From contig NZ_CP010535.1 of NCBI RefSeq assembly GCF_001430825.1, positions 3,018,501 through 3,082,500 of the forward strand: DNA of 64,000 nt. The letters run 5' to 3'. Position 1 is the stretch's first letter; the number at the start of each line of letters is the position of its first letter. The position numbers and the translations under genes were made by a program. This stretch comes from Sediminicola sp. YIK13. Its GTDB lineage: Bacteria > Bacteroidota > Bacteroidia > Flavobacteriales > Flavobacteriaceae. A model generated the notes under the pieces. The model worked only from the letters and a program-made list of their open reading frames with translations, had not been told where the DNA came from and ran no database searches. This document shows positions 1 through 64,000 of this stretch, piece by piece.

Positions 1-584
1 TCCGAATCCCTGGCAAATTTCTCTGCAACCTCCCTGGCATTTTTAGTCGCTTCCTCTATCATTGGTGGTTTTAACTCGTTTAATCCAGTGAAAATGTATT
101 CAATGGGCCTCCAGGTATTTTTAGATCCCAATATGATGCCTTTCGACATAAGTTCCAGTGACTCGGAAAGTGCTTTTTGCAGTTTATCGATATCATTGGT
201 TCTCACGGTGAACTCCGACTTGGCCAAATATCGGAAAGTGTTGTTCTGAAAATTGGAATTGTAAATGTCCGCTCGGACATCATTAATATTGGTACTTCCC
301 TTGGTCAATTCGTTTTTGTCGAAGCCATGGGAAATGAAGAAATCATAAACAACGCTGTTTTGAGATTCAATATCATTTTTAAGGGTATTCAGGTCATTAC
401 CGGTAAGGGTGATGTTAATGGGCCAAACGGCTAAATCTGCATTTACTTCCCGCTCAGAAAGACCTTTTACTTGAACAAAACGATCATACTTTTTGCCTGT
501 TTTATGCATATTGCCGATAAAATATCCAGCAATTACAATGGAACTGCAGATCACTATGATTTTTAACCAATCAGTTTTCATCAT
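1..584 (-). CDS. SIMPL domain (DUF541) protein, 3' end cut by window
   Basis: The reverse strand reads open from ATG at 584 to the window edge, about 194 codons, with no stop reached. The N-terminus (MMKTDWLKIIV) runs into one membrane segment at about residues 6-23, followed by a periplasmic part with the sequence VKGLSEREVNAD, typical of the SIMPL family of Bacteroidota. SIMPL (DUF541) proteins are anchored or periplasmic proteins of unclear biochemical role, related to BP26/OmpA-like assemblies. A second in-frame ATG lies at 581, so the exact start is uncertain by one codon. The C-terminus is missing only because the window ends. Confidence 0.8.
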   Translation of the reverse strand, partial: MMKTDWLKIIVICSSIVIAGYFIGNMHKTGKKYDRFVQVKGLSEREVNADLAVWPINITLTGNDLNTLKNDIESQNSVVYDFFISHGFDKNELTKGSTNINDVRADIYNSNFQNNTFRYLAKSEFTVRTNDIDKLQKALSESLELMSKGIILGSKNTWRPIEYIFTGLNELKPPMIEEATKNAREVAEKFARDS

Positions 585-777
585 GCTTATTGTTTATTGA
601 CTCTAAGATATTCAATTGTAGGGGATTAGTTTAGCAAAAGAAAAAAACATGTAGTTGCCTCGTTGATTTATATAGGTCTGCCATGTCTCTGTAATTTACG
701 AACCTTCAACCGAGGCCCTGTGGTCATCATAACTAAAATACTCAATTTACAGAATAACTTGAACTGGAGATGCTCTT

Positions 778-1332
778 TTAAGCTTTTAATTTTTTGCCAA
801 TTCGTTCAATGGTATTCCAATTTCGGGTGGTGATGTCCTTGCCGTAGTGGTGTTCTATTGATTCCATGGCTTTGGGAGATTTTGAGATGGCCAAGTCCAA
901 TACACTGATAATAGTTTGATCCCTTTTTTCAATAATTACATAAGAGTTATCCGTACTCTTCCAGGGCAATTCCAAATCAGCTTCAAGATTTGTTTTCAAA
1001 AAGGAAACATAAAATCTTATGTCTTTGGTGCGTTCAATGCCAACAAAGGGGTTTTGGTCCAAAAGGTTGTGAATTACTCTTGATGTTCTGAGAATTGTTG
1101 GAATGGGAAAACCAAAGATTTTTTCAATATGAGTAGAAATCTTCTGTTCCAATTTTGATGTATTCTCCTTTGGGCCATCAAAGATAATGTTGCCCGAGTT
1201 TAGTAAGGTAACAATGTTTTTGAATCCCAATTTTTCGAATTCAGTTTTGAGGTCCGCCATAGGAACCTTATGGTGTCCGCCAACGTTGATACCGCGTAAA
1301 AAGGCGATATAGGTGTCCTTTTCGGTTTTCAT
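778..1332 (-). CDS. DUF1697 domain protein
   Basis: This 184-residue protein opens with MKTEKDTYIAFLRGINVGG, the hallmark start of the DUF1697 family (YIAFLRGINVGG, then LNSGNIIF). DUF1697 proteins are small, soluble and functionally uncharacterised. An in-frame start nine codons upstream (1359) also exists; I prefer the ATG at 1332 because family members begin just before the AFLRGINVG motif. It stands alone between the SIMPL gene and rng on the same strand, with intergenic gaps of about 190 and 220 bases in which I see no gene. Confidence 0.85.
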   Translation of the reverse strand: MKTEKDTYIAFLRGINVGGHHKVPMADLKTEFEKLGFKNIVTLLNSGNIIFDGPKENTSKLEQKISTHIEKIFGFPIPTILRTSRVIHNLLDQNPFVGIERTKDIRFYVSFLKTNLEADLELPWKSTDNSYVIIEKRDQTIISVLDLAISKSPKAMESIEHHYGKDITTRNWNTIERIGKKLKA

Positions 1333-1516
1333 GGGTCTGTTGTTGCTAATTGACACCAATTTAATTAAAAATAATTCAAGACCTGATTTTGGCTGATTTC
1401 TTAGCTGTGATGGTTATAGTGCGCACGCATTCTTAAAGCGTACGCCTGGTATATTCAATTTAAATTATAGGACAGCTTCGGAAATTTATTTTTAAAAGGA
1501 ATTGGTACTATAAACT

Positions 1517-1549
1517 AAAAAAGCGACCCCGTTGCTGGAGTCGCTTTTA
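1517..1549 (-). terminator. Rho-independent terminator of rng
   Basis: A perfect 9-bp inverted repeat (AAAAGCGAC / GTCGCTTTT) lies directly after the rng stop codon. Read on the minus strand it ends in a run of six T. Confidence 0.85.
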
Positions 1550-1550
1550 T

Positions 1551-3107
1551 TTAATATATGGTTTTGCCGTCTTTGTTTTTAAAACGGTATTCGAGATACG
1601 TATAAGCATCTCTTGGTTGTATTTTCACCCATTTCTTATGTTCCAAGAACCACTTGGCACGTATAGATGGGAAACCTTTGGTGAGGTAGGCTGCAATAAA
1701 TGGGTGTATATTCAATATAATACCATTGTCACTTGCAGGTCCTTTCAACAATTTTTCTAGGTCTGAATTGATTTTCTCGATCAAAACTATTGGGGCCTCT
1801 ACTTCTTGCCCTGGGGCATTCGGATTTTCCTCACTGGTTTTGATGTTCATTTCGGGCCTAACCCGTTGTCTTGTAATTTGTATGAGTCCAAACTTGCTCG
1901 GGGGCAAGATTTTGTGTTTGGCGCGGTCATCTTTCATCTCATCCCTAAGGTGGTCAAAAAGTTTCCTTCTGTGGTCAGGTTTGGACATATCGATGAAATC
2001 TACAACGATAATTCCTCCCATATCCCGCAATCGCAATTGTCTTGCAATTTCAGACGCTGCCAACAAATTTACTTCCAGAGCCGTATCTTCTTGATTTTTT
2101 GCTTTGTTAGAACGGTTACCACTGTTTACGTCCACTACGTGGAGAGCTTCGGTGTGTTCTATGATCAAGTACGCACCCTTACTCATGGAGGCGGTACGGC
2201 CAAAGGAGGTTTTAATTTGCCGATCTATTCCAAATTTTTCAAAAATTGGAACATTGGAATCGTACAACTTTACAATAGATTCTTTTTCTGGCGCAATTTC
2301 TTGCACGTAATCCTTTACTTCGGTATAAAGCGTTTCATCGTCTACATATATCCCTGTAAAGGAATCGTTGAAAACGTCCCTCAGTATGGAGGATGCGCGG
2401 TTCAACTCAACCAGGACTTTGGATGGATGTGGAGCTTTATACAATTTTTTGCACATTACTGTCCATTTGGTCAGTAAGTTCTGTAGATCTCGGTCCAGTT
2501 CGGCTACTTTCTTGCCTTCTGCAACTGTTCTGATTATAACACCAAATCCTTTGGGCTTTATGCTCTTAACGAGCCTTTTTAGCCTTTCTTTTTCTTCTTT
2601 GCTCTCAATTTTCTGTGAAACGGAGACACGGTCGGAAAATGGGACCATTACCAAATAACGTCCAGCCAATGAAAGCTCGGAACTTATTCTGGGTCCTTTT
2701 GTGGAAATGGGTTCTTTAACAATTTGCACTAATAAAGATTGGTTGGCTTTGATAACATCATTGATGCTACCATCCTTATCAATCTCTTTGTCAAATGGAA
2801 AGTCTTTCAGGGTAAAATCTTTCAATTTTCCCATACTCGCCTTTTTTACAAATTTCAACATGGTCGAAAGCTGTGGTCCTAAGTCGTGGTAATGTAGAAA
2901 GGCATCTTTCTCATAACCAACATTAACAAAGGCAGCATTTAATCCGGTAACTGGCTTACGTACTTTGGCAATTAAGATATCGCCAACCGTAAAGTTGTTA
3001 CTTTCTTCTTCTTTGTGAAGTTCTGTAAGTTTTCCATCCTTTAATAAGGCAAAATCGACGGCTTCAGGACTTGATCTTACGATCAGTTCTCTATTCACCT
3101 GAATCAA
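1551..3107 (-). CDS. rng: Ribonuclease E/G family endoribonuclease
   Basis: This 518-residue protein belongs to the Rne/Rng family, endoribonucleases that process rRNA and degrade mRNA. An S1-like RNA-binding region lies at about 38-130. The DNase I-like catalytic part carries two Mg-binding aspartates, D326 (ALHVVDVNSG) and D370 (GGIIVVDFID), 44 residues apart, as in RNase E. The motif FGLIQITRQR at 406-415 precedes the place where E. coli enzymes carry the CPxC zinc-link; no cysteine pair is present here. There is no long C-terminal scaffold, so it resembles RNase G in size. It is the next gene after the 29-residue basic peptide and HU on the minus strand. Its 5' region holds a perfect hairpin at 3191-3211. 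Confidence 0.93.
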   Translation of the reverse strand: MIQVNRELIVRSSPEAVDFALLKDGKLTELHKEEESNNFTVGDILIAKVRKPVTGLNAAFVNVGYEKDAFLHYHDLGPQLSTMLKFVKKASMGKLKDFTLKDFPFDKEIDKDGSINDVIKANQSLLVQIVKEPISTKGPRISSELSLAGRYLVMVPFSDRVSVSQKIESKEEKERLKRLVKSIKPKGFGVIIRTVAEGKKVAELDRDLQNLLTKWTVMCKKLYKAPHPSKVLVELNRASSILRDVFNDSFTGIYVDDETLYTEVKDYVQEIAPEKESIVKLYDSNVPIFEKFGIDRQIKTSFGRTASMSKGAYLIIEHTEALHVVDVNSGNRSNKAKNQEDTALEVNLLAASEIARQLRLRDMGGIIVVDFIDMSKPDHRRKLFDHLRDEMKDDRAKHKILPPSKFGLIQITRQRVRPEMNIKTSEENPNAPGQEVEAPIVLIEKINSDLEKLLKGPASDNGIILNIHPFIAAYLTKGFPSIRAKWFLEHKKWVKIQPRDAYTYLEYRFKNKDGKTIY

Positions 3108-3190
3108 TTTATACTCATCCCTTCTCGATATACATCGGGGTTGGGACGAATGGATTAAACATTAGTTGTAACAGGCTGTTAAAACCCGTC

Positions 3191-3211
3191 GAAATTCCGT
3201 TAAGGAATTTC
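3191..3211 (-). promoter_or_regulatory. Hairpin in the rng 5' region
   Basis: GAAATTCC and GGAATTTC form a perfect 8-bp stem with a 5-base loop, 84-104 bases before the rng ATG. No T run follows in the minus direction, so it is not an obvious terminator. RNase E in E. coli autoregulates through its leader; a similar role here is only a guess. Confidence 0.3.
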
Positions 3212-3235
3212 TATGTCAATGAACTTAATAAAAAG

Positions 3236-3261
3236 AAAAAGTAGTTGTAAAACTACTTTTT
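3236..3261 (-). terminator. Terminator after the 29-residue peptide gene
   Basis: AAAAAGTAGTT / AACTACTTTTT is a perfect 11-bp stem with a 4-base loop; it includes the stop codon of the peptide gene and ends in a T run on the minus strand. Confidence 0.8.
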
Positions 3262-3342
3262 CTTGTGTCGGTTAGCTCTCCTACGCTTCTTGCGTTTATG
3301 GGTTGCTACCTTATGTCTTTTTCTCTTTTTACCACTAGGCAT
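3253..3342 (-). CDS. 29-residue highly basic peptide, probable ribosome-associated protein
   Basis: A complete 30-codon frame begins with ATG at 3342 (MPSGKKRKRHKVATHKRKKR...) and stops with TAG at 3253. Of 29 residues, more than half are Lys, Arg or His, with no acidic residue. It lies 25 bases after HU on the same strand and is followed by a strong terminator that overlaps its stop codon, so it is very likely a real, separately terminated gene. Its composition resembles tiny ribosomal proteins such as THX or bL36. I recall near-identical short peptides in flavobacterial genomes at this place, but cannot name it with certainty. A novel large-subunit protein, bL38, was reported in the Flavobacterium johnsoniae ribosome; whether this is that protein I cannot tell. 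Confidence 0.75.
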   Translation of the reverse strand: MPSGKKRKRHKVATHKRKKRRRANRHKKK

Positions 3343-3367
3343 AAAAATTTACTTTAGGGTTAATACT

Positions 3368-3658
3368 TTATTTAACTTGTACGTTGCTTTTAACTCCTTC
3401 AACAAAAACCTTTGCAGGCTTAAATGCAGGAATGTTGTGCGAAGGTATTTTAATGGTAGTGTTTTTGGAAATATTCCTACCAGTCTTTTCTGCTCTTGTT
3501 TTAATAATGAAACTACCAAAACCTCGTAAGTAAACATTGTCTCCATTTTCCAATGAAGTTTTTACCTCTTCCATAAAAGTTTCAACAGTAGCCTGTACAT
3601 CTCCTTTTTCAATACCCAGTTTTTCTGAGATTCTCGTTACAATGTCTGCTTTCGTCAT
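3368..3658 (-). CDS. hup: HU-family DNA-binding protein
   Basis: This 96-residue protein is a typical HU/IHF histone-like protein. The N-terminal MTKADIVTRISEKLGI helix, the dimer core FMEEVKTSLENGDNVYLRGFGSF and a DNA-binding arm ending IPAFKPAKVF are all present. HU dimers bend and compact DNA. The start at 3658 was chosen over an in-frame start 20 codons upstream because it gives the canonical HU N-terminus. It is divergent from mutY, and a TATATTTG promoter element lies 38 bases upstream. Confidence 0.95.
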   Translation of the reverse strand: MTKADIVTRISEKLGIEKGDVQATVETFMEEVKTSLENGDNVYLRGFGSFIIKTRAEKTGRNISKNTTIKIPSHNIPAFKPAKVFVEGVKSNVQVK

Positions 3659-3696
3659 TTTGTAATATAGATTTTCTATGTGTTTTTTTCGGGTTG

Positions 3697-3704
3697 CAAA
3701 TATA
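3697..3704 (-). promoter_or_regulatory. Candidate -7 element of the HU promoter
   Basis: The minus strand reads TATATTTGCA, a match to the Bacteroidota -7 consensus TAnnTTTG. I do not see a well-spaced TTTG -33 element, so support is partial. Confidence 0.45.
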
Positions 3705-3733
3705 TGAATTAAATTCAATCTTTTATCTTAAAG

Positions 3734-3749
3734 GACTTAATTTTAAGTC
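3734..3749. promoter_or_regulatory. Palindrome between HU and mutY
   Basis: GACTTAATTTTAAGTC is a 7-bp inverted repeat with a 2-base centre in the divergent HU-mutY spacer. It could be an operator; no regulator is indicated by the sequence. Confidence 0.3.
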
Positions 3750-3785
3750 TATAAACCTTTACTTTTGTTCTTTAGTATTTTATAA

Positions 3786-4823
3786 ATGTCTTTTTCCCAA
3801 AAAATTATTCATTGGTATTCGGCCAACAAACGGAGTTTACCATGGAGAAACACCACAGATCCCTATAAGATTTGGCTATCGGAAATTATGTTGCAACAGA
3901 CCCGCGTAGCACAGGGAATGCCTTATTACGAGCGGTTTATAGAACATTTTCCAACGGTTCATGACTTGGCCAACGCGTCCGAAGAAGAGGTGTTGAAACT
4001 ATGGCAGGGACTTGGGTATTATTCCAGGGCAAGGAATTTACACGCCACCGCTAAATTAATTTCGGAAAAATACAACGGGCAGTTTCCAGATAACTATAAA
4101 GGGTTGTTGGCACTAAAGGGGGTAGGTGACTATACTGCCAGCGCCATAGCTTCTTTCTGTTTCAAAGAGGCGCAACCCGTTGTTGATGGAAATGTTTACC
4201 GGGTCCTGTCGCGTTATTTTGGAATAGACCTGCCTATCAACAGCACAGAGGGCATCAAATATTTTAAGGCTTTGGCCTTAAAGCTGATGGATGCCGATCA
4301 AATTGCGGACTATAATCAAGGAATCATGGAGTTTGGTGCTTTGCAGTGTGCGCCAAAGAATCCTTATTGTTTGCATTGTCCCTTAAACGATAGTTGTGTG
4401 GCATTACAGAAAGGAAAAATAGATGTCCTCCCAGTGAAATTGAAAAAGACCAAGGTTAAGGAACGTTTTTTCAATTACCTTGTAGTGTTGGATAAGGATT
4501 ATACTATTGAGATAAGGCAAAGAAGGGGTAGGGGGATATGGCAAAACCTTTATGAGTTTCCTTTGCTGGAAACAGAAAGGGAATATTCATTGGAAGAAAT
4601 AACCAATACCATGGATACTGTTTTGGAGTTAAAGGAAACTTCTGAGATCTATCAATTCAATGAAAAAAAAATTGTACATAAACTGTCCCACCAGCATTTG
4701 CACACTAAATTTTGGATCGTAAAAAGTGGGGAGAAACACAGGAACGGGGTGAGCCTTGAAGAGCTTAAGGAATATCCTGTGCCAGTTTTGATAGCAGAGT
4801 TTATAAATACGTTTAAATTTTAG
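3786..4823 (+). CDS. mutY: A/G-specific adenine glycosylase MutY
   Basis: MutY removes adenine mispaired with 8-oxoguanine or G in base-excision repair. The 345-residue protein has the catalytic Glu33 (EIMLQQTRV), the helix-hairpin-helix ALKGVGDYTASAI at 109-121 with catalytic Asp134 (VVDGNVYRV), and the 4Fe-4S loop Cys-x6-Cys-x2-Cys-x5-Cys (CAPKNPYCLHCPLNDSC). A C-terminal NUDIX-like 8-oxoG recognition domain follows from about residue 230. It is the first gene of the mutY-ssb-gldE-gldD cluster, 24 bases before ssb, and divergent from HU. A possible promoter element TACTTTTG is at 3760-3767. Confidence 0.96.
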   Translation: MSFSQKIIHWYSANKRSLPWRNTTDPYKIWLSEIMLQQTRVAQGMPYYERFIEHFPTVHDLANASEEEVLKLWQGLGYYSRARNLHATAKLISEKYNGQFPDNYKGLLALKGVGDYTASAIASFCFKEAQPVVDGNVYRVLSRYFGIDLPINSTEGIKYFKALALKLMDADQIADYNQGIMEFGALQCAPKNPYCLHCPLNDSCVALQKGKIDVLPVKLKKTKVKERFFNYLVVLDKDYTIEIRQRRGRGIWQNLYEFPLLETEREYSLEEITNTMDTVLELKETSEIYQFNEKKIVHKLSHQHLHTKFWIVKSGEKHRNGVSLEELKEYPVPVLIAEFINTFKF

Positions 4824-4847
4824 TATTTTTGATATAAGTTTACAACT

Positions 4848-5318
4848 ATGAGCGGTACATTAAATAAGGTGATGCTAATTGGGCATCTTGGGGATGAGGT
4901 TAAGATTCATTACTTTGAAGGGGGAAATTGTATTGCGCGTTTTCCTTTGGCAACCAATGAAACCTACACCAATAAACAGACCGGAGAAAAGGTGACCAAT
5001 ACAGATTGGCACAATGTGGTGGTGCGAAATAAGGCCGCTGAAATCTGTGAAAAGTACTTGAGCAAAGGAGATAAAATATATGTTGAAGGAAGATTGAAAA
5101 ATCGTCAGTGGCAAGGAGAGGACGGTACCACGCGCTATACTACAGAGGTACACGTTCAGGAATTCACCTTTTTGACCACCAAAAATGAAAGTTCATCCAA
5201 TGCGCCATCTGGAGCTCCTTCTTCCGGACCTTCCAAAACAAGCGCACCGGCATCGAACGCCCCAAAAGCAACACCGCCATCAAGTGCGCCAGAAGAGGAT
5301 GATGATTTACCTTTCTAA
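4848..5318 (+). CDS. ssb: Single-stranded DNA-binding protein
   Basis: This 156-residue SSB has an N-terminal OB fold (TLNKVMLIGHLGDEV ... VEGRLKNRQW), a low-complexity Ser/Pro/Ala linker at about 115-147, and the acidic C-terminal tip EEDDDLPF that docks partner proteins of replication and repair. It lies between mutY and gldE on the plus strand. A TATTTTTG sequence just after the mutY stop could give it a promoter of its own. The same C-terminal tip sequence recurs on the DUF3127 protein at 35507-35884 in this window. Confidence 0.96.
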   Translation: MSGTLNKVMLIGHLGDEVKIHYFEGGNCIARFPLATNETYTNKQTGEKVTNTDWHNVVVRNKAAEICEKYLSKGDKIYVEGRLKNRQWQGEDGTTRYTTEVHVQEFTFLTTKNESSSNAPSGAPSSGPSKTSAPASNAPKATPPSSAPEEDDDLPF

Positions 5319-5344
5319 AATAACCTTACACTAAATTTTGACTG

Positions 5345-6673
5345 TTGGATCCAGACCCCTTTAGTTTACTGCTGAATTTTATCGAATTGGATAGTGTTAT
5401 TGCACTTCAGGTTATTGTACTCATTTCGTTGCTGATATGTTCCGCTATGATTTCGGGTGCTGAAGTAGCCTTATTTGGACTTTCCCCCACGGATATCAAC
5501 GATATCATGGAGCAAAAGACCACCAAAGGAAATATTTTGGTGAAATTATTGGAGCGCCCCAAAAAGTTATTGGCGACTATACTTATTGCCAACAATACCA
5601 TTAACATCGGGATTGTTTTATTGTTCAGCAATATGGGCGATGTCCTGTTCTCCAATATTACCTATATGTGGTTGGGTATAATTTCCGTGCGCTTTTTGTT
5701 GGAAGTTGTAGTGGTAACATTCCTTATTTTAATGTTTGGGGAAATATTGCCAAAAATTTATGCCAATAGGAACAGGAAAACTTTTGCCAATAGCATGGCC
5801 TATCCTTTAAAGGTGTTGGATTTTCTTTTGACTCCTTTGAGTATGCCCATGAGATCGGCAACAATATTTTTGCACCGTAGATTGGGGAAACAGAAATCCA
5901 ATCTAAGTGTAGACCACTTATCACAGGCTTTGGAGCTTACTTCGGAAGGTGATACCACTAAAGAGGAGCAAAAGATCCTGCAGGGAATTGTCTCTTTTGG
6001 GAATACAGATACCAAGCAGGTTATGTTGCCAAGGATAGATATTTTTGCCATTAATGTGGAAATGAAATTTTTGGAGGTTTTGGAAGAGATCAAAAAAAAC
6101 GGTTATTCCAGGGTGCCAGTGTACGAGGAGAATATAGATAATGTAAAAGGGGTGCTTTATGTCAAGGACCTTTTACCATATATAGATCGTAAAATGTTCA
6201 ATTGGTCCACTTTGGTGCGGGAACCTTATTTTGTTCCTGAAAACAAGAAGTTGGACGACCTGTTGATGGAGTTCCAAGAAAAGAAAAATCATTTGGCCAT
6301 TGTGGTTGATGAATATGGTGGAACTTCTGGAATAGTGACTCTTGAGGATATTATAGAAGAAATTGTTGGAGATATCATAGATGAGTTTGACGACGAGGAC
6401 TTGGTTTATTCAAAACTGGACGACTTTAACTACGTTTTTGATGGTAAAACAGCCTTAAAGGATTTTTACCGGGTTGCCAAAATTGAAGATGAAGAAGACT
6501 TTGAGGAGCGCAAAGGGGAATCTGAAACAATAGCAGGTTTTGTACTGGAGATAGCGGGCAGTTTCCCAAAAAGAGGAGAAAAGATTCTTTTTAAGGGGTA
6601 TTCCTTTATAGTGGAAAGCCTGGACAAAAAGAGATTGAGACAAATAAAAATATCATTGCCACATGACTTTTAG
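5345..6673 (+). CDS. gldE: Gliding motility-associated protein GldE (CNNM/CBS/CorC domains)
   Basis: The 442-residue membrane protein has a DUF21/CNNM transmembrane domain (about 15-190, with the motif SAMISGAEVALFGLS), a pair of CBS domains (about 205-330, including LAIVVDEYGGTSGIVTLEDI) and a C-terminal CorC/HlyC domain (about 345-440). The architecture is shared with Mg/Co efflux proteins, but in flavobacteria this gene next to gldD is GldE, linked to the gliding motor and type IX secretion. The start is TTG; there is no ATG close upstream, and the sequence from it (MDPDPFSLLL) fits the family. It overlaps gldD by 11 bases. Confidence 0.9.
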   Translation: MDPDPFSLLLNFIELDSVIALQVIVLISLLICSAMISGAEVALFGLSPTDINDIMEQKTTKGNILVKLLERPKKLLATILIANNTINIGIVLLFSNMGDVLFSNITYMWLGIISVRFLLEVVVVTFLILMFGEILPKIYANRNRKTFANSMAYPLKVLDFLLTPLSMPMRSATIFLHRRLGKQKSNLSVDHLSQALELTSEGDTTKEEQKILQGIVSFGNTDTKQVMLPRIDIFAINVEMKFLEVLEEIKKNGYSRVPVYEENIDNVKGVLYVKDLLPYIDRKMFNWSTLVREPYFVPENKKLDDLLMEFQEKKNHLAIVVDEYGGTSGIVTLEDIIEEIVGDIIDEFDDEDLVYSKLDDFNYVFDGKTALKDFYRVAKIEDEEDFEERKGESETIAGFVLEIAGSFPKRGEKILFKGYSFIVESLDKKRLRQIKISLPHDF

Positions 6674-7220
6674 ATCTATATTCTTCATTGTTTTTCTAAT
6701 CTCCTTTATGGGATGCAAGGAAGAGGTGCTTCCCAAGCCAAAGGCAATGTTGCGCCTGGAGTATCCTGAAATGGCATCTAAGAAATTAGAAGTGGATTGT
6801 GCCTACGCATTCGAATACAATGCAGAGGCCAATTTGAAATTGAAAAAGGATTGTTCCCTAACGTTGGAGTATCCTGAGATGAAGGGTGCCCTCTTTATCA
6901 GCTATAAAAGTGTAGAGGGGAATCTAACCAAATTGATGTCAGATGCCCAAAAATTCTCGTATGAACACGTGGCCAAAGCTGATAACATATTGGAGCAACC
7001 TTTTGTCAATGAAGCTGACAGGGTATATGGGATGTATTATGAGGTTAAGGGCAATGCCGCTTCCCAATCCCAATTTTATCTAACGGACAGCATATCACAT
7101 TTTGTTACGGGTTCGCTTTATTTTTATACCAAGCCCAACTATGATTCTATTTTGCCGGCTGCGGTCCATCTACAAAAGGACATACGCCATATCATGGAAA
7201 CCATGAGGTGGAAAGATTAA
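6663..7220 (+). CDS. gldD: Gliding motility lipoprotein GldD
   Basis: This 185-residue lipoprotein has a signal peptide ending in a lipobox with the acylated Cys18 (FLISFMGCKEE), and then the GldD family sequence (LRLEYPEM, repeated as LTLEYPEM). GldD is needed for gliding and works with the other Gld proteins in the cell envelope. Its start lies within the end of gldE, suggesting coupled translation. A strong bidirectional terminator closes the mutY-ssb-gldE-gldD cluster. Confidence 0.92.
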   Translation: MTFRSIFFIVFLISFMGCKEEVLPKPKAMLRLEYPEMASKKLEVDCAYAFEYNAEANLKLKKDCSLTLEYPEMKGALFISYKSVEGNLTKLMSDAQKFSYEHVAKADNILEQPFVNEADRVYGMYYEVKGNAASQSQFYLTDSISHFVTGSLYFYTKPNYDSILPAAVHLQKDIRHIMETMRWKD

Positions 7221-7222
7221 AT

Positions 7223-7254
7223 AAAAAAAGGAGGCCAATTGGCCTCCTTTTTTT
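7223..7254. terminator. Bidirectional terminator between gldD and the propeller gene
   Basis: A perfect palindrome, A7-GGAGGCCAA followed by its complement ending in T7, lies between two convergent genes and can serve both strands. Confidence 0.9.
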
Positions 7255-7271
7255 ATTAGTAAAAGCAAATA

Positions 7272-9158
7272 TTAAAGCCCTTTGAAAATTTTAACTTCTT
7301 TGTCCTTGCTATAGTAGATATCTTCGGAAACATAATCCACATCATAGATGGGTTTATTGTTTTCCAAAACAATCTTGGTCATCTCTTCTCCCGATTCTTT
7401 ATTTACTTTGATCAGTAGTTTTTCTCCATTATCACCTTTGGCAAAAATAAGGGCATAGTTGTCCGTTTCTTGCATGGCATCATATCTGGACTGTACAAAT
7501 GTTTGCCCAATCCTTCCAGTAAGATATCCGGCTTCCCCAATTGCTTTAGCTTTTTGGCCAAATGCGGGATGGGTACTCGAATAGTTGACCGCATTACCAT
7601 CAGAGTCTCTGTAAGAGCTGTTAATTGTAACTTCTGCTGCTGCAACACCACCTACAATTTGTGCGGCTATGAAGGTACTTTTTAGTAGTCTTCTTCCCAA
7701 TTCACCTGGCTGTACATATGTATTGTGGAATAATACTTCCCCATTGTGATTTACCCCAATTACTTCACTTTGTCCAGAAATGGAAACATTGTTTTCAAAA
7801 AGTTCCAGACCGGTAATCAATTTTTCATTCTTTAATTTAAGTTTGGCATAGGGTTTTGGCTTGTCATTTGTGTTCTCTTTAAATTTGTAGAGTTCCTCAT
7901 CATTAAATACAATAAATTCTCCAGTGGCTTCATTGTATTTTGAAAAGGTTGGTCTCTTTTCATTTAATTTAAGATTCCCTTTCCAGATTTTTTTTCCCGA
8001 CTTGTAGTCAACTAAATTTGCATAGGTAGCGGTGACATAAAGAATCCTACCGTTGTTTGTTTTTTCAAGAAAATGAACTGGGTCTTCCTCATCATCACAT
8101 ATCTTAACATCACTTTTCCATAACTTTTCCCCATTCTTGTCAATAAGCATCATTTCATCATCATAAACATAGAGAAAATCAGAGTCTATTGGAATAACCG
8201 ATTTAATCCCTTTTCCTTTGGGATCCTTTTTCCATACTTTTTCTCCTGTTTCATAATCGTAGAAGTTGAAACCTTTATAATGAGCTAGGAGCATTTTATC
8301 CTGCCAATCTTCAAACCTCACCAAGTATTTGGTTTTAACGGGATCTTCCCAGACAGGTGTCCCCGATGTGGCATCATATAATACAATTTCACTTTTGTTG
8401 GCAAGAAAGCCCTTGGTTTTTACCGTTATTAATTTGCTACCATCCAAAGAAGTTTTAAAATCAGTGATGTCATCTTCTTCTTTGCTCCAGAGTAACTTAC
8501 CAGATTGTTTGTCCAAAACATAAAATTTGGATTTTATCAGGGCGAATATTTTGTCCTTGGAATACTCCATTAAATCACCAAACGCCATTTCGTCATTACC
8601 CGAAAGCTTAGCCAAGGATTGAAGAAAGGCACCATAGGTTGTGGAAACGGTAGTTTTCCAATCAAAGTCGTTTCTGCTCAATGAATATTTCGCAATAATA
8701 AGTTCCTTATTGTCTAAGCCTCTTAGCAGTAAGGCGTTTTCATCAAAAAGATACTCAGCTTGGAAGTATCTTTCTTTTTCTATAGAGGAAAAGAGTAGGT
8801 CCCCAGTGTTACTGTTGTAGACATACAAATTGTCATCATAGAATTTCAAAATAAATGGGGTGTCTTCAATTGGTTCGAAATCCATAGAAACACCGGCCAT
8901 TGGGCCATTTGCCAAAATTTGTGATGCTGCATCTACCGCATCACGCTTGGGGGCGTCAATGGTCCAAAGAATATTTTCAGTTTGTGGATCGTATCCGTGT
9001 ATTTTGTTCCCTTCGGAAACAACGACCACCCCATTGAAGGGAACAACTATTAGGTCGTCTACGTTACTTTCGAAGGATAGGGTTTTGTCAGGGTTTTTTT
9101 GTGCCAATAATACGCCTATACATAAAAAGTAGGCGAAAGCAAAAATCACTTTTCTCAT
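7272..9158 (-). CDS. Secreted PQQ-like beta-propeller repeat protein
   Basis: A 628-residue protein with an N-terminal signal peptide (MRKVIFAFAYFLCIGVLLAQ) and repeated blades of the PQQ-like type, for example IHGYDPQTENILWTID, YVLDKQSGKLLWSKE and FYDYETGEKVWKK, spaced 40-60 residues. Such folds act as scaffolds in the periplasm or outer membrane; there are no clear PQQ-enzyme catalytic residues. The C-terminal 180 residues depart from the blade pattern and include a helical, Gly/Ala-rich stretch. It is a single gene with its own flanking gaps. The ligand and role are unknown. Confidence 0.8.
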   Translation of the reverse strand: MRKVIFAFAYFLCIGVLLAQKNPDKTLSFESNVDDLIVVPFNGVVVVSEGNKIHGYDPQTENILWTIDAPKRDAVDAASQILANGPMAGVSMDFEPIEDTPFILKFYDDNLYVYNSNTGDLLFSSIEKERYFQAEYLFDENALLLRGLDNKELIIAKYSLSRNDFDWKTTVSTTYGAFLQSLAKLSGNDEMAFGDLMEYSKDKIFALIKSKFYVLDKQSGKLLWSKEEDDITDFKTSLDGSKLITVKTKGFLANKSEIVLYDATSGTPVWEDPVKTKYLVRFEDWQDKMLLAHYKGFNFYDYETGEKVWKKDPKGKGIKSVIPIDSDFLYVYDDEMMLIDKNGEKLWKSDVKICDDEEDPVHFLEKTNNGRILYVTATYANLVDYKSGKKIWKGNLKLNEKRPTFSKYNEATGEFIVFNDEELYKFKENTNDKPKPYAKLKLKNEKLITGLELFENNVSISGQSEVIGVNHNGEVLFHNTYVQPGELGRRLLKSTFIAAQIVGGVAAAEVTINSSYRDSDGNAVNYSSTHPAFGQKAKAIGEAGYLTGRIGQTFVQSRYDAMQETDNYALIFAKGDNGEKLLIKVNKESGEEMTKIVLENNKPIYDVDYVSEDIYYSKDKEVKIFKGL

Positions 9159-9276
9159 AAATGGTTGGTTTTTGAAGATTATAATCTACAAAGTTACCAT
9201 TTATAACGGAGAATATTGCCTCATAAAACGTTTATTCGTTCTAAGGTAAAATTCAAAATTAGTAAGGTGCTGATAT

Positions 9277-9729
9277 TTAGTTATCTAAGGGACTGTGTTG
9301 CTGGTTGTTGTTTTCCAACAATTTTTCTGCTCTTTCAATACTACCGTTTATTTTTTCTTTGAGCTCCTTAACTTTGTCCTGCTCTTCGTTGAGCCATAGT
9401 TGTTTTTGCTCGGTAAGCTCTTTTCCTTTCATGATCTCTTCATAATCGAAACGGTCGCCCAGTTCTCTCATCCAATCCATCATGGCCTTATTGGCTTCTT
9501 GTAGGTCAATTTTTGCCTCTTTGTATAACTGCCCTGTCTCTGTGGAATCTTCCAACTTGTTTAATTTCCCTACCAAACGCCCAATTTTACCCATTTTTGG
9601 CATTAATTCATCATGTACCGCCATGACCTCTTTCATCTGGACGTTATTATTAGGTTCTTTTTTTTCCTCTTTACAGCTCAGGAAAAAAAGACTAAAGACA
9701 AAAGCTATTACAAGGGCAGATACTCTCAT
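9277..9729 (-). CDS. Small coiled-coil lipoprotein
   Basis: A 150-residue lipoprotein: the signal peptide ends in a lipobox with Cys19 (FSLFFLSCKEE), and the rest is almost wholly alpha-helical and charged, with strong coiled-coil character from about 30 to 140. Homologous flavobacterial proteins are sometimes labelled viral A-type inclusion protein, which describes only the coiled coil. It lies 118 bases downstream of the propeller gene's start on the same strand. No function can be assigned. Confidence 0.75.
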   Translation of the reverse strand: MRVSALVIAFVFSLFFLSCKEEKKEPNNNVQMKEVMAVHDELMPKMGKIGRLVGKLNKLEDSTETGQLYKEAKIDLQEANKAMMDWMRELGDRFDYEEIMKGKELTEQKQLWLNEEQDKVKELKEKINGSIERAEKLLENNNQQHSPLDN

Positions 9730-9900
9730 TGGATTTGTTTTTTGGATATTACAAAATTAATATTTCGTACTCGAATCCCTTCCCAAAGGACATCATTTTT
9801 TAGTGGGTAATGTCATAATTATGGCTGCTAAAATAAAATTGTAGTTGTATTGAATCATTGTTTGGTATAAAAGTCCAATTTTGCAATCAAATTTTAGAGC

Positions 9901-10791
9901 ATGAGCGAACAGACCAGAAAATGGGTTTATTTAATACTCTTATCCCTAATCTGGGGATCTTCTTTTATACTTATCAAAAAGGCCTTGGTGGGTTTGAGTC
10001 CTGTTCAAGTAGGGGGATTGCGGATTGTATTTGCAGGGAGCTTTTTATTGCTCATCGGATTTAAAAGTTTAAGGTCGATTACCGTTGCCGAATGGAAATG
10101 GATAACGGCAGCTGGATTTTTGAGCTCTTTCTTTCCTCCATTTTTATTTGCATTGGCCCAAACACAAATAGATAGTGGCGTAACAGCAATTTTTAACTCG
10201 TTGGTGCCCTTGAACACTGCCTTGATAGGAACCCTTTTATTCGGGGCCATTATTACCAAAAAGCAGATTTTGGGAATTTTCGTGGGACTGTTGGGAACGG
10301 TCGCTTTAATTGCTGCAGGAATGGAGTTTAGTCCAAATCAGAATTATTGGTATGCCATCTTTATTTTGTTGTCCGCCATGGGATATGCATTTAATATCAA
10401 TATCATAAAAAAGCATCTTACACATTTAAGTCCATTGGCGGTTACTACAGGGAGTTTTGCAATGGTCATTGTCCCCGCCTTTATGATATTGATCTATTCA
10501 GGATTTTTTACAGAGGTGTGGTCCAATGAGGCAATGCATATGCCCATGGCCTATATCTTTATTTTGGGCATAGTAGGAACGGCAATCGCAAATTTGTTCT
10601 TTAATAAATTGATACGCGTTGCCAGTCCTGTTTTTGCTGCCTCGGTGACCTATGTGCTTCCCTTGGTGGCTGTCTTATGGGGTATTTGGGATGGGGAAAA
10701 ACTCAATGCCTATCAGTTGATAGGTGCCTTGATTATCTTACTGGGCGTTTGGATGGTGAACAAAAAAAGAAAAGCACCCAAAACTGTGTAA
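9901..10791 (+). CDS. EamA/DMT-family transporter
   Basis: A 296-residue inner-membrane protein with about ten hydrophobic segments in two EamA repeats, starting with LILLSLIWGSSFILIKKAL, the usual EamA N-terminal signature. Family members export metabolites such as amino acids; the substrate cannot be read from the sequence. It ends in a short basic tail (MVNKKRKAPK). It is convergent with the M16 peptidase gene, 37 bases away, with no clear terminator between. Confidence 0.88.
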   Translation: MSEQTRKWVYLILLSLIWGSSFILIKKALVGLSPVQVGGLRIVFAGSFLLLIGFKSLRSITVAEWKWITAAGFLSSFFPPFLFALAQTQIDSGVTAIFNSLVPLNTALIGTLLFGAIITKKQILGIFVGLLGTVALIAAGMEFSPNQNYWYAIFILLSAMGYAFNINIIKKHLTHLSPLAVTTGSFAMVIVPAFMILIYSGFFTEVWSNEAMHMPMAYIFILGIVGTAIANLFFNKLIRVASPVFAASVTYVLPLVAVLWGIWDGEKLNAYQLIGALIILLGVWMVNKKRKAPKTV

Positions 10792-10828
10792 ACAGTATTG
10801 GATGCTTTCCATAAAAATGAAGCGACAG

Positions 10829-12898
10829 TTATTGAAAATCGGCAGGAGTTACCCCCTCGTTTAATTTAATGTCTTTAACTTTAAAATCGATCTTTTGAGG
10901 CCCCATACTTTGAATCAATGAGAATGGGAAAAGTATTCCTGATACTTCCTTGTAATCTCCATATCCAAAAGTAGTGCTCATGGTTTGTCCTTGTGCTTCC
11001 ACAGTTACAGCATCCTGTATTTTTAGACCGGTCTCCATGCTGTAAAAGGAGGTTTTCTCTTCGGATACCTTTACCTTGTAGGCTTTTTGACCGTCTACCA
11101 TTTCAATACCTTCTAAAGAGGCAGTACCATTTATGTAGTCCATTTCAGGAAATGGGGACGATTCAGCTTTTAACTTTTGAAGCTCTGCCTCTTCCAATTC
11201 TTTGCGTTGTCCCTGCATCACCATATACCCTTTATCACCGTCGATGACTTGCTTGCTCATAGAATTGCCCATTACCTTTACATCTTGCATAAATTGGTCC
11301 TTGGATGTTTTCTTCATCTCCAGATCTAGTTTCATACCTTGCATTTCGGCCTCGGCGACCATGGCAAATGATGTGACACCTTCCAATTTAGATTTACCGC
11401 CAATGGCTTCCATATAAGATTCAAGAACAGTTTTCACCGTGGTTCCTTCTGGAATGGCTACTTCATATTTAGGCTTCTCTACTTTGTTGATCTCTTTGTC
11501 GTAATAGTGCACTGGAATTTTTTTCCCATTAAAAGTCACCTGCTCCAATTTATCAAGGACCTCACTTCCTTTTCCGGCAACTACAACTCTTGCATTTTCC
11601 GTGCTGAAATATTTTTTGGCAGCAGCCTGCACCTCTTCAATGGTAATGGCGTTGATACGCTCCAAATACGTTTTGTAAAAGTCTTTAGGGAGCCCTTCGG
11701 TTTCAATGTTCAATGCGTAACCTGCGATGGTCTCTGGTCTTTCCAGGGCCATAATGAAATTACCAATGTATTTTTCTTTGGTGTTGGCAAGTTCCTCAGC
11801 AGTTACGGGCTCTTTTATGATTCTATCTATTTCTTTAAGAAGTTCCACTACAGAACTGTCCGTTACGGCATTACGTACGCTTGCAGTGGCCATAAATCTC
11901 GAAGGAGCATATTTGTTATTGCCTATTCTGGAATAGGATCCGTAGGTGTAACCTTTATCTTCCCTAAGGTTAAGGAACAGGCGGCCTTCTCCCCCTCCAC
12001 CTAAGATCTCGTTGGTTACCAAAGCGGCCAAATAATCTGGACTGCTCATTTTTAGATCTACCAAGCTTTCTACGGCAATTTCCGATTGAACTGCGTTGGG
12101 AACATCCACAAAATTAATTTGGGTGTACAAGGCATTTTGAGGTTTTGTGAATTCAAAAGAAGGTGGCGTGGCCTTGGTCCAAGGCGTGAAATTTTTCTTC
12201 ACCAATTTTTCAACTTCTTTTGGAGTCACATCACCAATTACTATCAGATAGGCATTGGCTGGCACAAAGTAGCTACTGTAGAATTGCCTTACATCTGCTA
12301 GGGACACATTATTAACGGTTTCCTCTGTGGTAAACTCGCCATATGGATGTTCTTTCCCATAAGCAAGAGCTGCTTGTGCCCTTCCAGCTATGGTGGCAAC
12401 ATTCTTTTCTTGGTTCTTTAAACCCGTTATTAATTTGTCTTTTTCTTTATCAAACTCTTCTTGTGTAAAATTTGGATTGATAGCGGCGTCTGCCATTAAC
12501 TCCAAAATTCTTGGAAAATACTTGGACAAGGAACTCGCAAAGGCACTTTGGGAACCAAAATTTACTCGTGCCCCCAAAAAGTCAACCTCTTCGTTAAAGG
12601 CATCCTTGGAGATATTTTTGGAACCGTTACCCAAAAGACTGGAAACAAAGGAGCGCACTCCAGCTTTGTTCCCTTCAGAAATAGGTGGGTTGTCAATCTG
12701 TAATTGAATTGTTACCCTTGGGAGTTTGTGGTTTTCCACAACCAAAACTTTTAAGCCATTTTTTAGCTCAAAACGCTGGGGTTCCAATAAATTTATTTCA
12801 GGTGATGGTCCCGGTTCGGGCATTTTTGTTCTATCGACCTGTGCATACGTGGTCAGGGCCATAAGTGCCAAAACCAGGGTTGTAAATATTTTTTTCAT
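10829..12898 (-). CDS. M16 peptidase-like protein without the zinc motif, with a C-terminal LolA-like domain
   Basis: This 689-residue secreted protein (signal peptide MKKIFTTLVLALMALTTYAQ) has two M16 domains over about residues 35-470 but lacks the zinc-binding HxxEH where it should be; the corresponding region reads VRSFVSSLLGNGS. It keeps the late M16 signature (DKGYTYGSYSRI, about 319-330). Residues from about 495 form an extra domain resembling the outer-membrane lipoprotein-sorting (LolA/MucB-like) fold. It starts 7 bases after the catalytic M16 gene and probably forms a heterodimer with it, as in bacterial M16B pairs. Confidence 0.85.
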   Translation of the reverse strand: MKKIFTTLVLALMALTTYAQVDRTKMPEPGPSPEINLLEPQRFELKNGLKVLVVENHKLPRVTIQLQIDNPPISEGNKAGVRSFVSSLLGNGSKNISKDAFNEEVDFLGARVNFGSQSAFASSLSKYFPRILELMADAAINPNFTQEEFDKEKDKLITGLKNQEKNVATIAGRAQAALAYGKEHPYGEFTTEETVNNVSLADVRQFYSSYFVPANAYLIVIGDVTPKEVEKLVKKNFTPWTKATPPSFEFTKPQNALYTQINFVDVPNAVQSEIAVESLVDLKMSSPDYLAALVTNEILGGGGEGRLFLNLREDKGYTYGSYSRIGNNKYAPSRFMATASVRNAVTDSSVVELLKEIDRIIKEPVTAEELANTKEKYIGNFIMALERPETIAGYALNIETEGLPKDFYKTYLERINAITIEEVQAAAKKYFSTENARVVVAGKGSEVLDKLEQVTFNGKKIPVHYYDKEINKVEKPKYEVAIPEGTTVKTVLESYMEAIGGKSKLEGVTSFAMVAEAEMQGMKLDLEMKKTSKDQFMQDVKVMGNSMSKQVIDGDKGYMVMQGQRKELEEAELQKLKAESSPFPEMDYINGTASLEGIEMVDGQKAYKVKVSEEKTSFYSMETGLKIQDAVTVEAQGQTMSTTFGYGDYKEVSGILFPFSLIQSMGPQKIDFKVKDIKLNEGVTPADFQ

Positions 12899-12905
12899 CT
12901 CTAAT

Positions 12906-14228
12906 TTAATTTGCTGGTTTTTCTTCAGGTAGGTAATCTATAACCACACGTTGGTTGGGATTTAAATATTTATTGGCCACAGCCTTCATTTCTTCCCTTG
13001 TGATAGATCTGTAAATTTCAATTTCTTTGTTGATCAAAGAAGTGTCCCCGTATAAAAGGTAATTGGTAGCCAATGACCCTGCAATTCCTTCCACGCTGGA
13101 GTTAGAATTCACAAAATTGTTTTCAATCTTATTCTGTAGCTTTTGATAATCCTTTTCGGAAATCAAATCGGTTCTCACCTTGGCAATCTCCTCTTCTGCT
13201 TCAGAGACCAATACATCTAAACTGGTATCACCTACTGGTAGTCCAAAAATAAGGTACATGCCATAATCTTCTTGTGCAATATTGAAGGCACCGATCTGTA
13301 GTGCCTGTTTTTGCTCGTCTACCATCTTTTTGTATAGTTTGGAACTCTTGCCATCGCTCAGGTAGGAAGATATCATTTCCAAAACATAGGCATCACGTTC
13401 CTGAAAACCAGGTGTTCTATACGCGACAATGGTCGCTGGGATTTGAATGTTTGGATCGTAGGCCACCGTTTCTACTTCTGTGGTAATTGGATCTTCCAAG
13501 GGGTAGTTTCTTGTAACCGTGGCTCCTTTTGGAATGGGGGCAAAATAATCCTGGATTATTTTTTTGGTCTCCCCTATATTTATGTCACCAGCCACAACCA
13601 ATACGGCATTGTTGGGAACATAATACTTTTTGTTGTAGGCAATCACATCTTCCAGAGTGGCAGCATCAAGATCTTCCATATAGCCAATGTTGGGATCTTT
13701 ATATGGGTGATTCTTAAAAAGACTCTTGCCCACTACAGGTAGTATTTGACCATAGGGGGAATTGTCATATCGCAATCTTTTTTCTTCTTTCACCACCTCA
13801 TTCTGTGTGTCTATCCCTTTTTGGTCGATGACAGGGTGCAGCATTCTCTCTGATTCCAGCCAAAGCCCCAACTTAAGGTTATTGGAGGGGAAAACCTCAT
13901 AATAATAGGTTCTGTCCTGAGAGGTGTTGGCATTGTTCCTACCGCCATTGGAAGAAACTATTTCGAACCATTTGCCTCGTTCTATATTTTTCGTGCCCTC
14001 AAATAATAGGTGTTCAAAAAAATGAGCAAACCCGGTTCTCCCTTCTGTTCTGTCCTTGCCTCCCACATGGTACATTACCGATGTTGTCACCAAAGGTGCG
14101 GTATTGTCCTGATGCAAAATCACATGGAGGCCATTGTCCAGGTCGTATTCCTCATAAGCCACTTCTTGGGCCCCTATTTGTGTTGCCATGAGCAACGTAC
14201 AAACAGCTAATAAAAATTTTCCATTCAT
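12906..14228 (-). CDS. M16 family zinc metallopeptidase, catalytic subunit
   Basis: A 440-residue secreted peptidase (signal peptide MNGKFLLAVCTLLMATQIGA). The inverted zinc motif HxxEH is at 69-73 (HFFEH), and the distal glutamate lies in NEVVKEE at about 143-149, the expected spacing for M16 enzymes. It probably degrades peptides in the periplasm. It is the first gene of a two-gene operon with the zinc-motif-less M16 protein. A C-terminal M16 domain follows at about 190-365. Confidence 0.92.
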   Translation of the reverse strand: MNGKFLLAVCTLLMATQIGAQEVAYEEYDLDNGLHVILHQDNTAPLVTTSVMYHVGGKDRTEGRTGFAHFFEHLLFEGTKNIERGKWFEIVSSNGGRNNANTSQDRTYYYEVFPSNNLKLGLWLESERMLHPVIDQKGIDTQNEVVKEEKRLRYDNSPYGQILPVVGKSLFKNHPYKDPNIGYMEDLDAATLEDVIAYNKKYYVPNNAVLVVAGDINIGETKKIIQDYFAPIPKGATVTRNYPLEDPITTEVETVAYDPNIQIPATIVAYRTPGFQERDAYVLEMISSYLSDGKSSKLYKKMVDEQKQALQIGAFNIAQEDYGMYLIFGLPVGDTSLDVLVSEAEEEIAKVRTDLISEKDYQKLQNKIENNFVNSNSSVEGIAGSLATNYLLYGDTSLINKEIEIYRSITREEMKAVANKYLNPNQRVVIDYLPEEKPAN

Positions 14229-14407
14229 TGTAATTAGAATTTAAATTCTCAAGTTTATTTTATTAGTAGCAAAATAAAGAATTTGTTACAAAAACAATGA
14301 TTATTTTCTGTATATATTTCGATAAAGTGTTAATTCTTTATGCAGTTTTATTGGAAGAAATCACGAATATTCTGTAACTTCACGCTTTAAACCAAAATAA
14401 TTAGCAT

Positions 14408-14848
14408 ATGATGCGTTTTGCTCTTCCTATTAGATTTGGAATTGCCACTAGTGGTTCTCTGATTGCGTACTTTTTAATATTGTCGCTTTTTGGTTTGCAC
14501 ACTAATATTTTTTATAGTCTATTTAATGGCGTAATTACGGGCTTTGGGATTTTTGAAGCCATAAAATATCTTCGTTTGCAGGAAGGTAAGGCATTTAACT
14601 ACACTAAAGGGTTTAGTGCAGGTATTGTCACCGGATTTATGGCCACCATTGTTTTTACAATATTCTTTGCTTTTTACACAACTGAAGTCGATACTGGATT
14701 TTTGGCAGAACTTTCCAAAGTTTGGTTTAAGGATTACAAGACAGAAGGGGGAATCGTATTCTTTACGGTAGCCATTATGGGGTTTTCAACCTCATTGGTT
14801 TTAACCTTGGCTTTTATGCAATTGTTTAAAACTGCAAGAAAGGATTGA
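14408..14848 (+). CDS. DUF4199 membrane protein
   Basis: A 146-residue protein with four predicted membrane helices (about 8-30, 34-52, 72-96, 120-140). It matches the DUF4199 family common in Bacteroidota, whose function is unknown. Two adjacent ATG codons (14408 and 14411) could start it. It precedes rplU by 114 bases, but rplU has its own promoter. Confidence 0.8.
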   Translation: MMRFALPIRFGIATSGSLIAYFLILSLFGLHTNIFYSLFNGVITGFGIFEAIKYLRLQEGKAFNYTKGFSAGIVTGFMATIVFTIFFAFYTTEVDTGFLAELSKVWFKDYKTEGGIVFFTVAIMGFSTSLVLTLAFMQLFKTARKD

Positions 14849-14878
14849 AAATCAATCGCATTAAATTCAAAAAAACAC

Positions 14879-14908
14879 TTGTGAGTTAGCAATTTAGCAG
14901 TATATTTG
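14879..14908 (+). promoter_or_regulatory. Promoter of rplU-rpmA
   Basis: TTG at 14879-14881, a 19-base spacer, then TATATTTG at 14901-14908 match the Bacteroidota consensus TTTG-N19-TAnnTTTG. The predicted transcript starts a few bases downstream, near 14915. Confidence 0.75.
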
Positions 14909-14913
14909 CACCC

Positions 14914-14930
14914 GCCTATATAAAATAGGC
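14914..14930 (+). promoter_or_regulatory. Leader hairpin of rplU mRNA
   Basis: GCCTAT and ATAGGC form a 6-bp stem with a 5-base loop right at the predicted 5' end of the transcript. It could stabilise the mRNA or take part in ribosomal-protein feedback; this is inference. Confidence 0.35.
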
Positions 14931-14962
14931 AATCTTTGAAATTAATAAATAATATACACGCT

Positions 14963-15505
14963 ATGTACGCAATTGTAGAGATAGCAGGGCAGCAATTTAA
15001 AGTTGCGAAAGACCAAAAAGTGTATGTTCACCGCTTGCAAGACGAAGAAGGTAGCAAAGTTACTTTTGATAACGTTCTTTTGTTGGAAGATGGTAAGGAC
15101 ATCACAATTGGCGCCCCAGCTATAGACGGAGCCGCTGTTGAGGCGAAAGTCGTTAAGCACCTTAAAGGTGACAAAGTAATCGTTTTTCACAAGAAAAGAC
15201 GTAAGGGTTACAAAAAGAAAAACGGTCACCGTCAGTATTTGACAGAGATTAAAATTGAAAGCATTGTTGCTTCAGGAGCTACAAAAGTGGCTAAGAAAGA
15301 AGTAGCAAAGAAAGAGGCTCCTAAGAAGGAAGCTCCAAAAAAAGAAGCTAAACCAGCTGCTGCGGCTCCAAAAAAAGTCGCTGCTCCAACTGAAGACTTG
15401 AGCAAGAATACTGTTGCTGAGTTGAAAGAAATGGCAAAAGCAAAAGGTATCGAAGGGATTTCTTCTATGAAAAAATCTGATTTGATTGAAGCTTTAAGTA
15501 AATAG
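14963..15505 (+). CDS. rplU: 50S ribosomal protein L21 with a C-terminal extension
   Basis: A protein of 180 residues, against about 103 for a usual L21. Residues 1-103 are canonical L21 (MYAIVEIAGQQFKV, FHKKRRKGYKKKNGHRQ). A Lys/Ala/Pro/Glu-rich linker with KKEAP repeats covers about 107-142, and residues 144-180 (DLSKNTVAELKEMAKAKGI ... SDLIEALSK) resemble the small Rho_N/SAP-like helical domain that binds nucleic acid. The start at 14963 gives the family N-terminus; an in-frame start 27 bases upstream is unlikely. It is followed by rpmA after 22 bases. The extension is known in flavobacterial L21 proteins as far as I recall; its role is unknown. Confidence 0.93.
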   Translation: MYAIVEIAGQQFKVAKDQKVYVHRLQDEEGSKVTFDNVLLLEDGKDITIGAPAIDGAAVEAKVVKHLKGDKVIVFHKKRRKGYKKKNGHRQYLTEIKIESIVASGATKVAKKEVAKKEAPKKEAPKKEAKPAAAAPKKVAAPTEDLSKNTVAELKEMAKAKGIEGISSMKKSDLIEALSK

Positions 15506-15527
15506 TTAAGAATTAAAACAAAATATC

Positions 15528-15788
15528 ATGGCACATAAGAAAGGTGTTGGTAGTTCCAAAAACGGTAGGGAATCAGAATCAAAACGTTTAGGCGTAAAGA
15601 TCTTTGGTGGACAAGCTGCCATTGCTGGAAATATCATCGTAAGACAACGTGGTACTAGACACAATCCAGGTGAAAATGTTTATGCCGGGAAAGATCATAC
15701 CCTACACGCTAGAGTAGATGGTCTTGTAAAATTTGAAAAGAAAGCAGGAGGTAAATCCTTTGTTTCTATTGATCCTTTCGAGGCATAA
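15528..15788 (+). CDS. rpmA: 50S ribosomal protein L27
   Basis: An 86-residue L27 with the conserved N-terminus [19 protein letters not shown] and the core [21 protein letters not shown]27 reaches the peptidyl-transferase centre. There is no N-terminal processed extension of the Firmicutes type. It is cotranscribed with rplU and followed by a terminator. Confidence 0.97.
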
Positions 15789-15808
15789 GGAACGATGCTT
15801 ATAAATTT

Positions 15809-15842
15809 AAAAGCCCTCTTTGGAAACAAGGAGGGTTTTTTT
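15809..15842 (+). terminator. Terminator of rplU-rpmA
   Basis: AAAAGCCCTC pairs with GAGGGTTTTT with one G-T wobble, and a run of seven T follows. Confidence 0.8.
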
Positions 15843-15930
15843 GTTTAATTTATTGATTTGAGTTCTTTTTTTTATTTATCGAGATGATTTTTATACTGGG
15901 CAGAGATTACTAATCAAAAATAGCCATAGT

Positions 15931-16515
15931 ATGAAAAAATTAATCGCTTGTAGTTTTCTTTCCTTGTCCTTGTTGTTTTCAAGTTGCTTGGGTTCCTTCA
16001 ATGCCTTTAATAACCTAAAAGACTGGAACCAGAGTGCTTCTGACAGTAAGTTTGTGAACAACTTAATTTTTTGGGGTTTGAACATCATTCCCGTTTACGG
16101 TCTCTTTTTCGTTGGGGATGCCCTTATATTTAATGTGATCGAATTTTGGTCGGGCTCTAACCCTATCGCTATGCAGGATGGGGATTCGGAAATTCAGATA
16201 GTAGAAAGGGATGGGAATACTATTGAAATGATCGCAACCAAAAACAGAATGGAAATCACTGTCTTGGACGGACCTAAAAAAGGAAAAAAAGTAGATTTGG
16301 TTTACAGGCCTCACGAAAAATCATGGAATGCTGTAAAGCCAAACGGAGAAATCATAAAGCTTTCTTCCTTTAAAGAAGGACTTTATATTGTCTATATGCC
16401 CAACGGGGAGGAAGTTAAAATTAATCCATTACAATCCAAGGAGGAAGGGTTGGCTGTTATTAAGGAGCAGACAGATTGTTATTATTTGAACGGAATGATG
16501 GCCGAAGCTAACTAA
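15931..16515 (+). CDS. DUF3332 lipoprotein
   Basis: A 194-residue protein with a lipoprotein signal (LLFSSCLGSFNAF, acylated Cys19) and the DUF3332 features: LGSFNAFNNLKDWN, then one hydrophobic segment (about 45-68, LIFWGLNIIPVYGLFFVGDA) and IEFWSGSNPIAM. The rest is a beta-rich periplasmic domain. Its function is unknown. It is a single gene between two strong terminators. Confidence 0.82.
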   Translation: MKKLIACSFLSLSLLFSSCLGSFNAFNNLKDWNQSASDSKFVNNLIFWGLNIIPVYGLFFVGDALIFNVIEFWSGSNPIAMQDGDSEIQIVERDGNTIEMIATKNRMEITVLDGPKKGKKVDLVYRPHEKSWNAVKPNGEIIKLSSFKEGLYIVYMPNGEEVKINPLQSKEEGLAVIKEQTDCYYLNGMMAEAN

Positions 16516-16530
16516 TTACCATCAATATTG

Positions 16531-16570
16531 AAAAAAGCCCTAAGTTCAAAGCTGAACTTAGGGCTTTTTT
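16531..16570. terminator. Strong bidirectional terminator
   Basis: An 18-bp perfect stem (AAAAAAGCCCTAAGTTCA and its complement) with a 4-base loop AAGC, flanked by A and T runs, separates the convergent DUF3332 and SDR genes. Confidence 0.92.
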
Positions 16571-16580
16571 TATGGTTGGC

Positions 16581-17684
16581 TTACCACTGCTGACTTCTGA
16601 ATTTTTTAGATTTCGCAAACGTAACGGTCTGCGAAAGATACTCTTCTAAATCATAAGTTGGAATGGGAAGGATGCTCTCCAATAGGGTAGTATCCCATTG
16701 ATTGGGCATAGAGGTCAAATAAGGATGTAGATGTACCCCGATGGTCTCGTAATAATATTTTTCCAAATCCGATTTAAAACCAGTAGTGCCATTGATCTTT
16801 TCCTGGGTGAAACTAAAATTTTTAAAACCTACAATATCGAAAATTTTAGACATTCCGGTCTTGAGGTTCGTTTCTTTGGAGTGGACGATATTCAGTTGCC
16901 CAATATCCGTTTCCATCGCCTTTACAATTACCCGTGCGGCATAATCTGTCGGTATTATATTCAGTCCGGCAGTATCGGTGGTAGAGATTCTAATAAGGTC
17001 ATTGGAATTGCTATTGTGGAAAAACTTGGCAAAGAGGTAAAAGACCATATATTTTGAAATAAAAAAATGTGGGTGGTCCTTGATATTCCCGCCCAATACG
17101 CTAGGTCTTAGGATTTGTACCGGTATATTGTGTTTTACGCCTGCTTCCAATAGGAATTTTTCCGAAGCATGCTTTGATGCTTCATAATGGTTACGGTATT
17201 TGCCCTTGTGCTTATTGGAATAATCGTTGTCTAGAACACCTCCAATATCACCAGCTGCAAAGGCGGTGCTGATATAGACGAACTTAGACATGAAAGGCGT
17301 ATAGGCGTTAAAGATATCCTTGGTAAATGCATAATTTTCATTGAAAATATCTTCTTTGGCACTATGGGCTGTTGAAAGATTGACGAATCCTGCCGAATGG
17401 ATAAAAAAATCTATTTTTTGATGCTTCAGAATTGAAGTCGGGTCCAAAAGTAATGTAGCATCAATAACCTGTATTCTGTCCAGAATGCTGGGCAAATTGT
17501 CCTTTATAAAGTTGGGGGCATATTCACTATGGAGCATTTTTATAATTCGCTCCTCTGGAGTGTTCGAATTTTTGCTTCGGATGGGTAGAAAAACCTTTTC
17601 TATAATTTGAGACTTCTGCTCAAAGAGGGAGAAAAGTATCTTGGATCCAAGCGTTCCTGTGGCTCCAGTTAAAATTATTTTCAT
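16581..17684 (-). CDS. SDR-family reductase resembling thioester/fatty acyl-CoA reductases
   Basis: A 367-residue protein with an N-terminal Rossmann motif (ILTGATGTLGSKIL, TGxxGxxG at about 5-12), VIDATLLLDPTSI, FIHSAGFVNLS, a YISTAFAAG strand and the catalytic YxxxK (YEASK). The sequence is closest to the NAD_binding_4 (male-sterility) type that reduces acyl-CoA or carrier-bound thioesters, rather than to sugar epimerases, although the substrate is not shown. It stands alone downstream of ahcY, separated by a 14-bp hairpin. A phosphopantetheinyl transferase lies 1.6 kb away, which would suit a carrier-linked substrate, but this is inference. Confidence 0.7.
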   Translation of the reverse strand: MKIILTGATGTLGSKILFSLFEQKSQIIEKVFLPIRSKNSNTPEERIIKMLHSEYAPNFIKDNLPSILDRIQVIDATLLLDPTSILKHQKIDFFIHSAGFVNLSTAHSAKEDIFNENYAFTKDIFNAYTPFMSKFVYISTAFAAGDIGGVLDNDYSNKHKGKYRNHYEASKHASEKFLLEAGVKHNIPVQILRPSVLGGNIKDHPHFFISKYMVFYLFAKFFHNSNSNDLIRISTTDTAGLNIIPTDYAARVIVKAMETDIGQLNIVHSKETNLKTGMSKIFDIVGFKNFSFTQEKINGTTGFKSDLEKYYYETIGVHLHPYLTSMPNQWDTTLLESILPIPTYDLEEYLSQTVTFAKSKKFRSQQW

Positions 17685-17725
17685 GAATACACGGTTGGTT
17701 TAATTGGGTGTGTCATTTAAAGATT

Positions 17726-17760
17726 GAACCCTTATCTTACTTCTCATAAGATAAGGGTTC
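17726..17760 (-). terminator. Hairpin after ahcY, probable terminator
   Basis: GAACCCTTATCTTA and its exact complement form a 14-bp stem with a 7-base loop between ahcY and the SDR gene. The following T run on the minus strand is weak (AATCTTT), so termination may be partial. Confidence 0.6.
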
Positions 17761-17799
17761 TAGATCCTCACTATTAGTATTGTTCAGTACTAACGAATG

Positions 17800-19116
17800 T
17801 TAATACCTGTAATATTCAGGTTTAAATGGTCCCTCAACAGAAACCCCAATGTATTTTGCCTGTTCTGGACGTAGGGTTTCCAATTCAACGCCCAATCGTT
17901 CCAAGTGCAATTTTGCTACTTTTTCATCCAAATGTTTTGGAAGCATATACACATCGTTTTCATATTTATCCTTGTGTTTCCAAAGCTCAATTTGTGCCAA
18001 CGTCTGGTTGGTGAACGAGTTGCTCATCACAAAACTTGGGTGACCTGTGGCACATCCAAGATTCACCAATCGGCCTTCGGCCAAAAGGATTATGTCCTTC
18101 CCATCAATGGTATACTTGTCTACCTGTGGTTTGATCTGGTCTTTGGTATATCCATAGTTTTTGTTCAACCAAGCCATATCTATCTCATTGTCAAAATGAC
18201 CAATATTACAAACGATCACCTTATCCTTCATTGCTTTAAAATGCTGTGATTGGATGATGTCCTTATTTCCAGTGGTGGTGATCACGACATCGGCATTGCC
18301 AACAACAGTCTCCATTTTCTTCACTTCAAACCCGTCCATTGCAGCTTGCAATGCACAAATTGGGTCAATTTCAGTAACTGTTACAATAGAACCTGCTCCT
18401 TTAAATGAGGCAGCTGTTCCCTTACCCACATCACCATAACCGGCAACAACAACTCTTTTCCCAGCTAGCATAGTGTCCGTGGCCCTTCTTATGGCATCTA
18501 CGGCACTCTCTCTACACCCATACTTGTTGTCAAATTTGGATTTTGTAACGGAGTCGTTTACATTGATGGCAGGCATTGGTAAGGTACCGTTCTTCACTCT
18601 TTCGTAAAGTCTGTGAACACCTGTTGTGGTTTCTTCGGATAGTCCATTGATGCCGCTGGCCAATTCTGGATATTTGTCCAACACCATATTTGTTAAGTCT
18701 CCACCATCATCCAAGATCATGTTCAATGGCTTGCGATCTTCCCCGAAAAACAAGGTCTGTTCTATACACCAATCAAATTCTTCCTCGTTCATCCCTTTCC
18801 AAGCATATACAGGTATTCCTGCCGCTGCGATGGCAGCTGCTGCCTGATCTTGGGTAGAGAATATGTTACATGAGCTCCAGGTTACCTCTGCACCAAGTGC
18901 TACCAAAGTCTCAATAAGTACTGCTGTTTGAATGGTCATATGCAAACAACCGGCAATACGCGCTCCTTTTAAGGGCTGTTCATCTTTGTATTCCTCCCTT
19001 AAGGACATTAGGCCTGGCATTTCTGCTTCGGCCAATAGAATTTCTTTTCGGCCCCAATCGGCTAGGGACATATCTTTTACCTTATTTGGTACATAAGGAA
19101 CGGTTTTGGTGCTCAT
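17800..19116 (-). CDS. ahcY: Adenosylhomocysteinase
   Basis: This 438-residue enzyme splits S-adenosylhomocysteine to adenosine and homocysteine, clearing the by-product of methylation. The N-terminal substrate part contains [16 protein letters not shown] and DDGGDLTNM; the NAD domain has [13 protein letters not shown] at about 220; the C-terminus ends FKPEYYRY, the usual KPDHYRY-type tail that reaches into the neighbouring subunit. It is preceded by an unusually long leader and a canonical promoter overlapping the divergent PPTase gene. Confidence 0.97.
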
Positions 19117-19228
19117 GTGATCAATTTTTTTGTTATAATTATATAAAATGTCAGCGATAAAGAGGGTGGAGGATTAATTATTATATCATCTGCTCACATC
19201 TTTACCATTTTATTTTTACTTTCGTTAT

Positions 19229-19252
19229 ATAGCGCTTTTTACCGCTATATTC
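19229..19252 (-). promoter_or_regulatory. Hairpin at the start of the ahcY leader
   Basis: Read on the minus strand, ATATAGCG and CGCTATAT form a perfect 8-bp stem with an 8-base loop, a few bases after the predicted transcription start. The leader then runs some 110 further bases to the ahcY ATG without a gene. I cannot match it to a known SAH or SAM riboswitch. Confidence 0.4.
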
Positions 19253-19258
19253 TGAGTG

Positions 19259-19287
19259 CAAAGGTACTAATTACTTAAATAAACCAA
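19259..19287 (-). promoter_or_regulatory. Promoter of ahcY
   Basis: On the minus strand TTGG starts at 19287, and after an 18-base spacer TACCTTTG occupies 19266-19259, followed by CACTCAG. This matches the Bacteroidota consensus well. The -33 element overlaps the ATG of the divergent PPTase gene. Confidence 0.75.
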
Positions 19288-19922
19288 TGGCTATTTACAA
19301 AACTATAACAGTAAGGCCTGGTGTTGTGGTGCATATCTGGAAGATAGAGGAAACAGAGGATGAGCTTTCCAAGGATATTGTGTTGACCCCACATTGCCAG
19401 AAAAGGCTTAACGGGATGAAATCTGAACTTCATAGAAGGGGATTTTTGAGCATACGCCACTTATTGGCCGTTGTTGGTTATACGGACCATGACCTGTTTT
19501 ATGACGATGCGGGGAAACCCCATTTAAAGGATGGTCGGCATATATCCATAACCCATTCCCACGAATTCACTGGGATTATCGTTGCGGATTTTGATGAAGT
19601 GGGTATAGACATAGAAATGCAACGCGATAAAATCCTGAGGATTGCAAATAAATTTACGCCGTTGGAGGAATATAGGACCCTGGCCAATTCAGATGCCATC
19701 ATTCGAAAGCTTACGATCGTATGGGGAGCAAAGGAATCGCTTTATAAAATTTATGCCAAACACGGACTGAGCTTTTTACACCACGTGGATGTGAAGGACT
19801 TTTCCTTTTCGGATTCCAAGACAACAGCAGAAATCCTATACCATGGGGACCAATCATTCTACGATATAAATTTTCTGGAATTTGAAGATTATACCTGTGT
19901 GTATGCAGTAAAACAGGCATAA
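19287..19922 (+). CDS. 4'-phosphopantetheinyl transferase (Sfp type)
   Basis: A 211-residue enzyme that transfers phosphopantetheine from CoA to carrier proteins. The signatures are present: ISITHSHEFTGIIV, the Mg-binding VGIDIEMQRDK (D and E) and WGAKESLYKIY (WxxKExxxK). It is the usual Bacteroidota PPTase and may serve fatty acid synthesis or secondary metabolism. It is divergent from ahcY. Its ATG coincides with the ahcY -33 element, so its own 5' untranslated region lies inside the ahcY promoter region. Confidence 0.88.
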   Translation: MAIYKTITVRPGVVVHIWKIEETEDELSKDIVLTPHCQKRLNGMKSELHRRGFLSIRHLLAVVGYTDHDLFYDDAGKPHLKDGRHISITHSHEFTGIIVADFDEVGIDIEMQRDKILRIANKFTPLEEYRTLANSDAIIRKLTIVWGAKESLYKIYAKHGLSFLHHVDVKDFSFSDSKTTAEILYHGDQSFYDINFLEFEDYTCVYAVKQA

Positions 19923-19994
19923 AGACCATAGGGCTTGTGTCCAAATTCTATATTAAATAATTTCCACTGTTATCTTTAATTTCAAACACATTTC

Positions 19995-20255
19995 ATGAAC
20001 ATTTCCGTTGAGCTCACCCTATCTCCCTTACAGGACACTTATGAGGAGCATATTATCAATTTTATCAAAAAATTAAGGGCTTCGGGACTTACCGTCTTAG
20101 AGAACCCTTTGAGCACTCAAATTTATGGGGATTACGATAAGGTCATGTCCCTTTTGCAGGAAGAAATTAAGGAGGCTTTTGAGTTGATGGACAAAGGCTT
20201 GTTGTATATGAAAATCGTAAAATCGGACAGAAGCGAGTATGAGCCCCATTTTTGA
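19995..20255 (+). CDS. YkoF-like thiamine-binding protein
   Basis: An 86-residue soluble protein of the MTH1187/YkoF ferredoxin-like superfamily: MNISVELTLSPLQDTYEE, then IINFIKKLRASGLTVLENPLSTQIYGDYDKVMSLL. YkoF of Bacillus binds thiamine or its pyrimidine. It is the first gene of a plus-strand operon with pnuC, which overlaps it by 17 bases. The pairing with a vitamin transporter and a TPP-controlled receptor 8 kb away supports a link with thiamine. Confidence 0.8.
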   Translation: MNISVELTLSPLQDTYEEHIINFIKKLRASGLTVLENPLSTQIYGDYDKVMSLLQEEIKEAFELMDKGLLYMKIVKSDRSEYEPHF

Positions 20256-20877
20256 TTGGATTTTTGCACAATATGAAGGAATAGCTACCCATTTGATCAT
20301 TTTGGAGATGTTTGGGGTATTCTTTGGTTTTCTCAGCGTTTGGTATTCCATGCGGGAGAATATTTTGGTATTCCCAACCGGTATCATCAGTACTGGGATT
20401 TTCGTCTATATCTTATTGGTTTTTGGCCTTTTGGGCGATATGCTTATCAACGCCTATTATTTTACCATGAGCATATATGGATGGTACGTTTGGACAAGAA
20501 AAGTAGATGCTACCCATTTTATTCCTATTACTAAAACAACATCCAAGGAAAGGAAATGGTCTGCAATTCTTTTTGTAGCCACGATTGTATTTGTAATGGT
20601 TGTATACCTGTTTTTTGATAAGCTGGATAGTTGGACCTCCTATGTAGATTCTTTTACTACTGCTATTTTCTTTGTTGGGATGTGGCTGATGGCCAGAAAA
20701 AAGATTGAAAACTGGATTTACTGGATTATAGGAGATATAATATCTGTCCCTTTATATCTTTACAAAGGACTTATATTTACTTCTTTACAGTATTTTTTAT
20801 TCACAATTATAGCCATTTTCGGGTATCTAGCATGGAAGAAAAGTTTAAACAAGAGCCCTCAGACATTATTAAAATAG
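20239..20877 (+). CDS. pnuC: PnuC-family vitamin transporter (nicotinamide riboside or thiamine)
   Basis: A 212-residue inner-membrane protein with seven or so helices and PnuC signatures: EMFGVFFGFLSVWYSMREN and ENWIYWIIGDIISVPLYLYKG. PnuC proteins take up nicotinamide riboside by facilitated diffusion; the related PnuT proteins of Bacteroidota take up thiamine. The downstream NadR-type kinase argues for nicotinamide riboside; the overlapping upstream thiamine-binding gene and the nearby TPP-controlled TonB receptor argue for thiamine (PnuT). I cannot decide from sequence alone, so the symbol names the family only. It overlaps the kinase gene by 46 bases. Confidence 0.85.
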   Translation: MSPIFDWIFAQYEGIATHLIILEMFGVFFGFLSVWYSMRENILVFPTGIISTGIFVYILLVFGLLGDMLINAYYFTMSIYGWYVWTRKVDATHFIPITKTTSKERKWSAILFVATIVFVMVVYLFFDKLDSWTSYVDSFTTAIFFVGMWLMARKKIENWIYWIIGDIISVPLYLYKGLIFTSLQYFLFTIIAIFGYLAWKKSLNKSPQTLLK

Positions 20878-21395
20878 TTTTGTTCGGACCAGAATCTACT
20901 GGTAAAACAACCCTGTCGGCGCTGTTGGCCAAACACTATAATACAGTCTGGGTCCCGGAGTACGCAAGGGAATATTTGCAGGATAAATGGAACAAGGAAC
21001 ATAAGACCTGTGAGCCAAAGGACTTACTCCCCATTGCAGAGGGTCAGATGCTTTTAGAAAATACCCTATCAAAAAAGGCAAATGATATTTTAATATGCGA
21101 CACTGATCTGCTTGAGACCAAGGTATATTCCGAAGCTTATTATTTGGGGTATTGTGACCCTGTCTTGGAGAAGCATGCGTTGGAAAATACCTACGACCTT
21201 TATTTGTTGACGTATATAGATGTTCCTTGGGAGAAAGACGATCTTAGGGACAAGCCCGATGAAAGAGAACGAATGTTTTTATATTTCAAGGATACTTTAG
21301 AAGAATATGGTCGAAATTTTGTTATTTTAAAGGGTGATACAAAAACCAGGTTGGCCAAGGCCGTGGAACACATTGATAAATTACTTAAAAAATGA
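20832..21395 (+). CDS. NadR-type nucleoside kinase (P-loop ATPase)
   Basis: A 187-residue protein resembling the ribosylnicotinamide kinase domain of NadR alone. The Walker A is GPESTGKTT at about residues 19-27; EYAREYL and ICDTDLLETKVY, followed by LLTYIDVPWEKDDLRDKPDER (a long arginine-containing lid), match the NadR kinase pattern. It would trap an imported vitamin by phosphorylation, either nicotinamide riboside or, if its transporter is a PnuT, thiamine. It overlaps pnuC by 46 bases and the DUF4301 gene by 4 (ATGA), so the four genes are translationally coupled. Confidence 0.8.
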   Translation: MEEKFKQEPSDIIKIVLFGPESTGKTTLSALLAKHYNTVWVPEYAREYLQDKWNKEHKTCEPKDLLPIAEGQMLLENTLSKKANDILICDTDLLETKVYSEAYYLGYCDPVLEKHALENTYDLYLLTYIDVPWEKDDLRDKPDERERMFLYFKDTLEEYGRNFVILKGDTKTRLAKAVEHIDKLLKK

Positions 21396-22933
21396 CAGCA
21401 TTTTCATCAAGCGATCATCAACAACTTTTAGATAAGGGAATTAAAAAAGAAAAGGTATTAGACCAAATTGAAACCTTTAAGGAGGGGATTCCTTTTGTGC
21501 ATTTGGAGAAGGCAGCAATAATTTCGGACGGGATATTAAAATTTAGTCCTACCGAGGAAAAGGAGTTGGTATCAATTTTTGATAAACTGAAAGCCAAAAA
21601 GGCACTTTTGAAATTCGTGCCGGCCTCAGGTGCCGCATCTAGAATGTTTAAAGCGTTGTTTAACTTTTTGGAATCATTTGATCCATCAAAGGAAAGTTTA
21701 AAATCGTATTTGGATAGGACCGGAGATAAAGACATAGAAGCATTTGTTGATGGAATAAAGAATTTTCCTTTCTATGATAAAATAGAAAAGAGAATATCAG
21801 GAATGGCTAAATCCAATGATGAAGAGGTGTATCTCTTTGTCCAGGAAATGTTGGCAGAGGACAAATTGAACTATGGTTTTTATCCCAAAGGTCTTTTGCC
21901 ATTTCATAAATATGGTACACATGGGGCCACCCCCTTTGAAGAACATCTAAAAGAGGGTTCTCTATACGCTAAGGTTGATGGTGCCGCACAACTTCACTTT
22001 ACCATCTCAGAACAACATGATGAGATGTTCAAAAAAGAATTTAAAGAAGTGAACGAGAGGGTATCCAAAGCTACGGGAACAGAATTCCGAGTTAGTTACT
22101 CCTATCAAAAGCCTGCTACAGATACGGTGGCAGTAACCATGACCAATGAACTGTTCCGGAATTCAGATGGCTCCTTGCTTTTTCGGCCAGGTGGTCACGG
22201 AGCATTGATTGAAAACCTCAATGAACAGAATGCTGATATCATATTTATTAAAAATATTGATAATGTTGTGGTTGACAAGGTTGTTGATCAGGTAGCCAAC
22301 AGTAAAAAGGTGTTGGCAGGTTTACTGTTGAAACTACAAGAAAAGGCATTTGCGTATGCCGCCTTATTGGAAAAGAATGGAGAGACCTTGGATGAGGTCA
22401 TGGAGGTTAAATCCTTTCTGGAGGAACAGTTAAATGTGAGGTTCGTATCTAACTTCGATAGCTTTACCATAGCACAACAATTGGAAATCCTAAAAGACAA
22501 GCTCAATAGACCTATCCGAATTTGCGGAATGGTAAAAAATGAAGGGGAGCCTGGTGGAGGTCCTTTTTGGATAAAGGATAAAACAGATCATATATCCCTA
22601 CAGATTATCGAGAGTGCCCAAGTAGATATGTCCAACGGTGGTCAGGTGGCAATTTTTAAAAACTCAACCCACTTTAATCCAGTGGATCTCGTCTGTGGTG
22701 TAAAGAACTATAAAGGTGAAAAATTTAATCTCTTGAATTTTGTGGACCACAAACAAGGGTTTATCACTCAAAAAACCAAAGATGGCAAGGATTTAAAGGC
22801 ACTAGAACTTCCTGGATTATGGAATGGGGCAATGGCATATTGGAATACGATATTTGTGGAGGTGCCGTTGGTGACCTTTAACCCTGTTAAAACCGTAAAT
22901 GACTTATTAAAACCTACCCATCAAGTGAAATAG
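21392..22933 (+). CDS. DUF4301 protein, nucleotidyltransferase-like
   Basis: A 513-residue soluble protein of family DUF4301, of unknown function. Two stretches recall sugar-nucleotide pyrophosphorylases with a GT-A fold: KFVPASGAASRMFKAL (about 74-89, compare the GGxGTRM loop) and LLFRPGGHGALIENLN followed by DIIFIKNIDNVV (about 265-296, compare the UGPase GHGxxxxxL and NIDN motifs). The C-terminal third contains GGPFWI and a block similar to UDP-sugar enzymes' tails. The start overlaps the kinase stop by 4 bases, so it belongs to the operon. A terminator follows at 22970. Confidence 0.75.
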   Translation: MTAFSSSDHQQLLDKGIKKEKVLDQIETFKEGIPFVHLEKAAIISDGILKFSPTEEKELVSIFDKLKAKKALLKFVPASGAASRMFKALFNFLESFDPSKESLKSYLDRTGDKDIEAFVDGIKNFPFYDKIEKRISGMAKSNDEEVYLFVQEMLAEDKLNYGFYPKGLLPFHKYGTHGATPFEEHLKEGSLYAKVDGAAQLHFTISEQHDEMFKKEFKEVNERVSKATGTEFRVSYSYQKPATDTVAVTMTNELFRNSDGSLLFRPGGHGALIENLNEQNADIIFIKNIDNVVVDKVVDQVANSKKVLAGLLLKLQEKAFAYAALLEKNGETLDEVMEVKSFLEEQLNVRFVSNFDSFTIAQQLEILKDKLNRPIRICGMVKNEGEPGGGPFWIKDKTDHISLQIIESAQVDMSNGGQVAIFKNSTHFNPVDLVCGVKNYKGEKFNLLNFVDHKQGFITQKTKDGKDLKALELPGLWNGAMAYWNTIFVEVPLVTFNPVKTVNDLLKPTHQVK

Positions 22934-22969
22934 GAAATTAAAACTTTAAATTAAATATCCATTTGGAGT

Positions 22970-23001
22970 AAAAAAGTGTGTAAGTTTTACACACTTTTTT
23001 T
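22970..23001 (+). terminator. Terminator of the YkoF-pnuC-kinase-DUF4301 operon
   Basis: AAAAAAGTGTGTAA and TTACACACTTTTTT form a 14-bp perfect stem with a 3-base loop, ending in T7. Confidence 0.88.
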
Positions 23002-23011
23002 GTTTGGGATA

Positions 23012-23028
23012 CACAATTACACATCTTC
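23012..23028 (+). promoter_or_regulatory. Shared upstream element, copy 1 (candidate activator site)
   Basis: CACAATTACACATCTTC recurs as CACAATTACACAGCTTC at 23590-23606, 15 of 17 bases equal. Both copies lie 90-101 bases before a sigma-54-like -24 sequence and before paralogous genes. It is a candidate enhancer for the adjacent NtrC-type regulator. Confidence 0.5.
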
Positions 23029-23099
23029 TTTTCTGCCGGCATTTTTAACAATCCATGATAAACAGGGCCCTTGAGCGTATTTCCATAGGCTATTATGTT

Positions 23100-23116
23100 T
23101 TGGCACTATTTTTCCT
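23100..23116 (+). promoter_or_regulatory. Candidate sigma-54 promoter of PepSY-like gene 1
   Basis: TTGGCACTATTTTTCCT fits the consensus TTGGCACGNNNNTTGCT with a perfect -24 box and one mismatch in the -12 box (TTCC for TTGC). Start of transcription would be about 23127, giving a 38-base leader to the ATG at 23165. Confidence 0.55.
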
Positions 23117-23164
23117 TTATCCATTGTAATAATGAAAATGAGTATTCACTTAAAACGTAGTAAA

Positions 23165-23464
23165 ATGAAAAATATAGTATATGCCACAGCAATTGCACTA
23201 GGAAGTTTGTCAACAATTTCTGCCAACCCTCCAATTTTCCATGATGGAATCATGGAATTGGTAATTGCACAAGAGTTTACTGAAATCGCCGTAAAGGATG
23301 TTCCTACAGCAGTCGTTGAAGGATTGGAGAAAGATCATATGGGAGCCACCATTCAAAAGGCATATGTCAATGAAGAATTGGAATATAAATTAGAGGTAGC
23401 CTTGGAAGATGGTTCCACAAGCACTTTTTATTTTGACGCCGATGGTAACCCCATTGATATGTAA
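23165..23464 (+). CDS. PepSY-like small secreted protein, copy 1
   Basis: A 99-residue protein with a signal peptide (MKNIVYATAIALGSLSTISA) and one small PepSY-like (DUF2874-type) domain: VPTAVVEGLEKDH, IQKAYVNEELEYKLEVALEDG, FYFDADGNPIDM. The start at 23165 is preferred over in-frame starts at 23132 and 23138 because it gives a clean signal peptide and lies downstream of the predicted start of transcription. It is paralogous to the gene at 23743. Such proteins are periplasmic or surface-exposed and bind unknown ligands. It ends with a strong terminator, so it is a single-gene unit. Confidence 0.78.
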   Translation: MKNIVYATAIALGSLSTISANPPIFHDGIMELVIAQEFTEIAVKDVPTAVVEGLEKDHMGATIQKAYVNEELEYKLEVALEDGSTSTFYFDADGNPIDM

Positions 23465-23507
23465 TTTATAAAGTACAAAAGTTAGTTTTTGGTTAGTTTG
23501 GTTTTGA

Positions 23508-23543
23508 GGGAGGCTGCAGCAATGCAGCCTCCCTTATTTTTTT
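23508..23543 (+). terminator. Terminator after PepSY-like gene 1
   Basis: GGGAGGCTGC / GCAGCCTCCC, a perfect 10-bp stem with a 6-base loop, followed by TTATTTTTTT. Confidence 0.9.
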
Positions 23544-23589
23544 GACTCGCTCTCTGTATACCTGCTACACACCTGGGCACAGAATTACG

Positions 23590-23606
23590 CACAATTACAC
23601 AGCTTC
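23590..23606 (+). promoter_or_regulatory. Shared upstream element, copy 2
   Basis: CACAATTACACAGCTTC, the second copy of the element at 23012. A related half, CACAGAATTAC, lies immediately upstream (23578-23588), so the site may be a tandem. Confidence 0.5.
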
Positions 23607-23687
23607 GTTATTTGTTCAATTCATAGAACGCAAAATAAGACATTGATTTTCAGCGGTTTAAATATTTTTTTCCTCTCGTAAGTGAAG

Positions 23688-23705
23688 TTCGGCATCATTA
23701 TTTCA
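23688..23705 (+). promoter_or_regulatory. Weak sigma-54-like promoter of PepSY-like gene 2
   Basis: TTCGGCATCATTATTTCA keeps the GG at -24 and the C at -12 with ten bases between, but differs from consensus at several positions. It is weaker than the copy at 23100 and is supported mainly by the parallel arrangement. Confidence 0.3.
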
Positions 23706-23742
23706 ATAGGAATAACAGGTTTAACCTTTAAATATAAACGAG

Positions 23743-24045
23743 ATGAAAAAGTTATTTTATGTAGCAGCATTGTCATTAGCAAGTTTAACTGCATTTGCGC
23801 AGAATTCAGCGGAGGCGAACATAGGGGCAGGAGCAGAAGTATCTACCCAGGACAATTATACCGAAATAGTTAGCAGTGAATTACCAGAAGCTGTAACTGC
23901 AGCAATTGCAAGGGACTACCCAACCGCAGCTGTCAACAAAGCGTATGTAAACAAAGACAAGCACTATAAATTGGAATTGGTATTGAAAGATGGTGCTTCA
24001 GGTACCCTTTATGCCGATCAAGACGGGAATTGGATTGAGATGTAG
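23743..24045 (+). CDS. PepSY-like small secreted protein, copy 2
   Basis: A 100-residue protein with a signal peptide ending at LTAFAQ and a PepSY-like domain: LPEAVTAAIARDYP, VNKAYVNKDKHYKLELVLKDG, LYADQDGNWIEM. It aligns across its whole mature length with the gene at 23165. It sits just upstream of the sigma-54 response regulator but is cut off from it by a strong terminator, so it is transcribed alone. Confidence 0.78.
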   Translation: MKKLFYVAALSLASLTAFAQNSAEANIGAGAEVSTQDNYTEIVSSELPEAVTAAIARDYPTAAVNKAYVNKDKHYKLELVLKDGASGTLYADQDGNWIEM

Positions 24046-24077
24046 TAAAGTTTAAGTTAGTTTTTTTAGTTTGGTAG

Positions 24078-24110
24078 AAAAGGAGCTGTATTCGTACAGC
24101 TCCTTTTTTT
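24078..24110 (+). terminator. Terminator after PepSY-like gene 2
   Basis: AAAAGGAGCTGTA and its complement form a 13-bp stem closed by a TTCG tetraloop, followed by T8. Confidence 0.92.
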
Positions 24111-24264
24111 TATGTTTAAATACATGCTGTAATTAAATTTTCTGTGGTGTGCTTTGTCAAAGGTTGCATATGGATTTCGATTGGGTTAGTATTTTATGAA
24201 ATAATTAAAACCCAAGTGACTTTCAAATGTTAATTTTACAGGGATACTTTAATCATTCACAGTA

Positions 24265-25629
24265 ATGTCCAAAATATTGATCATTGAAGATGACACCGCG
24301 TTTTGTCAAATGTTGGAAAAGTTCCTGACAAAAAAGGGTTATGACGTGGTAACCAGTTTTTCTGCTGCCGATGCAAAAGGAAAAATTAGGGAGTCTTCCT
24401 TTGATCTGGTTCTGACAGACTTAAGGTTGCCCGACTATGATGGTATTGCGTTGCTTGGAGATATCAAGGAGCTGCATCCTAAGGTGCCAGTGATTGTAAT
24501 GACCGGGTACGCCGAAGTAGGCACAGCTGTGGAAGCGATGAAGAAAGGGGCCTTCGATTATATTTCCAAGCCTTTTACCCCAGAAGAAATTGTCATGGTA
24601 ATCGCAAACGCTCTTACTTCAAAAAGTAGTACTCCCGCAACCATTAATCCAAAAGAAAATAAAAAGGGAAAGCAAGAATCAATTGACGCCTCCAATACGC
24701 AGACAGGAGTCATCCATGGTATTAGTGAGGCATCGCTAAAGCTAAATGAATATATTCAATTGGTCGCACCTACAGACATGTCCATTCTAATAACCGGGGA
24801 AAGTGGTACGGGCAAGGAAGTAACGGCAAAGGCAATACATGACCAGAGCAAAAGAAAGGATTATAATTTTGCCGCGGTCGATTGCGGTGCCATCCCCAAA
24901 GAGTTGGCCGCCAGTGAATTTTTTGGCCATTTAAAAGGCAGTTTCACGGGCGCGGTGGAGGACAAGGTGGGCCATTTTGAGGCAGCCAATGGAGGTACCC
25001 TTTTTTTGGATGAGATCGGGAATTTGTCCTACGGGAATCAAATCCAGCTCCTAAGGGCGCTGCAGGAGCGAAAAATTAAACGGGTGGGCAGTACAAAAGA
25101 AATCAAAATAGACGTACGAATCCTTACGGCTACCAATGAGGATTTGCTGGAAGCTGTAGAAAAAGGGACTTTTAGGGAAGACCTTTACCATCGTTTAAAT
25201 GAATTTACCATAGAAATTCCTTCTTTGGAGGAGCGAATGGAAGATTTGTTCCTATTTACAGATTTTTTCCTGAAGAAGGCAAACGCTTCTCTTGGTAAAA
25301 ATACACTCGGCTTTTCCCAAGAGGTACAAAGGGCATTTCAGGCATACCATTGGCCAGGAAATTTAAGGGAACTACAAAATGTTATTAAGCGTTCGGTGTT
25401 GTTAACAAATGGGGATTATGTGGAGCTCAGTGCCTTGCCTAAGGAAATTCTACAACCAAAAGAAAGGCCTGAGGAGGTAGAGAATTTCTCGAAAGAGGAG
25501 TATGAGAAGGAGCAGATCATAAAAGCCCTGAAACAAACCAATTTTAATAAATCCAAAGCGGCAAAATTACTTCAGGTCACACGAAAAACGCTTTACAACA
25601 GGATCAACCATTATAATTTAGATCTTTAG
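24265..25629 (+). CDS. NtrC-type sigma-54-dependent response regulator
   Basis: A 454-residue regulator with an N-terminal receiver (acid pocket IIEDD at 6-10, phospho-acceptor Asp52, Lys102 in SKPF), a sigma-54 AAA+ domain (Walker A GESGTGKE at 178-185, sigma-54-contacting loop GSFTGA at 225-230, Walker B FLDE at 247-250) and a Fis-type helix-turn-helix at about 420-454 (NKSKAAKLLQVTRKTLYNRI). The loop has Ser in place of the Ala of GAFTGA. It activates transcription from sigma-54 promoters when phosphorylated. Its partner is presumably the hybrid kinase encoded tail-to-tail, overlapping by 26 bases, and its targets may include the two PepSY-like genes just upstream. Confidence 0.93.
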   Translation: MSKILIIEDDTAFCQMLEKFLTKKGYDVVTSFSAADAKGKIRESSFDLVLTDLRLPDYDGIALLGDIKELHPKVPVIVMTGYAEVGTAVEAMKKGAFDYISKPFTPEEIVMVIANALTSKSSTPATINPKENKKGKQESIDASNTQTGVIHGISEASLKLNEYIQLVAPTDMSILITGESGTGKEVTAKAIHDQSKRKDYNFAAVDCGAIPKELAASEFFGHLKGSFTGAVEDKVGHFEAANGGTLFLDEIGNLSYGNQIQLLRALQERKIKRVGSTKEIKIDVRILTATNEDLLEAVEKGTFREDLYHRLNEFTIEIPSLEERMEDLFLFTDFFLKKANASLGKNTLGFSQEVQRAFQAYHWPGNLRELQNVIKRSVLLTNGDYVELSALPKEILQPKERPEEVENFSKEEYEKEQIIKALKQTNFNKSKAAKLLQVTRKTLYNRINHYNLDL

Positions 25630-28075
25630 ACATATAGGAGGTGATGGCCAAGAGCAGTACTGTTGTCTTGTTCTTTAAGTCTTGGGATGTCCTTTTTAAC
25701 TCTTGTTTGTCCATTTCAGGCTCCTTGAGTACTTCCAATCTTTCTAAAATGGGTACAATATCATTGGCATTTAACTGTCGGAACATGGGCAGCATTTTAT
25801 GTGCCGTGGCGTTGATTCCCTTCCTGTCCACTTTTACAATCGCTTCGTTGAGATGTTCCAAATTGGTTCTGACATCCGAAATAAAAGTGGTCAATACCTC
25901 GAATAGGGCAGCTTTGTTATCTCCTAGAAAAGAATTGATTACTTCTAGATTGAACAAACTGGAGGATGGGTGTTGCGTGATAGTTTGTATACTTTCATTT
26001 TCATCCTGTATGGATTGTGGAAACAAGTGGCTGAGCACTTTCAGAAAGGAATTTTTTGCAAAGGGCTTTAGAAGGACAGCTGAAAATCCAGCATCCAAAT
26101 ACTCCGTTTCCTCTAGGTCTTTACGGCCCGTCATGGCAATTATCGGTTGCTGTTTATAATGGGCGTAGCCGTCTTTTTTCAATTTTTTCAGAACTTCAAA
26201 ACCGCTTATTTGCGGCATCTGTATATCAGTCAATACTACATCGTAGTGTAGGGAGTTATTTTTTCCTACGTCATTAAAGTCGTTATATGTTGTAGTGGAT
26301 ATGGCAAGGTTACAGCAAACCTCTTTCAGTAGTTTTAACATGGCCGGATCATCATCAATAATCAAAATATGTAAACCTTCCATCGGGTTCAATGGTTTGT
26401 CTCCAGGTTGTTCTATTGGCGTTTGTGAAATTTGCAATGGTAATTCTATCGTAAATTCACTACCATTTTGACCATCACTTTTTAGCTCCAAAGATCCATT
26501 TAATAATGTCGTAAGTTTTTTGGAAATGGTTAATCCCAAACCATAACCACCGTATTTTTTATCGGTATGGTCCTCAGCCTGTGTAAATTCATTAAAAATA
26601 TGCTCTTGTTTTTCAATTTTTACACCAATACCAGAATCTATCACCTTGATCCTGGTTTGGAAGCTGTCCTCCAATTCTTGTAATACTATAGCTTCAATTT
26701 TCACAAAACCTTGATCCGTGAATTTATAGGCATTGCCTATGAGGTTGGTCAAGATTTGCCGCATCCGAAAGGGATCGCTCATGATAGGTTTCTCCAAACG
26801 CTGGTCTATATCCAGGATAAGTTCGATGGGCTTATTGGAATTCAGTTCCTTTAGGTTCTCCGCAGTCTCGATGATCAGGTCAGAGAGTATGAAGGGTCTC
26901 TTGTCAAAAAGGATTTTTCCAGCTTCCAATTTGGAAAAATCCAAAAGGTCATTGACAAGGCTGTCCACATACGCAGAAGCGGATTTAATATTTTTCAGAT
27001 AAGAGGACTGTTGTCTGGTGAGACCTTCGTTTTCCATTAATTCAGAATATCCGGTTATTGTATTCAACGGTGTTCTTAGATCATGGCTCACGGTAGAAAT
27101 GAGTTGTTCCCTACTTTTTAAAATGGATTCGGAAAATTTCTTTTCCTTTTCCAACTGCTGCCTGAACAATTGAACTTTCCAATAATCTTTGCTGATCAAA
27201 AAAGTAAACAGGGCTACAATAGCAAAACCCAATAGTGCCGCAAACCCAGCAAGCCTGATACTTTTGGTTAGGGCAGCTTGCTTAATCATGTTCTCGTTAT
27301 AGGTTTTGGTCAATAACTCCTGCTCAAAAGCTGTAATAATGCCGCGCAATTGCTGGGAGATTTCCAAGTCATTTCTGCTGAGTTCTTGTTCTTTTTGGGC
27401 TACGGTCCTTAGGATTTTGGTGTTGCTCTGTTTCGCCTCGTCCAACAATGATCTAGAGGCTGTAAGGAGAGAATCCACCCTATCGCCTTCAGGTATGTTT
27501 TTTGAATCTTTGGGAACATTTTCACTTAGGTAATCTGCCCATTTTTTTACGGCAATTTTGGCGTCCGGTGGAAGATCCGCGTAATTGGGGTTTAAACTTT
27601 CCGGAGATATTTTCCCCATAGATTCCTCAATTTTATTGAACTCCTTTAAGGCATTGTCAATGGAGCTATTGGCTTCATTTTTAATTTTTAATTTCAACAG
27701 TTCCTTACTGTTTCCCACTTTTTTCTTTAGTAGAAGCTGAACACTGTTGAGCATTTCTTTTTGGTTATCGCTACTTGTTAATCCCTTTATCGAATCTATT
27801 ACGGTGTAAATGGAATCAATTTTTTGGGTATAAGCCCTAAAGGAGGCCTGGGTCTTTTTTTGTAAGGCTATTTTGGAGAGGCCTTCAGCTTCATATAATT
27901 CAGTGAGCAAAGAACCGGTCTTTACTAATTTATCGTCGTTGTTATTGGAGGTTTGGTAGAAAACGTAGGTCCTAACTTCTGAGAATATAAAATAAGCGGA
28001 CACCACAGCCAGAACACCTAGAAATAGGTAACTGAACATGATTTTAAGCGTAAACTTATTTTTGGATTTATTCAT
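25604..28075 (-). CDS. Hybrid histidine kinase with receiver and Hpt domains
   Basis: An 823-residue membrane kinase. Membrane segments lie at about 11-32 and 274-294, enclosing a helical periplasmic sensor domain of about 240 residues rich in coiled coil. HisKA has His331 (STVSHDLRTPLN), the ATPase domain has ILTNLIGNAYKF and YGLGLTISKK, the receiver has the acid pocket IIDDD and Asp617 (LTDIQMPQ), and a C-terminal Hpt domain carries His759 (ATAHKMLPM). This is a complete phosphorelay. Its gene ends inside the 3' end of the sigma-54 regulator, on the opposite strand, so the two are probably partners: the Hpt could pass phosphate to that regulator. The signal sensed is unknown. Confidence 0.92.
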   Translation of the reverse strand: MNKSKNKFTLKIMFSYLFLGVLAVVSAYFIFSEVRTYVFYQTSNNNDDKLVKTGSLLTELYEAEGLSKIALQKKTQASFRAYTQKIDSIYTVIDSIKGLTSSDNQKEMLNSVQLLLKKKVGNSKELLKLKIKNEANSSIDNALKEFNKIEESMGKISPESLNPNYADLPPDAKIAVKKWADYLSENVPKDSKNIPEGDRVDSLLTASRSLLDEAKQSNTKILRTVAQKEQELSRNDLEISQQLRGIITAFEQELLTKTYNENMIKQAALTKSIRLAGFAALLGFAIVALFTFLISKDYWKVQLFRQQLEKEKKFSESILKSREQLISTVSHDLRTPLNTITGYSELMENEGLTRQQSSYLKNIKSASAYVDSLVNDLLDFSKLEAGKILFDKRPFILSDLIIETAENLKELNSNKPIELILDIDQRLEKPIMSDPFRMRQILTNLIGNAYKFTDQGFVKIEAIVLQELEDSFQTRIKVIDSGIGVKIEKQEHIFNEFTQAEDHTDKKYGGYGLGLTISKKLTTLLNGSLELKSDGQNGSEFTIELPLQISQTPIEQPGDKPLNPMEGLHILIIDDDPAMLKLLKEVCCNLAISTTTYNDFNDVGKNNSLHYDVVLTDIQMPQISGFEVLKKLKKDGYAHYKQQPIIAMTGRKDLEETEYLDAGFSAVLLKPFAKNSFLKVLSHLFPQSIQDENESIQTITQHPSSSLFNLEVINSFLGDNKAALFEVLTTFISDVRTNLEHLNEAIVKVDRKGINATAHKMLPMFRQLNANDIVPILERLEVLKEPEMDKQELKRTSQDLKNKTTVLLLAITSYMSKDLNYNG

Positions 28076-28199
28076 TTGCTTCGGTGACCAAATTTATTAC
28101 TAGAATATACGTATTTATCGCCTAGGTAGGATTTTGTCATACAGAATTAAAAAATGGTTTTTTATTATGATATATGAATGTCTGCATGTAAATTTGTCC

Positions 28200-28276
28200 C
28201 ATCTCAAAGGGGTGCTTGTTTCGGCAGGCTGAGATTATACCCAAGGAACCTGGGCGGGTAATGCTGCCAAGGGATG
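28200..28276 (+). ncRNA. TPP (THI-box) riboswitch
   Basis: The thi-box core is present in order: GGGGTGC (P2 side) at 28209, GGCTGAGATTATACCC at 28227-28242, GAACCTGGGCGGGTAATGC at 28246-28264, closing with GGGATG at 28271-28276. The outer stem P1 pairs CATCTC (28200-28205) with GGGATG (28271-28276). It lies 120 bases before the TonB receptor gene. In the bacterial pattern, binding of thiamine pyrophosphate lowers expression; I cannot tell whether by termination or by blocking translation. Confidence 0.93.
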
Positions 28277-28396
28277 CGAAAATCGCTATTTGGAATTTCC
28301 AACGTTTATTTTCGACTCAGAAATATGATCGATTTGAACAAAAATCAAATTTTAACAAGAATAACAGCCCCTTTTATTCGTAACTAATTATTACGA
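28277..28396 (+). promoter_or_regulatory. Riboswitch expression platform / leader
   Basis: These 120 bases between the riboswitch and the receptor ATG hold no gene. They contain a small hairpin GCGAAAATCGC at 28275-28285 and a short inverted sequence GGAATTTCC; neither forms an evident terminator with a T run. Upstream of the riboswitch (28076-28199) I see only A+T-rich spacer that should contain the promoters of the divergent kinase and receptor genes. Confidence 0.4.
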
Positions 28397-30568
28397 ATGA
28401 AAACTTTATTCACAACAGTTGCTGTGTTTGGTGCCGTCCTGTCGGTCTTCGGCCAAGAAAAACCCATCGATTCTTTGGAGGGTAAAAAAATCACTTTGGA
28501 CGAGGTCTTTGTATCCGCCGTTCGCGTGACCAAGGAATCACCAGTCACCTTTTCCAATCTCACCAAGGAGCAGATCAAACCTAGAAATTTGGGTCAGGAC
28601 ATTCCTATTCTGATGAATTTTTTGCCATCGGTAGTTACCACATCTGATGCCGGCGCCGGGGTGGGGTACACCGGTATTCGCGTCCGTGGAAGTGATGCCA
28701 CAAGGGTAAACGTTACCATCAATGGGATTCCCTACAACGATTCGGAATCACACGGCACCTTCTGGGTCAATATGCCAGATTTTGCCTCATCAACGGAAAG
28801 CCTACAATTGCAGCGTGGGGTGGGCACCTCTACCAACGGCGCAGGAGCCTTTGGTGCCAGTTTAAATTTACTTACCGATGCCATCAGTGATGAAGGCTAT
28901 GCGCAAATCTCTTCTTCTGCAGGGAGTTTTGGTACGCTGAGGAACAACCTCAAATTCAGTACAGGCCTTCTCAATGATCATGTGGAAGTTTCTGGCCGTC
29001 TGTCCAGGATTACCTCAGATGGTTATGTGGATAGGGCCTCCTCCAAATTGGAGTCTTATTTTTTGCAAGGGGCCTATAAGGATGATAACACCTTGATAAA
29101 AGCCCTCATGTTTGGAGGCCATGAAATCACCTATCAGTCATGGTACGGCATAGATAAAGGGACATTGGAAACGGACAGGACCTTCAATTTTGCGGGAATC
29201 TATACGGATGAAAATGGGAATACCCAATTCTATGATAATGAAGTGGATAATTATAAACAAGACCATGTTCAATTGCTCTGGAACGAGCAAATATCGGAAC
29301 ACTGGAATACGAATATAGGGCTACACTATACCAGGGGCAGGGGCTATTTTGAACAGTTTAAGGAGGATGAAGATTTTTCGGATTACGGTTTTGAGCCCAT
29401 AACAGTAAATGGTGAATTGGTGGATACCACAGATCTCATTAGAAGACGATGGTTGGATAATGATTTTTACGGAACTACGTTTTCGGCCAATTATACCAAT
29501 GATAAGATCAATTTGATTCTTGGTGGGGGATGGAACAAATATGAAGGGGATCATTTTGGAGAAATTATTTGGGCCCGTTTCACTGGAGATAGCGAATATA
29601 GGGACCGCTATTACGACGATACTTCTGTAAAAACCGATTTTAACTTCTTTTCAAAAGTCAATTACGCTCTGAACAACAAATGGAGTCTCTATGGAGACCT
29701 ACAGTATAGAAGGGTGTCCTATACGGCCAATGGGGAAGATACCGGGCTGGTGGATGATAGTTTTAATTTCTTTAACCCTAAGACGGGGATAACCTATGAA
29801 ATGGATCGCAACAATAATTTCTACCTGTCCTATGCCAGGGCGAATAGGGAGCCAAATAGGAACGATTATGAAAGTGGCAGTCCAAGGCCAGAAAAACTCA
29901 ACGATTTTGAACTGGGATGGCGCTATGTTTCACAAGAGCTGCAATTGAACACCAATGTCTATTATATGAACTACAAGGATCAATTGGTATTGACAGGTGA
30001 GCTGAACGATGTGGGCGCCCCGCTTCGTGCCAATATTGGGGATAGCTATAGGCTGGGCCTAGAGATAGATGCTACCATAGCCTTTGGAGATAAGTTTAGA
30101 ATTAGCCCCAATGTGGCCTTGAGCTCCAATAAAAATAGGAATTTTGTTTTTGAAAGAGATGGTGTATTGCAAGATTTGGGAAATACCAATATCTCTTTTT
30201 CACCCAATGTAATTTTGGGCAATGTATTTACCTATTTGCCAAAAGAGAATCTACAGTTTAGTGTTTTGACCAAGTATGTGGGCAAACAATATATGGGCAA
30301 TATAGATTCTGAAAATTCAACATTAAGTGCTTATTCACAGACCGATTTGAATGTGCAATATGAAATCAGGACAAATTCGTTCATCAAAAGTATTGTCTTG
30401 TCCGGCTTGGTGAATAATGTGTTTGACTCTTTATATGTATCCAATGGTTATTTCTTTACCTATGATGATGATTTTTCGACTCCAGGAACAATTACTACGG
30501 TGGAAGGGGCAGGATATTATCCACAAGCAGGAATCAACTTTTTAGCGGGAGCTACCTTTAATTTTTAG
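28397..30568 (+). CDS. TonB-dependent receptor for thiamine (predicted)
   Basis: A 723-residue outer-membrane receptor with a signal peptide (MKTLFTTVAVFGAVLSVFGQ), a plug domain (LDEVFVSAVRV, GVGYTGIRVRGSDATRVNVTING at about 94, LQLQRGVGTSTNGAGAFGASLNL) and a 22-strand barrel ending ATFNF, the aromatic C-terminus required for barrel assembly. There is no carboxypeptidase-like N-terminal domain and no SusD partner. The TPP riboswitch upstream makes thiamine or a thiamine phosphate the likely substrate; TonB receptors under THI elements are known in Bacteroidota as Omr1. It is a single-gene unit closed by a terminator. Confidence 0.9.
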   Translation: MKTLFTTVAVFGAVLSVFGQEKPIDSLEGKKITLDEVFVSAVRVTKESPVTFSNLTKEQIKPRNLGQDIPILMNFLPSVVTTSDAGAGVGYTGIRVRGSDATRVNVTINGIPYNDSESHGTFWVNMPDFASSTESLQLQRGVGTSTNGAGAFGASLNLLTDAISDEGYAQISSSAGSFGTLRNNLKFSTGLLNDHVEVSGRLSRITSDGYVDRASSKLESYFLQGAYKDDNTLIKALMFGGHEITYQSWYGIDKGTLETDRTFNFAGIYTDENGNTQFYDNEVDNYKQDHVQLLWNEQISEHWNTNIGLHYTRGRGYFEQFKEDEDFSDYGFEPITVNGELVDTTDLIRRRWLDNDFYGTTFSANYTNDKINLILGGGWNKYEGDHFGEIIWARFTGDSEYRDRYYDDTSVKTDFNFFSKVNYALNNKWSLYGDLQYRRVSYTANGEDTGLVDDSFNFFNPKTGITYEMDRNNNFYLSYARANREPNRNDYESGSPRPEKLNDFELGWRYVSQELQLNTNVYYMNYKDQLVLTGELNDVGAPLRANIGDSYRLGLEIDATIAFGDKFRISPNVALSSNKNRNFVFERDGVLQDLGNTNISFSPNVILGNVFTYLPKENLQFSVLTKYVGKQYMGNIDSENSTLSAYSQTDLNVQYEIRTNSFIKSIVLSGLVNNVFDSLYVSNGYFFTYDDDFSTPGTITTVEGAGYYPQAGINFLAGATFNF

Positions 30569-30591
30569 AGGTTTCAGAGTTGCTATTTGAA

Positions 30592-30630
30592 GAGGGGCAT
30601 TTTGCTTTATTGCATAATGCTCCTTTTTTT
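30592..30630 (+). terminator. Terminator of the TonB receptor gene
   Basis: AGGGGCATT pairs with AATGCTCCT (one G-T pair), extended by TTGC/GCA inside, and a run of seven T follows. Confidence 0.75.
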
Positions 30631-30822
30631 ATGTGCAAAGATTTTTGATTTGGGTTGGGCTAATACTCATTGGTAAACAATTTCATAAGGGATTTAGGTT
30701 GGTTGGAGGATGAAAAGTTTAAACTGGAAAAGTGTTTTATTTTAGTGGTTTAGAATTTTGAATTTATTATCCCATCGCACTTCAGTTTTTAAGTTATTTT
30801 TGTGTGTATTGACGTATAAAGT

Positions 30823-31425
30823 ATGACTTCAAATAGATTAGAAGCATTTAGTGATGGGGTGCTAGCCATTATTATCACCATCATGGTTTTGGAATTGGTG
30901 TCTCCTGATCAGGTTACCTTGGATTCCTTGATCCCTATTGCTCCAACATTTGTGAGTTATTTTTTCAGCTTCATCTATATCGGGATTTATTGGAACAATC
31001 ACCATCATCTCTTTCAGGTTACCCAGAAAATCAATGGTAAGATATTGTGGAGCAATCTTCATTTGCTGTTTTGGTTGTCATTGATTCCATTTTCTACCAC
31101 TTGGATTGGTGAAAACTATGAGGAGGCAGTTCCCGTTGCCTTGTATGGTTTCATATTATTGATGAGTGCAATTGCATTTTATATACTACAACGCACTATT
31201 AGTAAGAGCCATAAGGAGAACTTTGTGCTAAGAAAGGCTGTTGGAAGGGATTCAAAGGGCAAAATGTCCATAGCCTTGTACACTGTCGGATTGCTCATTT
31301 CCTTCTTAAATACGTGGGCGGCCATGGGTATTTATATTATTGTAGCCATAATATGGTTTATTCCTGATTCCCGTATTGAAAAAAACCTGGATAAACCAAA
31401 AAAGGAAGTGTCTCAAGCAAAATAG
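30823..31425 (+). CDS. TMEM175-family (DUF1211) potassium channel-like protein
   Basis: A 200-residue membrane protein with five to six helices and the family's N-terminal FSDGVLAI motif at 9-16 (RLEAFSDGVLAIIITIMVLEL), plus the WxxHHH segment IYWNNHHHLF. Bacterial TMEM175 homologues are tetrameric potassium-leak channels. The gene is alone and convergent with the Rieske-like lipoprotein gene, 15 bases apart. Confidence 0.88.
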   Translation: MTSNRLEAFSDGVLAIIITIMVLELVSPDQVTLDSLIPIAPTFVSYFFSFIYIGIYWNNHHHLFQVTQKINGKILWSNLHLLFWLSLIPFSTTWIGENYEEAVPVALYGFILLMSAIAFYILQRTISKSHKENFVLRKAVGRDSKGKMSIALYTVGLLISFLNTWAAMGIYIIVAIIWFIPDSRIEKNLDKPKKEVSQAK

Positions 31426-31440
31426 AATGAAATTGTTCTA

Positions 31441-31878
31441 TTAATTGGATACAGAAACCACATTGCCATTGAACGTACTGCGATAGAAGAGTAGATCGTA
31501 ATAGCGGCTACCATCTTCAGGTCTATTCAGCAATTGGCCCGTGTATAGGTTATATTCATACCCTTCACAGGAACAGGTCACAATCTGGCCCTTAAGGCTC
31601 ATTGTGGAGCATTCATTAGGCACATGGTTGGGACAGCTCGCTTCCCATGCCATAAAGGTGTCAAATCCGGTATTGATGACAAAGATGCCCCTTAAGCCTG
31701 CGGTCTTGTTTTCTACATAAACCGCACTCCCCGCATTGGTCAATGGACTGTATAGGGGTAGGCTTAGGTTTAGATCAAACCTAAAACCAATATCCTGTAA
31801 ATAGGGGTTGCTACTGACCCTATCGGTACTGCAGGAGAGAAATAAACCAATAAAAACCAGGCATAAAATACGTTTCAT
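31441..31878 (-). CDS. Rieske-like lipoprotein with altered cluster ligands
   Basis: A 145-residue lipoprotein (lipobox LFLSC, Cys16) whose C-terminal half follows the Rieske pattern: CPNH at 82-85 followed by VPNEC (Cys90), and CSCEGYEYNLYTGQLL at 102-117, which matches the CPCHGSxFDLxTG box of Rieske proteins. The second-box histidine is replaced by Glu105, and the first box has CPNH in place of CTH, so a normal 2Fe-2S cluster is unlikely. Four cysteines remain (82, 90, 102, 104). No partner gene is nearby; greA starts 200 bases away, divergent. Confidence 0.6.
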   Translation of the reverse strand: MKRILCLVFIGLFLSCSTDRVSSNPYLQDIGFRFDLNLSLPLYSPLTNAGSAVYVENKTAGLRGIFVINTGFDTFMAWEASCPNHVPNECSTMSLKGQIVTCSCEGYEYNLYTGQLLNRPEDGSRYYDLLFYRSTFNGNVVSVSN

Positions 31879-31928
31879 ATCGCTCTATGTATTTCCAATG
31901 ACATCCGCAAAATTGAACAAAAATTATG

Positions 31929-31965
31929 TATATTTGTCTTAAATCCTCTATAAAAAAGAGGATTT
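31929..31965 (+). promoter_or_regulatory. greA promoter element and leader hairpin
   Basis: TATATTTG at 31929-31936 matches the -7 consensus TAnnTTTG. At 31941-31965, AAATCCTCT and AGAGGATTT form a perfect 9-bp stem right at the predicted transcript start, followed by only four T. A 112-base leader then precedes greA. Confidence 0.5.
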
Positions 31966-32077
31966 TCCTATTTGTAAAATGATGGAATCAATAGAACTAG
32001 CAGATTGAAGGATTCTGGTAAGGGAATTGTAGGAAAGGAACATGGTACATGTTCTAGAATATTAAAGGAAAGAATTT

Positions 32078-32554
32078 ATGAGTAACATATCGTATTATAC
32101 AGCTGAGGGCTTAAAAAAACTCAAAGCCGAATTAAACCAACTTAAGGATGTGGAACGTCCAAAGTCTTCCCAGGCCATTGCCGAAGCCAGGGACAAGGGC
32201 GATCTTTCTGAAAATGCGGAATATGATGCAGCAAAGGAGGCCCAAGGGCTGTTGGAACTTAAAATTGCCAAATTGGAGGAAATTGTATCCAATGCCCGAC
32301 TTATTGATGAATCCCAATTGGACACCTCCAAGGTGTTGGTGTTGTCTACGGTGAAGCTAAAGAACCAAGCAAATGGCATGGAACTTAAATATACGCTGGT
32401 TGCGGAAAGTGAGGCCAACCTCAAGGCTGGAAAAATCTCCGTTAGCTCTCCGATAGGAAAGGGACTTTTAGGAAAAAAAGTAGGGGACGTTGCGGAAATA
32501 ACCATTCCCAATGGGACCATTAAGTTTGAAATTATGGAAATTACGAGATCGTAA
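32078..32554 (+). CDS. greA: Transcription elongation factor GreA
   Basis: A 158-residue GreA that rescues backtracked RNA polymerase. The N-terminal coiled coil (YYTAEGLKKLKAELNQL ... RDKGDLSENAEYDAAKEAQ) holds the tip acidic residues Asp and Glu (GDLSENAEY), and the C-terminal FKBP-like domain ends GLLGKKVGDVAEI. It is followed by a terminator and the HIT gene. Confidence 0.96.
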   Translation: MSNISYYTAEGLKKLKAELNQLKDVERPKSSQAIAEARDKGDLSENAEYDAAKEAQGLLELKIAKLEEIVSNARLIDESQLDTSKVLVLSTVKLKNQANGMELKYTLVAESEANLKAGKISVSSPIGKGLLGKKVGDVAEITIPNGTIKFEIMEITRS

Positions 32555-32575
32555 AAAAAATTAATAGTTATATTT

Positions 32576-32609
32576 AGTCCTATCAAATAGTTGATAGGAC
32601 TTTTTTTTT
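32576..32609 (+). terminator. Terminator of greA
   Basis: AGTCCTATCAA / TTGATAGGACT form an 11-bp perfect stem with a 4-base loop, followed by T8. The HIT gene starts 17 bases after it. Confidence 0.88.
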
Positions 32610-32625
32610 AATATCAATTTGGGAA

Positions 32626-33018
32626 ATGGCAAGCATCTTTACAAAAATCATCGAAGGAGAAATACCATGCTATAAAATAGCTGAAGACGAAAATTTTATT
32701 GCTTTTCTGGATGTCAATCCAAATGCAAAAGGGCACACCCTTTGCGTTCCCAAGAAAGAAGTAAATAAAATAATGGATCTTGACGAGCCTACCTATATGG
32801 GACTTATGGGTTTTGCCAGAAAAGTGGGCAAGGCCATTGAGGCTTCCATAGATTGTAAGCGGGTTGGGATGACCGTCATTGGGTTAGAGGTGCCCCACGT
32901 ACATGTGCACCTTATCCCATTAAATGAAATGAAGGATGCTACCTTCCAACACAAAGTGTCGTTATCCAAAGAAGAATTTGAGGGGATAGCTTCAAAAATC
33001 AGCGGTAATATCAAATAA
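32626..33018 (+). CDS. HIT-family nucleotide hydrolase
   Basis: A 130-residue HIT protein (Hint type) with FTKIIEGEIPCYKI at the N-terminus and the catalytic triad motif HVHVHLIP near 106-113. Family members hydrolyse nucleoside phosphoramidates or dinucleotides. It follows greA, a common neighbour in Bacteroidota, and overlaps the convergent zinc-ribbon gene by 8 bases. Confidence 0.93.
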   Translation: MASIFTKIIEGEIPCYKIAEDENFIAFLDVNPNAKGHTLCVPKKEVNKIMDLDEPTYMGLMGFARKVGKAIEASIDCKRVGMTVIGLEVPHVHVHLIPLNEMKDATFQHKVSLSKEEFEGIASKISGNIK

Positions 33019-33370
33019 TCTTCTGTAAATAAAGATAGATACCGCCAGATACCAGCACTATCAAAATCAAGATCAGGGTATAAAATAACATGGTGAATTT
33101 TAGGGTCGCCCTGTCTGGGGTCACCGTTTTTCTATAGAAATCGAAGACGCGTTCTATGTCCTCCGTCCAAGAAACGGGGTAGATAGTGGAGTCACATGTT
33201 TTACATTTAATTTCATGCGTAACCTCTCCGGACGTTTGGTGATAAAGACTATTGTATTTATGTTTTTGGTAGAAGGTGAGCCGTAACTCTTGGTTAAAAC
33301 ATTCTGGGCAATTATTCGTCAGTTCTGCTTCCTTGATAATTTTCAATTCTTCCTTTGCCATATTATGCAT
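33011..33370 (-). CDS. Zinc-ribbon membrane protein of unknown function
   Basis: A 119-residue protein with two CxxC pairs (NNCPECFNQ at about 19-22 and CKTCDSTIYP at about 55-60), which would form a zinc ribbon in the cytoplasm, and one C-terminal membrane helix (about 94-114, LFYTLILILIVLVSGGIYLYL). It begins inside the end of the upstream histidine kinase gene (8-base overlap), so the two are cotranscribed and probably coupled. I do not recognise a named family. Confidence 0.65.
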   Translation of the reverse strand: MHNMAKEELKIIKEAELTNNCPECFNQELRLTFYQKHKYNSLYHQTSGEVTHEIKCKTCDSTIYPVSWTEDIERVFDFYRKTVTPDRATLKFTMLFYTLILILIVLVSGGIYLYLQKII

Positions 33371-34508
33371 TTACTTTTAACGAAATCTTCATTATGGTCC
33401 CCTCTTTGCTCGAGGACAATACCTTAATTTTTCCTCGGTGATACTCTTCTACAATTCTTTTTACCAATGAAAGTCCTAATCCCCACCCCCGTTTTTTGGA
33501 AGTTACCCCAGGGTTGAAAATGTTGTTGAAATTGCTCTTCGGAATTCCTAATCCAGAATCGGACACCAAAATGGTGACGAAATTTCCATTGGGAATAATC
33601 TCAATTGAAATACTTCCTTTGCCCCTCATGGCATCAATGCCATTTTTAACGAGATTCTCTATGGTCCAATGATATAATTCCCTATTCAGCAGCACTGGGA
33701 GAGATTCTATTTTGCTGTCAAAAGAAAATTGTATCAGCTTGGAACTTCTTAATTTTAGGTAATCGTAGGCATCCTTTGTTTCTTGTACGATATCGTATTC
33801 CTTTAGTTTGGGCAAGGACCCAATTTTAGAAAATCGTTCGGTTATCGTCTGTAATCTCATGATATCCTTATCAATTTCATCGGTAATGGAAGTGCTAATG
33901 TTCTCTGCTTTCAGAAGCTCATTCCAACCCAATAGGGAGGTAAGGGGAGTGCCTATTTGATGTGCAGTCTCTTTGGCCATTCCTGCCCATAGTTTGTTCT
34001 GTTCGGAAGCCTTGTTGGTTTTAAAGAAAAAGAAAATAACGGCACCAAACAAAAAGATGATGAGCAACAGGGCTATTGGATAATATTTTAACCGATTTAA
34101 GACCTCGGAGTTCCCATAATAGAGAGTGGCCAATTGTTCCCCTTTGTAGTCAATGGAAATGGGAGTGTTCTCCGCTTGGAATTGAACAATTTTTTTGGTG
34201 AGGTAGGAAGTGTCCTGTGCTTCGTCCTCAGTGATATTGTTCACCTTGATCGAATGGTCCTTATTTACCAGAATCATAGGTGTGGAGGTGTTGTTCTGAA
34301 ATATTTTTACGTGAAGGTTCCCCAAATCACGATCTTCTGAAGATTGCAGTAGTTCCGATTGTGCCGTGGCCCATATCTCCATTTTCAATCGCTCCTCCTC
34401 CTTGAATTTTTTAAAAAAGCTGTTGGTATTCCATAGAATCAGGCTAACGATAACAAAGGAAGCTATCAGCAGTAAAATGTTAGACGTTTTTTTGGGATTT
34501 AGGGTCAT
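33363..34508 (-). CDS. Sensor histidine kinase without adjacent response regulator
   Basis: A 381-residue membrane kinase: helix 1 at about 9-27, a short periplasmic domain of about 105 residues, helix 2 at about 140-160, then a HisKA domain with the phospho-acceptor His in AKETAHQIGTPLTSLLGW (about residue 184) and a HATPase domain with GWGLGLSLVKRIVEEYHRG. The HisKA motif HQIGTPL replaces the usual H[ED]xxTPL with a glutamine, which is common in Bacteroidota kinases of this type. No regulator gene is adjacent; the next gene on this strand is a zinc-ribbon protein. Confidence 0.9.
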   Translation of the reverse strand: MTLNPKKTSNILLLIASFVIVSLILWNTNSFFKKFKEEERLKMEIWATAQSELLQSSEDRDLGNLHVKIFQNNTSTPMILVNKDHSIKVNNITEDEAQDTSYLTKKIVQFQAENTPISIDYKGEQLATLYYGNSEVLNRLKYYPIALLLIIFLFGAVIFFFFKTNKASEQNKLWAGMAKETAHQIGTPLTSLLGWNELLKAENISTSITDEIDKDIMRLQTITERFSKIGSLPKLKEYDIVQETKDAYDYLKLRSSKLIQFSFDSKIESLPVLLNRELYHWTIENLVKNGIDAMRGKGSISIEIIPNGNFVTILVSDSGLGIPKSNFNNIFNPGVTSKKRGWGLGLSLVKRIVEEYHRGKIKVLSSSKEGTIMKISLKVNA

Positions 34509-34618
34509 CCAAATAATAAATTAGTTCTAAAGATAACGCAAATTGTCAAAAGTTATTCTATTTCCAAACACGATGATTGTTTCATTTGTGCATACAATTT
34601 ACTTACCTTTGCCCCACT

Positions 34619-35503
34619 ATGAAAAAATTGCTTTCCATTACGCCTTCAGAGATTCCTACGGCCAAATTACATGGTTATCTGTTAGGTGCTGTTGGTCCTA
34701 GACCCATAGCATTTGCAAGTACTGTTGATGAAAATGGAAGGCCAAATCTGTCACCTTTTAGTTTTTTCAATGTCTTTAGTGCCAATCCTCCGATCATGAT
34801 CTTTTCACCGGCCAGGAGGGTCAGGGACAATACAACAAAACACACCTTGGAAAATGTATTAAAGACGAAGGAAGTGGTTATTAACATAGTTAACTATGAC
34901 ATGGTACACCAAATGTCTTTGTCGAGTACGGAATATGTTGAAGGGGAGAACGAGTTTGTTAAAGCGGGCCTGACCATGTTGAAGTCGGATGTGGTGACCC
35001 CTTTTCGAGTGGCGGAATCTCCTGTACAGTTTGAGTGCAAGGTCATAAAAGTAGAGGCCTTGGGAAAGGAAGGAGGAGCGGGCAACCTTATTTTTTCTGA
35101 GGTGGTAAAGATCCATATAGATGAATCTATCTTGGACGCTTCCGGCACCATAGACCAACATAAGATAGACCAAGTGGCACGTATGGGCGGCAATTGGTAT
35201 TCTAGGGCCAATTTGGGGCTGTTCGAAGTGCCAAAACCCTTATCTTCCTTGGGGATAGGAATAGATAATATTCCAGAGGAAATAAGGCACAGTTCTGTTT
35301 TAACCGGTAATGATTTAGGCATGCTGGGCAATGTGGAACACTTGCCAACGAAAGAAGAGGTGAAAGAATTCATAGCTTCCAATGTAGCAATCAGGTCAAT
35401 TTTAAGTGGGGACAACAAAGAAAAATTACATAAAAAAGCACAAGAATTTTTACATAATAACGAGGTACATTCTGCATGGAAAGTATTGTTAGCAAATAAA
35501 TAG
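34619..35503 (+). CDS. Flavin reductase-like FMN-binding protein
   Basis: A 294-residue protein of the flavin reductase-like split-barrel family: the FMN-binding region is AVGPRPIAFASTVDENGRPNLSPFSFFNVFSANPP at about 23-57, then FSPARRVRDNTTKHTLEN. Such proteins bind FMN or supply reduced flavin. The ATG at 34619 is preferred over an in-frame TTG at 34577. It lies 3 bases before the DUF3127 gene and is probably cotranscribed with it. Confidence 0.87.
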   Translation: MKKLLSITPSEIPTAKLHGYLLGAVGPRPIAFASTVDENGRPNLSPFSFFNVFSANPPIMIFSPARRVRDNTTKHTLENVLKTKEVVINIVNYDMVHQMSLSSTEYVEGENEFVKAGLTMLKSDVVTPFRVAESPVQFECKVIKVEALGKEGGAGNLIFSEVVKIHIDESILDASGTIDQHKIDQVARMGGNWYSRANLGLFEVPKPLSSLGIGIDNIPEEIRHSSVLTGNDLGMLGNVEHLPTKEEVKEFIASNVAIRSILSGDNKEKLHKKAQEFLHNNEVHSAWKVLLANK

Positions 35504-35506
35504 ACA

Positions 35507-35884
35507 ATGGAAATACAAGGAAAAATCAAAATGGTCGATGAGACCAAAACTTTTGGAAACAACGGTTTTAGAAAAAGGGAAATGGTGATTACTACGGAGG
35601 AGCAATATCCGCAGCACATCATGATCGAATTTGTCCAGGACAAATGTGACCTATTGAATAACTACAGTGCAGGTCAGGAAGTTAAGGTTAGCATCAACTT
35701 GAGGGGTCGCGAATGGGTGAATCCACAAGGGGAGACAAAATACTTTAACTCTATCCAAGGATGGAGAATAGAAGGTGTGCAGTCCGAACAGGGCGGTGCC
35801 GGAATGCCTCCAGTACCACCTATGGATGCTTTTGAGCCAGCCGATAAATTAAATGAGGAAGATCATGACGATCTACCATTCTAA
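35507..35884 (+). CDS. DUF3127 OB-fold-like protein with an SSB-type acidic tail
   Basis: A 125-residue protein of family DUF3127, confined as far as I know to Bacteroidota. The core (MEIQGKIKMVDETKTFGNNG ... VSINLRGREW) is beta-rich and OB-like. A Gly/Pro-rich linker (about 95-112) leads to the C-terminus EEDHDDLPF, nearly the same as the tail EEDDDLPF of the SSB in this window. This suggests a single-strand nucleic-acid-binding protein that uses SSB-type partner docking, an inference from sequence. It follows the flavin reductase gene by 3 bases. Confidence 0.75.
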   Translation: MEIQGKIKMVDETKTFGNNGFRKREMVITTEEQYPQHIMIEFVQDKCDLLNNYSAGQEVKVSINLRGREWVNPQGETKYFNSIQGWRIEGVQSEQGGAGMPPVPPMDAFEPADKLNEEDHDDLPF

Positions 35885-35920
35885 TGGATTAAGTACTGTA
35901 TCAACCGGTATTAATACAAT

Positions 35921-35966
35921 ACGACCTATCCTCTTTCTTGAAATTGGGTAGGTCGTTTCGTTTTCA
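35921..35966 (+). terminator. Probable terminator after the DUF3127 gene
   Basis: ACGACCTA and TAGGTCGT form an 8-bp stem with a long loop of about 20 bases, followed by a T-rich stretch (TTCGTTTTC). The loop is long, so support is modest. Confidence 0.45.
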
Positions 35967-35991
35967 TTAGTTTTATATAAAATAGGATATT

Positions 35992-36660
35992 GTGAAAAAG
36001 GATAGCGGACATCACCCATTGTTCTTTGTGACGGATCGATTGGAGTTTCCTCCCGTGGAACATGCCAATGAGGAAGGGCTGTTGGCGGTAGGAGGGGATT
36101 TATCTTCAGAGCGTCTCCTACTGGCCTACAGGAGGGGGATTTTTCCATGGTTCAATGAGGATTCCTTGATTCTCTGGTGGAGTCCCGATCCGAGAATGGT
36201 GCTCTTTCCCAATAAAATAAAAGTCTCTAAAAGCATGCGTAAAATTTTAGAGGGAAATCGATTTAAATTGACCAAGAATACCCAATTTGAGGCAGTTATC
36301 GACCAATGTGCCCAAAGTCCGAGAAAGGACCAAATGGGAACATGGATTACACAAGCCATGAAAAAAGCCTATGTGAAGCTACATAAGCTCGGCATTGCCA
36401 AATCCTATGAGGTATGGGAAAAAGATGAATTGGTAGGTGGACTTTATGGAATAGATCTGGGTCATGTCTTTTGTGGAGAAAGTATGTTTAGCAAAGTAAG
36501 CAACGCCTCAAAATTTGCATTTATAAAATTGGCCCAAGAATTGGAGGAAAAGCGGTACAGCCTGATCGATTGTCAGGTGTATACCCCTCATTTGGAAAGT
36601 CTCGGGGCCGAAGAAATTCCCAGGGAAGCGTTTATTGAAATTCTAACTAGTCAAAAGTAA
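35992..36660 (+). CDS. aat: Leucyl/phenylalanyl-tRNA-protein transferase
   Basis: A 222-residue enzyme that adds Leu or Phe to N-terminal Arg or Lys, the first step of N-end-rule degradation via ClpS/ClpAP. Family signatures are EGLLAVGGDLSSERLLLAYRRGIFPWF and WWSPDPR at about 28-63, and GGLYGIDLGHVFCGESMFS. The start codon is GTG at 35992; no ATG lies nearby upstream. It is a single gene after a probable terminator. Confidence 0.95.
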   Translation: MKKDSGHHPLFFVTDRLEFPPVEHANEEGLLAVGGDLSSERLLLAYRRGIFPWFNEDSLILWWSPDPRMVLFPNKIKVSKSMRKILEGNRFKLTKNTQFEAVIDQCAQSPRKDQMGTWITQAMKKAYVKLHKLGIAKSYEVWEKDELVGGLYGIDLGHVFCGESMFSKVSNASKFAFIKLAQELEEKRYSLIDCQVYTPHLESLGAEEIPREAFIEILTSQK

Positions 36661-36744
36661 AGTCTCTCGGATTGTGAGTAACGTTTTTTTGGTGAACATC
36701 GCTTGCTGTTGCAAGTGATAGAATGGTACAATTATCCTTTTTTT

Positions 36745-37329
36745 TTAATAAAGGATGTGGTCATAATTTGGGGGCAGTGCCTTTTTTAAGTGTTCCAAAT
36801 TGCCTTCCGCATCAAAAAGAATCTTGTATTCTTGGCATTTACCATCTGTTTTTCCCTTGGCCCATAACATATAAGCCATATCTGGAAGAATCAAATTCTG
36901 AAACGCTTTTTTTAAAGTGGCAGCCTCTGGTTGATCTTTTGTAACCTTATACTGCTGAAGTATCTTTTTTATGCGAACTTTCGCGAAATGTTGTTCCAAA
37001 AAGGTAGTGATGTTCTCCCAGCTATCCTGAGGGATGTCGATCTCCTTTACGTTGATGTCCACCATTTGAAATTGACCATCTTCTGAAAAGTGTACGCCAT
37101 AACGTAGCCGATCCTTTTTAAATTTTGAGGTATAATGAATGGTGCTACTGTCAATTTCTTTGTAGTAGCGCAGTTTTTTTACTGGACCTATTTTAGTCTC
37201 CATAAAAAGTCGGCCGTTTTCGGGAAATTGCGACTTTTTAATACGATGCTCCCTTTCCAATTTAATCTGGGCCATTGCCATAGTACTCATCAATAGCACT
37301 GATACAAAAAGGACTGCTCTAAACTTCAT
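36745..37329 (-). CDS. Secreted protein of unknown function
   Basis: A 194-residue protein with a signal peptide (MKFRAVLFVSVLLMSTMAMA) and a mixed alpha/beta mature part with many Lys and Glu (KKLRYYKEIDSSTIHY, DSWENITTFLEQHF). It has no lipobox. Its start overlaps the end of tag by 11 bases, so it is translationally linked to that gene, though a functional tie is not obvious. Family not recognised. Confidence 0.65.
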   Translation of the reverse strand: MKFRAVLFVSVLLMSTMAMAQIKLEREHRIKKSQFPENGRLFMETKIGPVKKLRYYKEIDSSTIHYTSKFKKDRLRYGVHFSEDGQFQMVDINVKEIDIPQDSWENITTFLEQHFAKVRIKKILQQYKVTKDQPEAATLKKAFQNLILPDMAYMLWAKGKTDGKCQEYKILFDAEGNLEHLKKALPPNYDHILY

Positions 37330-37882
37330 GGTATCTAAAACAATTTATTTCATGATCGTTAACCATCCCTGTTGCCTGCATATGGGCATAAACAACTGTA
37401 CTACCTACAAACTTAAAGCCACGTTTTTTTAAATCTTTGCTAATCCTATCCGAAAGCTCAGTATTGGCCGGAATGTCCTTAGGTGATTTAACCTCATTCT
37501 TAATGGGCTTTCCATCAACAAACTTCCATATGTACGAACTGAAGCTTCCAAATTCTTGTTGAATCTTAAGAAATGCCTGGGCATTGGAAACGGTAGCATT
37601 GATCTTAAGCTTATTGCGGACGATACCAGAATTTGCCATCAGGGAAGCAATCTTTTCCGGATCATATTGTGCAATTTTATGATAATTGAATCCGTCTAAG
37701 GCTTCACGGAAATTTTCCCGTTTCCGCAAAATCGTGATCCAACTCAATCCGGCCTGAAAAGTTTCCAAAATCAAAAATTCAAACAGGGCATCATCATCTC
37801 TTAAAGGAACTCCCCACTCCTCATCATGATAGCTTTCGTAGAGGGGATCACCTAGGCACCAAGCGCATCTATGTTTACTCAT
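37319..37882 (-). CDS. tag: DNA-3-methyladenine glycosylase I
   Basis: A 187-residue Tag enzyme that removes 3-methyladenine from alkylated DNA. Signatures: RCAWCLGDPLYESYHDEEWG at the N-terminus (with the zinc-binding Cys and His) and LETFQAGLSWITILRKRENFR; zinc ligands continue at the C-terminus (HMQATGMVNDHEINCFRY). It follows sbtA by 41 bases on the minus strand and overlaps the next gene by 11. Confidence 0.95.
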   Translation of the reverse strand: MSKHRCAWCLGDPLYESYHDEEWGVPLRDDDALFEFLILETFQAGLSWITILRKRENFREALDGFNYHKIAQYDPEKIASLMANSGIVRNKLKINATVSNAQAFLKIQQEFGSFSSYIWKFVDGKPIKNEVKSPKDIPANTELSDRISKDLKKRGFKFVGSTVVYAHMQATGMVNDHEINCFRYHEV

Positions 37883-37922
37883 TATCGTTGCATCTATATA
37901 GGAATAAAGATATATGAATAAT

Positions 37923-38885
37923 TTAGAATGTTTGAATGATAAAGAGATAAATAGGCATCCCCAAGGTGATATTAAAAGGGAAGGTAATGGCCAGGGCCAT
38001 GGGAATATAGAGACTGGGGTTGGCTTTTGGGGCCACTAGTTTCATTGCGGCGGGTACAGCAATATAAGAGGCGCTTCCTGCAAGCAGGGCAAATAAAAAT
38101 CTGTTTCCGATGCTTTCTGTAAATGATGCGCTAACAATAGCGGCGATACTTCCATTCAAAAGTGGTATGAAAATAGCAAAAAGCAGTGCAAACCATCCTT
38201 TGTTGAGGAAATCCGATAGTTTTTTACCACTGGTTATACCCATATCCAAAAGAAATACTGCCAAGAATCCTTTGAAGATATCCGTAGTAAATGGTTCTAT
38301 ACCCCTTGCCTGTTGGTCATTGGCCAGAAAACCAATCACAAGGCTCCCAATGATCAGCAGCACGCTCCCGTTGGTCAGGGAATGGTGTAAAATACTGCCT
38401 AGTTTTGTTTTTTCTTGATTGCCGTTGCGGTATAACGACATAAGTAAAACCGCAATAATAATAGAAGGTGCTTCCATAAGTGCCATTACCGCCACCATAT
38501 GACCTCCAAATTCAATTTGGGCCATTTCCAAATACGAAACTGCGGTAACAAAAGTTACGGCACTTACAGAGCCGTAGGCCGCTGCGATGGCCCCGGCATT
38601 TTCAACACTGAACTTTCGTCTTAGTATAAAGAAGGTGTAGATGGGAACTAGTAGTGCAAGTAAAATTCCAAACAAGAGTGACCATAAAATTTCCATGTCC
38701 AAATTACTGTGGGACAACTCCAATCCTCCCTTAAAACCAATGGAAAAGAGTAGGTACAAGGAAATAAATTTTGAAGAACTGGGCGGTATTTCAAGATCGC
38801 TTTTAAGTTGGACTGCCAAAATTCCAAGAAAGAAAAATAATAGGGCAGGGTTGGTCAGGTTTTCAATCAGCAAATGTAAATCCAT
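37923..38885 (-). CDS. sbtA: SbtA-type sodium-dependent bicarbonate permease
   Basis: A 320-residue membrane protein with about ten helices in two inverted repeats (NLTNPALLFFFLGILAVQLKSDLEIP, LFSIGFKGGLELS, FLLDMGITSGKKLSDF). In cyanobacteria SbtA is the high-affinity bicarbonate transporter. A plausible role here is supply of bicarbonate for carboxylases. A 103-residue protein gene lies upstream on the same strand, and a LysR regulator is divergent. There is no SbtB (PII-like) gene in sight. Confidence 0.88.
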   Translation of the reverse strand: MDLHLLIENLTNPALLFFFLGILAVQLKSDLEIPPSSSKFISLYLLFSIGFKGGLELSHSNLDMEILWSLLFGILLALLVPIYTFFILRRKFSVENAGAIAAAYGSVSAVTFVTAVSYLEMAQIEFGGHMVAVMALMEAPSIIIAVLLMSLYRNGNQEKTKLGSILHHSLTNGSVLLIIGSLVIGFLANDQQARGIEPFTTDIFKGFLAVFLLDMGITSGKKLSDFLNKGWFALLFAIFIPLLNGSIAAIVSASFTESIGNRFLFALLAGSASYIAVPAAMKLVAPKANPSLYIPMALAITFPFNITLGMPIYLFIIQTF

Positions 38886-38914
38886 ATTAATGCAGGGATG
38901 GTTTTAAAAAGGGC

Positions 38915-39226
38915 TTAAGAGAATGAAAGGGTTGGTTTCTCTGCAGGTACGTTCACCGTTAATTCTATTGTACCATTAATTTCGATGGTCTGGCCGAGGT
39001 CTCTTGCGGTAAGTATCATGTCTTTGATCTGTTCCTTGGATGCCTGTAGTTCTTTAATTCGCATTTCAGAACGAGTGGTGTCCCCACTAAATCGCTCTGT
39101 AATTTCAGTTATCTTAAGGTTGTGAAACCTAATTTTGTCATTGATCAAAGTGAATAATACTTCAGCTGTTTCTGAAGGAGTGAACGCTCCCTCTACGATT
39201 TTAAAATTTTGTTGGATAGAATTCAT
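38915..39226 (-). CDS. Small protein encoded upstream of sbtA
   Basis: A 103-residue protein: helical first two thirds with heptad-like pattern (FTPSETAEVLFTLINDKIRFHNL, MRIKELQASKEQIKDMILTARD) and a beta-rich C-terminus (IEINGTIELTVNVP). There is no signal peptide. It is first of the transcription unit with sbtA, 29 bases before that gene, divergent from the LysR regulator by 117 bases. It is not a PII protein. Its function is unknown, but position suggests a role in the transporter's regulation. Confidence 0.6.
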   Translation of the reverse strand: MNSIQQNFKIVEGAFTPSETAEVLFTLINDKIRFHNLKITEITERFSGDTTRSEMRIKELQASKEQIKDMILTARDLGQTIEINGTIELTVNVPAEKPTLSFS

Positions 39227-39343
39227 AATTTATCTTTAATATTATTTAGCGGCCTCCCGTTCAATACCAAGGGCGTGCAAAGTTTATATTTATTATTCAT
39301 AAATTTTTATTTATATTTATTATGTGATACATAAAAATATATT

Positions 39344-40267
39344 ATGAACTATACATTGCATCAATTGCAGATCTTCTTCAAGGTTGCTGAAACCAAAAGC
39401 ATCACAAAAGCTGCTGAAGAATTGTTTTTAACTCAGCCGGCAGTGTCCATACAATTAAAAAATTTTCAGGAACAGTTTCCAATACCCCTTACTGAAGTTG
39501 TAGGGCGGAAATTATTTATAACGGACTTTGGCCAGGAAATTGTAAAGGCAGCAGAGAAAATATTAAACGAGGTACACGCCATAAATTATAGAACAATGGC
39601 TTTTGCAGGGGAATTGACCGGCAGGCTAAAAATTTCGGTAGTTTCCACCGCAAAGTATGTGATCCCTTACTTTCTGGCCGATTTTATGACTGAGAATATT
39701 GGGGTGGATTTAATTATGGACGTGACGAACAAATCGAGGGTAATTGAAAGTTTGGAGGCCAATGAGGTAGATTTTGCGATGGTCTCTGTTTTGCCCAAGC
39801 AGATTAAAACCGAAAGCGTTGGATTAATGCAAAATAAACTATTTTTTGTGGGTGGTGTTCAACATGAAAAGTTGAACAAACCTATTCAAAAGGAGCAGTT
39901 TGAAGAATTACCGCTCATTTACAGAGAGCAAGGGTCTGCAACCCGAAACGCCATGGAGACCTTTATTAAAGGCAATTCATTTTCTGTTCGCAAAAAAATA
40001 GAATTGACCTCAAATGAAGCCGTAAAACAGGCGATTATTGCAGGTTTGGGATATTCCCTGATGCCATTGATCGGGATTAAAAATGAACTGAGAACCGGAG
40101 AGTTGCAGATAATACCAATGGCAGGTCTTCCTCTTATAACCACCTGGAACCTCGTATGGTTGCCTGCCAAAAAATTGTCTCCTGCGGCCTTGGCTTTTTT
40201 GGAACACGTGACTGCCACAAAGGAGACAATTATCCAGCAAAAATTTAAGTGGTTTGAAGAATACTAG
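39344..40267 (+). CDS. LysR-family regulator of the sbtA unit (CbbR/CmpR-like)
   Basis: A 307-residue LysR regulator with an N-terminal winged HTH (LHQLQIFFKVAETKSITKAAEELFLTQPAVSIQLK, about 4-38) and a substrate-binding domain from about 90. The effector domain resembles CbbR/CmpR, which control carbon-fixation and bicarbonate genes, in keeping with the divergent sbtA. The 117-base divergent spacer is A+T-rich with ATAAATTTTTATTTAT at 39299, a possible T-N11-A-type site. Confidence 0.87.
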   Translation: MNYTLHQLQIFFKVAETKSITKAAEELFLTQPAVSIQLKNFQEQFPIPLTEVVGRKLFITDFGQEIVKAAEKILNEVHAINYRTMAFAGELTGRLKISVVSTAKYVIPYFLADFMTENIGVDLIMDVTNKSRVIESLEANEVDFAMVSVLPKQIKTESVGLMQNKLFFVGGVQHEKLNKPIQKEQFEELPLIYREQGSATRNAMETFIKGNSFSVRKKIELTSNEAVKQAIIAGLGYSLMPLIGIKNELRTGELQIIPMAGLPLITTWNLVWLPAKKLSPAALAFLEHVTATKETIIQQKFKWFEEY

Positions 40268-40285
40268 GATTGTGGTTCTATTTGA

Positions 40286-40642
40286 TTAGGATTTTTTTAA
40301 TTCCCCAATAGCCAAGGCCTTCTCCAGATTGGCCTCCACAGTAGGATAGAACCTAAAAAATGGACGCCCATCCTTCCGAGCAATAATCGCAGTGGTAGAT
40401 CCGTCTGCATTCATTATCAGTTCCTTCACAACTATATCCATGCCAACAAGGGAATTGTAGTTGGCAATAGCACCTCTTTTTATAATAATATTCCTTCTTG
40501 GGAAATCTATATGTTTATAAGTATGACCCGTGGGCTCACTTATTTTATAAATAGATCCTTTTGAAATTTGGATATCATTTTTCTGAGCCATTGCGGCGTT
40601 AGTGCTGCAGAATAAGAATATTGCAAATAAAAATGTCCTCAT
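40286..40642 (-). CDS. Small secreted protein of unknown function
   Basis: A 118-residue protein with a signal peptide (MRTFLFAIFLFCSTNAAMA) and a beta-rich mature region (YKHIDFPRRNIIIKRG, DGSTTAIIARKDGRPFF) ending in KLAIGELKKS-like helix. It is convergent with the LysR gene, 18 bases away. No family is recognised. Confidence 0.6.
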   Translation of the reverse strand: MRTFLFAIFLFCSTNAAMAQKNDIQISKGSIYKISEPTGHTYKHIDFPRRNIIIKRGAIANYNSLVGMDIVVKELIMNADGSTTAIIARKDGRPFFRFYPTVEANLEKALAIGELKKS

Positions 40643-40735
40643 GATCTTTTAATTTTTTACAAGGCTAAATTATTTATTTTTTCATATAAGGCAAGTATTA
40701 CTAATGTTAAATAGTAGTTAATATATTACCCTAAG

Positions 40736-40756
40736 ATAGTAATACTATTATATTTG
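40736..40756 (+). promoter_or_regulatory. Promoter -7 element and palindromic operator of the TetR operon
   Basis: The palindrome ATAGTAATACTAT (40736-40748) abuts the -7 element TATATTTG (40749-40756). A TetR-type repressor encoded just downstream commonly represses its own operon by binding such a site. Related ATTACT/AGTA pieces occur at 40697-40715. Confidence 0.5.
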
Positions 40757-40781
40757 TCGGAATATATTCTAAAAATATCGC

Positions 40782-41468
40782 ATGGACAGGTTATTACGAT
40801 CCATAAAAATTGAGATTAACGAAAAAATCTATAAAAAAGACCCACAATCTTCAGATCTTGGTAAGAAGATTATAGAGCATGGAATTCTTATGATTCATGA
40901 ATTGGGTTTTGAAGATTTTACATTTAAAAAGTTGGGTGTCCAGATAGGATCCAACGAAAGTTCTATATACCGATATTTCGAAAACAAGCACAAACTGCTA
41001 TTGTACCTGACCTCTTGGTATTGGGGATGGTTGGAGTATCAATTGGTGTTTTCAACCAACAGTATTCAGGACAATACCCACAAACTTAAAAAAGCAATCG
41101 AGATAGTAACCATGGAAATTGAAGAGGATTCCTCCTTTACCTATATCAATGAGGTCCTATTAAATAAAATCATCATCAATGAGTATTCTAAGTCTTATTT
41201 GACAAAGGAAGTGGATAAGGAAAATAAAGAGGGATACTTTACTATTTATAAAAGGCTTGCAGATCGATTGAGCGAAATGATAAAAATGGTTAATCCGGAA
41301 TATTCTTTTCCTACCAGCCTTGCAAGTACCTTATTGGAAGGGTCCCTACATCAATATTTTCTTAGAGACCACTTTACCTCCTTGACCGAATGTAAAGAAC
41401 CAAGTTCGGTAACCCTTTATTTCACCGATTTGGTTTTTAACTCTTTAAATATTAAAAAAAATGGCTAA
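40782..41468 (+). CDS. TetR/AcrR-family regulator
   Basis: A 228-residue regulator with an HTH at about 27-70 (GILMIHELGFEDFTFKKLGVQIGSNESSIYRYFENKHKLLLYL) preceded by a longer N-terminal stretch than usual (about 25 residues). The C-terminal ligand domain is helical. It is the first gene of a plus-strand operon with an ABC exporter, a HlyD adaptor and a TolC protein, overlapping the ABC gene by 8 bases, and so presumably controls that exporter. Confidence 0.88.
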   Translation: MDRLLRSIKIEINEKIYKKDPQSSDLGKKIIEHGILMIHELGFEDFTFKKLGVQIGSNESSIYRYFENKHKLLLYLTSWYWGWLEYQLVFSTNSIQDNTHKLKKAIEIVTMEIEEDSSFTYINEVLLNKIIINEYSKSYLTKEVDKENKEGYFTIYKRLADRLSEMIKMVNPEYSFPTSLASTLLEGSLHQYFLRDHFTSLTECKEPSSVTLYFTDLVFNSLNIKKNG

Positions 41469-43128
41469 AAATGTTGAAACCGCCTGGCAGCGGTTAATGG
41501 GGTTGTTAAAGTTGGATAAGAGGGATATTCTGCAGACATTTTATTACGCCATCTTTGCTGGCTTTGTAAATCTTTCCCTTCCGCTAGGTATTCAGGCGAT
41601 CATAAATTTGATCCAAGGGGCTCAAATTAGTACCGCATGGATAATTTTGGTAGTTCTGGTCACGGGAGGTGTGGCATTTGCCGGTATATTACAGCTGATG
41701 CAGATTAGGATCATTGAAAACATACAGCAAAAAATATTTACCAGGGCTTCCTTTGAATTTGCATATCGCTTCCCAAAAATAAAAATGAGCGAATTACGGG
41801 ATTACTACCCGCCGGAATTGGCCAACCGCTTCTTTGATACTTTAAATGTTCAAAAAGGCCTTTCCAAGGTCCTATTGGATTTTCCCGCGGCAATTTTACA
41901 GATATTATTTGGGTTGATACTTCTTTCTTTCTATCACCCCTTCTTTATCCTTTATGGGCTGTTACTGTTATTGTTGATTTATGTGGTTTTTAAGTTCACT
42001 GCGCAAAAAGGGATGGACACTAGTTTGGAGGAATCAAAAAACAAGTACAAAGTAGCTCATTGGATACAGGAAATAGCTAGATCACTTGTGAGCTTTAAGC
42101 TCTCGGGGAGGACCAGCCATGCGCTTATAAAAAACGATGAGCTGGTTGCAGAATACTTGGAAGCAAGGGAAAATCACTTTAGGATCTTGGTAATACAGTT
42201 TATCCAGATGATTGGCTTTAAGGTTTTGGTAACAGGTGGTTTATTGCTGATAGGTGGTCTGTTGGTTCTAAACCAAGAAATGAATATTGGGCAATTTGTA
42301 GCGGCAGAAATTATCATTTTATTGGTGATCAATTCCGTGGAAAAATTGATTCGGGGATTGGAAACCATATATGATCTATTAACCTCTATAGAAAAATTAG
42401 GACAGGTTGTGGACAAGGAGTTGGAGTCACAGGAAGGGGAGACCCCCTTGACCCCTGAAATGGAATTGACCGTTGAATTGGACAACGTCTCCTACAGTGT
42501 GGTTGGAAGTAACAGAAAAATTATAAATGAGCTTTCATTAAAGATTCTTCCGAATACTTCAACGATCATTGTTGGACCCAATAGCTCTGGTAAATCTACA
42601 TTACTACGCCTAATCTCAGGGTTATTAACACCAACCGAAGGAGCTATTTTTGTAAATGACATTTCCTTGGAAAACATAGTACCCAACCATTACAGGTCAT
42701 TTTTAGGGCAATCCCTTACAGAGGAAAGTCCGTTTGAAGGCACAATATTTAACAATATTACCTTTGGGGATAAAAGTGTCCAGCAAAAAGATCTGAATTG
42801 GGCCATAGAAAAAGCCGGACTGTTGTCCTTTGTAAAGGAACAACCAAAAGGAATAAATACCTTTTTATACCCAGAAGGGCAACAAATCCCCTACACCATA
42901 TCCAAGAAAATTGTCTTGGCAAGAAGTATTGTAAGAAAGCCTAAGCTATTGATATTAAAAGATCCTCTTGACCAGTTGAATGCGTCAGAGGCTATTGAAA
43001 TCATGGATTTTTTAACTGCTAAAGATAGGCCATGGGCTTTGGTAGTTGTCAGCCAAGATCCAAATTGGTTGAGCCGTTGCGATAGAAAGATTGTGATAGA
43101 AGAAGGTAAAATTAAAAGTGTAAACTAG
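41461..43128 (+). CDS. ABC exporter with a degenerate ATPase domain
   Basis: A 555-residue half-transporter: six helices over about 20-310 and an ATPase domain at about 335-555. Walker A is intact (GPNSSGKST, about 372-380) and the Q-loop present (LGQSLTEE), but the signature LSGGQ is replaced by YTISKK, Walker B reads LLILKDP in place of LLILDEP (both the Mg-binding Asp and the catalytic Glu are changed), and the switch His is Gln (VVVSQDP). No peptidase domain. Such a protein should bind ATP but hydrolyse poorly. It sits in a TetR-ABC-HlyD-TolC operon, a type I export-like tripartite system. Confidence 0.88.
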   Translation: MAKNVETAWQRLMGLLKLDKRDILQTFYYAIFAGFVNLSLPLGIQAIINLIQGAQISTAWIILVVLVTGGVAFAGILQLMQIRIIENIQQKIFTRASFEFAYRFPKIKMSELRDYYPPELANRFFDTLNVQKGLSKVLLDFPAAILQILFGLILLSFYHPFFILYGLLLLLLIYVVFKFTAQKGMDTSLEESKNKYKVAHWIQEIARSLVSFKLSGRTSHALIKNDELVAEYLEARENHFRILVIQFIQMIGFKVLVTGGLLLIGGLLVLNQEMNIGQFVAAEIIILLVINSVEKLIRGLETIYDLLTSIEKLGQVVDKELESQEGETPLTPEMELTVELDNVSYSVVGSNRKIINELSLKILPNTSTIIVGPNSSGKSTLLRLISGLLTPTEGAIFVNDISLENIVPNHYRSFLGQSLTEESPFEGTIFNNITFGDKSVQQKDLNWAIEKAGLLSFVKEQPKGINTFLYPEGQQIPYTISKKIVLARSIVRKPKLLILKDPLDQLNASEAIEIMDFLTAKDRPWALVVVSQDPNWLSRCDRKIVIEEGKIKSVN

Positions 43129-43133
43129 GAGCT

Positions 43134-44483
43134 ATGCTGAATATTGCTAAAAACGAGCTGAATAAGAAAGTAGATCTAACAGGGTATAAATCTGGCACAC
43201 GGGTTTTCCACAAAAGGCACTATAAGCACTTTAACAGGTTTTTACTAGTTTCTGCTATTTTTGCCTTCATTGTTTTATTCCTTCCCTGGACCCAAAACAT
43301 TAGGGCTCTGGGTTATCTAACTACGCTAAAACCTGGTCAAAGGCCACAGACGGTCCAATCCCCTATTCCGGGCAGGATTGAAAAGTGGTATGTTCAAGAA
43401 GGGGATTTTGTAAATAAGGGAGATACGATCCTATTTATCTCAGAGATCAAAAACGAGTACTTTGATCCAAATTTGGTACAGAGAACAGGACAACAGATCA
43501 AGGCCAAATCCATGGCCGTTTCTTCCTATGGAGAAAAGGTCAAGGCCCTGAACAACCAGATCGGTGCCGTAATGCAGGAAAGAATACTAAAATTAAAGCA
43601 GGCGGAAAATAAATTGATCCAGTCCAGGTTAAAGGTAAAGAGTGATAGTATCGATTTAGAGGCCGCGAAAACCAATATAAGTATTGCCCAGAGGCAGTAT
43701 GAAAGGGTTGTTCAATTGGAAAAGGAAGGTTTGAAGGCGGTCACTGATGTTGAAGAAAAGCGATTGAAGCTACAAGAGACACAGGCCAAGTTGATTTCCC
43801 AGGAAAACAAGCTTTTAGCTACCATAAATGAAGTGCTTAACTCCGAGATGGAAATAAACCGGGTTCGAGCAGAGTATACCGATAAGCTTTCAAAAGCCCA
43901 AAGCGATATGTTTACGGCCCAATCCAATCAGTTCGATTCCGAAGCACAGGTATCCAAACTGGAGAGCGATTATACCAATTATGAGATGCGGAACGATATG
44001 TATTATATCCGTGCCCCACAATCGGGATATATCAATAAGGCTATTCAAGGCGGGATTGGGGAAACATTCAAAGAGGGGGACCGTTTGGTAGGTATAATGC
44101 CATCTGATTATGAATTGGCTGTTGAAACCTTTGTGGAGCCTATAGACCTTCCCTTGGTCCATTTGGGAGAGGAATTTAGAATTCAATTCGATGGGTGGCC
44201 CGCCATTGTTTTTAGCGGATGGCCAAACTTATCCTATGGTACCTATGGCGGCAAAGTCGTGGCCATAGAAACTTTTATCAGTGATAATGGCAGATACAGG
44301 GTGCTTTTAGCTCCTGATCCGGCAGATCACCCTTGGCCCAAGGATATTCGCGTAGGATCTGGGGCAAATACACTGGCCTTGTTGGAGGACGTTCCAATCT
44401 GGTTTGAACTATGGCGTCAATTAAATGGCTTTCCTCCCAACTATTATCAGCCAAATACTGACGCCTCCAATAGTAAGAAGTAA
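43134..44483 (+). CDS. HlyD-family periplasmic adaptor
   Basis: A 449-residue membrane-fusion protein: an N-terminal membrane helix (about 36-56), a lipoyl half-motif (PIPGRIEKWYVQEGDFVNKGDTIL), a long coiled-coil hairpin (about 110-290, rich in Lys, Gln and Glu) and a barrel domain with YIRAPQSGYINKAIQGGIGETFKEGD. It bridges the inner-membrane ABC protein and TolC. It overlaps the TolC gene by one base and follows the ABC gene by 5 bases. Confidence 0.92.
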   Translation: MLNIAKNELNKKVDLTGYKSGTRVFHKRHYKHFNRFLLVSAIFAFIVLFLPWTQNIRALGYLTTLKPGQRPQTVQSPIPGRIEKWYVQEGDFVNKGDTILFISEIKNEYFDPNLVQRTGQQIKAKSMAVSSYGEKVKALNNQIGAVMQERILKLKQAENKLIQSRLKVKSDSIDLEAAKTNISIAQRQYERVVQLEKEGLKAVTDVEEKRLKLQETQAKLISQENKLLATINEVLNSEMEINRVRAEYTDKLSKAQSDMFTAQSNQFDSEAQVSKLESDYTNYEMRNDMYYIRAPQSGYINKAIQGGIGETFKEGDRLVGIMPSDYELAVETFVEPIDLPLVHLGEEFRIQFDGWPAIVFSGWPNLSYGTYGGKVVAIETFISDNGRYRVLLAPDPADHPWPKDIRVGSGANTLALLEDVPIWFELWRQLNGFPPNYYQPNTDASNSKK

Positions 44484-45886
44484 TGAAGAAAAGCATACTA
44501 TATTTCGTCTTTTTTGCCTTTTTCTTATCAAGTGCCCAGGAGCCGGATACCCTTGTTTTGAAATTTAGGGAGTATCTAGGATATGTAAAAAAATACCATC
44601 CCATTGCAAAACAGGCAGAGCTGGCCTTGGCTACTGGCCAAGCAAATCTAATGCGTGCAAGGGGTGGCTTTGATCCCAAAATTGAGGTAGATTTTGATCA
44701 GAAGGATTTTAAAGGGACCACCTATTATGACAAGCTCAATGCGGCCTTTAAAATCCCTACGTGGTACGGCTTGGAACTCAAAGGAAAATTTGAACAGAAT
44801 GAGGGGTCCTTTTTAAATCCCGAAAATAATGTGCCAGAGGAAGGACTTTACAGCGCTGGAATATCTTTCTCCCTGGCTCAGGGATTTTGGATCAATGAAA
44901 GAATGGCGACATTAAAGCAGGCAAAGCTTTTTCGCGAGCAGAGTAAAGCTGATCGTGATCTCCTCATTAATCAAATTCTTTTTAACGCCTCCTTGGCTTA
45001 TTTTGATTGGTTGCAGGCCTATAATGAAATGGAGATTTTCAATAACTTTTACGCCAATGCCCAAATAAGGTTTGAGGGGGTAAGAAAAAGTGCACGTGTT
45101 GGGGAAATTGCCGCTATTGATACCGTAGAGGCAAAAATTGTGGTTCAGGACAGGGCACTTGGCTTGGAGCAGGCCAAGGTAAGGTTGATGAACAAGTCCT
45201 TGGAGCTTTCTAATTTCCTTTGGTTAAACAATAATATTCCAGTTGAGCTACAAAGTAACGTGGTGCCAGATTTCAATTTGGACGGGGATATAGATGCGAC
45301 CTTGGAAATTATGGGAATGCCTCTGGATAGTTTTTCAATCGAAAAACACCCAAAACTAAAATCCCTTACTTATAAAATTGAAGGTTTGGAGGTCAATAAA
45401 AGGCTCAAGGCCAACAAGTTGTTGCCGAAAATAGATTTGGAGTATAATTTTTTAACTGAGACCCCAGAGTTGATTAACTCCTTGGAAACCCAAAATTATA
45501 AAGGAGGCATTAATTTTCAGTTACCATTGTTTCTTAGAAAGGAAAGGGGTGATTTGAAGTTGGCAAAATTCAAATTACAAGACGCCCAGTACGAATTTGA
45601 TAATACCCAACTTGAGTTGAAAAACAAAATTGTTGCCATATACAGGGAGTTGGAATCTTTTGAGATCCAGAATAAATTGATAGCTGATATTGTTAAAAAT
45701 TACCAAGCACTGCTAAGTGCTGAAGAGCGCAAATTCAGCTTTGGCGAAAGCTCCATATTTTTAATCAACTCTAGGGAAAGCAAACTCATAGATTCAGAGC
45801 TAAAGCGAAACCAGGTCCAAAATAAATTTTTCACAACAAAGGCAAAATTGTTCAACAGTTTGGCTGTAAATCCGGAAAACTTGTAG
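44483..45886 (+). CDS. TolC-family outer membrane efflux protein
   Basis: A 467-residue protein with a signal peptide (MKKSILYFVFFAFFLSSA) and two TolC-type repeats rich in long helices (LKFREYLGYVKKYHPIAKQAELALATG; LKKLKSLTYKIEGLEVNKRLKANKLLP-like second repeat). It is the outer-membrane channel of the exporter. Its ATG overlaps the HlyD stop (TAATG). It ends the operon; I see no clear terminator in the 75 bases after it. Confidence 0.9.
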   Translation: MKKSILYFVFFAFFLSSAQEPDTLVLKFREYLGYVKKYHPIAKQAELALATGQANLMRARGGFDPKIEVDFDQKDFKGTTYYDKLNAAFKIPTWYGLELKGKFEQNEGSFLNPENNVPEEGLYSAGISFSLAQGFWINERMATLKQAKLFREQSKADRDLLINQILFNASLAYFDWLQAYNEMEIFNNFYANAQIRFEGVRKSARVGEIAAIDTVEAKIVVQDRALGLEQAKVRLMNKSLELSNFLWLNNNIPVELQSNVVPDFNLDGDIDATLEIMGMPLDSFSIEKHPKLKSLTYKIEGLEVNKRLKANKLLPKIDLEYNFLTETPELINSLETQNYKGGINFQLPLFLRKERGDLKLAKFKLQDAQYEFDNTQLELKNKIVAIYRELESFEIQNKLIADIVKNYQALLSAEERKFSFGESSIFLINSRESKLIDSELKRNQVQNKFFTTKAKLFNSLAVNPENL

Positions 45887-45960
45887 ACGGTAGGGCGAGT
45901 TGTCTAAAAAAATTTTAAAGAAAAGACTAATTTCATCGTATAATCAAAAAGCTGGACCAG

Positions 45961-46890
45961 ATGGACGGAAGAATAAATAAAGGTTATAGGGTGCTAAGTC
46001 ATGCAGGGGCTTATTTAAAACGATCCCGTAAACTGCGTATAAGCTTCAATTCCTTTTTTAAGGATACCTTTTTTATAGTGATAGGAATTTTTTCTGCCGC
46101 ATTTGGTCTGGAGAGTTTTCTTTTACCCAACAGATTTATAGATGGTGGGGCCACGGGAATTTCTTTGTTGGCTACGGAAATAACCATATTGCCACTATAT
46201 CTTTTGATTATAGTGGTGAACATACCTTTTCTGATACTTGGGTACAAGGTTATTGGAAAGACATTCGCCATAAAAGCATCCTTAGCTATACTAGGTCTTG
46301 CCCTGGTGTTGGCCACGATGCACTTTCCAGAAATTACCCAGGATAAATTATTGGTAGCCGTTTTTGGAGGCTTCTTTTTAGGTGCAGGAATAGGACTTTC
46401 CATAAGAGGAGGCGGTGTTTTGGATGGTACGGAAGTTTTGGCCATCTTTTTAAGCAGAAAGATGGGGACCACTATTGGGGATATCATTATACTTATTAAC
46501 ATAGTTATATTTCTGGCAGCTGCTTACTTGCTCTCTATTGAAACTGCCCTTTATTCCATGCTGACCTATTTATCGGCTTCGAAGACCTTGGATTTTGTAG
46601 TGGATGGTATTGAAGAATATACGGGTGTTACCATTATTTCGCTGAAAAGCGAAGCTATGAGAATCATGATAACAGAAAAATTGGGGAGGGGATTAACCAT
46701 ATATCGCGCAAAGGGGGGATATGGAAAAAATGGTATTCACAATGATTACGATGTGATTTATACTGTAATTACCCGATTGGAAATACGAAAATTAAATATT
46801 GAGATCTCCAAGATAGATCCCAATGCCTTTGTGGTGATGAACAGTATCAATGATACCCGTGGTGGTATGATAAAGAAGAGGCATTTATAA
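45961..46890 (+). CDS. YitT-family membrane protein
   Basis: A 309-residue protein with about five helices forming the YitT (DUF161) domain (FGLESFLLPNRFIDGGATGISLLATE at about 50-75, GGGVLDGTEVLAIFLSRKMG) and a C-terminal soluble DUF2179 domain (RAKGGYGKNGIHNDYDVIYTVITRLEIRKL). YitT proteins are of uncertain function, possibly transporters. The DUF2179 fold resembles ligand-sensing PII-like modules. Monocistronic. Confidence 0.88.
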   Translation: MDGRINKGYRVLSHAGAYLKRSRKLRISFNSFFKDTFFIVIGIFSAAFGLESFLLPNRFIDGGATGISLLATEITILPLYLLIIVVNIPFLILGYKVIGKTFAIKASLAILGLALVLATMHFPEITQDKLLVAVFGGFFLGAGIGLSIRGGGVLDGTEVLAIFLSRKMGTTIGDIIILINIVIFLAAAYLLSIETALYSMLTYLSASKTLDFVVDGIEEYTGVTIISLKSEAMRIMITEKLGRGLTIYRAKGGYGKNGIHNDYDVIYTVITRLEIRKLNIEISKIDPNAFVVMNSINDTRGGMIKKRHL

Positions 46891-46972
46891 GTATTTACGG
46901 CATCCCGTTTTAGGGAATGGTTGTCATCATCTAAATAATAGAGACGTTTATTTTTGTCTTAAACTGAGAACA

Positions 46973-47599
46973 TTGGAATATAATATTAAAGAAAAAGCAA
47001 TTAAAAAACTGATAAGCAAGGGTATCTCCCAGGCTTTATCCTATAGTGAATATAGATTGTTGATGGACCAATTGGTTCTAAGGTCTGGAACAACCGGACT
47101 TGAACAGACTCAAATGTATATAGATTATACAAAGCTGAACCAGCAACGGATGAAGCGTTTAGACAAAATGTTAAAGTTGCCTGAGGAAATCAAGGTCAAG
47201 ATTGGGAAAAGTTCTCTTAAAATGACATGGTTGGTCCTTTCTGAAAGTTGGTGTGGAGATGCTGCACAAACGATTCCTGTCATCAATAAACTTGCAGTTT
47301 CAAATCCAAATATTAGCCTTAAAATAATTCAAAGGGATGAGCATATGGAGTTAATGCAACATTTTCTTACCCAGGGGTCCAGATCGATTCCCAAATTGTT
47401 GGCGATTGATTCTATTTCCAATGATATTTTATGGACTTGGGGGCCAAGACCTAGTAAGGCTGCACAATTGGCCCATGAATATAAAAAAGAGCATGGTGAA
47501 CTTACACCACAATTTAAAGAAGAGCTACAAGTTTGGTACAACAAGGATAAAGGGAAAAATACAATGTCCGATCTATTGCATTTACTTTCCTTGGAATAG
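46973..47599 (+). CDS. Thioredoxin-like protein with a single active-site cysteine
   Basis: A 208-residue thioredoxin-fold protein. The active-site position reads SESWCGDAAQTIPVINKLA, so only the first cysteine of the CxxC pair remains (C-G-D-A), and the conserved cis-Pro lies in GSRSIPKLLA. No signal peptide is seen, so it is probably cytoplasmic. The start codon is TTG; no ATG lies nearby. The 3' end overlaps the convergent TonB-like gene by 18 bases. Function not known; it may bind or transfer thiols without disulfide exchange. Confidence 0.8.
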   Translation: MEYNIKEKAIKKLISKGISQALSYSEYRLLMDQLVLRSGTTGLEQTQMYIDYTKLNQQRMKRLDKMLKLPEEIKVKIGKSSLKMTWLVLSESWCGDAAQTIPVINKLAVSNPNISLKIIQRDEHMELMQHFLTQGSRSIPKLLAIDSISNDILWTWGPRPSKAAQLAHEYKKEHGELTPQFKEELQVWYNKDKGKNTMSDLLHLLSLE

Positions 47600-48310
47600 G
47601 TAAGTAATCGTTCCCTTTTGGTTATCAACGTCACTGGGATTAAATCTAGCCAAAAGGGCATAGGTGATGGCATTTTCTACCAGACATCCGTTCAAGGTAT
47701 TGGAGCTTTTTTTATTTACTTCTGCTTCGATAACATAGCCACTGCGATCAACAAGTATGTTGATGACAATTTTTCCTCCCTCAATACAGGTGTAAACCGG
47801 GATAGGCAGGTCATAATGATTACGGTCCACCAAGGAATAGGAAACAGTGGTGCTTCTTTTGAAATTACTGGTATTTTTTGTTTTCTTGGCCTCTAGCTCC
47901 CCGAGTTTTTGCTTGGCCTCTTCTCGTTGTTTGGCCAGTTTTTGAAGATTGGCACCATAACCGGTTGTAGAATTCAGAAAATCGGTTTCTTCATCGCTTG
48001 TGGAGGATGATTCCAGATCTTCTTTAAGCTCCTCCAAGGTCTTTAAAGGTTCGGGATTTCCAAAGCTGGGTTTTGATGCTTCGTTTACCGCCAGATTACT
48101 TTTGCTTTGACTAGGTTGATCCAATTCCTTATTAGCTTTATTCTCTTCTTCCAGTAATTTTTCCAACTCTTCATCATCAAGCAGGGTAAGCTCAATAATA
48201 TACTCCTCCTGTTCCTTGGCTCCTAAGTGAATGTTGTACAGTGCCAACACCATTAGGGACATGGAAAAGAACGTTATCAAAAAGGAAAGTTGACTTCTAT
48301 TCAATTTCAT
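47582..48310 (-). CDS. TonB-like periplasmic protein
   Basis: A 242-residue protein anchored by one N-terminal helix (about 10-27, FLITFFSMSLMVLALY), followed by an acidic stretch (EELEKLLEEENKANKE), a charged coiled coil (about 125-145) and a C-terminal domain of TonB type (PVYTCIEGGKIVINILVDRSGYVIEAEV; ITYALLARFNPSDVDNQKGTITYLF). The linker is acidic and Ser-rich, not Pro-rich as in classic TonB, so it may be a TonB family relative rather than the energy transducer. No ExbB or ExbD gene is adjacent. Confidence 0.72.
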   Translation of the reverse strand: MKLNRSQLSFLITFFSMSLMVLALYNIHLGAKEQEEYIIELTLLDDEELEKLLEEENKANKELDQPSQSKSNLAVNEASKPSFGNPEPLKTLEELKEDLESSSTSDEETDFLNSTTGYGANLQKLAKQREEAKQKLGELEAKKTKNTSNFKRSTTVSYSLVDRNHYDLPIPVYTCIEGGKIVINILVDRSGYVIEAEVNKKSSNTLNGCLVENAITYALLARFNPSDVDNQKGTITYLFQGK

Positions 48311-48381
48311 ACATCTAATACCTCTTGTGGTTTTTTAGATTTTACATAATTGACGCACAGTGGGACTAAACCCTTTTGTCA

Positions 48382-49086
48382 CTAAGTATTCAATCGATCA
48401 GGAAGCAGTGCATCCTGAAAATCAAGAGGTGTTACAGCATTATCTACGTTGAAATCACCTATTTTGGTTCTTCTTAATGAAGAAAGATGTCCTCCGGAAT
48501 CCAATGCTTTGCCAAAATCATTGGCCAAAGACCTGATATAGGTGCCCTTGCTACAGACGACTAGGAATGTAATGATGGGCATTTCAATTTTGGTTATTTC
48601 AAAGTTATGAATTTCAACGCTCCTCGATTGTATTTCTACTTCTTTTCCTTCCCTTGCATACTCGTATAATCTTTTTCCGTCTTTTTTTAGAGCGGAAAAT
48701 ACAGGAGGGAATTGTTGAATTTCGCCAATGAACTGTTCTGTGGTTCGATGAATCAGTTCTTCCGTGATGTGCTCAGTGGGATAGGTATTGTCAACTTCGG
48801 TCTCAAGATCATAAGAAGGGGTCGTGGCACCTAAGGTAATGGTACCCGTATATTCTTTTACCTGTCCCTGTAATTCGATAATTCTTTTGGTAAATTTTCC
48901 AGTACAGACCAATAGTAGTCCAGTTGCAAGAGGGTCCAAAGTCCCCGCGTGGCCAATCTTTATTTTCTTGAGCTCAAATTTGCGTCGAATAGCCCATTTT
49001 AAGGCGTTTACTGCTTGAAAAGAAGTCCAGGTGAGCGGTTTGTCTATCAGCAATATCTGCCCTTCCAAGTAATCTTCTTTCGTCAT
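48382..49086 (-). CDS. truB: tRNA pseudouridine(55) synthase
   Basis: A 234-residue TruB that makes pseudouridine 55 in the T-loop of tRNAs. The catalytic Asp lies in GHAGTLDPLATGLL (about 45-58), after WTSFQAVNALKWAI; the C-terminal sequence SSLRRTKIGDF matches the family. The gene starts one base within the uppP stop codon (TAATG), and is the last of the ftsX-DUF3098-uppP-truB unit. There is no C-terminal PUA domain. Confidence 0.95.
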   Translation of the reverse strand: MTKEDYLEGQILLIDKPLTWTSFQAVNALKWAIRRKFELKKIKIGHAGTLDPLATGLLLVCTGKFTKRIIELQGQVKEYTGTITLGATTPSYDLETEVDNTYPTEHITEELIHRTTEQFIGEIQQFPPVFSALKKDGKRLYEYAREGKEVEIQSRSVEIHNFEITKIEMPIITFLVVCSKGTYIRSLANDFGKALDSGGHLSSLRRTKIGDFNVDNAVTPLDFQDALLPDRLNT

Positions 49087-49871
49087 TATATCACGGTTAG
49101 GGGTCTAATGAAAAAATGGATGATCAGAATGGCAAAACCTACAATGATACGGTAGTAGCCAAACATTTTGAAGCCGTGCTTGCTCAAATATCCAATAAAG
49201 GTTTTAATGGCAAATAGTGCCACTAAAAATCCGACGACATTCCCGATGATCAAATAATTGACCTGATCACTGGTAAGGGTAAAGCCTGCATCGTAATAGT
49301 CGTAACTTTTCTTCAGGGTGGCCCCCAGCATGGTAGGGAGGGCCAAGAAAAAAGAAAATTCAGCTGCCGCAGTTCTGGAAAGCTTTTGTGTCATTCCTCC
49401 TACAATACTGGCTCCACTTCTGGAGACACCGGGTATCATTGCCAAACACTGGAAAAGTCCAATTCTGAAAGCGGTACGATAGGAGATCTCCGTATTTTCG
49501 GCATCTCCAAACCAATCATCAACCTTTAATAGAATGAAGCCCCCGAGAACCAAGGAAACTGCCACGGTCAACGGATTTTCCAGTAAGGAATCAATGACAT
49601 CACTTAACAACAATCCGAAAACTACGGCCGGAATAAAGGCCACCAATAGTTTATAGTAAAAATCCAAAGTTTGAAAAAATCTTTTAAAATAAAGGACTAC
49701 CACGGAAAGGATGGTCCCCAGTTGGATGACTATTGTGAACAATTTGGTAAAATCATCCTGTGCAATTCCAAAAAAGGAGGATGCGATAATCATGTGCCCT
49801 GTTGATGACACCGGTAAATACTCGGTAATGCCTTCAATGATGGCAAGTATAATAGCTTGTAGTAAGTCCAA
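49086..49871 (-). CDS. uppP: Undecaprenyl-diphosphate phosphatase
   Basis: A 261-residue membrane enzyme that dephosphorylates undecaprenyl diphosphate to recycle the lipid carrier of peptidoglycan synthesis. Signatures are [17 protein letters not shown] at about 14-30 and [14 protein letters not shown] at about 146-159. It is preceded by the DUF3098 gene by 2 bases and followed by truB with a one-base overlap. Confidence 0.95.
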
Positions 49872-49873
49872 AT

Positions 49874-50137
49874 TTATTTTTTCTTGTGGGGGTTCAACAA
49901 AATGGCGTAGATCTCAATGCCCAGTCCCAATAGCACCAAGGTAGGGGCCAAACGGATTCTCCTGAAGTTGTATATCTCTGGGTTAAAAACAGTGGGGTCG
50001 TCACTACCTCCTCCGCTCATTAAGATAAATCCCAACGCCATACAGGCCAAGCCGATGAACATAAAAAGATAGTTCTTTTTTTGAAATATAAATTCAGGTT
50101 TCGGACCTTGGTTCTGATTCGTGCTGTTTTTCTTCAT
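49874..50137 (-). CDS. DUF3098 membrane protein
   Basis: An 87-residue protein with two helices (about 28-43 and 64-82) and a short soluble N-terminus. DUF3098 is confined to Bacteroidota and always seems to sit between ftsX and uppP. The glycine-rich loop [17 protein letters not shown] separates the two helices. Its function is unknown, but its place in a division and cell-wall operon suggests a role there. Confidence 0.83.
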
Positions 50138-50146
50138 ACCGCAAAT

Positions 50147-51025
50147 TTAGTAATATAAATCGTCTGTCCTAAGATTTAAAAAACGCTGTGTGGCAAAAAA
50201 GGTACTCAAAACGGATATAAGCACTCCCAAAAGAAAAACCCCGACAAATAAAAAGCCTAGGACAAGAGGATCATCTATAAGATTCAGTTCGGGAAATTGA
50301 TCGTTTACGTAGTAAAGGGTGCCGCCCAAGGCTAGCAATGCCAAGAATGCACCCAACATTCCTAATTTAATATTGGTGTAGATAAACGGGCGTCGAATAA
50401 ATTTCTTGGTAGCGCCCACCATTTGCATGGTTTTAATGATAAATCTTTTGGAATATATGGATAAACGGATAGAACTATTGATCAGTAATACCGCAATAAA
50501 GGTAAAGATGGCACTTGCCACTAAAATCCAAAAGCTAATGCGTTTTACGTTTTCGTTCAATAGGGTGATCAAAGGTTGGTCGTAACTGACTTCTTCCACA
50601 TAACCCTTGGCAGCTAGGTTGGAAGCAATTTCCTCTATTTGCTCTGAGGAGACAAAATCTGCTTTCAGCTTTACGTCAATAGAGTTCTTTAAAGGGTTGT
50701 AGCCTAAAAATTCGATAAAATTTTCACCAATTTCCTCACTGTGCTGTTCCGCGGCCTCCTCTTTGGAAACGTAGGTTGCAGATCGGGTGTATTCTGCCAA
50801 GGCCAAACTTTTTTGTAGTTGGTCTACTTCAACAGGCTTTGCACTGTCCTTTAAAAAGACAGAAATGGATATCTGTTCTTTGAAATGATCTCCCATTTTT
50901 TTGGTATTCAATACCAAAAGGCCCAGAATTCCCAGTAAAAATAGTACAAGGCCTATGCTAAGTACCACGGAGAAATAAGAGGAGATCAGTTTTCTTTTTT
51001 GATAGCGTTCAAAAGATTTGCTCAT
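50147..51025 (-). CDS. ftsX: Cell division protein FtsX
   Basis: A 292-residue ABC-permease-like protein with four membrane helices (about 16-38, 165-185, 218-240, 258-280) and a periplasmic domain between helices 1 and 2 (ISISVFLKDSAKPVEVDQLQKSLA, with EEVSYDQPLITLLNENVKRI). FtsX works with FtsE to regulate peptidoglycan hydrolases at the septum. There is no ftsE next to it; in Bacteroidota it is usually elsewhere. Confidence 0.93.
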   Translation of the reverse strand: MSKSFERYQKRKLISSYFSVVLSIGLVLFLLGILGLLVLNTKKMGDHFKEQISISVFLKDSAKPVEVDQLQKSLALAEYTRSATYVSKEEAAEQHSEEIGENFIEFLGYNPLKNSIDVKLKADFVSSEQIEEIASNLAAKGYVEEVSYDQPLITLLNENVKRISFWILVASAIFTFIAVLLINSSIRLSIYSKRFIIKTMQMVGATKKFIRRPFIYTNIKLGMLGAFLALLALGGTLYYVNDQFPELNLIDDPLVLGFLFVGVFLLGVLISVLSTFFATQRFLNLRTDDLYY

Positions 51026-51132
51026 AGCGAAAAATCATGACGTAAAAGTAATAAAGTAAATTGAATATGAAATGGCCCTTAAGGTTTTCCGAGGTATTTT
51101 AATGAAAGAAATTATAGAGGCGTATTGGGAGG

Positions 51133-53022
51133 TTATCTTTTCAAGGAAAAGTGCCCCTTAAAGGTCGTGTCCTCTATCTGTATGATATACCAATAATCCC
51201 CCGAGGGCAATTCTCTACTGTTAAAGGTACCGTCCCAAGAAAAGGGGGAGTTTCTAGAATTTTTTAAGAGCTTTCCGTAACGGTCAAAGATGTTGACACT
51301 GGAGGAGCTGTAATTTTCTATGCCAACAAGATCAAAGGTATTGTTGTAAGGGTCCCCATTTGGAGTAAAGAATTTTGGGATTACAAAATGGGTATAGGAC
51401 ATGGAAACTTCCCCACATCCATTTTTTTCCCTGGCATATACGGTATATCGGCCGCCCTGAGTGTTCATGAATTCCGAACTATCTTGATAATCCGTGCCAT
51501 TGAGGGAATATTCAAAATCCCCAGAAAAAGTGGTCGACACTATGATGGAAAATTCATCAGAGGTTATATTGGAAATGATAGGGGCATCTACTTGTTCCAA
51601 AGTAACGGTCTTCACATTGGTGCATCCGTCGGAATTGGTGACCCCAACAGTATAGGTACCCGGCGCAGCCACCGTAATTTGGGAGGTGGTTTCTCCAGTG
51701 TTCCATTCATAGGTTACCGTATCCGTACCCATATAATTTGCATATAGTGTGGTCTGGGAATTTTCACAAAATGCTACGGTTTCATCTTCTACCTCCGGTA
51801 ATTCGTAGAAGGAAATGGAAACAGCTGTTCGTGTGTCAGAGATGCATCCGGCCACGGTGGTTTCCGCCTCCGCATAATAGGTGCCGGCGCTGGTAGGTTG
51901 GTAGGTGTGGCTATCCGCTAAAAGTAGGTTGCCACCTGAGGGAGCATCGTACCAATTGACCTTTATTCCAAAGAGGGTGCTTACTTCCAGAGGAGTGGGG
52001 TCGTTGGAGCAAGCCATTACATCTTCTATTTTGGTAGGGGCTGAAGGGGTGTTGACCACGAGTACGCTAAATACCTCAGAGACAGAACTACAAAGTGGGC
52101 TGCTGAGGTTGATAGGATCTTCCGCTACTTTTACCCTATAAAAGGTTGTGTTGGAAATGGGGCCTGGGGCAAAGGTAGGATTTGTCTCTCCTAGAATATC
52201 TGTCCAATTACTGCTGGAGGTTGAGGATTGCCATTGGAAAGCATGGGTGCTATAAACTGAAAAATCAGGAGTGGCATTCAATTCTGTGATGGTTACCGGG
52301 GCATCTGCCTCACAAACCGATATCTCAGTTTCGTTCATTAAGTCTGTAATTTCAACTAAATCCCCACAGGTTCTAAATACAATATCGTCAATGGCGAGAT
52401 CATTTCCACATCCTCCTGGCGAATTGTTGATCATTTTTAGAATTACGGACGTCTGTCCAGGTTCTGTTTGAAAAACCAATCCATATTGATTCCATTGTGG
52501 AGAGGTGGTTCCAGTTATATCCCCTGTATTCCCAGATGCCAATAATAGTGTGTCAGTATCGTCCCAAATCTCAAAATCTACATTCACAGGAATACCTGCA
52601 TTCAGGCAACCCGAAAGGGGTAGTAGGTTTAGCAGCCAAGAAGAAAATTCATAGGTGGTGTTCTCACAAAGAACATCTACCCTATATCGGAAAAACTCCC
52701 CAGCATTAATATCAGCATTTATTATAAGGGCTTTGCCATCTGTGTCATTGGGAGTATGATCTTGAGTGTCGTGCCAGCTAAAGTAATTGGTTCTGCTGGA
52801 AAGGGTGTAAAATCCATCGTCGGGTGCCCCGGAGGTATAGGTATAGGTGGTGGTTCCCGCCGGTAATTGCGGACCATTGGTTGTTCCGGTTCCAAAATTC
52901 TCCTCAAAGATAGGATCACCCGAACTGCCAGGGCAAAACCCCAATTGGGCCTGTAGCTGGATACTGCAAAAGCCGACTAAGAACAATAGCAGCATATGTC
53001 GTTGGATATTCCTTTTTTTCAC
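51133..53022 (-). CDS. Secreted protein with a T9SS type B sorting domain
   Basis: A 629-residue exported protein: signal peptide (MLLLFLVGFCSIQLQAQLGF after an N-terminal basic stretch), a carbohydrate-binding-like or jelly-roll region (about 60-215, GEFFRYRVDVLCENTTYEFSSW), two or more Ig-like repeats (about 225-540) with many Thr/Ser/Asp, and the C-terminal gliding-motility-type domain starting FFTPNGDPYNNTFDL and ending WYIIQIEDTTFKGHFSLKR. This last is the type B secretion signal for the type IX system. It is likely an adhesin or surface enzyme; no catalytic motif is seen. Confidence 0.85.
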   Translation of the reverse strand: MKKRNIQRHMLLLFLVGFCSIQLQAQLGFCPGSSGDPIFEENFGTGTTNGPQLPAGTTTYTYTSGAPDDGFYTLSSRTNYFSWHDTQDHTPNDTDGKALIINADINAGEFFRYRVDVLCENTTYEFSSWLLNLLPLSGCLNAGIPVNVDFEIWDDTDTLLLASGNTGDITGTTSPQWNQYGLVFQTEPGQTSVILKMINNSPGGCGNDLAIDDIVFRTCGDLVEITDLMNETEISVCEADAPVTITELNATPDFSVYSTHAFQWQSSTSSSNWTDILGETNPTFAPGPISNTTFYRVKVAEDPINLSSPLCSSVSEVFSVLVVNTPSAPTKIEDVMACSNDPTPLEVSTLFGIKVNWYDAPSGGNLLLADSHTYQPTSAGTYYAEAETTVAGCISDTRTAVSISFYELPEVEDETVAFCENSQTTLYANYMGTDTVTYEWNTGETTSQITVAAPGTYTVGVTNSDGCTNVKTVTLEQVDAPIISNITSDEFSIIVSTTFSGDFEYSLNGTDYQDSSEFMNTQGGRYTVYAREKNGCGEVSMSYTHFVIPKFFTPNGDPYNNTFDLVGIENYSSSSVNIFDRYGKLLKNSRNSPFSWDGTFNSRELPSGDYWYIIQIEDTTFKGHFSLKR

Positions 53023-53175
53023 CTAGTGTGTATTTTAATCAACGTAATATTTCTTCGGGCGGTTTAGCATATTAAAATTTCAGAAAACCATCATATTCAA
53101 TAGAATATTTCAATATTGGTTTTGATCTCCCTTTTGTAATTTGATAATATCTTTTCCCCTTTCAATGATTAAACT

Positions 53176-53183
53176 TATTTTTG
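53176..53183 (+). promoter_or_regulatory. Candidate -7 element of leuS
   Basis: TATTTTTG, followed by CCCG, matches TAnnTTTG. The -33 side is only T-rich (TTTTCCCC), so support is partial. Confidence 0.4.
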
Positions 53184-53240
53184 CCCGATATACCATACTG
53201 TTGCTACTGTAAAACGGCAGGACTATAGAAATATTTTGAT

Positions 53241-56081
53241 ATGAGCTACGATTTCAGACAGATTGAGGATAAATGGCAGAAAGAATGGGCCGAAAAAGGC
53301 ACTTTTGAAGCGCAAAACAACTCTGATAAACCAAAATATTATGTGTTGGATATGTTTCCTTACCCATCTGGTGCCGGGTTACATGTAGGACATCCTCTAG
53401 GTTACATAGCCAGTGATATATATGCCCGGTACAAAAGACATAAGGGCTTCAACGTTTTGCACCCCATGGGATATGATTCTTTTGGGTTGCCTGCAGAGCA
53501 ATATGCCATTCAGACGGGACAGCATCCGGCCATTACCACAGCTGCCAATATTAAGAGGTACAGGGAGCAATTGGATAAAATAGGGTTTTCGTTCGATTGG
53601 AGCAGGGAAGTGCGCACCTCTGATCCAAATTATTATAAATGGACACAGTGGATTTTTATCCAACTTTTTAACTCTTGGTATAACAAACAAGCAGATAAGG
53701 CAGAAGATATCGATACATTGATTGCCATATTTAAGCAAGATGGTAATAAGGGCGTAAATGCAGTATGCGATGAAGATGTGGATGCTTTCACAGCATCTCA
53801 ATGGAAAGCTTTTACACCAAAGAAGAAACAGGAAATTTTATTGCAGTATAGGCTTACCTATTTGGCGGAAACGGAAGTCAATTGGTGCCCTGCCCTGGGG
53901 ACCGTTTTGGCCAATGACGAAATTGTCAATGGGGTTTCTGAGCGTGGTGGACACACTGTGATCCGTAAAAAGATGACCCAGTGGAGTATGAGGATATCTG
54001 CATATGCCCAACGCTTGTTGGACGATTTGCAAAAAGTGGATTGGCCACAGCCTTTAAAAGATTCCCAGGTAAATTGGATCGGCCGTTCGGAAGGAGCTTC
54101 GGTTACCTTTCATACAATTCCTTCAGGGGATGTAAAGAAGTCATACCCCATTGAGGTGTTTACAACCAGACCAGATACAATTTTTGGTGCCAGTTTTATG
54201 ACCTTGGCACCAGAACATGAATTGGTGTCCTTAATTACAACCCCAGAACAGCAAGAAGAAGTAGCTGCCTATGTTGAAACTACTGCAAAACGTTCGGAGC
54301 GGGATCGTATGGCCGATGTAAAGACCATTTCAGGAGCTTTTACGGGAGCCTATGCCTCGCATCCGTTTACAAAAGAACCTGTTCCGGTTTGGATAGGGGA
54401 TTATGTGTTGGCGGGCTATGGAACAGGAGCGGTAATGTCCGTTCCTTGTGGGGATCAGCGTGATTATGATTTTGCAAAACATTTCAATATCCCTATTCCC
54501 AATATTTTTGAAGGAATCGATATTTCGGAAGAAGCATTTGCAGATAAAGAAAAGACCATTATTTCGAACTCTGATTTCCTAAACGGTCTGCCTTATAAAA
54601 AAGCGGTTAAGTTGGCCATTTATGAATTGGAGAAATTGGAGCAGGGTAAAGGGAAGATCAATTATAGATTGCGGGATGCCGTATTTAGCCGTCAGCGGTA
54701 TTGGGGGGAGCCATTCCCGGTATATTACGTGGAAGGAATGCCGCAAATGATCGAGTCAAAATATTTGCCCATTGAATTGCCCGAAGTTGAAAAATACCTT
54801 CCTACAGAAACCGGGGAGCCACCTTTGGGAAATGCCACTACTTGGGCATGGAACACGGTGGAGCATACAGTGGTCAGCAATAAGATGGTAGATCATAGGA
54901 CCGTATTTCCTTTAGAGCTGAATACCATGCCAGGTTGGGCGGGGAGCTCTTTCTATTTTAATCGTTATATGGATCCCAATAATGAAAGTGAGATATTTTC
55001 ACAGGATGCCATTAAGTATTGGCAGGATGTGGATCTTTATATAGGCGGAAGTGAGCATGCCACAGGGCATTTATTGTATTCCCGTTTTTGGCAAAAATTT
55101 CTTTTTGATAAAGGGGTAGTTCTCAAAGAAGAATTTGCAAAGAAGCTCATCAATCAGGGGATGATCACCGGTACCAGTGCCTTCATTTATAGGATTGAAG
55201 GTGAAAACACCTTGGTATCAAAAAATTTAATAGGAGACAGATCTGTACAGCCCCTTCATGTAGACGTGTCCTTGGTGAATCCTTCAGATGAGTTGGATTT
55301 GGTAAAGTTCAAGGAAAATCCACTTTATGCCGACTTAAAGCAAGCTAAATTCCTCTTGGAAGATGGTGTTTATATTGTTGGCAGGGAGGTAGAAAAAATG
55401 TCCAAATCTAAATATAATGTGGTAAGTCCAGATAGTATATGCGAAGATTATGGGGCAGATTCCTTGCGTTTGTACGAAATGTTCCTTGGGCCTTTGGAGC
55501 AGTCAAAGCCTTGGAATACGGCCGGTATAACCGGTGTCCACAGCTTTTTGAAAAAAATGTGGCGACTGTATCATTCCGGCGAAGAAGGAGTGTTCAACAT
55601 AACAGATGATAAGGCTACCGCGGATAATCTTAAAACATTGCACAAGACTATTAAAAAGGTAGAGGAGGATATCGAGAATTTCTCTTTCAACACTTCTGTA
55701 TCCAGTTTTATGATCTGTGTTAATGAGTTATCTACTCAAAAGTGTACCAGCAAGTCCATCTTAGAGCCTTTGGCAATTTTGGTTTCTCCCTATGCCCCCC
55801 ATATAGCGGAGGAATTATGGAGTAAATTGGGACACAAAACTTCTATAGCAACTGCAGAATTTCCAAAATATGAAGGAAAATACTTGGTGGAGAGCAGCAA
55901 GGAATACCCGATCTCCTTCAACGGAAAAATGCGTTTTAAAATGGAGCTTCCCGCAGATATGTCGGCAGCAGATATTGAGTCAGCCGTTATGGCCCATAAA
56001 AAAACACAAGAACAACTACAGGGCCGCACTCCTAAGAAAGTGATTGTGGTTCCCGGGAAAATTGTAAACGTTGTAGGATAG
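53241..56081 (+). CDS. leuS: Leucyl-tRNA synthetase
   Basis: A 946-residue class I synthetase. HIGH-like motif in YPSGAGLHVGHPLGY (about 39-53), an editing domain (about 280-470; TTRPDTIFGASFMTLAPEHE and GYGTGAVMSVPCGDQRDYDF), leucine-specific domain, KMSKS at about 719 (EKMSKSKYN) and the anticodon domain to the C-terminus. Between 135 and 190 it has an insertion typical of Bacteroidota enzymes. Monocistronic with a 218-base upstream spacer. Confidence 0.97.
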   Translation: MSYDFRQIEDKWQKEWAEKGTFEAQNNSDKPKYYVLDMFPYPSGAGLHVGHPLGYIASDIYARYKRHKGFNVLHPMGYDSFGLPAEQYAIQTGQHPAITTAANIKRYREQLDKIGFSFDWSREVRTSDPNYYKWTQWIFIQLFNSWYNKQADKAEDIDTLIAIFKQDGNKGVNAVCDEDVDAFTASQWKAFTPKKKQEILLQYRLTYLAETEVNWCPALGTVLANDEIVNGVSERGGHTVIRKKMTQWSMRISAYAQRLLDDLQKVDWPQPLKDSQVNWIGRSEGASVTFHTIPSGDVKKSYPIEVFTTRPDTIFGASFMTLAPEHELVSLITTPEQQEEVAAYVETTAKRSERDRMADVKTISGAFTGAYASHPFTKEPVPVWIGDYVLAGYGTGAVMSVPCGDQRDYDFAKHFNIPIPNIFEGIDISEEAFADKEKTIISNSDFLNGLPYKKAVKLAIYELEKLEQGKGKINYRLRDAVFSRQRYWGEPFPVYYVEGMPQMIESKYLPIELPEVEKYLPTETGEPPLGNATTWAWNTVEHTVVSNKMVDHRTVFPLELNTMPGWAGSSFYFNRYMDPNNESEIFSQDAIKYWQDVDLYIGGSEHATGHLLYSRFWQKFLFDKGVVLKEEFAKKLINQGMITGTSAFIYRIEGENTLVSKNLIGDRSVQPLHVDVSLVNPSDELDLVKFKENPLYADLKQAKFLLEDGVYIVGREVEKMSKSKYNVVSPDSICEDYGADSLRLYEMFLGPLEQSKPWNTAGITGVHSFLKKMWRLYHSGEEGVFNITDDKATADNLKTLHKTIKKVEEDIENFSFNTSVSSFMICVNELSTQKCTSKSILEPLAILVSPYAPHIAEELWSKLGHKTSIATAEFPKYEGKYLVESSKEYPISFNGKMRFKMELPADMSAADIESAVMAHKKTQEQLQGRTPKKVIVVPGKIVNVVG

Positions 56082-56188
56082 TATACTATCTTTAAGTGCC
56101 TACAACTTTTTAAATGTAAATCTGCTACCCATTGGCTTTTTCGCCAATTGGGAAGTTTCCCGGCGCGTAATCATCTAATATTCGTATT

Positions 56189-56446
56189 ATGATAGATCAA
56201 ATTGAAATTATAGGATTGGTCGCTGCTGTGTTGACCACTGCTTCATTTGTGCCACAGGTCTATAAGGCGTGGACACAGAAAGCAACAAAAGATATTTCTT
56301 TGACCATGTATCTTAGTTTTTTCATAGGCGTGATCCTATGGTTCATATACGGAATCCAAATTGGAAGCATATCCATCATATTGGCCAATAGTATTACGGG
56401 GCTGTTGGTGTTGATAGTAATTCTACTAAAGTTAAAATATAAGTAA
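56189..56446 (+). CDS. SemiSWEET sugar transporter
   Basis: An 85-residue protein with three helices and the PQ-loop motif TASFVPQVYKAW (about 17-28), which is the size and pattern of bacterial SemiSWEET half-transporters that work as dimers to carry sugars. It follows leuS by about 107 bases, with an imperfect hairpin at 56128-56152 between, and is probably transcribed alone. Confidence 0.9.
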   Translation: MIDQIEIIGLVAAVLTTASFVPQVYKAWTQKATKDISLTMYLSFFIGVILWFIYGIQIGSISIILANSITGLLVLIVILLKLKYK

Positions 56447-56525
56447 TACCCCCCCCTATAATTAAATATTTAATCATTTTTTAATAAAAAATAAACACCA
56501 CACCCCTCATTTTATAGGGGTATTA
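56444..56525 (+). repeat. Inverted repeat and run of eight C after SemiSWEET
   Basis: TAATACCCC, then C4TATA, pairs with TATAGGGGTATTA at 56513-56525 with a bulge of four C. The loop is about 52 bases and very A+T-rich. The eight-C tract is unusual in this genome. It is in the 3' untranslated region, so no coding effect is expected. Confidence 0.35.
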
Positions 56526-56701
56526 TTGATTTAAATGTTAATTATCGTCATGACACCCTTGTATTTAGTCGATTTTCTTTTTTAGTGTCGATTATTTGTC
56601 TCATTTTTGAAACTCTAATAATCATAATTGATGGGAAGGAATAAAGCTCTGTGCCTTCAGACTTTGTTTTTTCCCTATTTAGTGATACAAAAAATAGTAA
56701 G

Positions 56702-57802
56702 ATGAGAATCGGTATTCCAAAAGAAATCAAAAACAACGAAAGCAGGGTGGGAATGACACCAGCCGGGGTTTTCGAATTGGTAAAAAATAACCATACCGTC
56801 TACGTACAATCAGGTGCTGGCGATGGAAGTGGTTTTTTCAATACGGACTACCAACAGGTGGGGGCCATTGTATTGGATACCATCGGACAGGTCTATGCCA
56901 TGAGTGATATGATCGTTAAGGTAAAGGAGCCAATAAAAGAGGAGTATGGCCTTATTCAAAAAGGACAGGTGGTGTTTACTTATTTTCATTTTGCTTCAAG
57001 TGAGACCCTCACAGAAGCTATGATAGCCCGTAAGGCAATTTGTATCGCTTATGAAACCGTGGAGGATGAAGAAGGAACATTGCCATTATTGACACCCATG
57101 TCCGAAGTTGCGGGCAGAATGGCTATTCAACAGGGGGCTAAATACCTGGAGAAGCCAGAAAAAGGTCGCGGCGTTTTATTGGGAGGAGTTCCGGGTGTGG
57201 CACCGGGAAAAGTTTTGGTGCTTGGAGCTGGTATTGTGGGGATACAAGCTGCAAAAATGGCAGCAGGATTAGGTGCCCATGTTACTATTTTAGATGTTAA
57301 TATGAAGCGGCTGCGCTATGTCAATGACGTAATGCCAAGCCATGTGGTAACAGAATTTTCAAATGAATTTAATATCAGAAAGCATATAAAGGACCATGAT
57401 CTGATCATTGGTGGTGTCCTGTTAAGGGGGGCCAAAGCTCCTAATCTTATTACCAGGGATATGCTTAAGGAGATGCGTCCGGGTACCGTCATAGTGGATG
57501 TTGCCGTGGACCAGGGCGGATGTGTGGAGACCTCAAGGCCAACCACCCATGAGAACCCTGTATTTATTATAGATGATGTGGTCCATTATTGTGTGGCCAA
57601 CATGCCAGGGGCAGTCCCATATACGTCTACTATGGCTTTGACCAACGTCACCTTGCCCTATGTGTTGAAATTAGCAAATTTAGGTTGGGTTGAAGCTTGT
57701 CGAACAGATGCATCCCTACAAAAGGGCTTGAACATAGTAGAAGGAAAAGTGATTTACAAGGAGATTATCGAAGCCTTTAACTGGCAAGCCGTTGAGGTGT
57801 AA
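56702..57802 (+). CDS. ald: Alanine dehydrogenase
   Basis: A 366-residue enzyme that interconverts alanine and pyruvate with NAD. N-terminal MRIGIPKEIKNNESRVGMTPAG, the NAD-binding VLGAGIVGIQAAKMAAGLGA (about 170-190) and C-terminal MTLPYVLKL-type stretch are present. The ATG at 56702 gives the typical start; an in-frame GTG at 56651 would add 17 residues unlike the family. In-frame spacing to the terminator at 57826 is normal. Confidence 0.95.
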   Translation: MRIGIPKEIKNNESRVGMTPAGVFELVKNNHTVYVQSGAGDGSGFFNTDYQQVGAIVLDTIGQVYAMSDMIVKVKEPIKEEYGLIQKGQVVFTYFHFASSETLTEAMIARKAICIAYETVEDEEGTLPLLTPMSEVAGRMAIQQGAKYLEKPEKGRGVLLGGVPGVAPGKVLVLGAGIVGIQAAKMAAGLGAHVTILDVNMKRLRYVNDVMPSHVVTEFSNEFNIRKHIKDHDLIIGGVLLRGAKAPNLITRDMLKEMRPGTVIVDVAVDQGGCVETSRPTTHENPVFIIDDVVHYCVANMPGAVPYTSTMALTNVTLPYVLKLANLGWVEACRTDASLQKGLNIVEGKVIYKEIIEAFNWQAVEV

Positions 57803-57825
57803 CAGGTACATTTTGTCATACTGGG

Positions 57826-57853
57826 AACCCCGTCATTTTTTGGCGGGGTTTTT
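57826..57853 (+). terminator. Terminator of ald
   Basis: AACCCCG and CGGGGTT form a 7-bp stem, followed by TTTTTG. Confidence 0.75.
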
Positions 57854-57929
57854 GATTATAAGTAAAGAAGAATTATTTGATTTTAGGAAAAGGAATCTTT
57901 ACTATATTTATCATTAAAAAGACGAAACT

Positions 57930-58625
57930 ATGTTGATGTATTATATTATTTTGGGTGCTATTGCCTTGGTGAGCTGGTTGGTCAGCAATAAACTAAAAAA
58001 TAAATTCAAGCATTACTCCAAAGTGCATCTGCGCAATGGCATGAGCGGCGCTGAAATTGCAGAAAAGATGTTGGCTGATCATGGGATCAGGGATGTAAAA
58101 GTTATTTCCACCCCGGGAATGTTAACAGATCATTATAATCCGGCCAATAAAACAGTGAATTTAAGTGAAGGTGTGTATAATCAGCGAAATGCTTCAGCTG
58201 CGGCCGTTGCAGCTCACGAATGCGGGCACGCTGTACAGCATGCCACGGCCTACGAATGGTTGACGATGCGTTCTAAATTGGTACCTGTGGTGAGTGTCAC
58301 CTCCGGGATGTCCACTTGGGTCGTGTTTGGGGGTATTATGTTGGGTGCTGCTGCTGGAGTAGGTTTTGGATATTGGGTCGCTGTCGCCGGCTTGGTGATG
58401 ATGGGCTTTGCCACCTTGTTCAGTTTTATCACTCTTCCTGTAGAATATGATGCCAGTAACCGTGCCTTGGCTTGGTTAAAGAATAAGAATATGTTGAGCC
58501 AAGAAGAATACAAAGGCTCAGAGGATGCCTTGAAATGGGCTGCACGCACCTATTTGGTTGCAGCCATAGGATCTTTGGCAACATTGGTTTATTGGGCTCT
58601 TCAAGTTCTAGGTGGAAGGGATTAG
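57930..58625 (+). CDS. YugP-type zinc metallopeptidase
   Basis: A 231-residue membrane-bound peptidase with the HExxH motif in AAHECGHAVQHA (about 94-98). Membrane helices lie at about 2-18, 122-140 and 148-170, and one at the C-terminus. The rest of the zinc site and the long hydrophobic stretch match the YugP (neutral zinc metallopeptidase) family. Its substrates are unknown. It is convergent with the Lrp gene and closed by a bidirectional terminator. Confidence 0.9.
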   Translation: MLMYYIILGAIALVSWLVSNKLKNKFKHYSKVHLRNGMSGAEIAEKMLADHGIRDVKVISTPGMLTDHYNPANKTVNLSEGVYNQRNASAAAVAAHECGHAVQHATAYEWLTMRSKLVPVVSVTSGMSTWVVFGGIMLGAAAGVGFGYWVAVAGLVMMGFATLFSFITLPVEYDASNRALAWLKNKNMLSQEEYKGSEDALKWAARTYLVAAIGSLATLVYWALQVLGGRD

Positions 58626-58649
58626 AAATTAAAATTAAAAGAGGTAATA

Positions 58650-58679
58650 AAAAAGGACGCTTTAAAAGCGTCCTTTTTT
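58650..58679. terminator. Bidirectional terminator
   Basis: AAAAAAGGACGCTTT and its complement meet with almost no loop, flanked by A and T runs; it separates two convergent genes. Confidence 0.88.
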
Positions 58680-59148
58680 ATATGGTTATTTGTCTATCTA
58701 TCTGTTGGTTCAAAGATATAAAAGTCTCTGTACGTGAGACTCCTTCAATTTGTTGGATGTCCCTATTGAGCACGTGCATTAAATGTTCGTTGTCCCTGCA
58801 AAGTACTTTTATAAGAATAGACCAGTTACCAGTGGTATAATGACACTCAAGCACTTCTGGAATCTTCTCCAGTTCCTTTACGGCCAAAGGATTACTCATG
58901 GCCTTGTCCAGATATATGCCGATATATGCCATAGTGGTATACCCCAATACTTTTGGATTAACGATGAACTTCGAACCTGCAATGAGTCCTGAGGCCTCCA
59001 ATTTTCTCAGACGCTGATGTATAGCTGCTCCAGAAATGCCAATGTGTCTTGCGATTTCTAAAATAGGCTTACGGGCGTCGGTCATAAGGAACCGAAGTAT
59101 CTTTTTGTCAATCCCATCAATTTTAATGTTCTCCTCGGAAGATTTCAT
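58678..59148 (-). CDS. Lrp/AsnC-family regulator
   Basis: A 156-residue regulator with an N-terminal HTH (IDKKILRFLMTDARKPILEIARHIGISGAAIHQRLRKL, about 14-51) and a C-terminal RAM ligand domain (YIGIYLDKAMSNPLAV; VLECHYTTGNWSILIKV). It responds to amino acids. It is divided from the saccharopine dehydrogenase gene by 47 bases on the same strand and may control it, an inference from position. Confidence 0.92.
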   Translation of the reverse strand: MKSSEENIKIDGIDKKILRFLMTDARKPILEIARHIGISGAAIHQRLRKLEASGLIAGSKFIVNPKVLGYTTMAYIGIYLDKAMSNPLAVKELEKIPEVLECHYTTGNWSILIKVLCRDNEHLMHVLNRDIQQIEGVSRTETFISLNQQIDRQITI

Positions 59149-59195
59149 TTTTTGGTTTCAATATGATGGTAAATATAACTATTTAGTTACAGATC

Positions 59196-60569
59196 CTAAC
59201 CCGCAATAGAATCTGGATTATAGCCCAAATAGCATACATCGTGCTCTTTAAAATTGATTCCGTATTCCGTGAGTTCTTCTAATATGGGTTCATATACTTC
59301 CTTGTTAATGGGAATCTGAACCCCGGGAGTTGTAATTTTTTTGTTCAATATTAAGAGGGTGGCCATCGCTACTGGTAGTCCAACGGTTTTTGCCATAGCG
59401 GTATGTGTCCTATTCTCACCAAGGACCACCATATTGGAATCTATCTGCTTTTTCACGCCATCTATCTCGTATCCAAATTTGTGGTACATGACAATCATGT
59501 CCTTGTCTTTATTGCCCAAGGTCCAGCTGTCCTCAAGTATATGTTGAAGGATTTCTGCTGGGGTGGCATTTTTCAAAGGAATGGTCTTGGAGCTGTCAAA
59601 AAGGTTCAGCTCCAAAAGTTTGTCCCACATAATATCATCTTGGTCTATTTTCAAATAGAGCCTTAGCTTCAGTTCAACCGTATCTGTGGGGGAGTAGGGT
59701 AAAAATAAATTTACGAATTCGCGGTAAGACATCCCTTCGGAGTCCTCAATAGTGTAGCTGTCATCTGTCATGCCCAATTGCACGAACATATTCCATGCCT
59801 TTGAAAACCCCACTCTTCTCATAGTACCTCTGTAAAGAGTCAGTGCATCATTTAAACCGTAGACTTCCCTGTATTTAAGGGAATCCCTATTGGCATAGGC
59901 TTCAAACTTTCCATAACCTTCTATATTCATAAATTCTGTTCTTCGAAACAACTTATGGTAGGGGATGTACTTATAGGTGCCTTCTTGGATAAATTTGGCA
60001 GTACCCCCTTGTCCGGCAACCACCACATTTCTGGGGTTCCATGTAAACTTGTAATTCCAGAGATTGGTATCGCTTTCTGGAGCAACCAAACCACCGCAAA
60101 AAGATTCGAACAATAACAGTTTGCCCCCTTTGTTCCGTATACGGTCTATGACCTGCATGGCACTCATATGGTCTACTCCGGGATCAAGGCCGATCTCATT
60201 CATAAAAACAAGCCCCTTGTCCTTTACCTGCTCGTCCAATTGTAGGAGCTCATCACTCACATAAGAGGCGGTCACCAAATGTTTTCCATATTTCAAACAA
60301 TCTTTGGCTACCTTAATATGAAAGCGGGCCGGTAACATGGAAATCACAATTTCTGCATTTTGTATGGCTTGGTGCCGCTGATCTTCTTTAAATATATCCA
60401 AGGCAACAACGGTACAATGAGGATGGTTTTTTACAGTATCATTTATATGCTCCGGATGAAGGTCCCCAATGGTAATATGAAATTTTTCGCTTTCTGCTTT
60501 TTCCAATAAATAATCCAATAAATAGGAGGTAGATTTACCAGCTCCAACTACAAGTATCTTTCTCAACAT
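59196..60569 (-). CDS. Saccharopine dehydrogenase family protein
   Basis: A 457-residue NAD(P)-binding enzyme: an N-terminal Rossmann motif KILVVGAGKSTSYLLDYLLE at about 4-23, a middle region with NEIGLDPGVDHMSAMQVID (about 125-143, a saccharopine reductase signature), and a C-terminal domain. Family members act in lysine degradation or biosynthesis, converting saccharopine to or from aminoadipate semialdehyde. The neighbouring Lrp regulator supports an amino-acid role. Its start lies 80 bases from the divergent DUF423 gene. Confidence 0.88.
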   Translation of the reverse strand: MLRKILVVGAGKSTSYLLDYLLEKAESEKFHITIGDLHPEHINDTVKNHPHCTVVALDIFKEDQRHQAIQNAEIVISMLPARFHIKVAKDCLKYGKHLVTASYVSDELLQLDEQVKDKGLVFMNEIGLDPGVDHMSAMQVIDRIRNKGGKLLLFESFCGGLVAPESDTNLWNYKFTWNPRNVVVAGQGGTAKFIQEGTYKYIPYHKLFRRTEFMNIEGYGKFEAYANRDSLKYREVYGLNDALTLYRGTMRRVGFSKAWNMFVQLGMTDDSYTIEDSEGMSYREFVNLFLPYSPTDTVELKLRLYLKIDQDDIMWDKLLELNLFDSSKTIPLKNATPAEILQHILEDSWTLGNKDKDMIVMYHKFGYEIDGVKKQIDSNMVVLGENRTHTAMAKTVGLPVAMATLLILNKKITTPGVQIPINKEVYEPILEELTEYGINFKEHDVCYLGYNPDSIAG

Positions 60570-60649
60570 CTGTTTCCTTACTTTTGTAAATTCAATGGAT
60601 ACTAAAGTATCAATTTGTTATAAATATAATAAATATACCAAAATAAGTT

Positions 60650-61036
60650 ATGAACAAAACAATTTTAGGAGTGGGTGTCCTATTGGGTCTAACCGCTATA
60701 GTCCTTGGCGCATTTGGGGCGCACGGGTTGGAAAAGTTGGTGTCAACAGAGAATGTGGAAACATTTACAACGGGGGTTACCTATCAGATGTACCATGCCT
60801 TGTTCCTATTATTATTGGGTAGCATGAATTTTATTCCCGCCTCTTCAAAAAAGACTATATTTTATCTTATTTTGGTCGGTGTGCTATTATTTTCAGGTTC
60901 TATTTACACCTTGGCAACAAATGAGTTAACAGCATTTGACTTCAAAAAAATAGCTATTTTAACACCAATAGGGGGTGGTTTGTTAATTTTTGGATGGATT
61001 TTATTGGGGATTCGTATTTTTCGACAAAGGGTTTGA
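60650..61036 (+). CDS. DUF423 membrane protein
   Basis: A 128-residue protein with four helices and the family's N-terminal pattern GLTAIVLGAFGAHGLEK (about 14-30) and TYQMYHALFLLLLG. DUF423 proteins are inner-membrane proteins of unknown function. Followed by pckA after 72 bases. Confidence 0.9.
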   Translation: MNKTILGVGVLLGLTAIVLGAFGAHGLEKLVSTENVETFTTGVTYQMYHALFLLLLGSMNFIPASSKKTIFYLILVGVLLFSGSIYTLATNELTAFDFKKIAILTPIGGGLLIFGWILLGIRIFRQRV

Positions 61037-61075
61037 ATAAAGGTTTATTTACGGGACTTTCGTTTTTATTTTTTA

Positions 61076-61083
61076 TAGCTTTG
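61076..61083 (+). promoter_or_regulatory. Candidate -7 element of pckA
   Basis: TAGCTTTG, followed by TACAAG, matches TAnnTTTG. It lies 26 bases before the ATG; the -33 side (ACTTTCG at 61056) is poorly spaced. Confidence 0.45.
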
Positions 61084-61108
61084 TACAAGTTTATAAACTA
61101 ACAAAATT

Positions 61109-62725
61109 ATGAATAGTTCTGACCAATTGACGAAATCGATTTCGTTAAAAGATTATGGGATTGAAAGTGATCAAATTCACTATCAGTTATCTCCTTCAAA
61201 ACTTCATGCCATTGCTTTGGAAAAGGGAATGGGAAAAGAAACTTCCTCAGGGGCCCTCGCAATAAATACCGGGGAATTTACCGGAAGGTCTCCCATGGAC
61301 CGCTTTATTGTTAAAGATGCCATTACCGAGGACAAGGTGTGGTGGGGAAACATCAATATTCCCTTTGAAACCGATAAATTTGATGCACTTTATGACAAGG
61401 TCATTTCATATTTAAATAATAAGGAGCTCTACGTTAGGGATTGTTATGCTTGTGCAGACACGGATTATAGGACCAATATCAGGGTTATTGCAGAATACCC
61501 GTGGTCCAGTTTGTTTGCCTATAACATGTTCCTTAGGCCGGAAGAAAAAGATTTAAAGGGTTTTACTCCTGAGTGGACTGTTATCAATGCCCCTGGATTT
61601 ATGGCCGATGCAAAAGTTGATGGTACCCGTCAGCACAATTTTGCCATTTTGAATTTCACCAAGAAAATAGCGTTGATTGGTGGTACTGGATATACAGGTG
61701 AAATCAAGAAAGGTATTTTTTCTGCATTGAATTTTATTCTCCCGGTTGAAAAGAACACCATGCCTATGCACTGTTCTGCCAACGTTGGTGAAGATGGGGA
61801 TACCGCAATCTTTTTTGGATTATCAGGTACTGGAAAAACAACATTGTCCGCAGATCCCAATAGAAAACTTATTGGAGATGATGAACATGGCTGGACGGCT
61901 GAAAACACAGTCTTTAATTTTGAAGGAGGATGTTATGCCAAGGTCATCAATCTTTCTGAGGAGAATGAGCCCGATATCTTTAGGGCGATCAAAAAAGGAG
62001 CCTTACTGGAAAATGTAGTATTGAACAGCAAAGGAGAGGTAGACTTCTCTGATATTTCCATAACCCAAAATACGCGGGTAAGTTATCCAATCTACCATAT
62101 TGATAACATACAAGAACCTTCCATTGGAAAAAATCCGAAAAATATTTTCTTTTTAACGGCCGATGCCTTTGGGGTTTTACCTCCAATTTCAAAATTGACC
62201 CCTAGTCAGGCTGCCTACCACTTTATGTCAGGGTATACCGCTAAGGTTGCTGGTACAGAAGCTGGGGTGGTTGAACCAATCCCATCATTCTCTGCTTGTT
62301 TTGGTGCGCCATTCATGCCTTTGCACCCGGCCAAGTATGCCGAGATGCTAAGTAAAAAGATGCAGGAATCAGGTGTTAATGTTTGGTTGGTGAATACAGG
62401 TTGGACCGGCGGTCCTTACGGTGTCGGAACCCGTATGAAATTAAAATATACCAGGGCTATGATCCAAGCAGCTCTCAATGGAGATTTGGGCATGTACAGT
62501 TATGATACGTATCATATCCATTCTGTTTTTGGTGTGGCCCAGCCCAGGGAATGTCCTGGAGTACCTACTTCCGTATTGAGTCCCAGGACAACTTGGAACG
62601 ATGATGAGGCCTATTACAAAACGGCTTTTAAATTATCCAATGCCTTCAGGGAAAACTTTAAGAAATTTGAAGCCTATGCCAATGAAGAAATCAGGCGTGG
62701 CGGACCGCAGCGATATGCATTCTAA
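61109..62725 (+). CDS. pckA: Phosphoenolpyruvate carboxykinase (ATP)
   Basis: A 538-residue enzyme that converts oxaloacetate to phosphoenolpyruvate with ATP, the first step of gluconeogenesis. Key parts: NTGEFTGRSPMDRFIV at about 48-63, the kinase P-loop FGLSGTGKTTLSADP (about 236-250) and IGDDEHGW just after it, and the arginine-containing NTGWTGGPYGVGTRMKL. The full family length is present. It is closed by a strong bidirectional terminator. Confidence 0.97.
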   Translation: MNSSDQLTKSISLKDYGIESDQIHYQLSPSKLHAIALEKGMGKETSSGALAINTGEFTGRSPMDRFIVKDAITEDKVWWGNINIPFETDKFDALYDKVISYLNNKELYVRDCYACADTDYRTNIRVIAEYPWSSLFAYNMFLRPEEKDLKGFTPEWTVINAPGFMADAKVDGTRQHNFAILNFTKKIALIGGTGYTGEIKKGIFSALNFILPVEKNTMPMHCSANVGEDGDTAIFFGLSGTGKTTLSADPNRKLIGDDEHGWTAENTVFNFEGGCYAKVINLSEENEPDIFRAIKKGALLENVVLNSKGEVDFSDISITQNTRVSYPIYHIDNIQEPSIGKNPKNIFFLTADAFGVLPPISKLTPSQAAYHFMSGYTAKVAGTEAGVVEPIPSFSACFGAPFMPLHPAKYAEMLSKKMQESGVNVWLVNTGWTGGPYGVGTRMKLKYTRAMIQAALNGDLGMYSYDTYHIHSVFGVAQPRECPGVPTSVLSPRTTWNDDEAYYKTAFKLSNAFRENFKKFEAYANEEIRRGGPQRYAF

Positions 62726-62729
62726 GCAT

Positions 62730-62760
62730 AAAAAAAGCCTCTGAAAAGAGGCTTTTTTTT
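62730..62760. terminator. Bidirectional terminator between pckA and hemD
   Basis: A7-GCCTCT, a GAAA tetraloop and AGAGGC-T8 form a perfect stem of 13 bp in a convergent gap. Confidence 0.92.
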
Positions 62761-63511
62761 ATTTCTTGTTCTGTGTGGTGATATACTTCTGCAATGCCAT
62801 GGTCATGGAAGGAGTATCGGGCGTTGGCGCCTTAATGTCTATCCTTAGACCTGCATGGGTAGCGGCGTTAACGGTAGAATTACCAAAAACGGCAATTCTT
62901 GTTTCGTTCTGCTTAAAATCTGGAAAATTCTTTAGTAACGATTCAATTCCAGAAGGGCTAAAGAACACCAGGATATCATAATAAACGTCCCTTAGGTCCG
63001 AAAGATCACTGATGACCGTTTTGTAGAATATTCCTCTTGTCCAATTCAGTTCCATCGAATTCAACAATTCTGGAACAATTGGTTTTAGCACATCAGAAGA
63101 TGGCAATAAGAATTTTTCGTTTTTGTATTTTTTTAATAATGGAGTAATGTCAACAAAATTCATTTTGCCAACGTATATTTTTCTTTTTCTATAAACCACA
63201 TATTTTTGCAGATAATATGCTACGGCTTCAGATTGGCAAAAATACTTCATGGTGTCCGGAACCTTGAATCGCATTTCATCGGCTATCCTGAAAAAATGAT
63301 CAACGGAATTTCTGCTGGTAAGAATGATGGCGGTAAAATTGTTTAAATCAATTTTTTGTTGCCTAACATTCTTAGCATCAACTCCTTCCACATGGATGAA
63401 AGGTCTGAAATCGACCTTTACTTTTTCCTTTTCAATCAGTCGTGAATATGGGGAGTTCTCCATTTTCGGTTCTGGTTGGGAAACCAAAATCGTCTTTACT
63501 TTCATAAGCAT
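62759..63511 (-). CDS. hemD: Uroporphyrinogen-III synthase family protein
   Basis: A 250-residue protein of the HemD fold: VKTILVSQPEPKMENSPYSRLIEKEKVKVDF at the start, and two repeated alpha/beta halves, with ILTSRNSVDHFF (about 67-78) and FFSPSGIESLLKNF (about 185-198), the usual HemD signatures. It closes hydroxymethylbilane to uroporphyrinogen III in haem synthesis. The ATG at 63511 overlaps the preceding gene's stop by one base (TGATG); an ATG two codons further in is also possible. Confidence 0.88.
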   Translation of the reverse strand: MLMKVKTILVSQPEPKMENSPYSRLIEKEKVKVDFRPFIHVEGVDAKNVRQQKIDLNNFTAIILTSRNSVDHFFRIADEMRFKVPDTMKYFCQSEAVAYYLQKYVVYRKRKIYVGKMNFVDITPLLKKYKNEKFLLPSSDVLKPIVPELLNSMELNWTRGIFYKTVISDLSDLRDVYYDILVFFSPSGIESLLKNFPDFKQNETRIAVFGNSTVNAATHAGLRIDIKAPTPDTPSMTMALQKYITTQNKK

Positions 63512-64000
63512 CAATCTTTAAAGTAGCTTCCTATTATCACAAAAGGCGCAATTTCGAGAGTGCAAAGGTACAAAATAAAATAGAAAATGTTGTTAGTAAT
63601 GTAAAATTGATGATTTCTTACCACAGTGACCCATCCTATTAAATTTATGATAAAAACAAGGGCAATACTTATGTAAATAACAGTTTGCGAGTCTTTTAAT
63701 GCATAGGTCAAAATAACATTCGCAAGGAACATGACAATTCCGCTATAATTGAGGTAGGTGAGTTTTTTGAATATCAATTCGCTGATAGTGGATGTGATAT
63801 TAAAAATAAAGGCATTGAAAAGTTGCAGGACCACTTTCACCAGTAAGAAGAGCGCTAGCATCCCCAGGATCAAGACATAGATGAATGGGTATGCACTATT
63901 GTCCAGTTGAAAGAGGATTCGTCTGGCCAGATATATAAAAAGAGCAAAATTAAAAAGTTGGAACAGGGTAAGGAATATATGGAACCAATTAATCAACCTG
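63511..64000 (-). CDS. DUF4271 membrane protein, N-terminus cut by window
   Basis: The frame is open from the stop at 63511 to the window edge, at least 163 codons, with no ATG start inside; the first possible start codon, TTG at 63996, is followed by an open codon, so the gene very likely continues beyond the window. It has at least four helices and the DUF4271 pattern (YLARRILFQLDNSAYPFIYV; GWVTVVRNHQFYITNNIFYFILYLCTLEIAPFVIIGSYF). It precedes hemD with a one-base overlap, the usual flavobacterial arrangement. Confidence 0.82.
   Translation of the reverse strand, partial: RLINWFHIFLTLFQLFNFALFIYLARRILFQLDNSAYPFIYVLILGMLALFLLVKVVLQLFNAFIFNITSTISELIFKKLTYLNYSGIVMFLANVILTYALKDSQTVIYISIALVFIINLIGWVTVVRNHQFYITNNIFYFILYLCTLEIAPFVIIGSYFKD

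Follow-up and report, generated by a model that had tools for sequence, protein, structure and literature searches.

DUF3127 proteins of Bacteroidota as probable compact single-stranded DNA-binding proteins with a conserved SSB-type tip

The DUF3127 protein encoded at positions 35507..35884 (+) of the window, i.e. the stretch of 64,000 nucleotides of the Sediminicola sp. YIK13 chromosome that was analysed, is very probably a compact and diverged single-stranded DNA-binding protein (SSB). It would combine an SSB-type OB core with a flexible linker and a docking tip, and would act as a second SSB sharing the tail hub of the canonical one. The tail of bacterial SSB is regarded as a hub that organises DNA replication and repair, docking partner proteins.

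The gene encodes 125 amino acids. Its product is matched by PF11325 (DUF3127) over residues 2-89 (E 1.1e-32; 112.5 bits versus a curated cut-off of 27) and by PHROG 4932, "single strand DNA binding protein", over residues 1-125 (E 9.6e-48). NCBIfam holds no model matching the protein, and a profile search of the own genome returned this single DUF3127 copy and no second. Three parts are distinguished: an OB-fold core (residues 1-90; 35507..35776, +), a proline-rich linker (residues 91-116; 35777..35854, +) and the acidic tip EEDHDDLPF (residues 117-125; 35855..35881, +), the ORF ending in NEEDHDDLPF. A flavin-reductase-like gene (PF01613; 34577..35503, +) ends just upstream of the DUF3127 start codon, and the leucyl/phenylalanyl-tRNA protein transferase gene aat (PF03588; 35992..36660, +) lies downstream.

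The first-pass annotation had proposed an OB-like core followed by a flexible linker, and structure prediction bears out both. In an AlphaFold2 model (monomer, built from 121 sequences), ten-residue pLDDT means are 92-96 across residues 1-90, with 82 residues at 90 or above. The core has the topology b1-b2-b3-helix-b4-b5 (strands 2-10, 21-30, 37-43; helix 44-52; strands 58-71, 77-90) and is followed by the linker, residues 91-116, which is predicted at low confidence with ten-residue means of about 50. All 50 matches listed by Foldseek against the PDB are SSBs (E 1.2e-6 to 1.7e-5), with moderate TM-scores of 0.50-0.60 by query, the tail being included in the query. VIA-align superimposes the model on the SSBs of Salinibacter (5odn; Z 12.0, rmsd 2.3, 90 aligned) and Fervidobacterium (Z 12.0, rmsd 2.5, 93 aligned).

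Sequence comparison leads to the same family. A single-protein search of PDB sequences gave only one faint SSB match (E 0.28), and a profile was needed for clear SSB matches. Tail matches also included RhoGDI, ribonuclease and ribosomal entries, all unrelated and at E >0.3. With the family profile, SSBs top the list, the best being 1se8 (D. radiodurans SSB; E 2.1e-8). The window itself encodes a canonical SSB (PF00436 and TIGR00621; 156 aa; 4848..5318, +), which hhalign aligns to the DUF3127 profile with 96.9% probability (E 1.9e-10, columns 55-130, tip included). In BLASTP, the alignment with the same SSB starts at DUF3127 residue 54 and runs to the C-terminus, at 25% identity (E 2e-5, for a single pairwise comparison). 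Among the family members, 88 of 88 match PHROG 4932 and 49 of 88 match the canonical SSB PHROG 44, both of which are named single strand DNA binding protein. In hhalign, W70 of the DUF3127 protein is paired with W88 of the window SSB; 84 of the 88 rows of alignment A1 have W, Y or F at this position. The excerpt of PMC3991886 gives Trp-40, Trp-54, Phe-60 and Trp-88 as the base-stacking residues of E. coli SSB. It also describes a canonical SSB from Flavobacterium psychrophilum (FpsSSB) as a homotetramer of 140 aa ending in DLPF. Canonical SSBs thus share with DUF3127 the predicted OB core, the flexible linker, the D-x-PF tip and the aromatic position equivalent to W88, but their core spans 105-110 residues versus about 90 in DUF3127, and PF00436 is absent from the Pfam matches of the DUF3127 protein even at E 1.

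The tails EEDHDDLPF of the DUF3127 protein and EEDDDLPF of the SSB, whose ORF ends in APEEDDDLPF, had been described as nearly identical; the coordinates, the frame and both tail sequences are correct. The tail is also conserved in other DUF3127 proteins. The close relatives (the best 80 of 586 matches among genome contigs, 77-86% identical) all end in [LVIM]PF (80/80). Distant bacterial members end in PF in 75 of 77 cases and in [LVIM]PF in 72 of 77. Left out of these 77 are the own gene (L001), one gene that runs off its contig (L138) and one near a contig end (L153), one gene in two pieces (L159 and L162), short tail-less copies (L163-L166) and two canonical SSBs (L167/L168). Among distinct viral proteins, drawn from three sets of matches (the top 80 of 205, all 25 of a second set and the top 80 of 554), 118/133 end in PF; the other 15 are in some cases shortened before the tail and in others altered in the last residues. 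In A1, P124 and F125 are each kept in 86 of 88 rows. Across the family, the linker is variable and the tip constant. Variant tips are EAPF (L023), IPPF (L129) and, in an extra copy, DQPF (L139), while two proteins of family f13 (L128, L131) have an acidic end without PF and the SSBs of the same genomes retain DDDLPF.

A chance origin of the tail was ruled out by a genome scan, window shuffles and the background of ORF ends. At the DNA level, the pattern [DE][DE](L/V/I/M/F)PF-stop has two occurrences in the window versus 0.06 expected from shuffles. In the whole 3.57 Mb genome it occurs four times, compared to once for a backwards control pattern. One of these four matches is followed by TGG rather than a stop and is not a protein end. 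Another, EDVPF at 1185949, lies in a different frame from the ORF that covers it and ends no ORF of at least 60 aa. Genuine protein ends with an acidic [DE][DE]xPF-stop tip are hence confined, genome-wide, to the DUF3127 protein and the window SSB. Likewise, among mechanically called ORFs, just two of the 80 in the window that reach 100 aa end in PF, exactly these two genes, and none of the 768 from the 80 close loci (L031-L110) that reach 150 aa does.

The own genome has two PF00436 matches, namely the tailed window SSB and a tail-less one outside the window (G000:C1:2381476-2381781; L449 3777-4082, -), whose product stops after the OB domain. Two further genomes of the own family (G281, G024) likewise have tail-less best-scoring SSBs. 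DUF3127 ends were compared with canonical SSB ends in 70 genomes; where the best SSB is tailed, mostly that copy was read. The PF tip is present on both proteins in 62/70 genomes, on DUF3127 only in six, on SSB only in two and on neither in none. The absence of "neither" genomes is not significant alone because the exceptions are so few, but the presence pattern fits a shared function.

The six DUF3127-only genomes include three from f2, a related family (G012, G278, G315; G278 and G315 are in one contig). Each has exactly one PF00436 match, which is tail-less and of about 105-107 residues, together with a tailed DUF3127 protein. This sole canonical SSB is 53-58% identical to the tail-less second SSB of Sediminicola versus 47-48% to the tailed one. 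The MutY-like gene (3786-4823) that adjoins the canonical SSB in the window was not found in the 4 kb read on either side of the f2 SSB. The f2 genomes may still encode a tailed SSB too diverged for detection by PF00436. The other three are G007 and G058, with one canonical SSB each, and G098, with two, all of them lacking the PF tip. Tips on SSB only are found in the f13 genomes G001 and G006. In two checked genomes that lack DUF3127 (G286, G360), the canonical SSBs are tailed.

The residue preceding PF also appears to be coupled between the two proteins. The combinations for DUF3127/SSB are L/L 43, L/other 2, other/L 6 and other/other 11 (Fisher p 1.5e-6, kinship ignored); by family majority they are 19/0/3/5 (p 7e-4, relatedness between families ignored). 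The other residues are mostly V or I, and also A, P, M and E. Since relatedness between families is uncorrected, this co-variation is suggestive only. It is conceivable, and put forward tentatively, that many Bacteroidota run two parallel tailed SSBs of different families on one set of partner pockets, and that the hub passes between them, in opposite ways in f2 and f13. The f2 genomes would have lost the tailed canonical SSB and kept the tail-less one, leaving DUF3127 alone to recruit the SSB interactome, with the reverse in f13. If so, f2 would represent a natural case in which the two tasks are separated, the tail-less SSB coating ssDNA and DUF3127 recruiting the partners.

DUF3127 is also encoded by phages, in 122 of 50,697 phage records, 120 of which are named after Bacteroidota hosts. 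Eleven of these phages were examined as a small, hand-chosen sample. All 11 have at least one replication or recombination gene in the flanks shown. In 5/11 an annealing protein, Erf or RecT, is encoded next to DUF3127 (P12024L, phi18:3, Freya_1, phi13:2, Panino), and 4/11 have an exonuclease of the YqaJ, RecE or ExoVIII type (P12024L, Nekkels_1, Harreka_1, Panino). PF00436 scores over its cut-off in none of the 11, and three sub-threshold PF00436 matches in these phages are the DUF3127 gene itself. Conversely, DUF3127 is not matched over cut-off in three phages with a canonical SSB, and in one of them, Arctus_1, a sub-threshold DUF3127 match falls on that SSB. The gene orders correspond: Erf, exonuclease (YqaJ) and DUF3127 in P12024L; RecT, exonuclease and canonical SSB in Arctus_1. 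On this evidence, DUF3127 and canonical SSB look interchangeable in such phage modules, within this small hand-chosen sample.

In bacteria, DUF3127 is found in 221 of 392 sampled genomes of the phylum (171 without a match), usually in one copy. By the kinship labels of the listing, it is present in 105 of 108 genomes of the class (3 without) and in 116 of 284 from the rest of the phylum. Of 14 named control genomes, only Bacteroides ihuae has it. As it is missing from part of the phylum and of the class, the protein is not indispensable everywhere. On plasmids it is rare (2 of 72,556 records). The gene aat is part of the downstream neighborhood in 80/80 close loci; there is no obvious reason for this retention (35507-36660 in the window). 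The flavin-reductase-like gene is near DUF3127 in just 48/80 close loci, and an operon logic with this neighbour was dropped for that reason.

This distribution bears on a reading in which DUF3127 is a phage SSB that was domesticated for a narrow task, e.g. in the uptake of DNA or in acting against phages or in their favour, and that does not contribute generally to replication or repair. Its occurrence in the phage records would agree with such an origin. The family tree also mixes host and virus copies: it is poorly resolved (21/211 inner branches starred) and contains 12 host/virus changes, of which at least four are forced on starred branches. A restricted role is nevertheless unlikely: the gene is single-copy in 48/48 genomes of the own family, its chromosomal neighbors are conserved (aat as above), and DUF3127 is the sole tailed SSB-like protein found in the three f2 genomes. 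PHROG 4932 matches the window protein over its full length, tail included; it stands for phage DUF3127 proteins, whereas the window gene is a single chromosomal copy with conserved synteny.

The predicted fold is shared with a second group of small OB proteins. In VIA-align, PriB structures also score near the top (1woc: Z 11.6, rmsd 3.3, 87 aligned; 1txy: Z 11.1, rmsd 1.9, 78 aligned), and because Z-scores of 12.0 and 11.6 are tied, the fold alone cannot separate SSB from PriB. DUF3127 might then be a PriB-like primosome factor, i.e. an SSB-derived OB protein of replication restart that handles ssDNA at PriA and has an added SSB tail. It would be the natural counterpart of the artificial PriB-SSBc chimera, a man-made fusion of Klebsiella proteins that, like DUF3127, joins a small SSB-like OB core to an SSB tail; according to the excerpt of PMC8509808, fusing SSBc to PriB raised ssDNA affinity and stimulated PriA. 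The same excerpt describes PriB itself as lacking an SSB-type tail, whereas DUF3127 has one. In addition, SSBs lead the family profile search, in which none of the 47 PDB sequences listed at E 10 is named PriB, and the phage members are located in recombination and replication modules of phages that, among those examined, have no other SSB. Taken together, a PriB-like factor is quite improbable. OB folds are functionally broad and a faint Pfam match to IF3_C exists (E 0.018, below cut-off), but an RNA-binding or nucleic-acid-independent OB protein with a coincidental acidic tip is most improbable in view of the tip, which is kept in bacteria and viruses alike although the linker before it varies, the 0/768 background, the SSB homology (profile, hhalign, PHROG) and the DNA-recombination context in phages.

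For a compact second SSB, the predicted fold, the homology, the conservation of the tail, the gene neighbourhoods and the distribution of the tip are computed results; the binding of ssDNA, the oligomeric state, the docking of partners and the process that DUF3127 takes part in are what we infer. RecO, RecQ, RecG, PriA and similar enzymes are partners of SSB tips. The 90-residue OB core of DUF3127 would coat ssDNA, the linker would extend the tip outward, and the DDLPF tip would dock SSB-interacting replication and repair enzymes by entering the pocket for SSB tips on such partners. In the own genome, DUF3127 and the canonical SSB at 4848-5318, both tailed, would use the same docking pockets, the third SSB being tail-less; in some bacterial genomes no SSB-like protein other than DUF3127 was found with the tip. 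That the two proteins would compete for partners or share them, as the first-pass annotation proposed, is indirectly supported by the coupled residues before PF and by the six of 70 genomes with the tip on DUF3127 alone. Phages would use DUF3127 as an SSB of their own, as part of modules for recombination and replication. The phage gene context points to a role where DNA with long single-stranded stretches is recombined and replicated, and the process served is most likely recombinational repair or replication-fork handling.

The SSB identity of phage DUF3127 proteins is largely known, as PHROGs and RefSeq already name them: several of the phage genes are annotated in RefSeq as single strand DNA binding protein. 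In the excerpt of PMC8004638, the SSB of a Pantoea phage bears both a PRK09010 and a DUF3127 domain. This was the only mention of DUF3127 found in the literature searched; searches for PF11325 returned nothing, those for RecT and the SSB tail nothing on point, and those for a second SSB in Bacteroidetes or Bacteroides nothing on point among the matches listed. A description of a chromosomal DUF3127 protein was not found among the matches listed. The widespread chromosomal second SSB with a conserved hub tip looks new, and so does the situation in f2, where DUF3127 seems to have taken over the tip. With a second widespread family that has the same tip and apparently replaces it in some lineages, the hub would be a two-protein system in Bacteroidota, and a testable function is now attached to a DUF. 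DUF3127 may also matter for recombineering tools in Bacteroidota, since phage annealing proteins are encoded next to it in five of the 11 phages.

Additional and aberrant copies of the gene occur in a few genomes. Short extra copies of 91-100 aa without a tail are present in G363 (L163, L165, L166) and G330 (L164, below cut-off). In G076, the DUF3127 gene is in two pieces in different frames (L159/L162), because the gene is broken or because the sequence contains an error. Second copies are found in G285 (L160) and G044 (L139). The latter may be prophage-borne, as it sits among phage sequences in the tree, though its branch is long.
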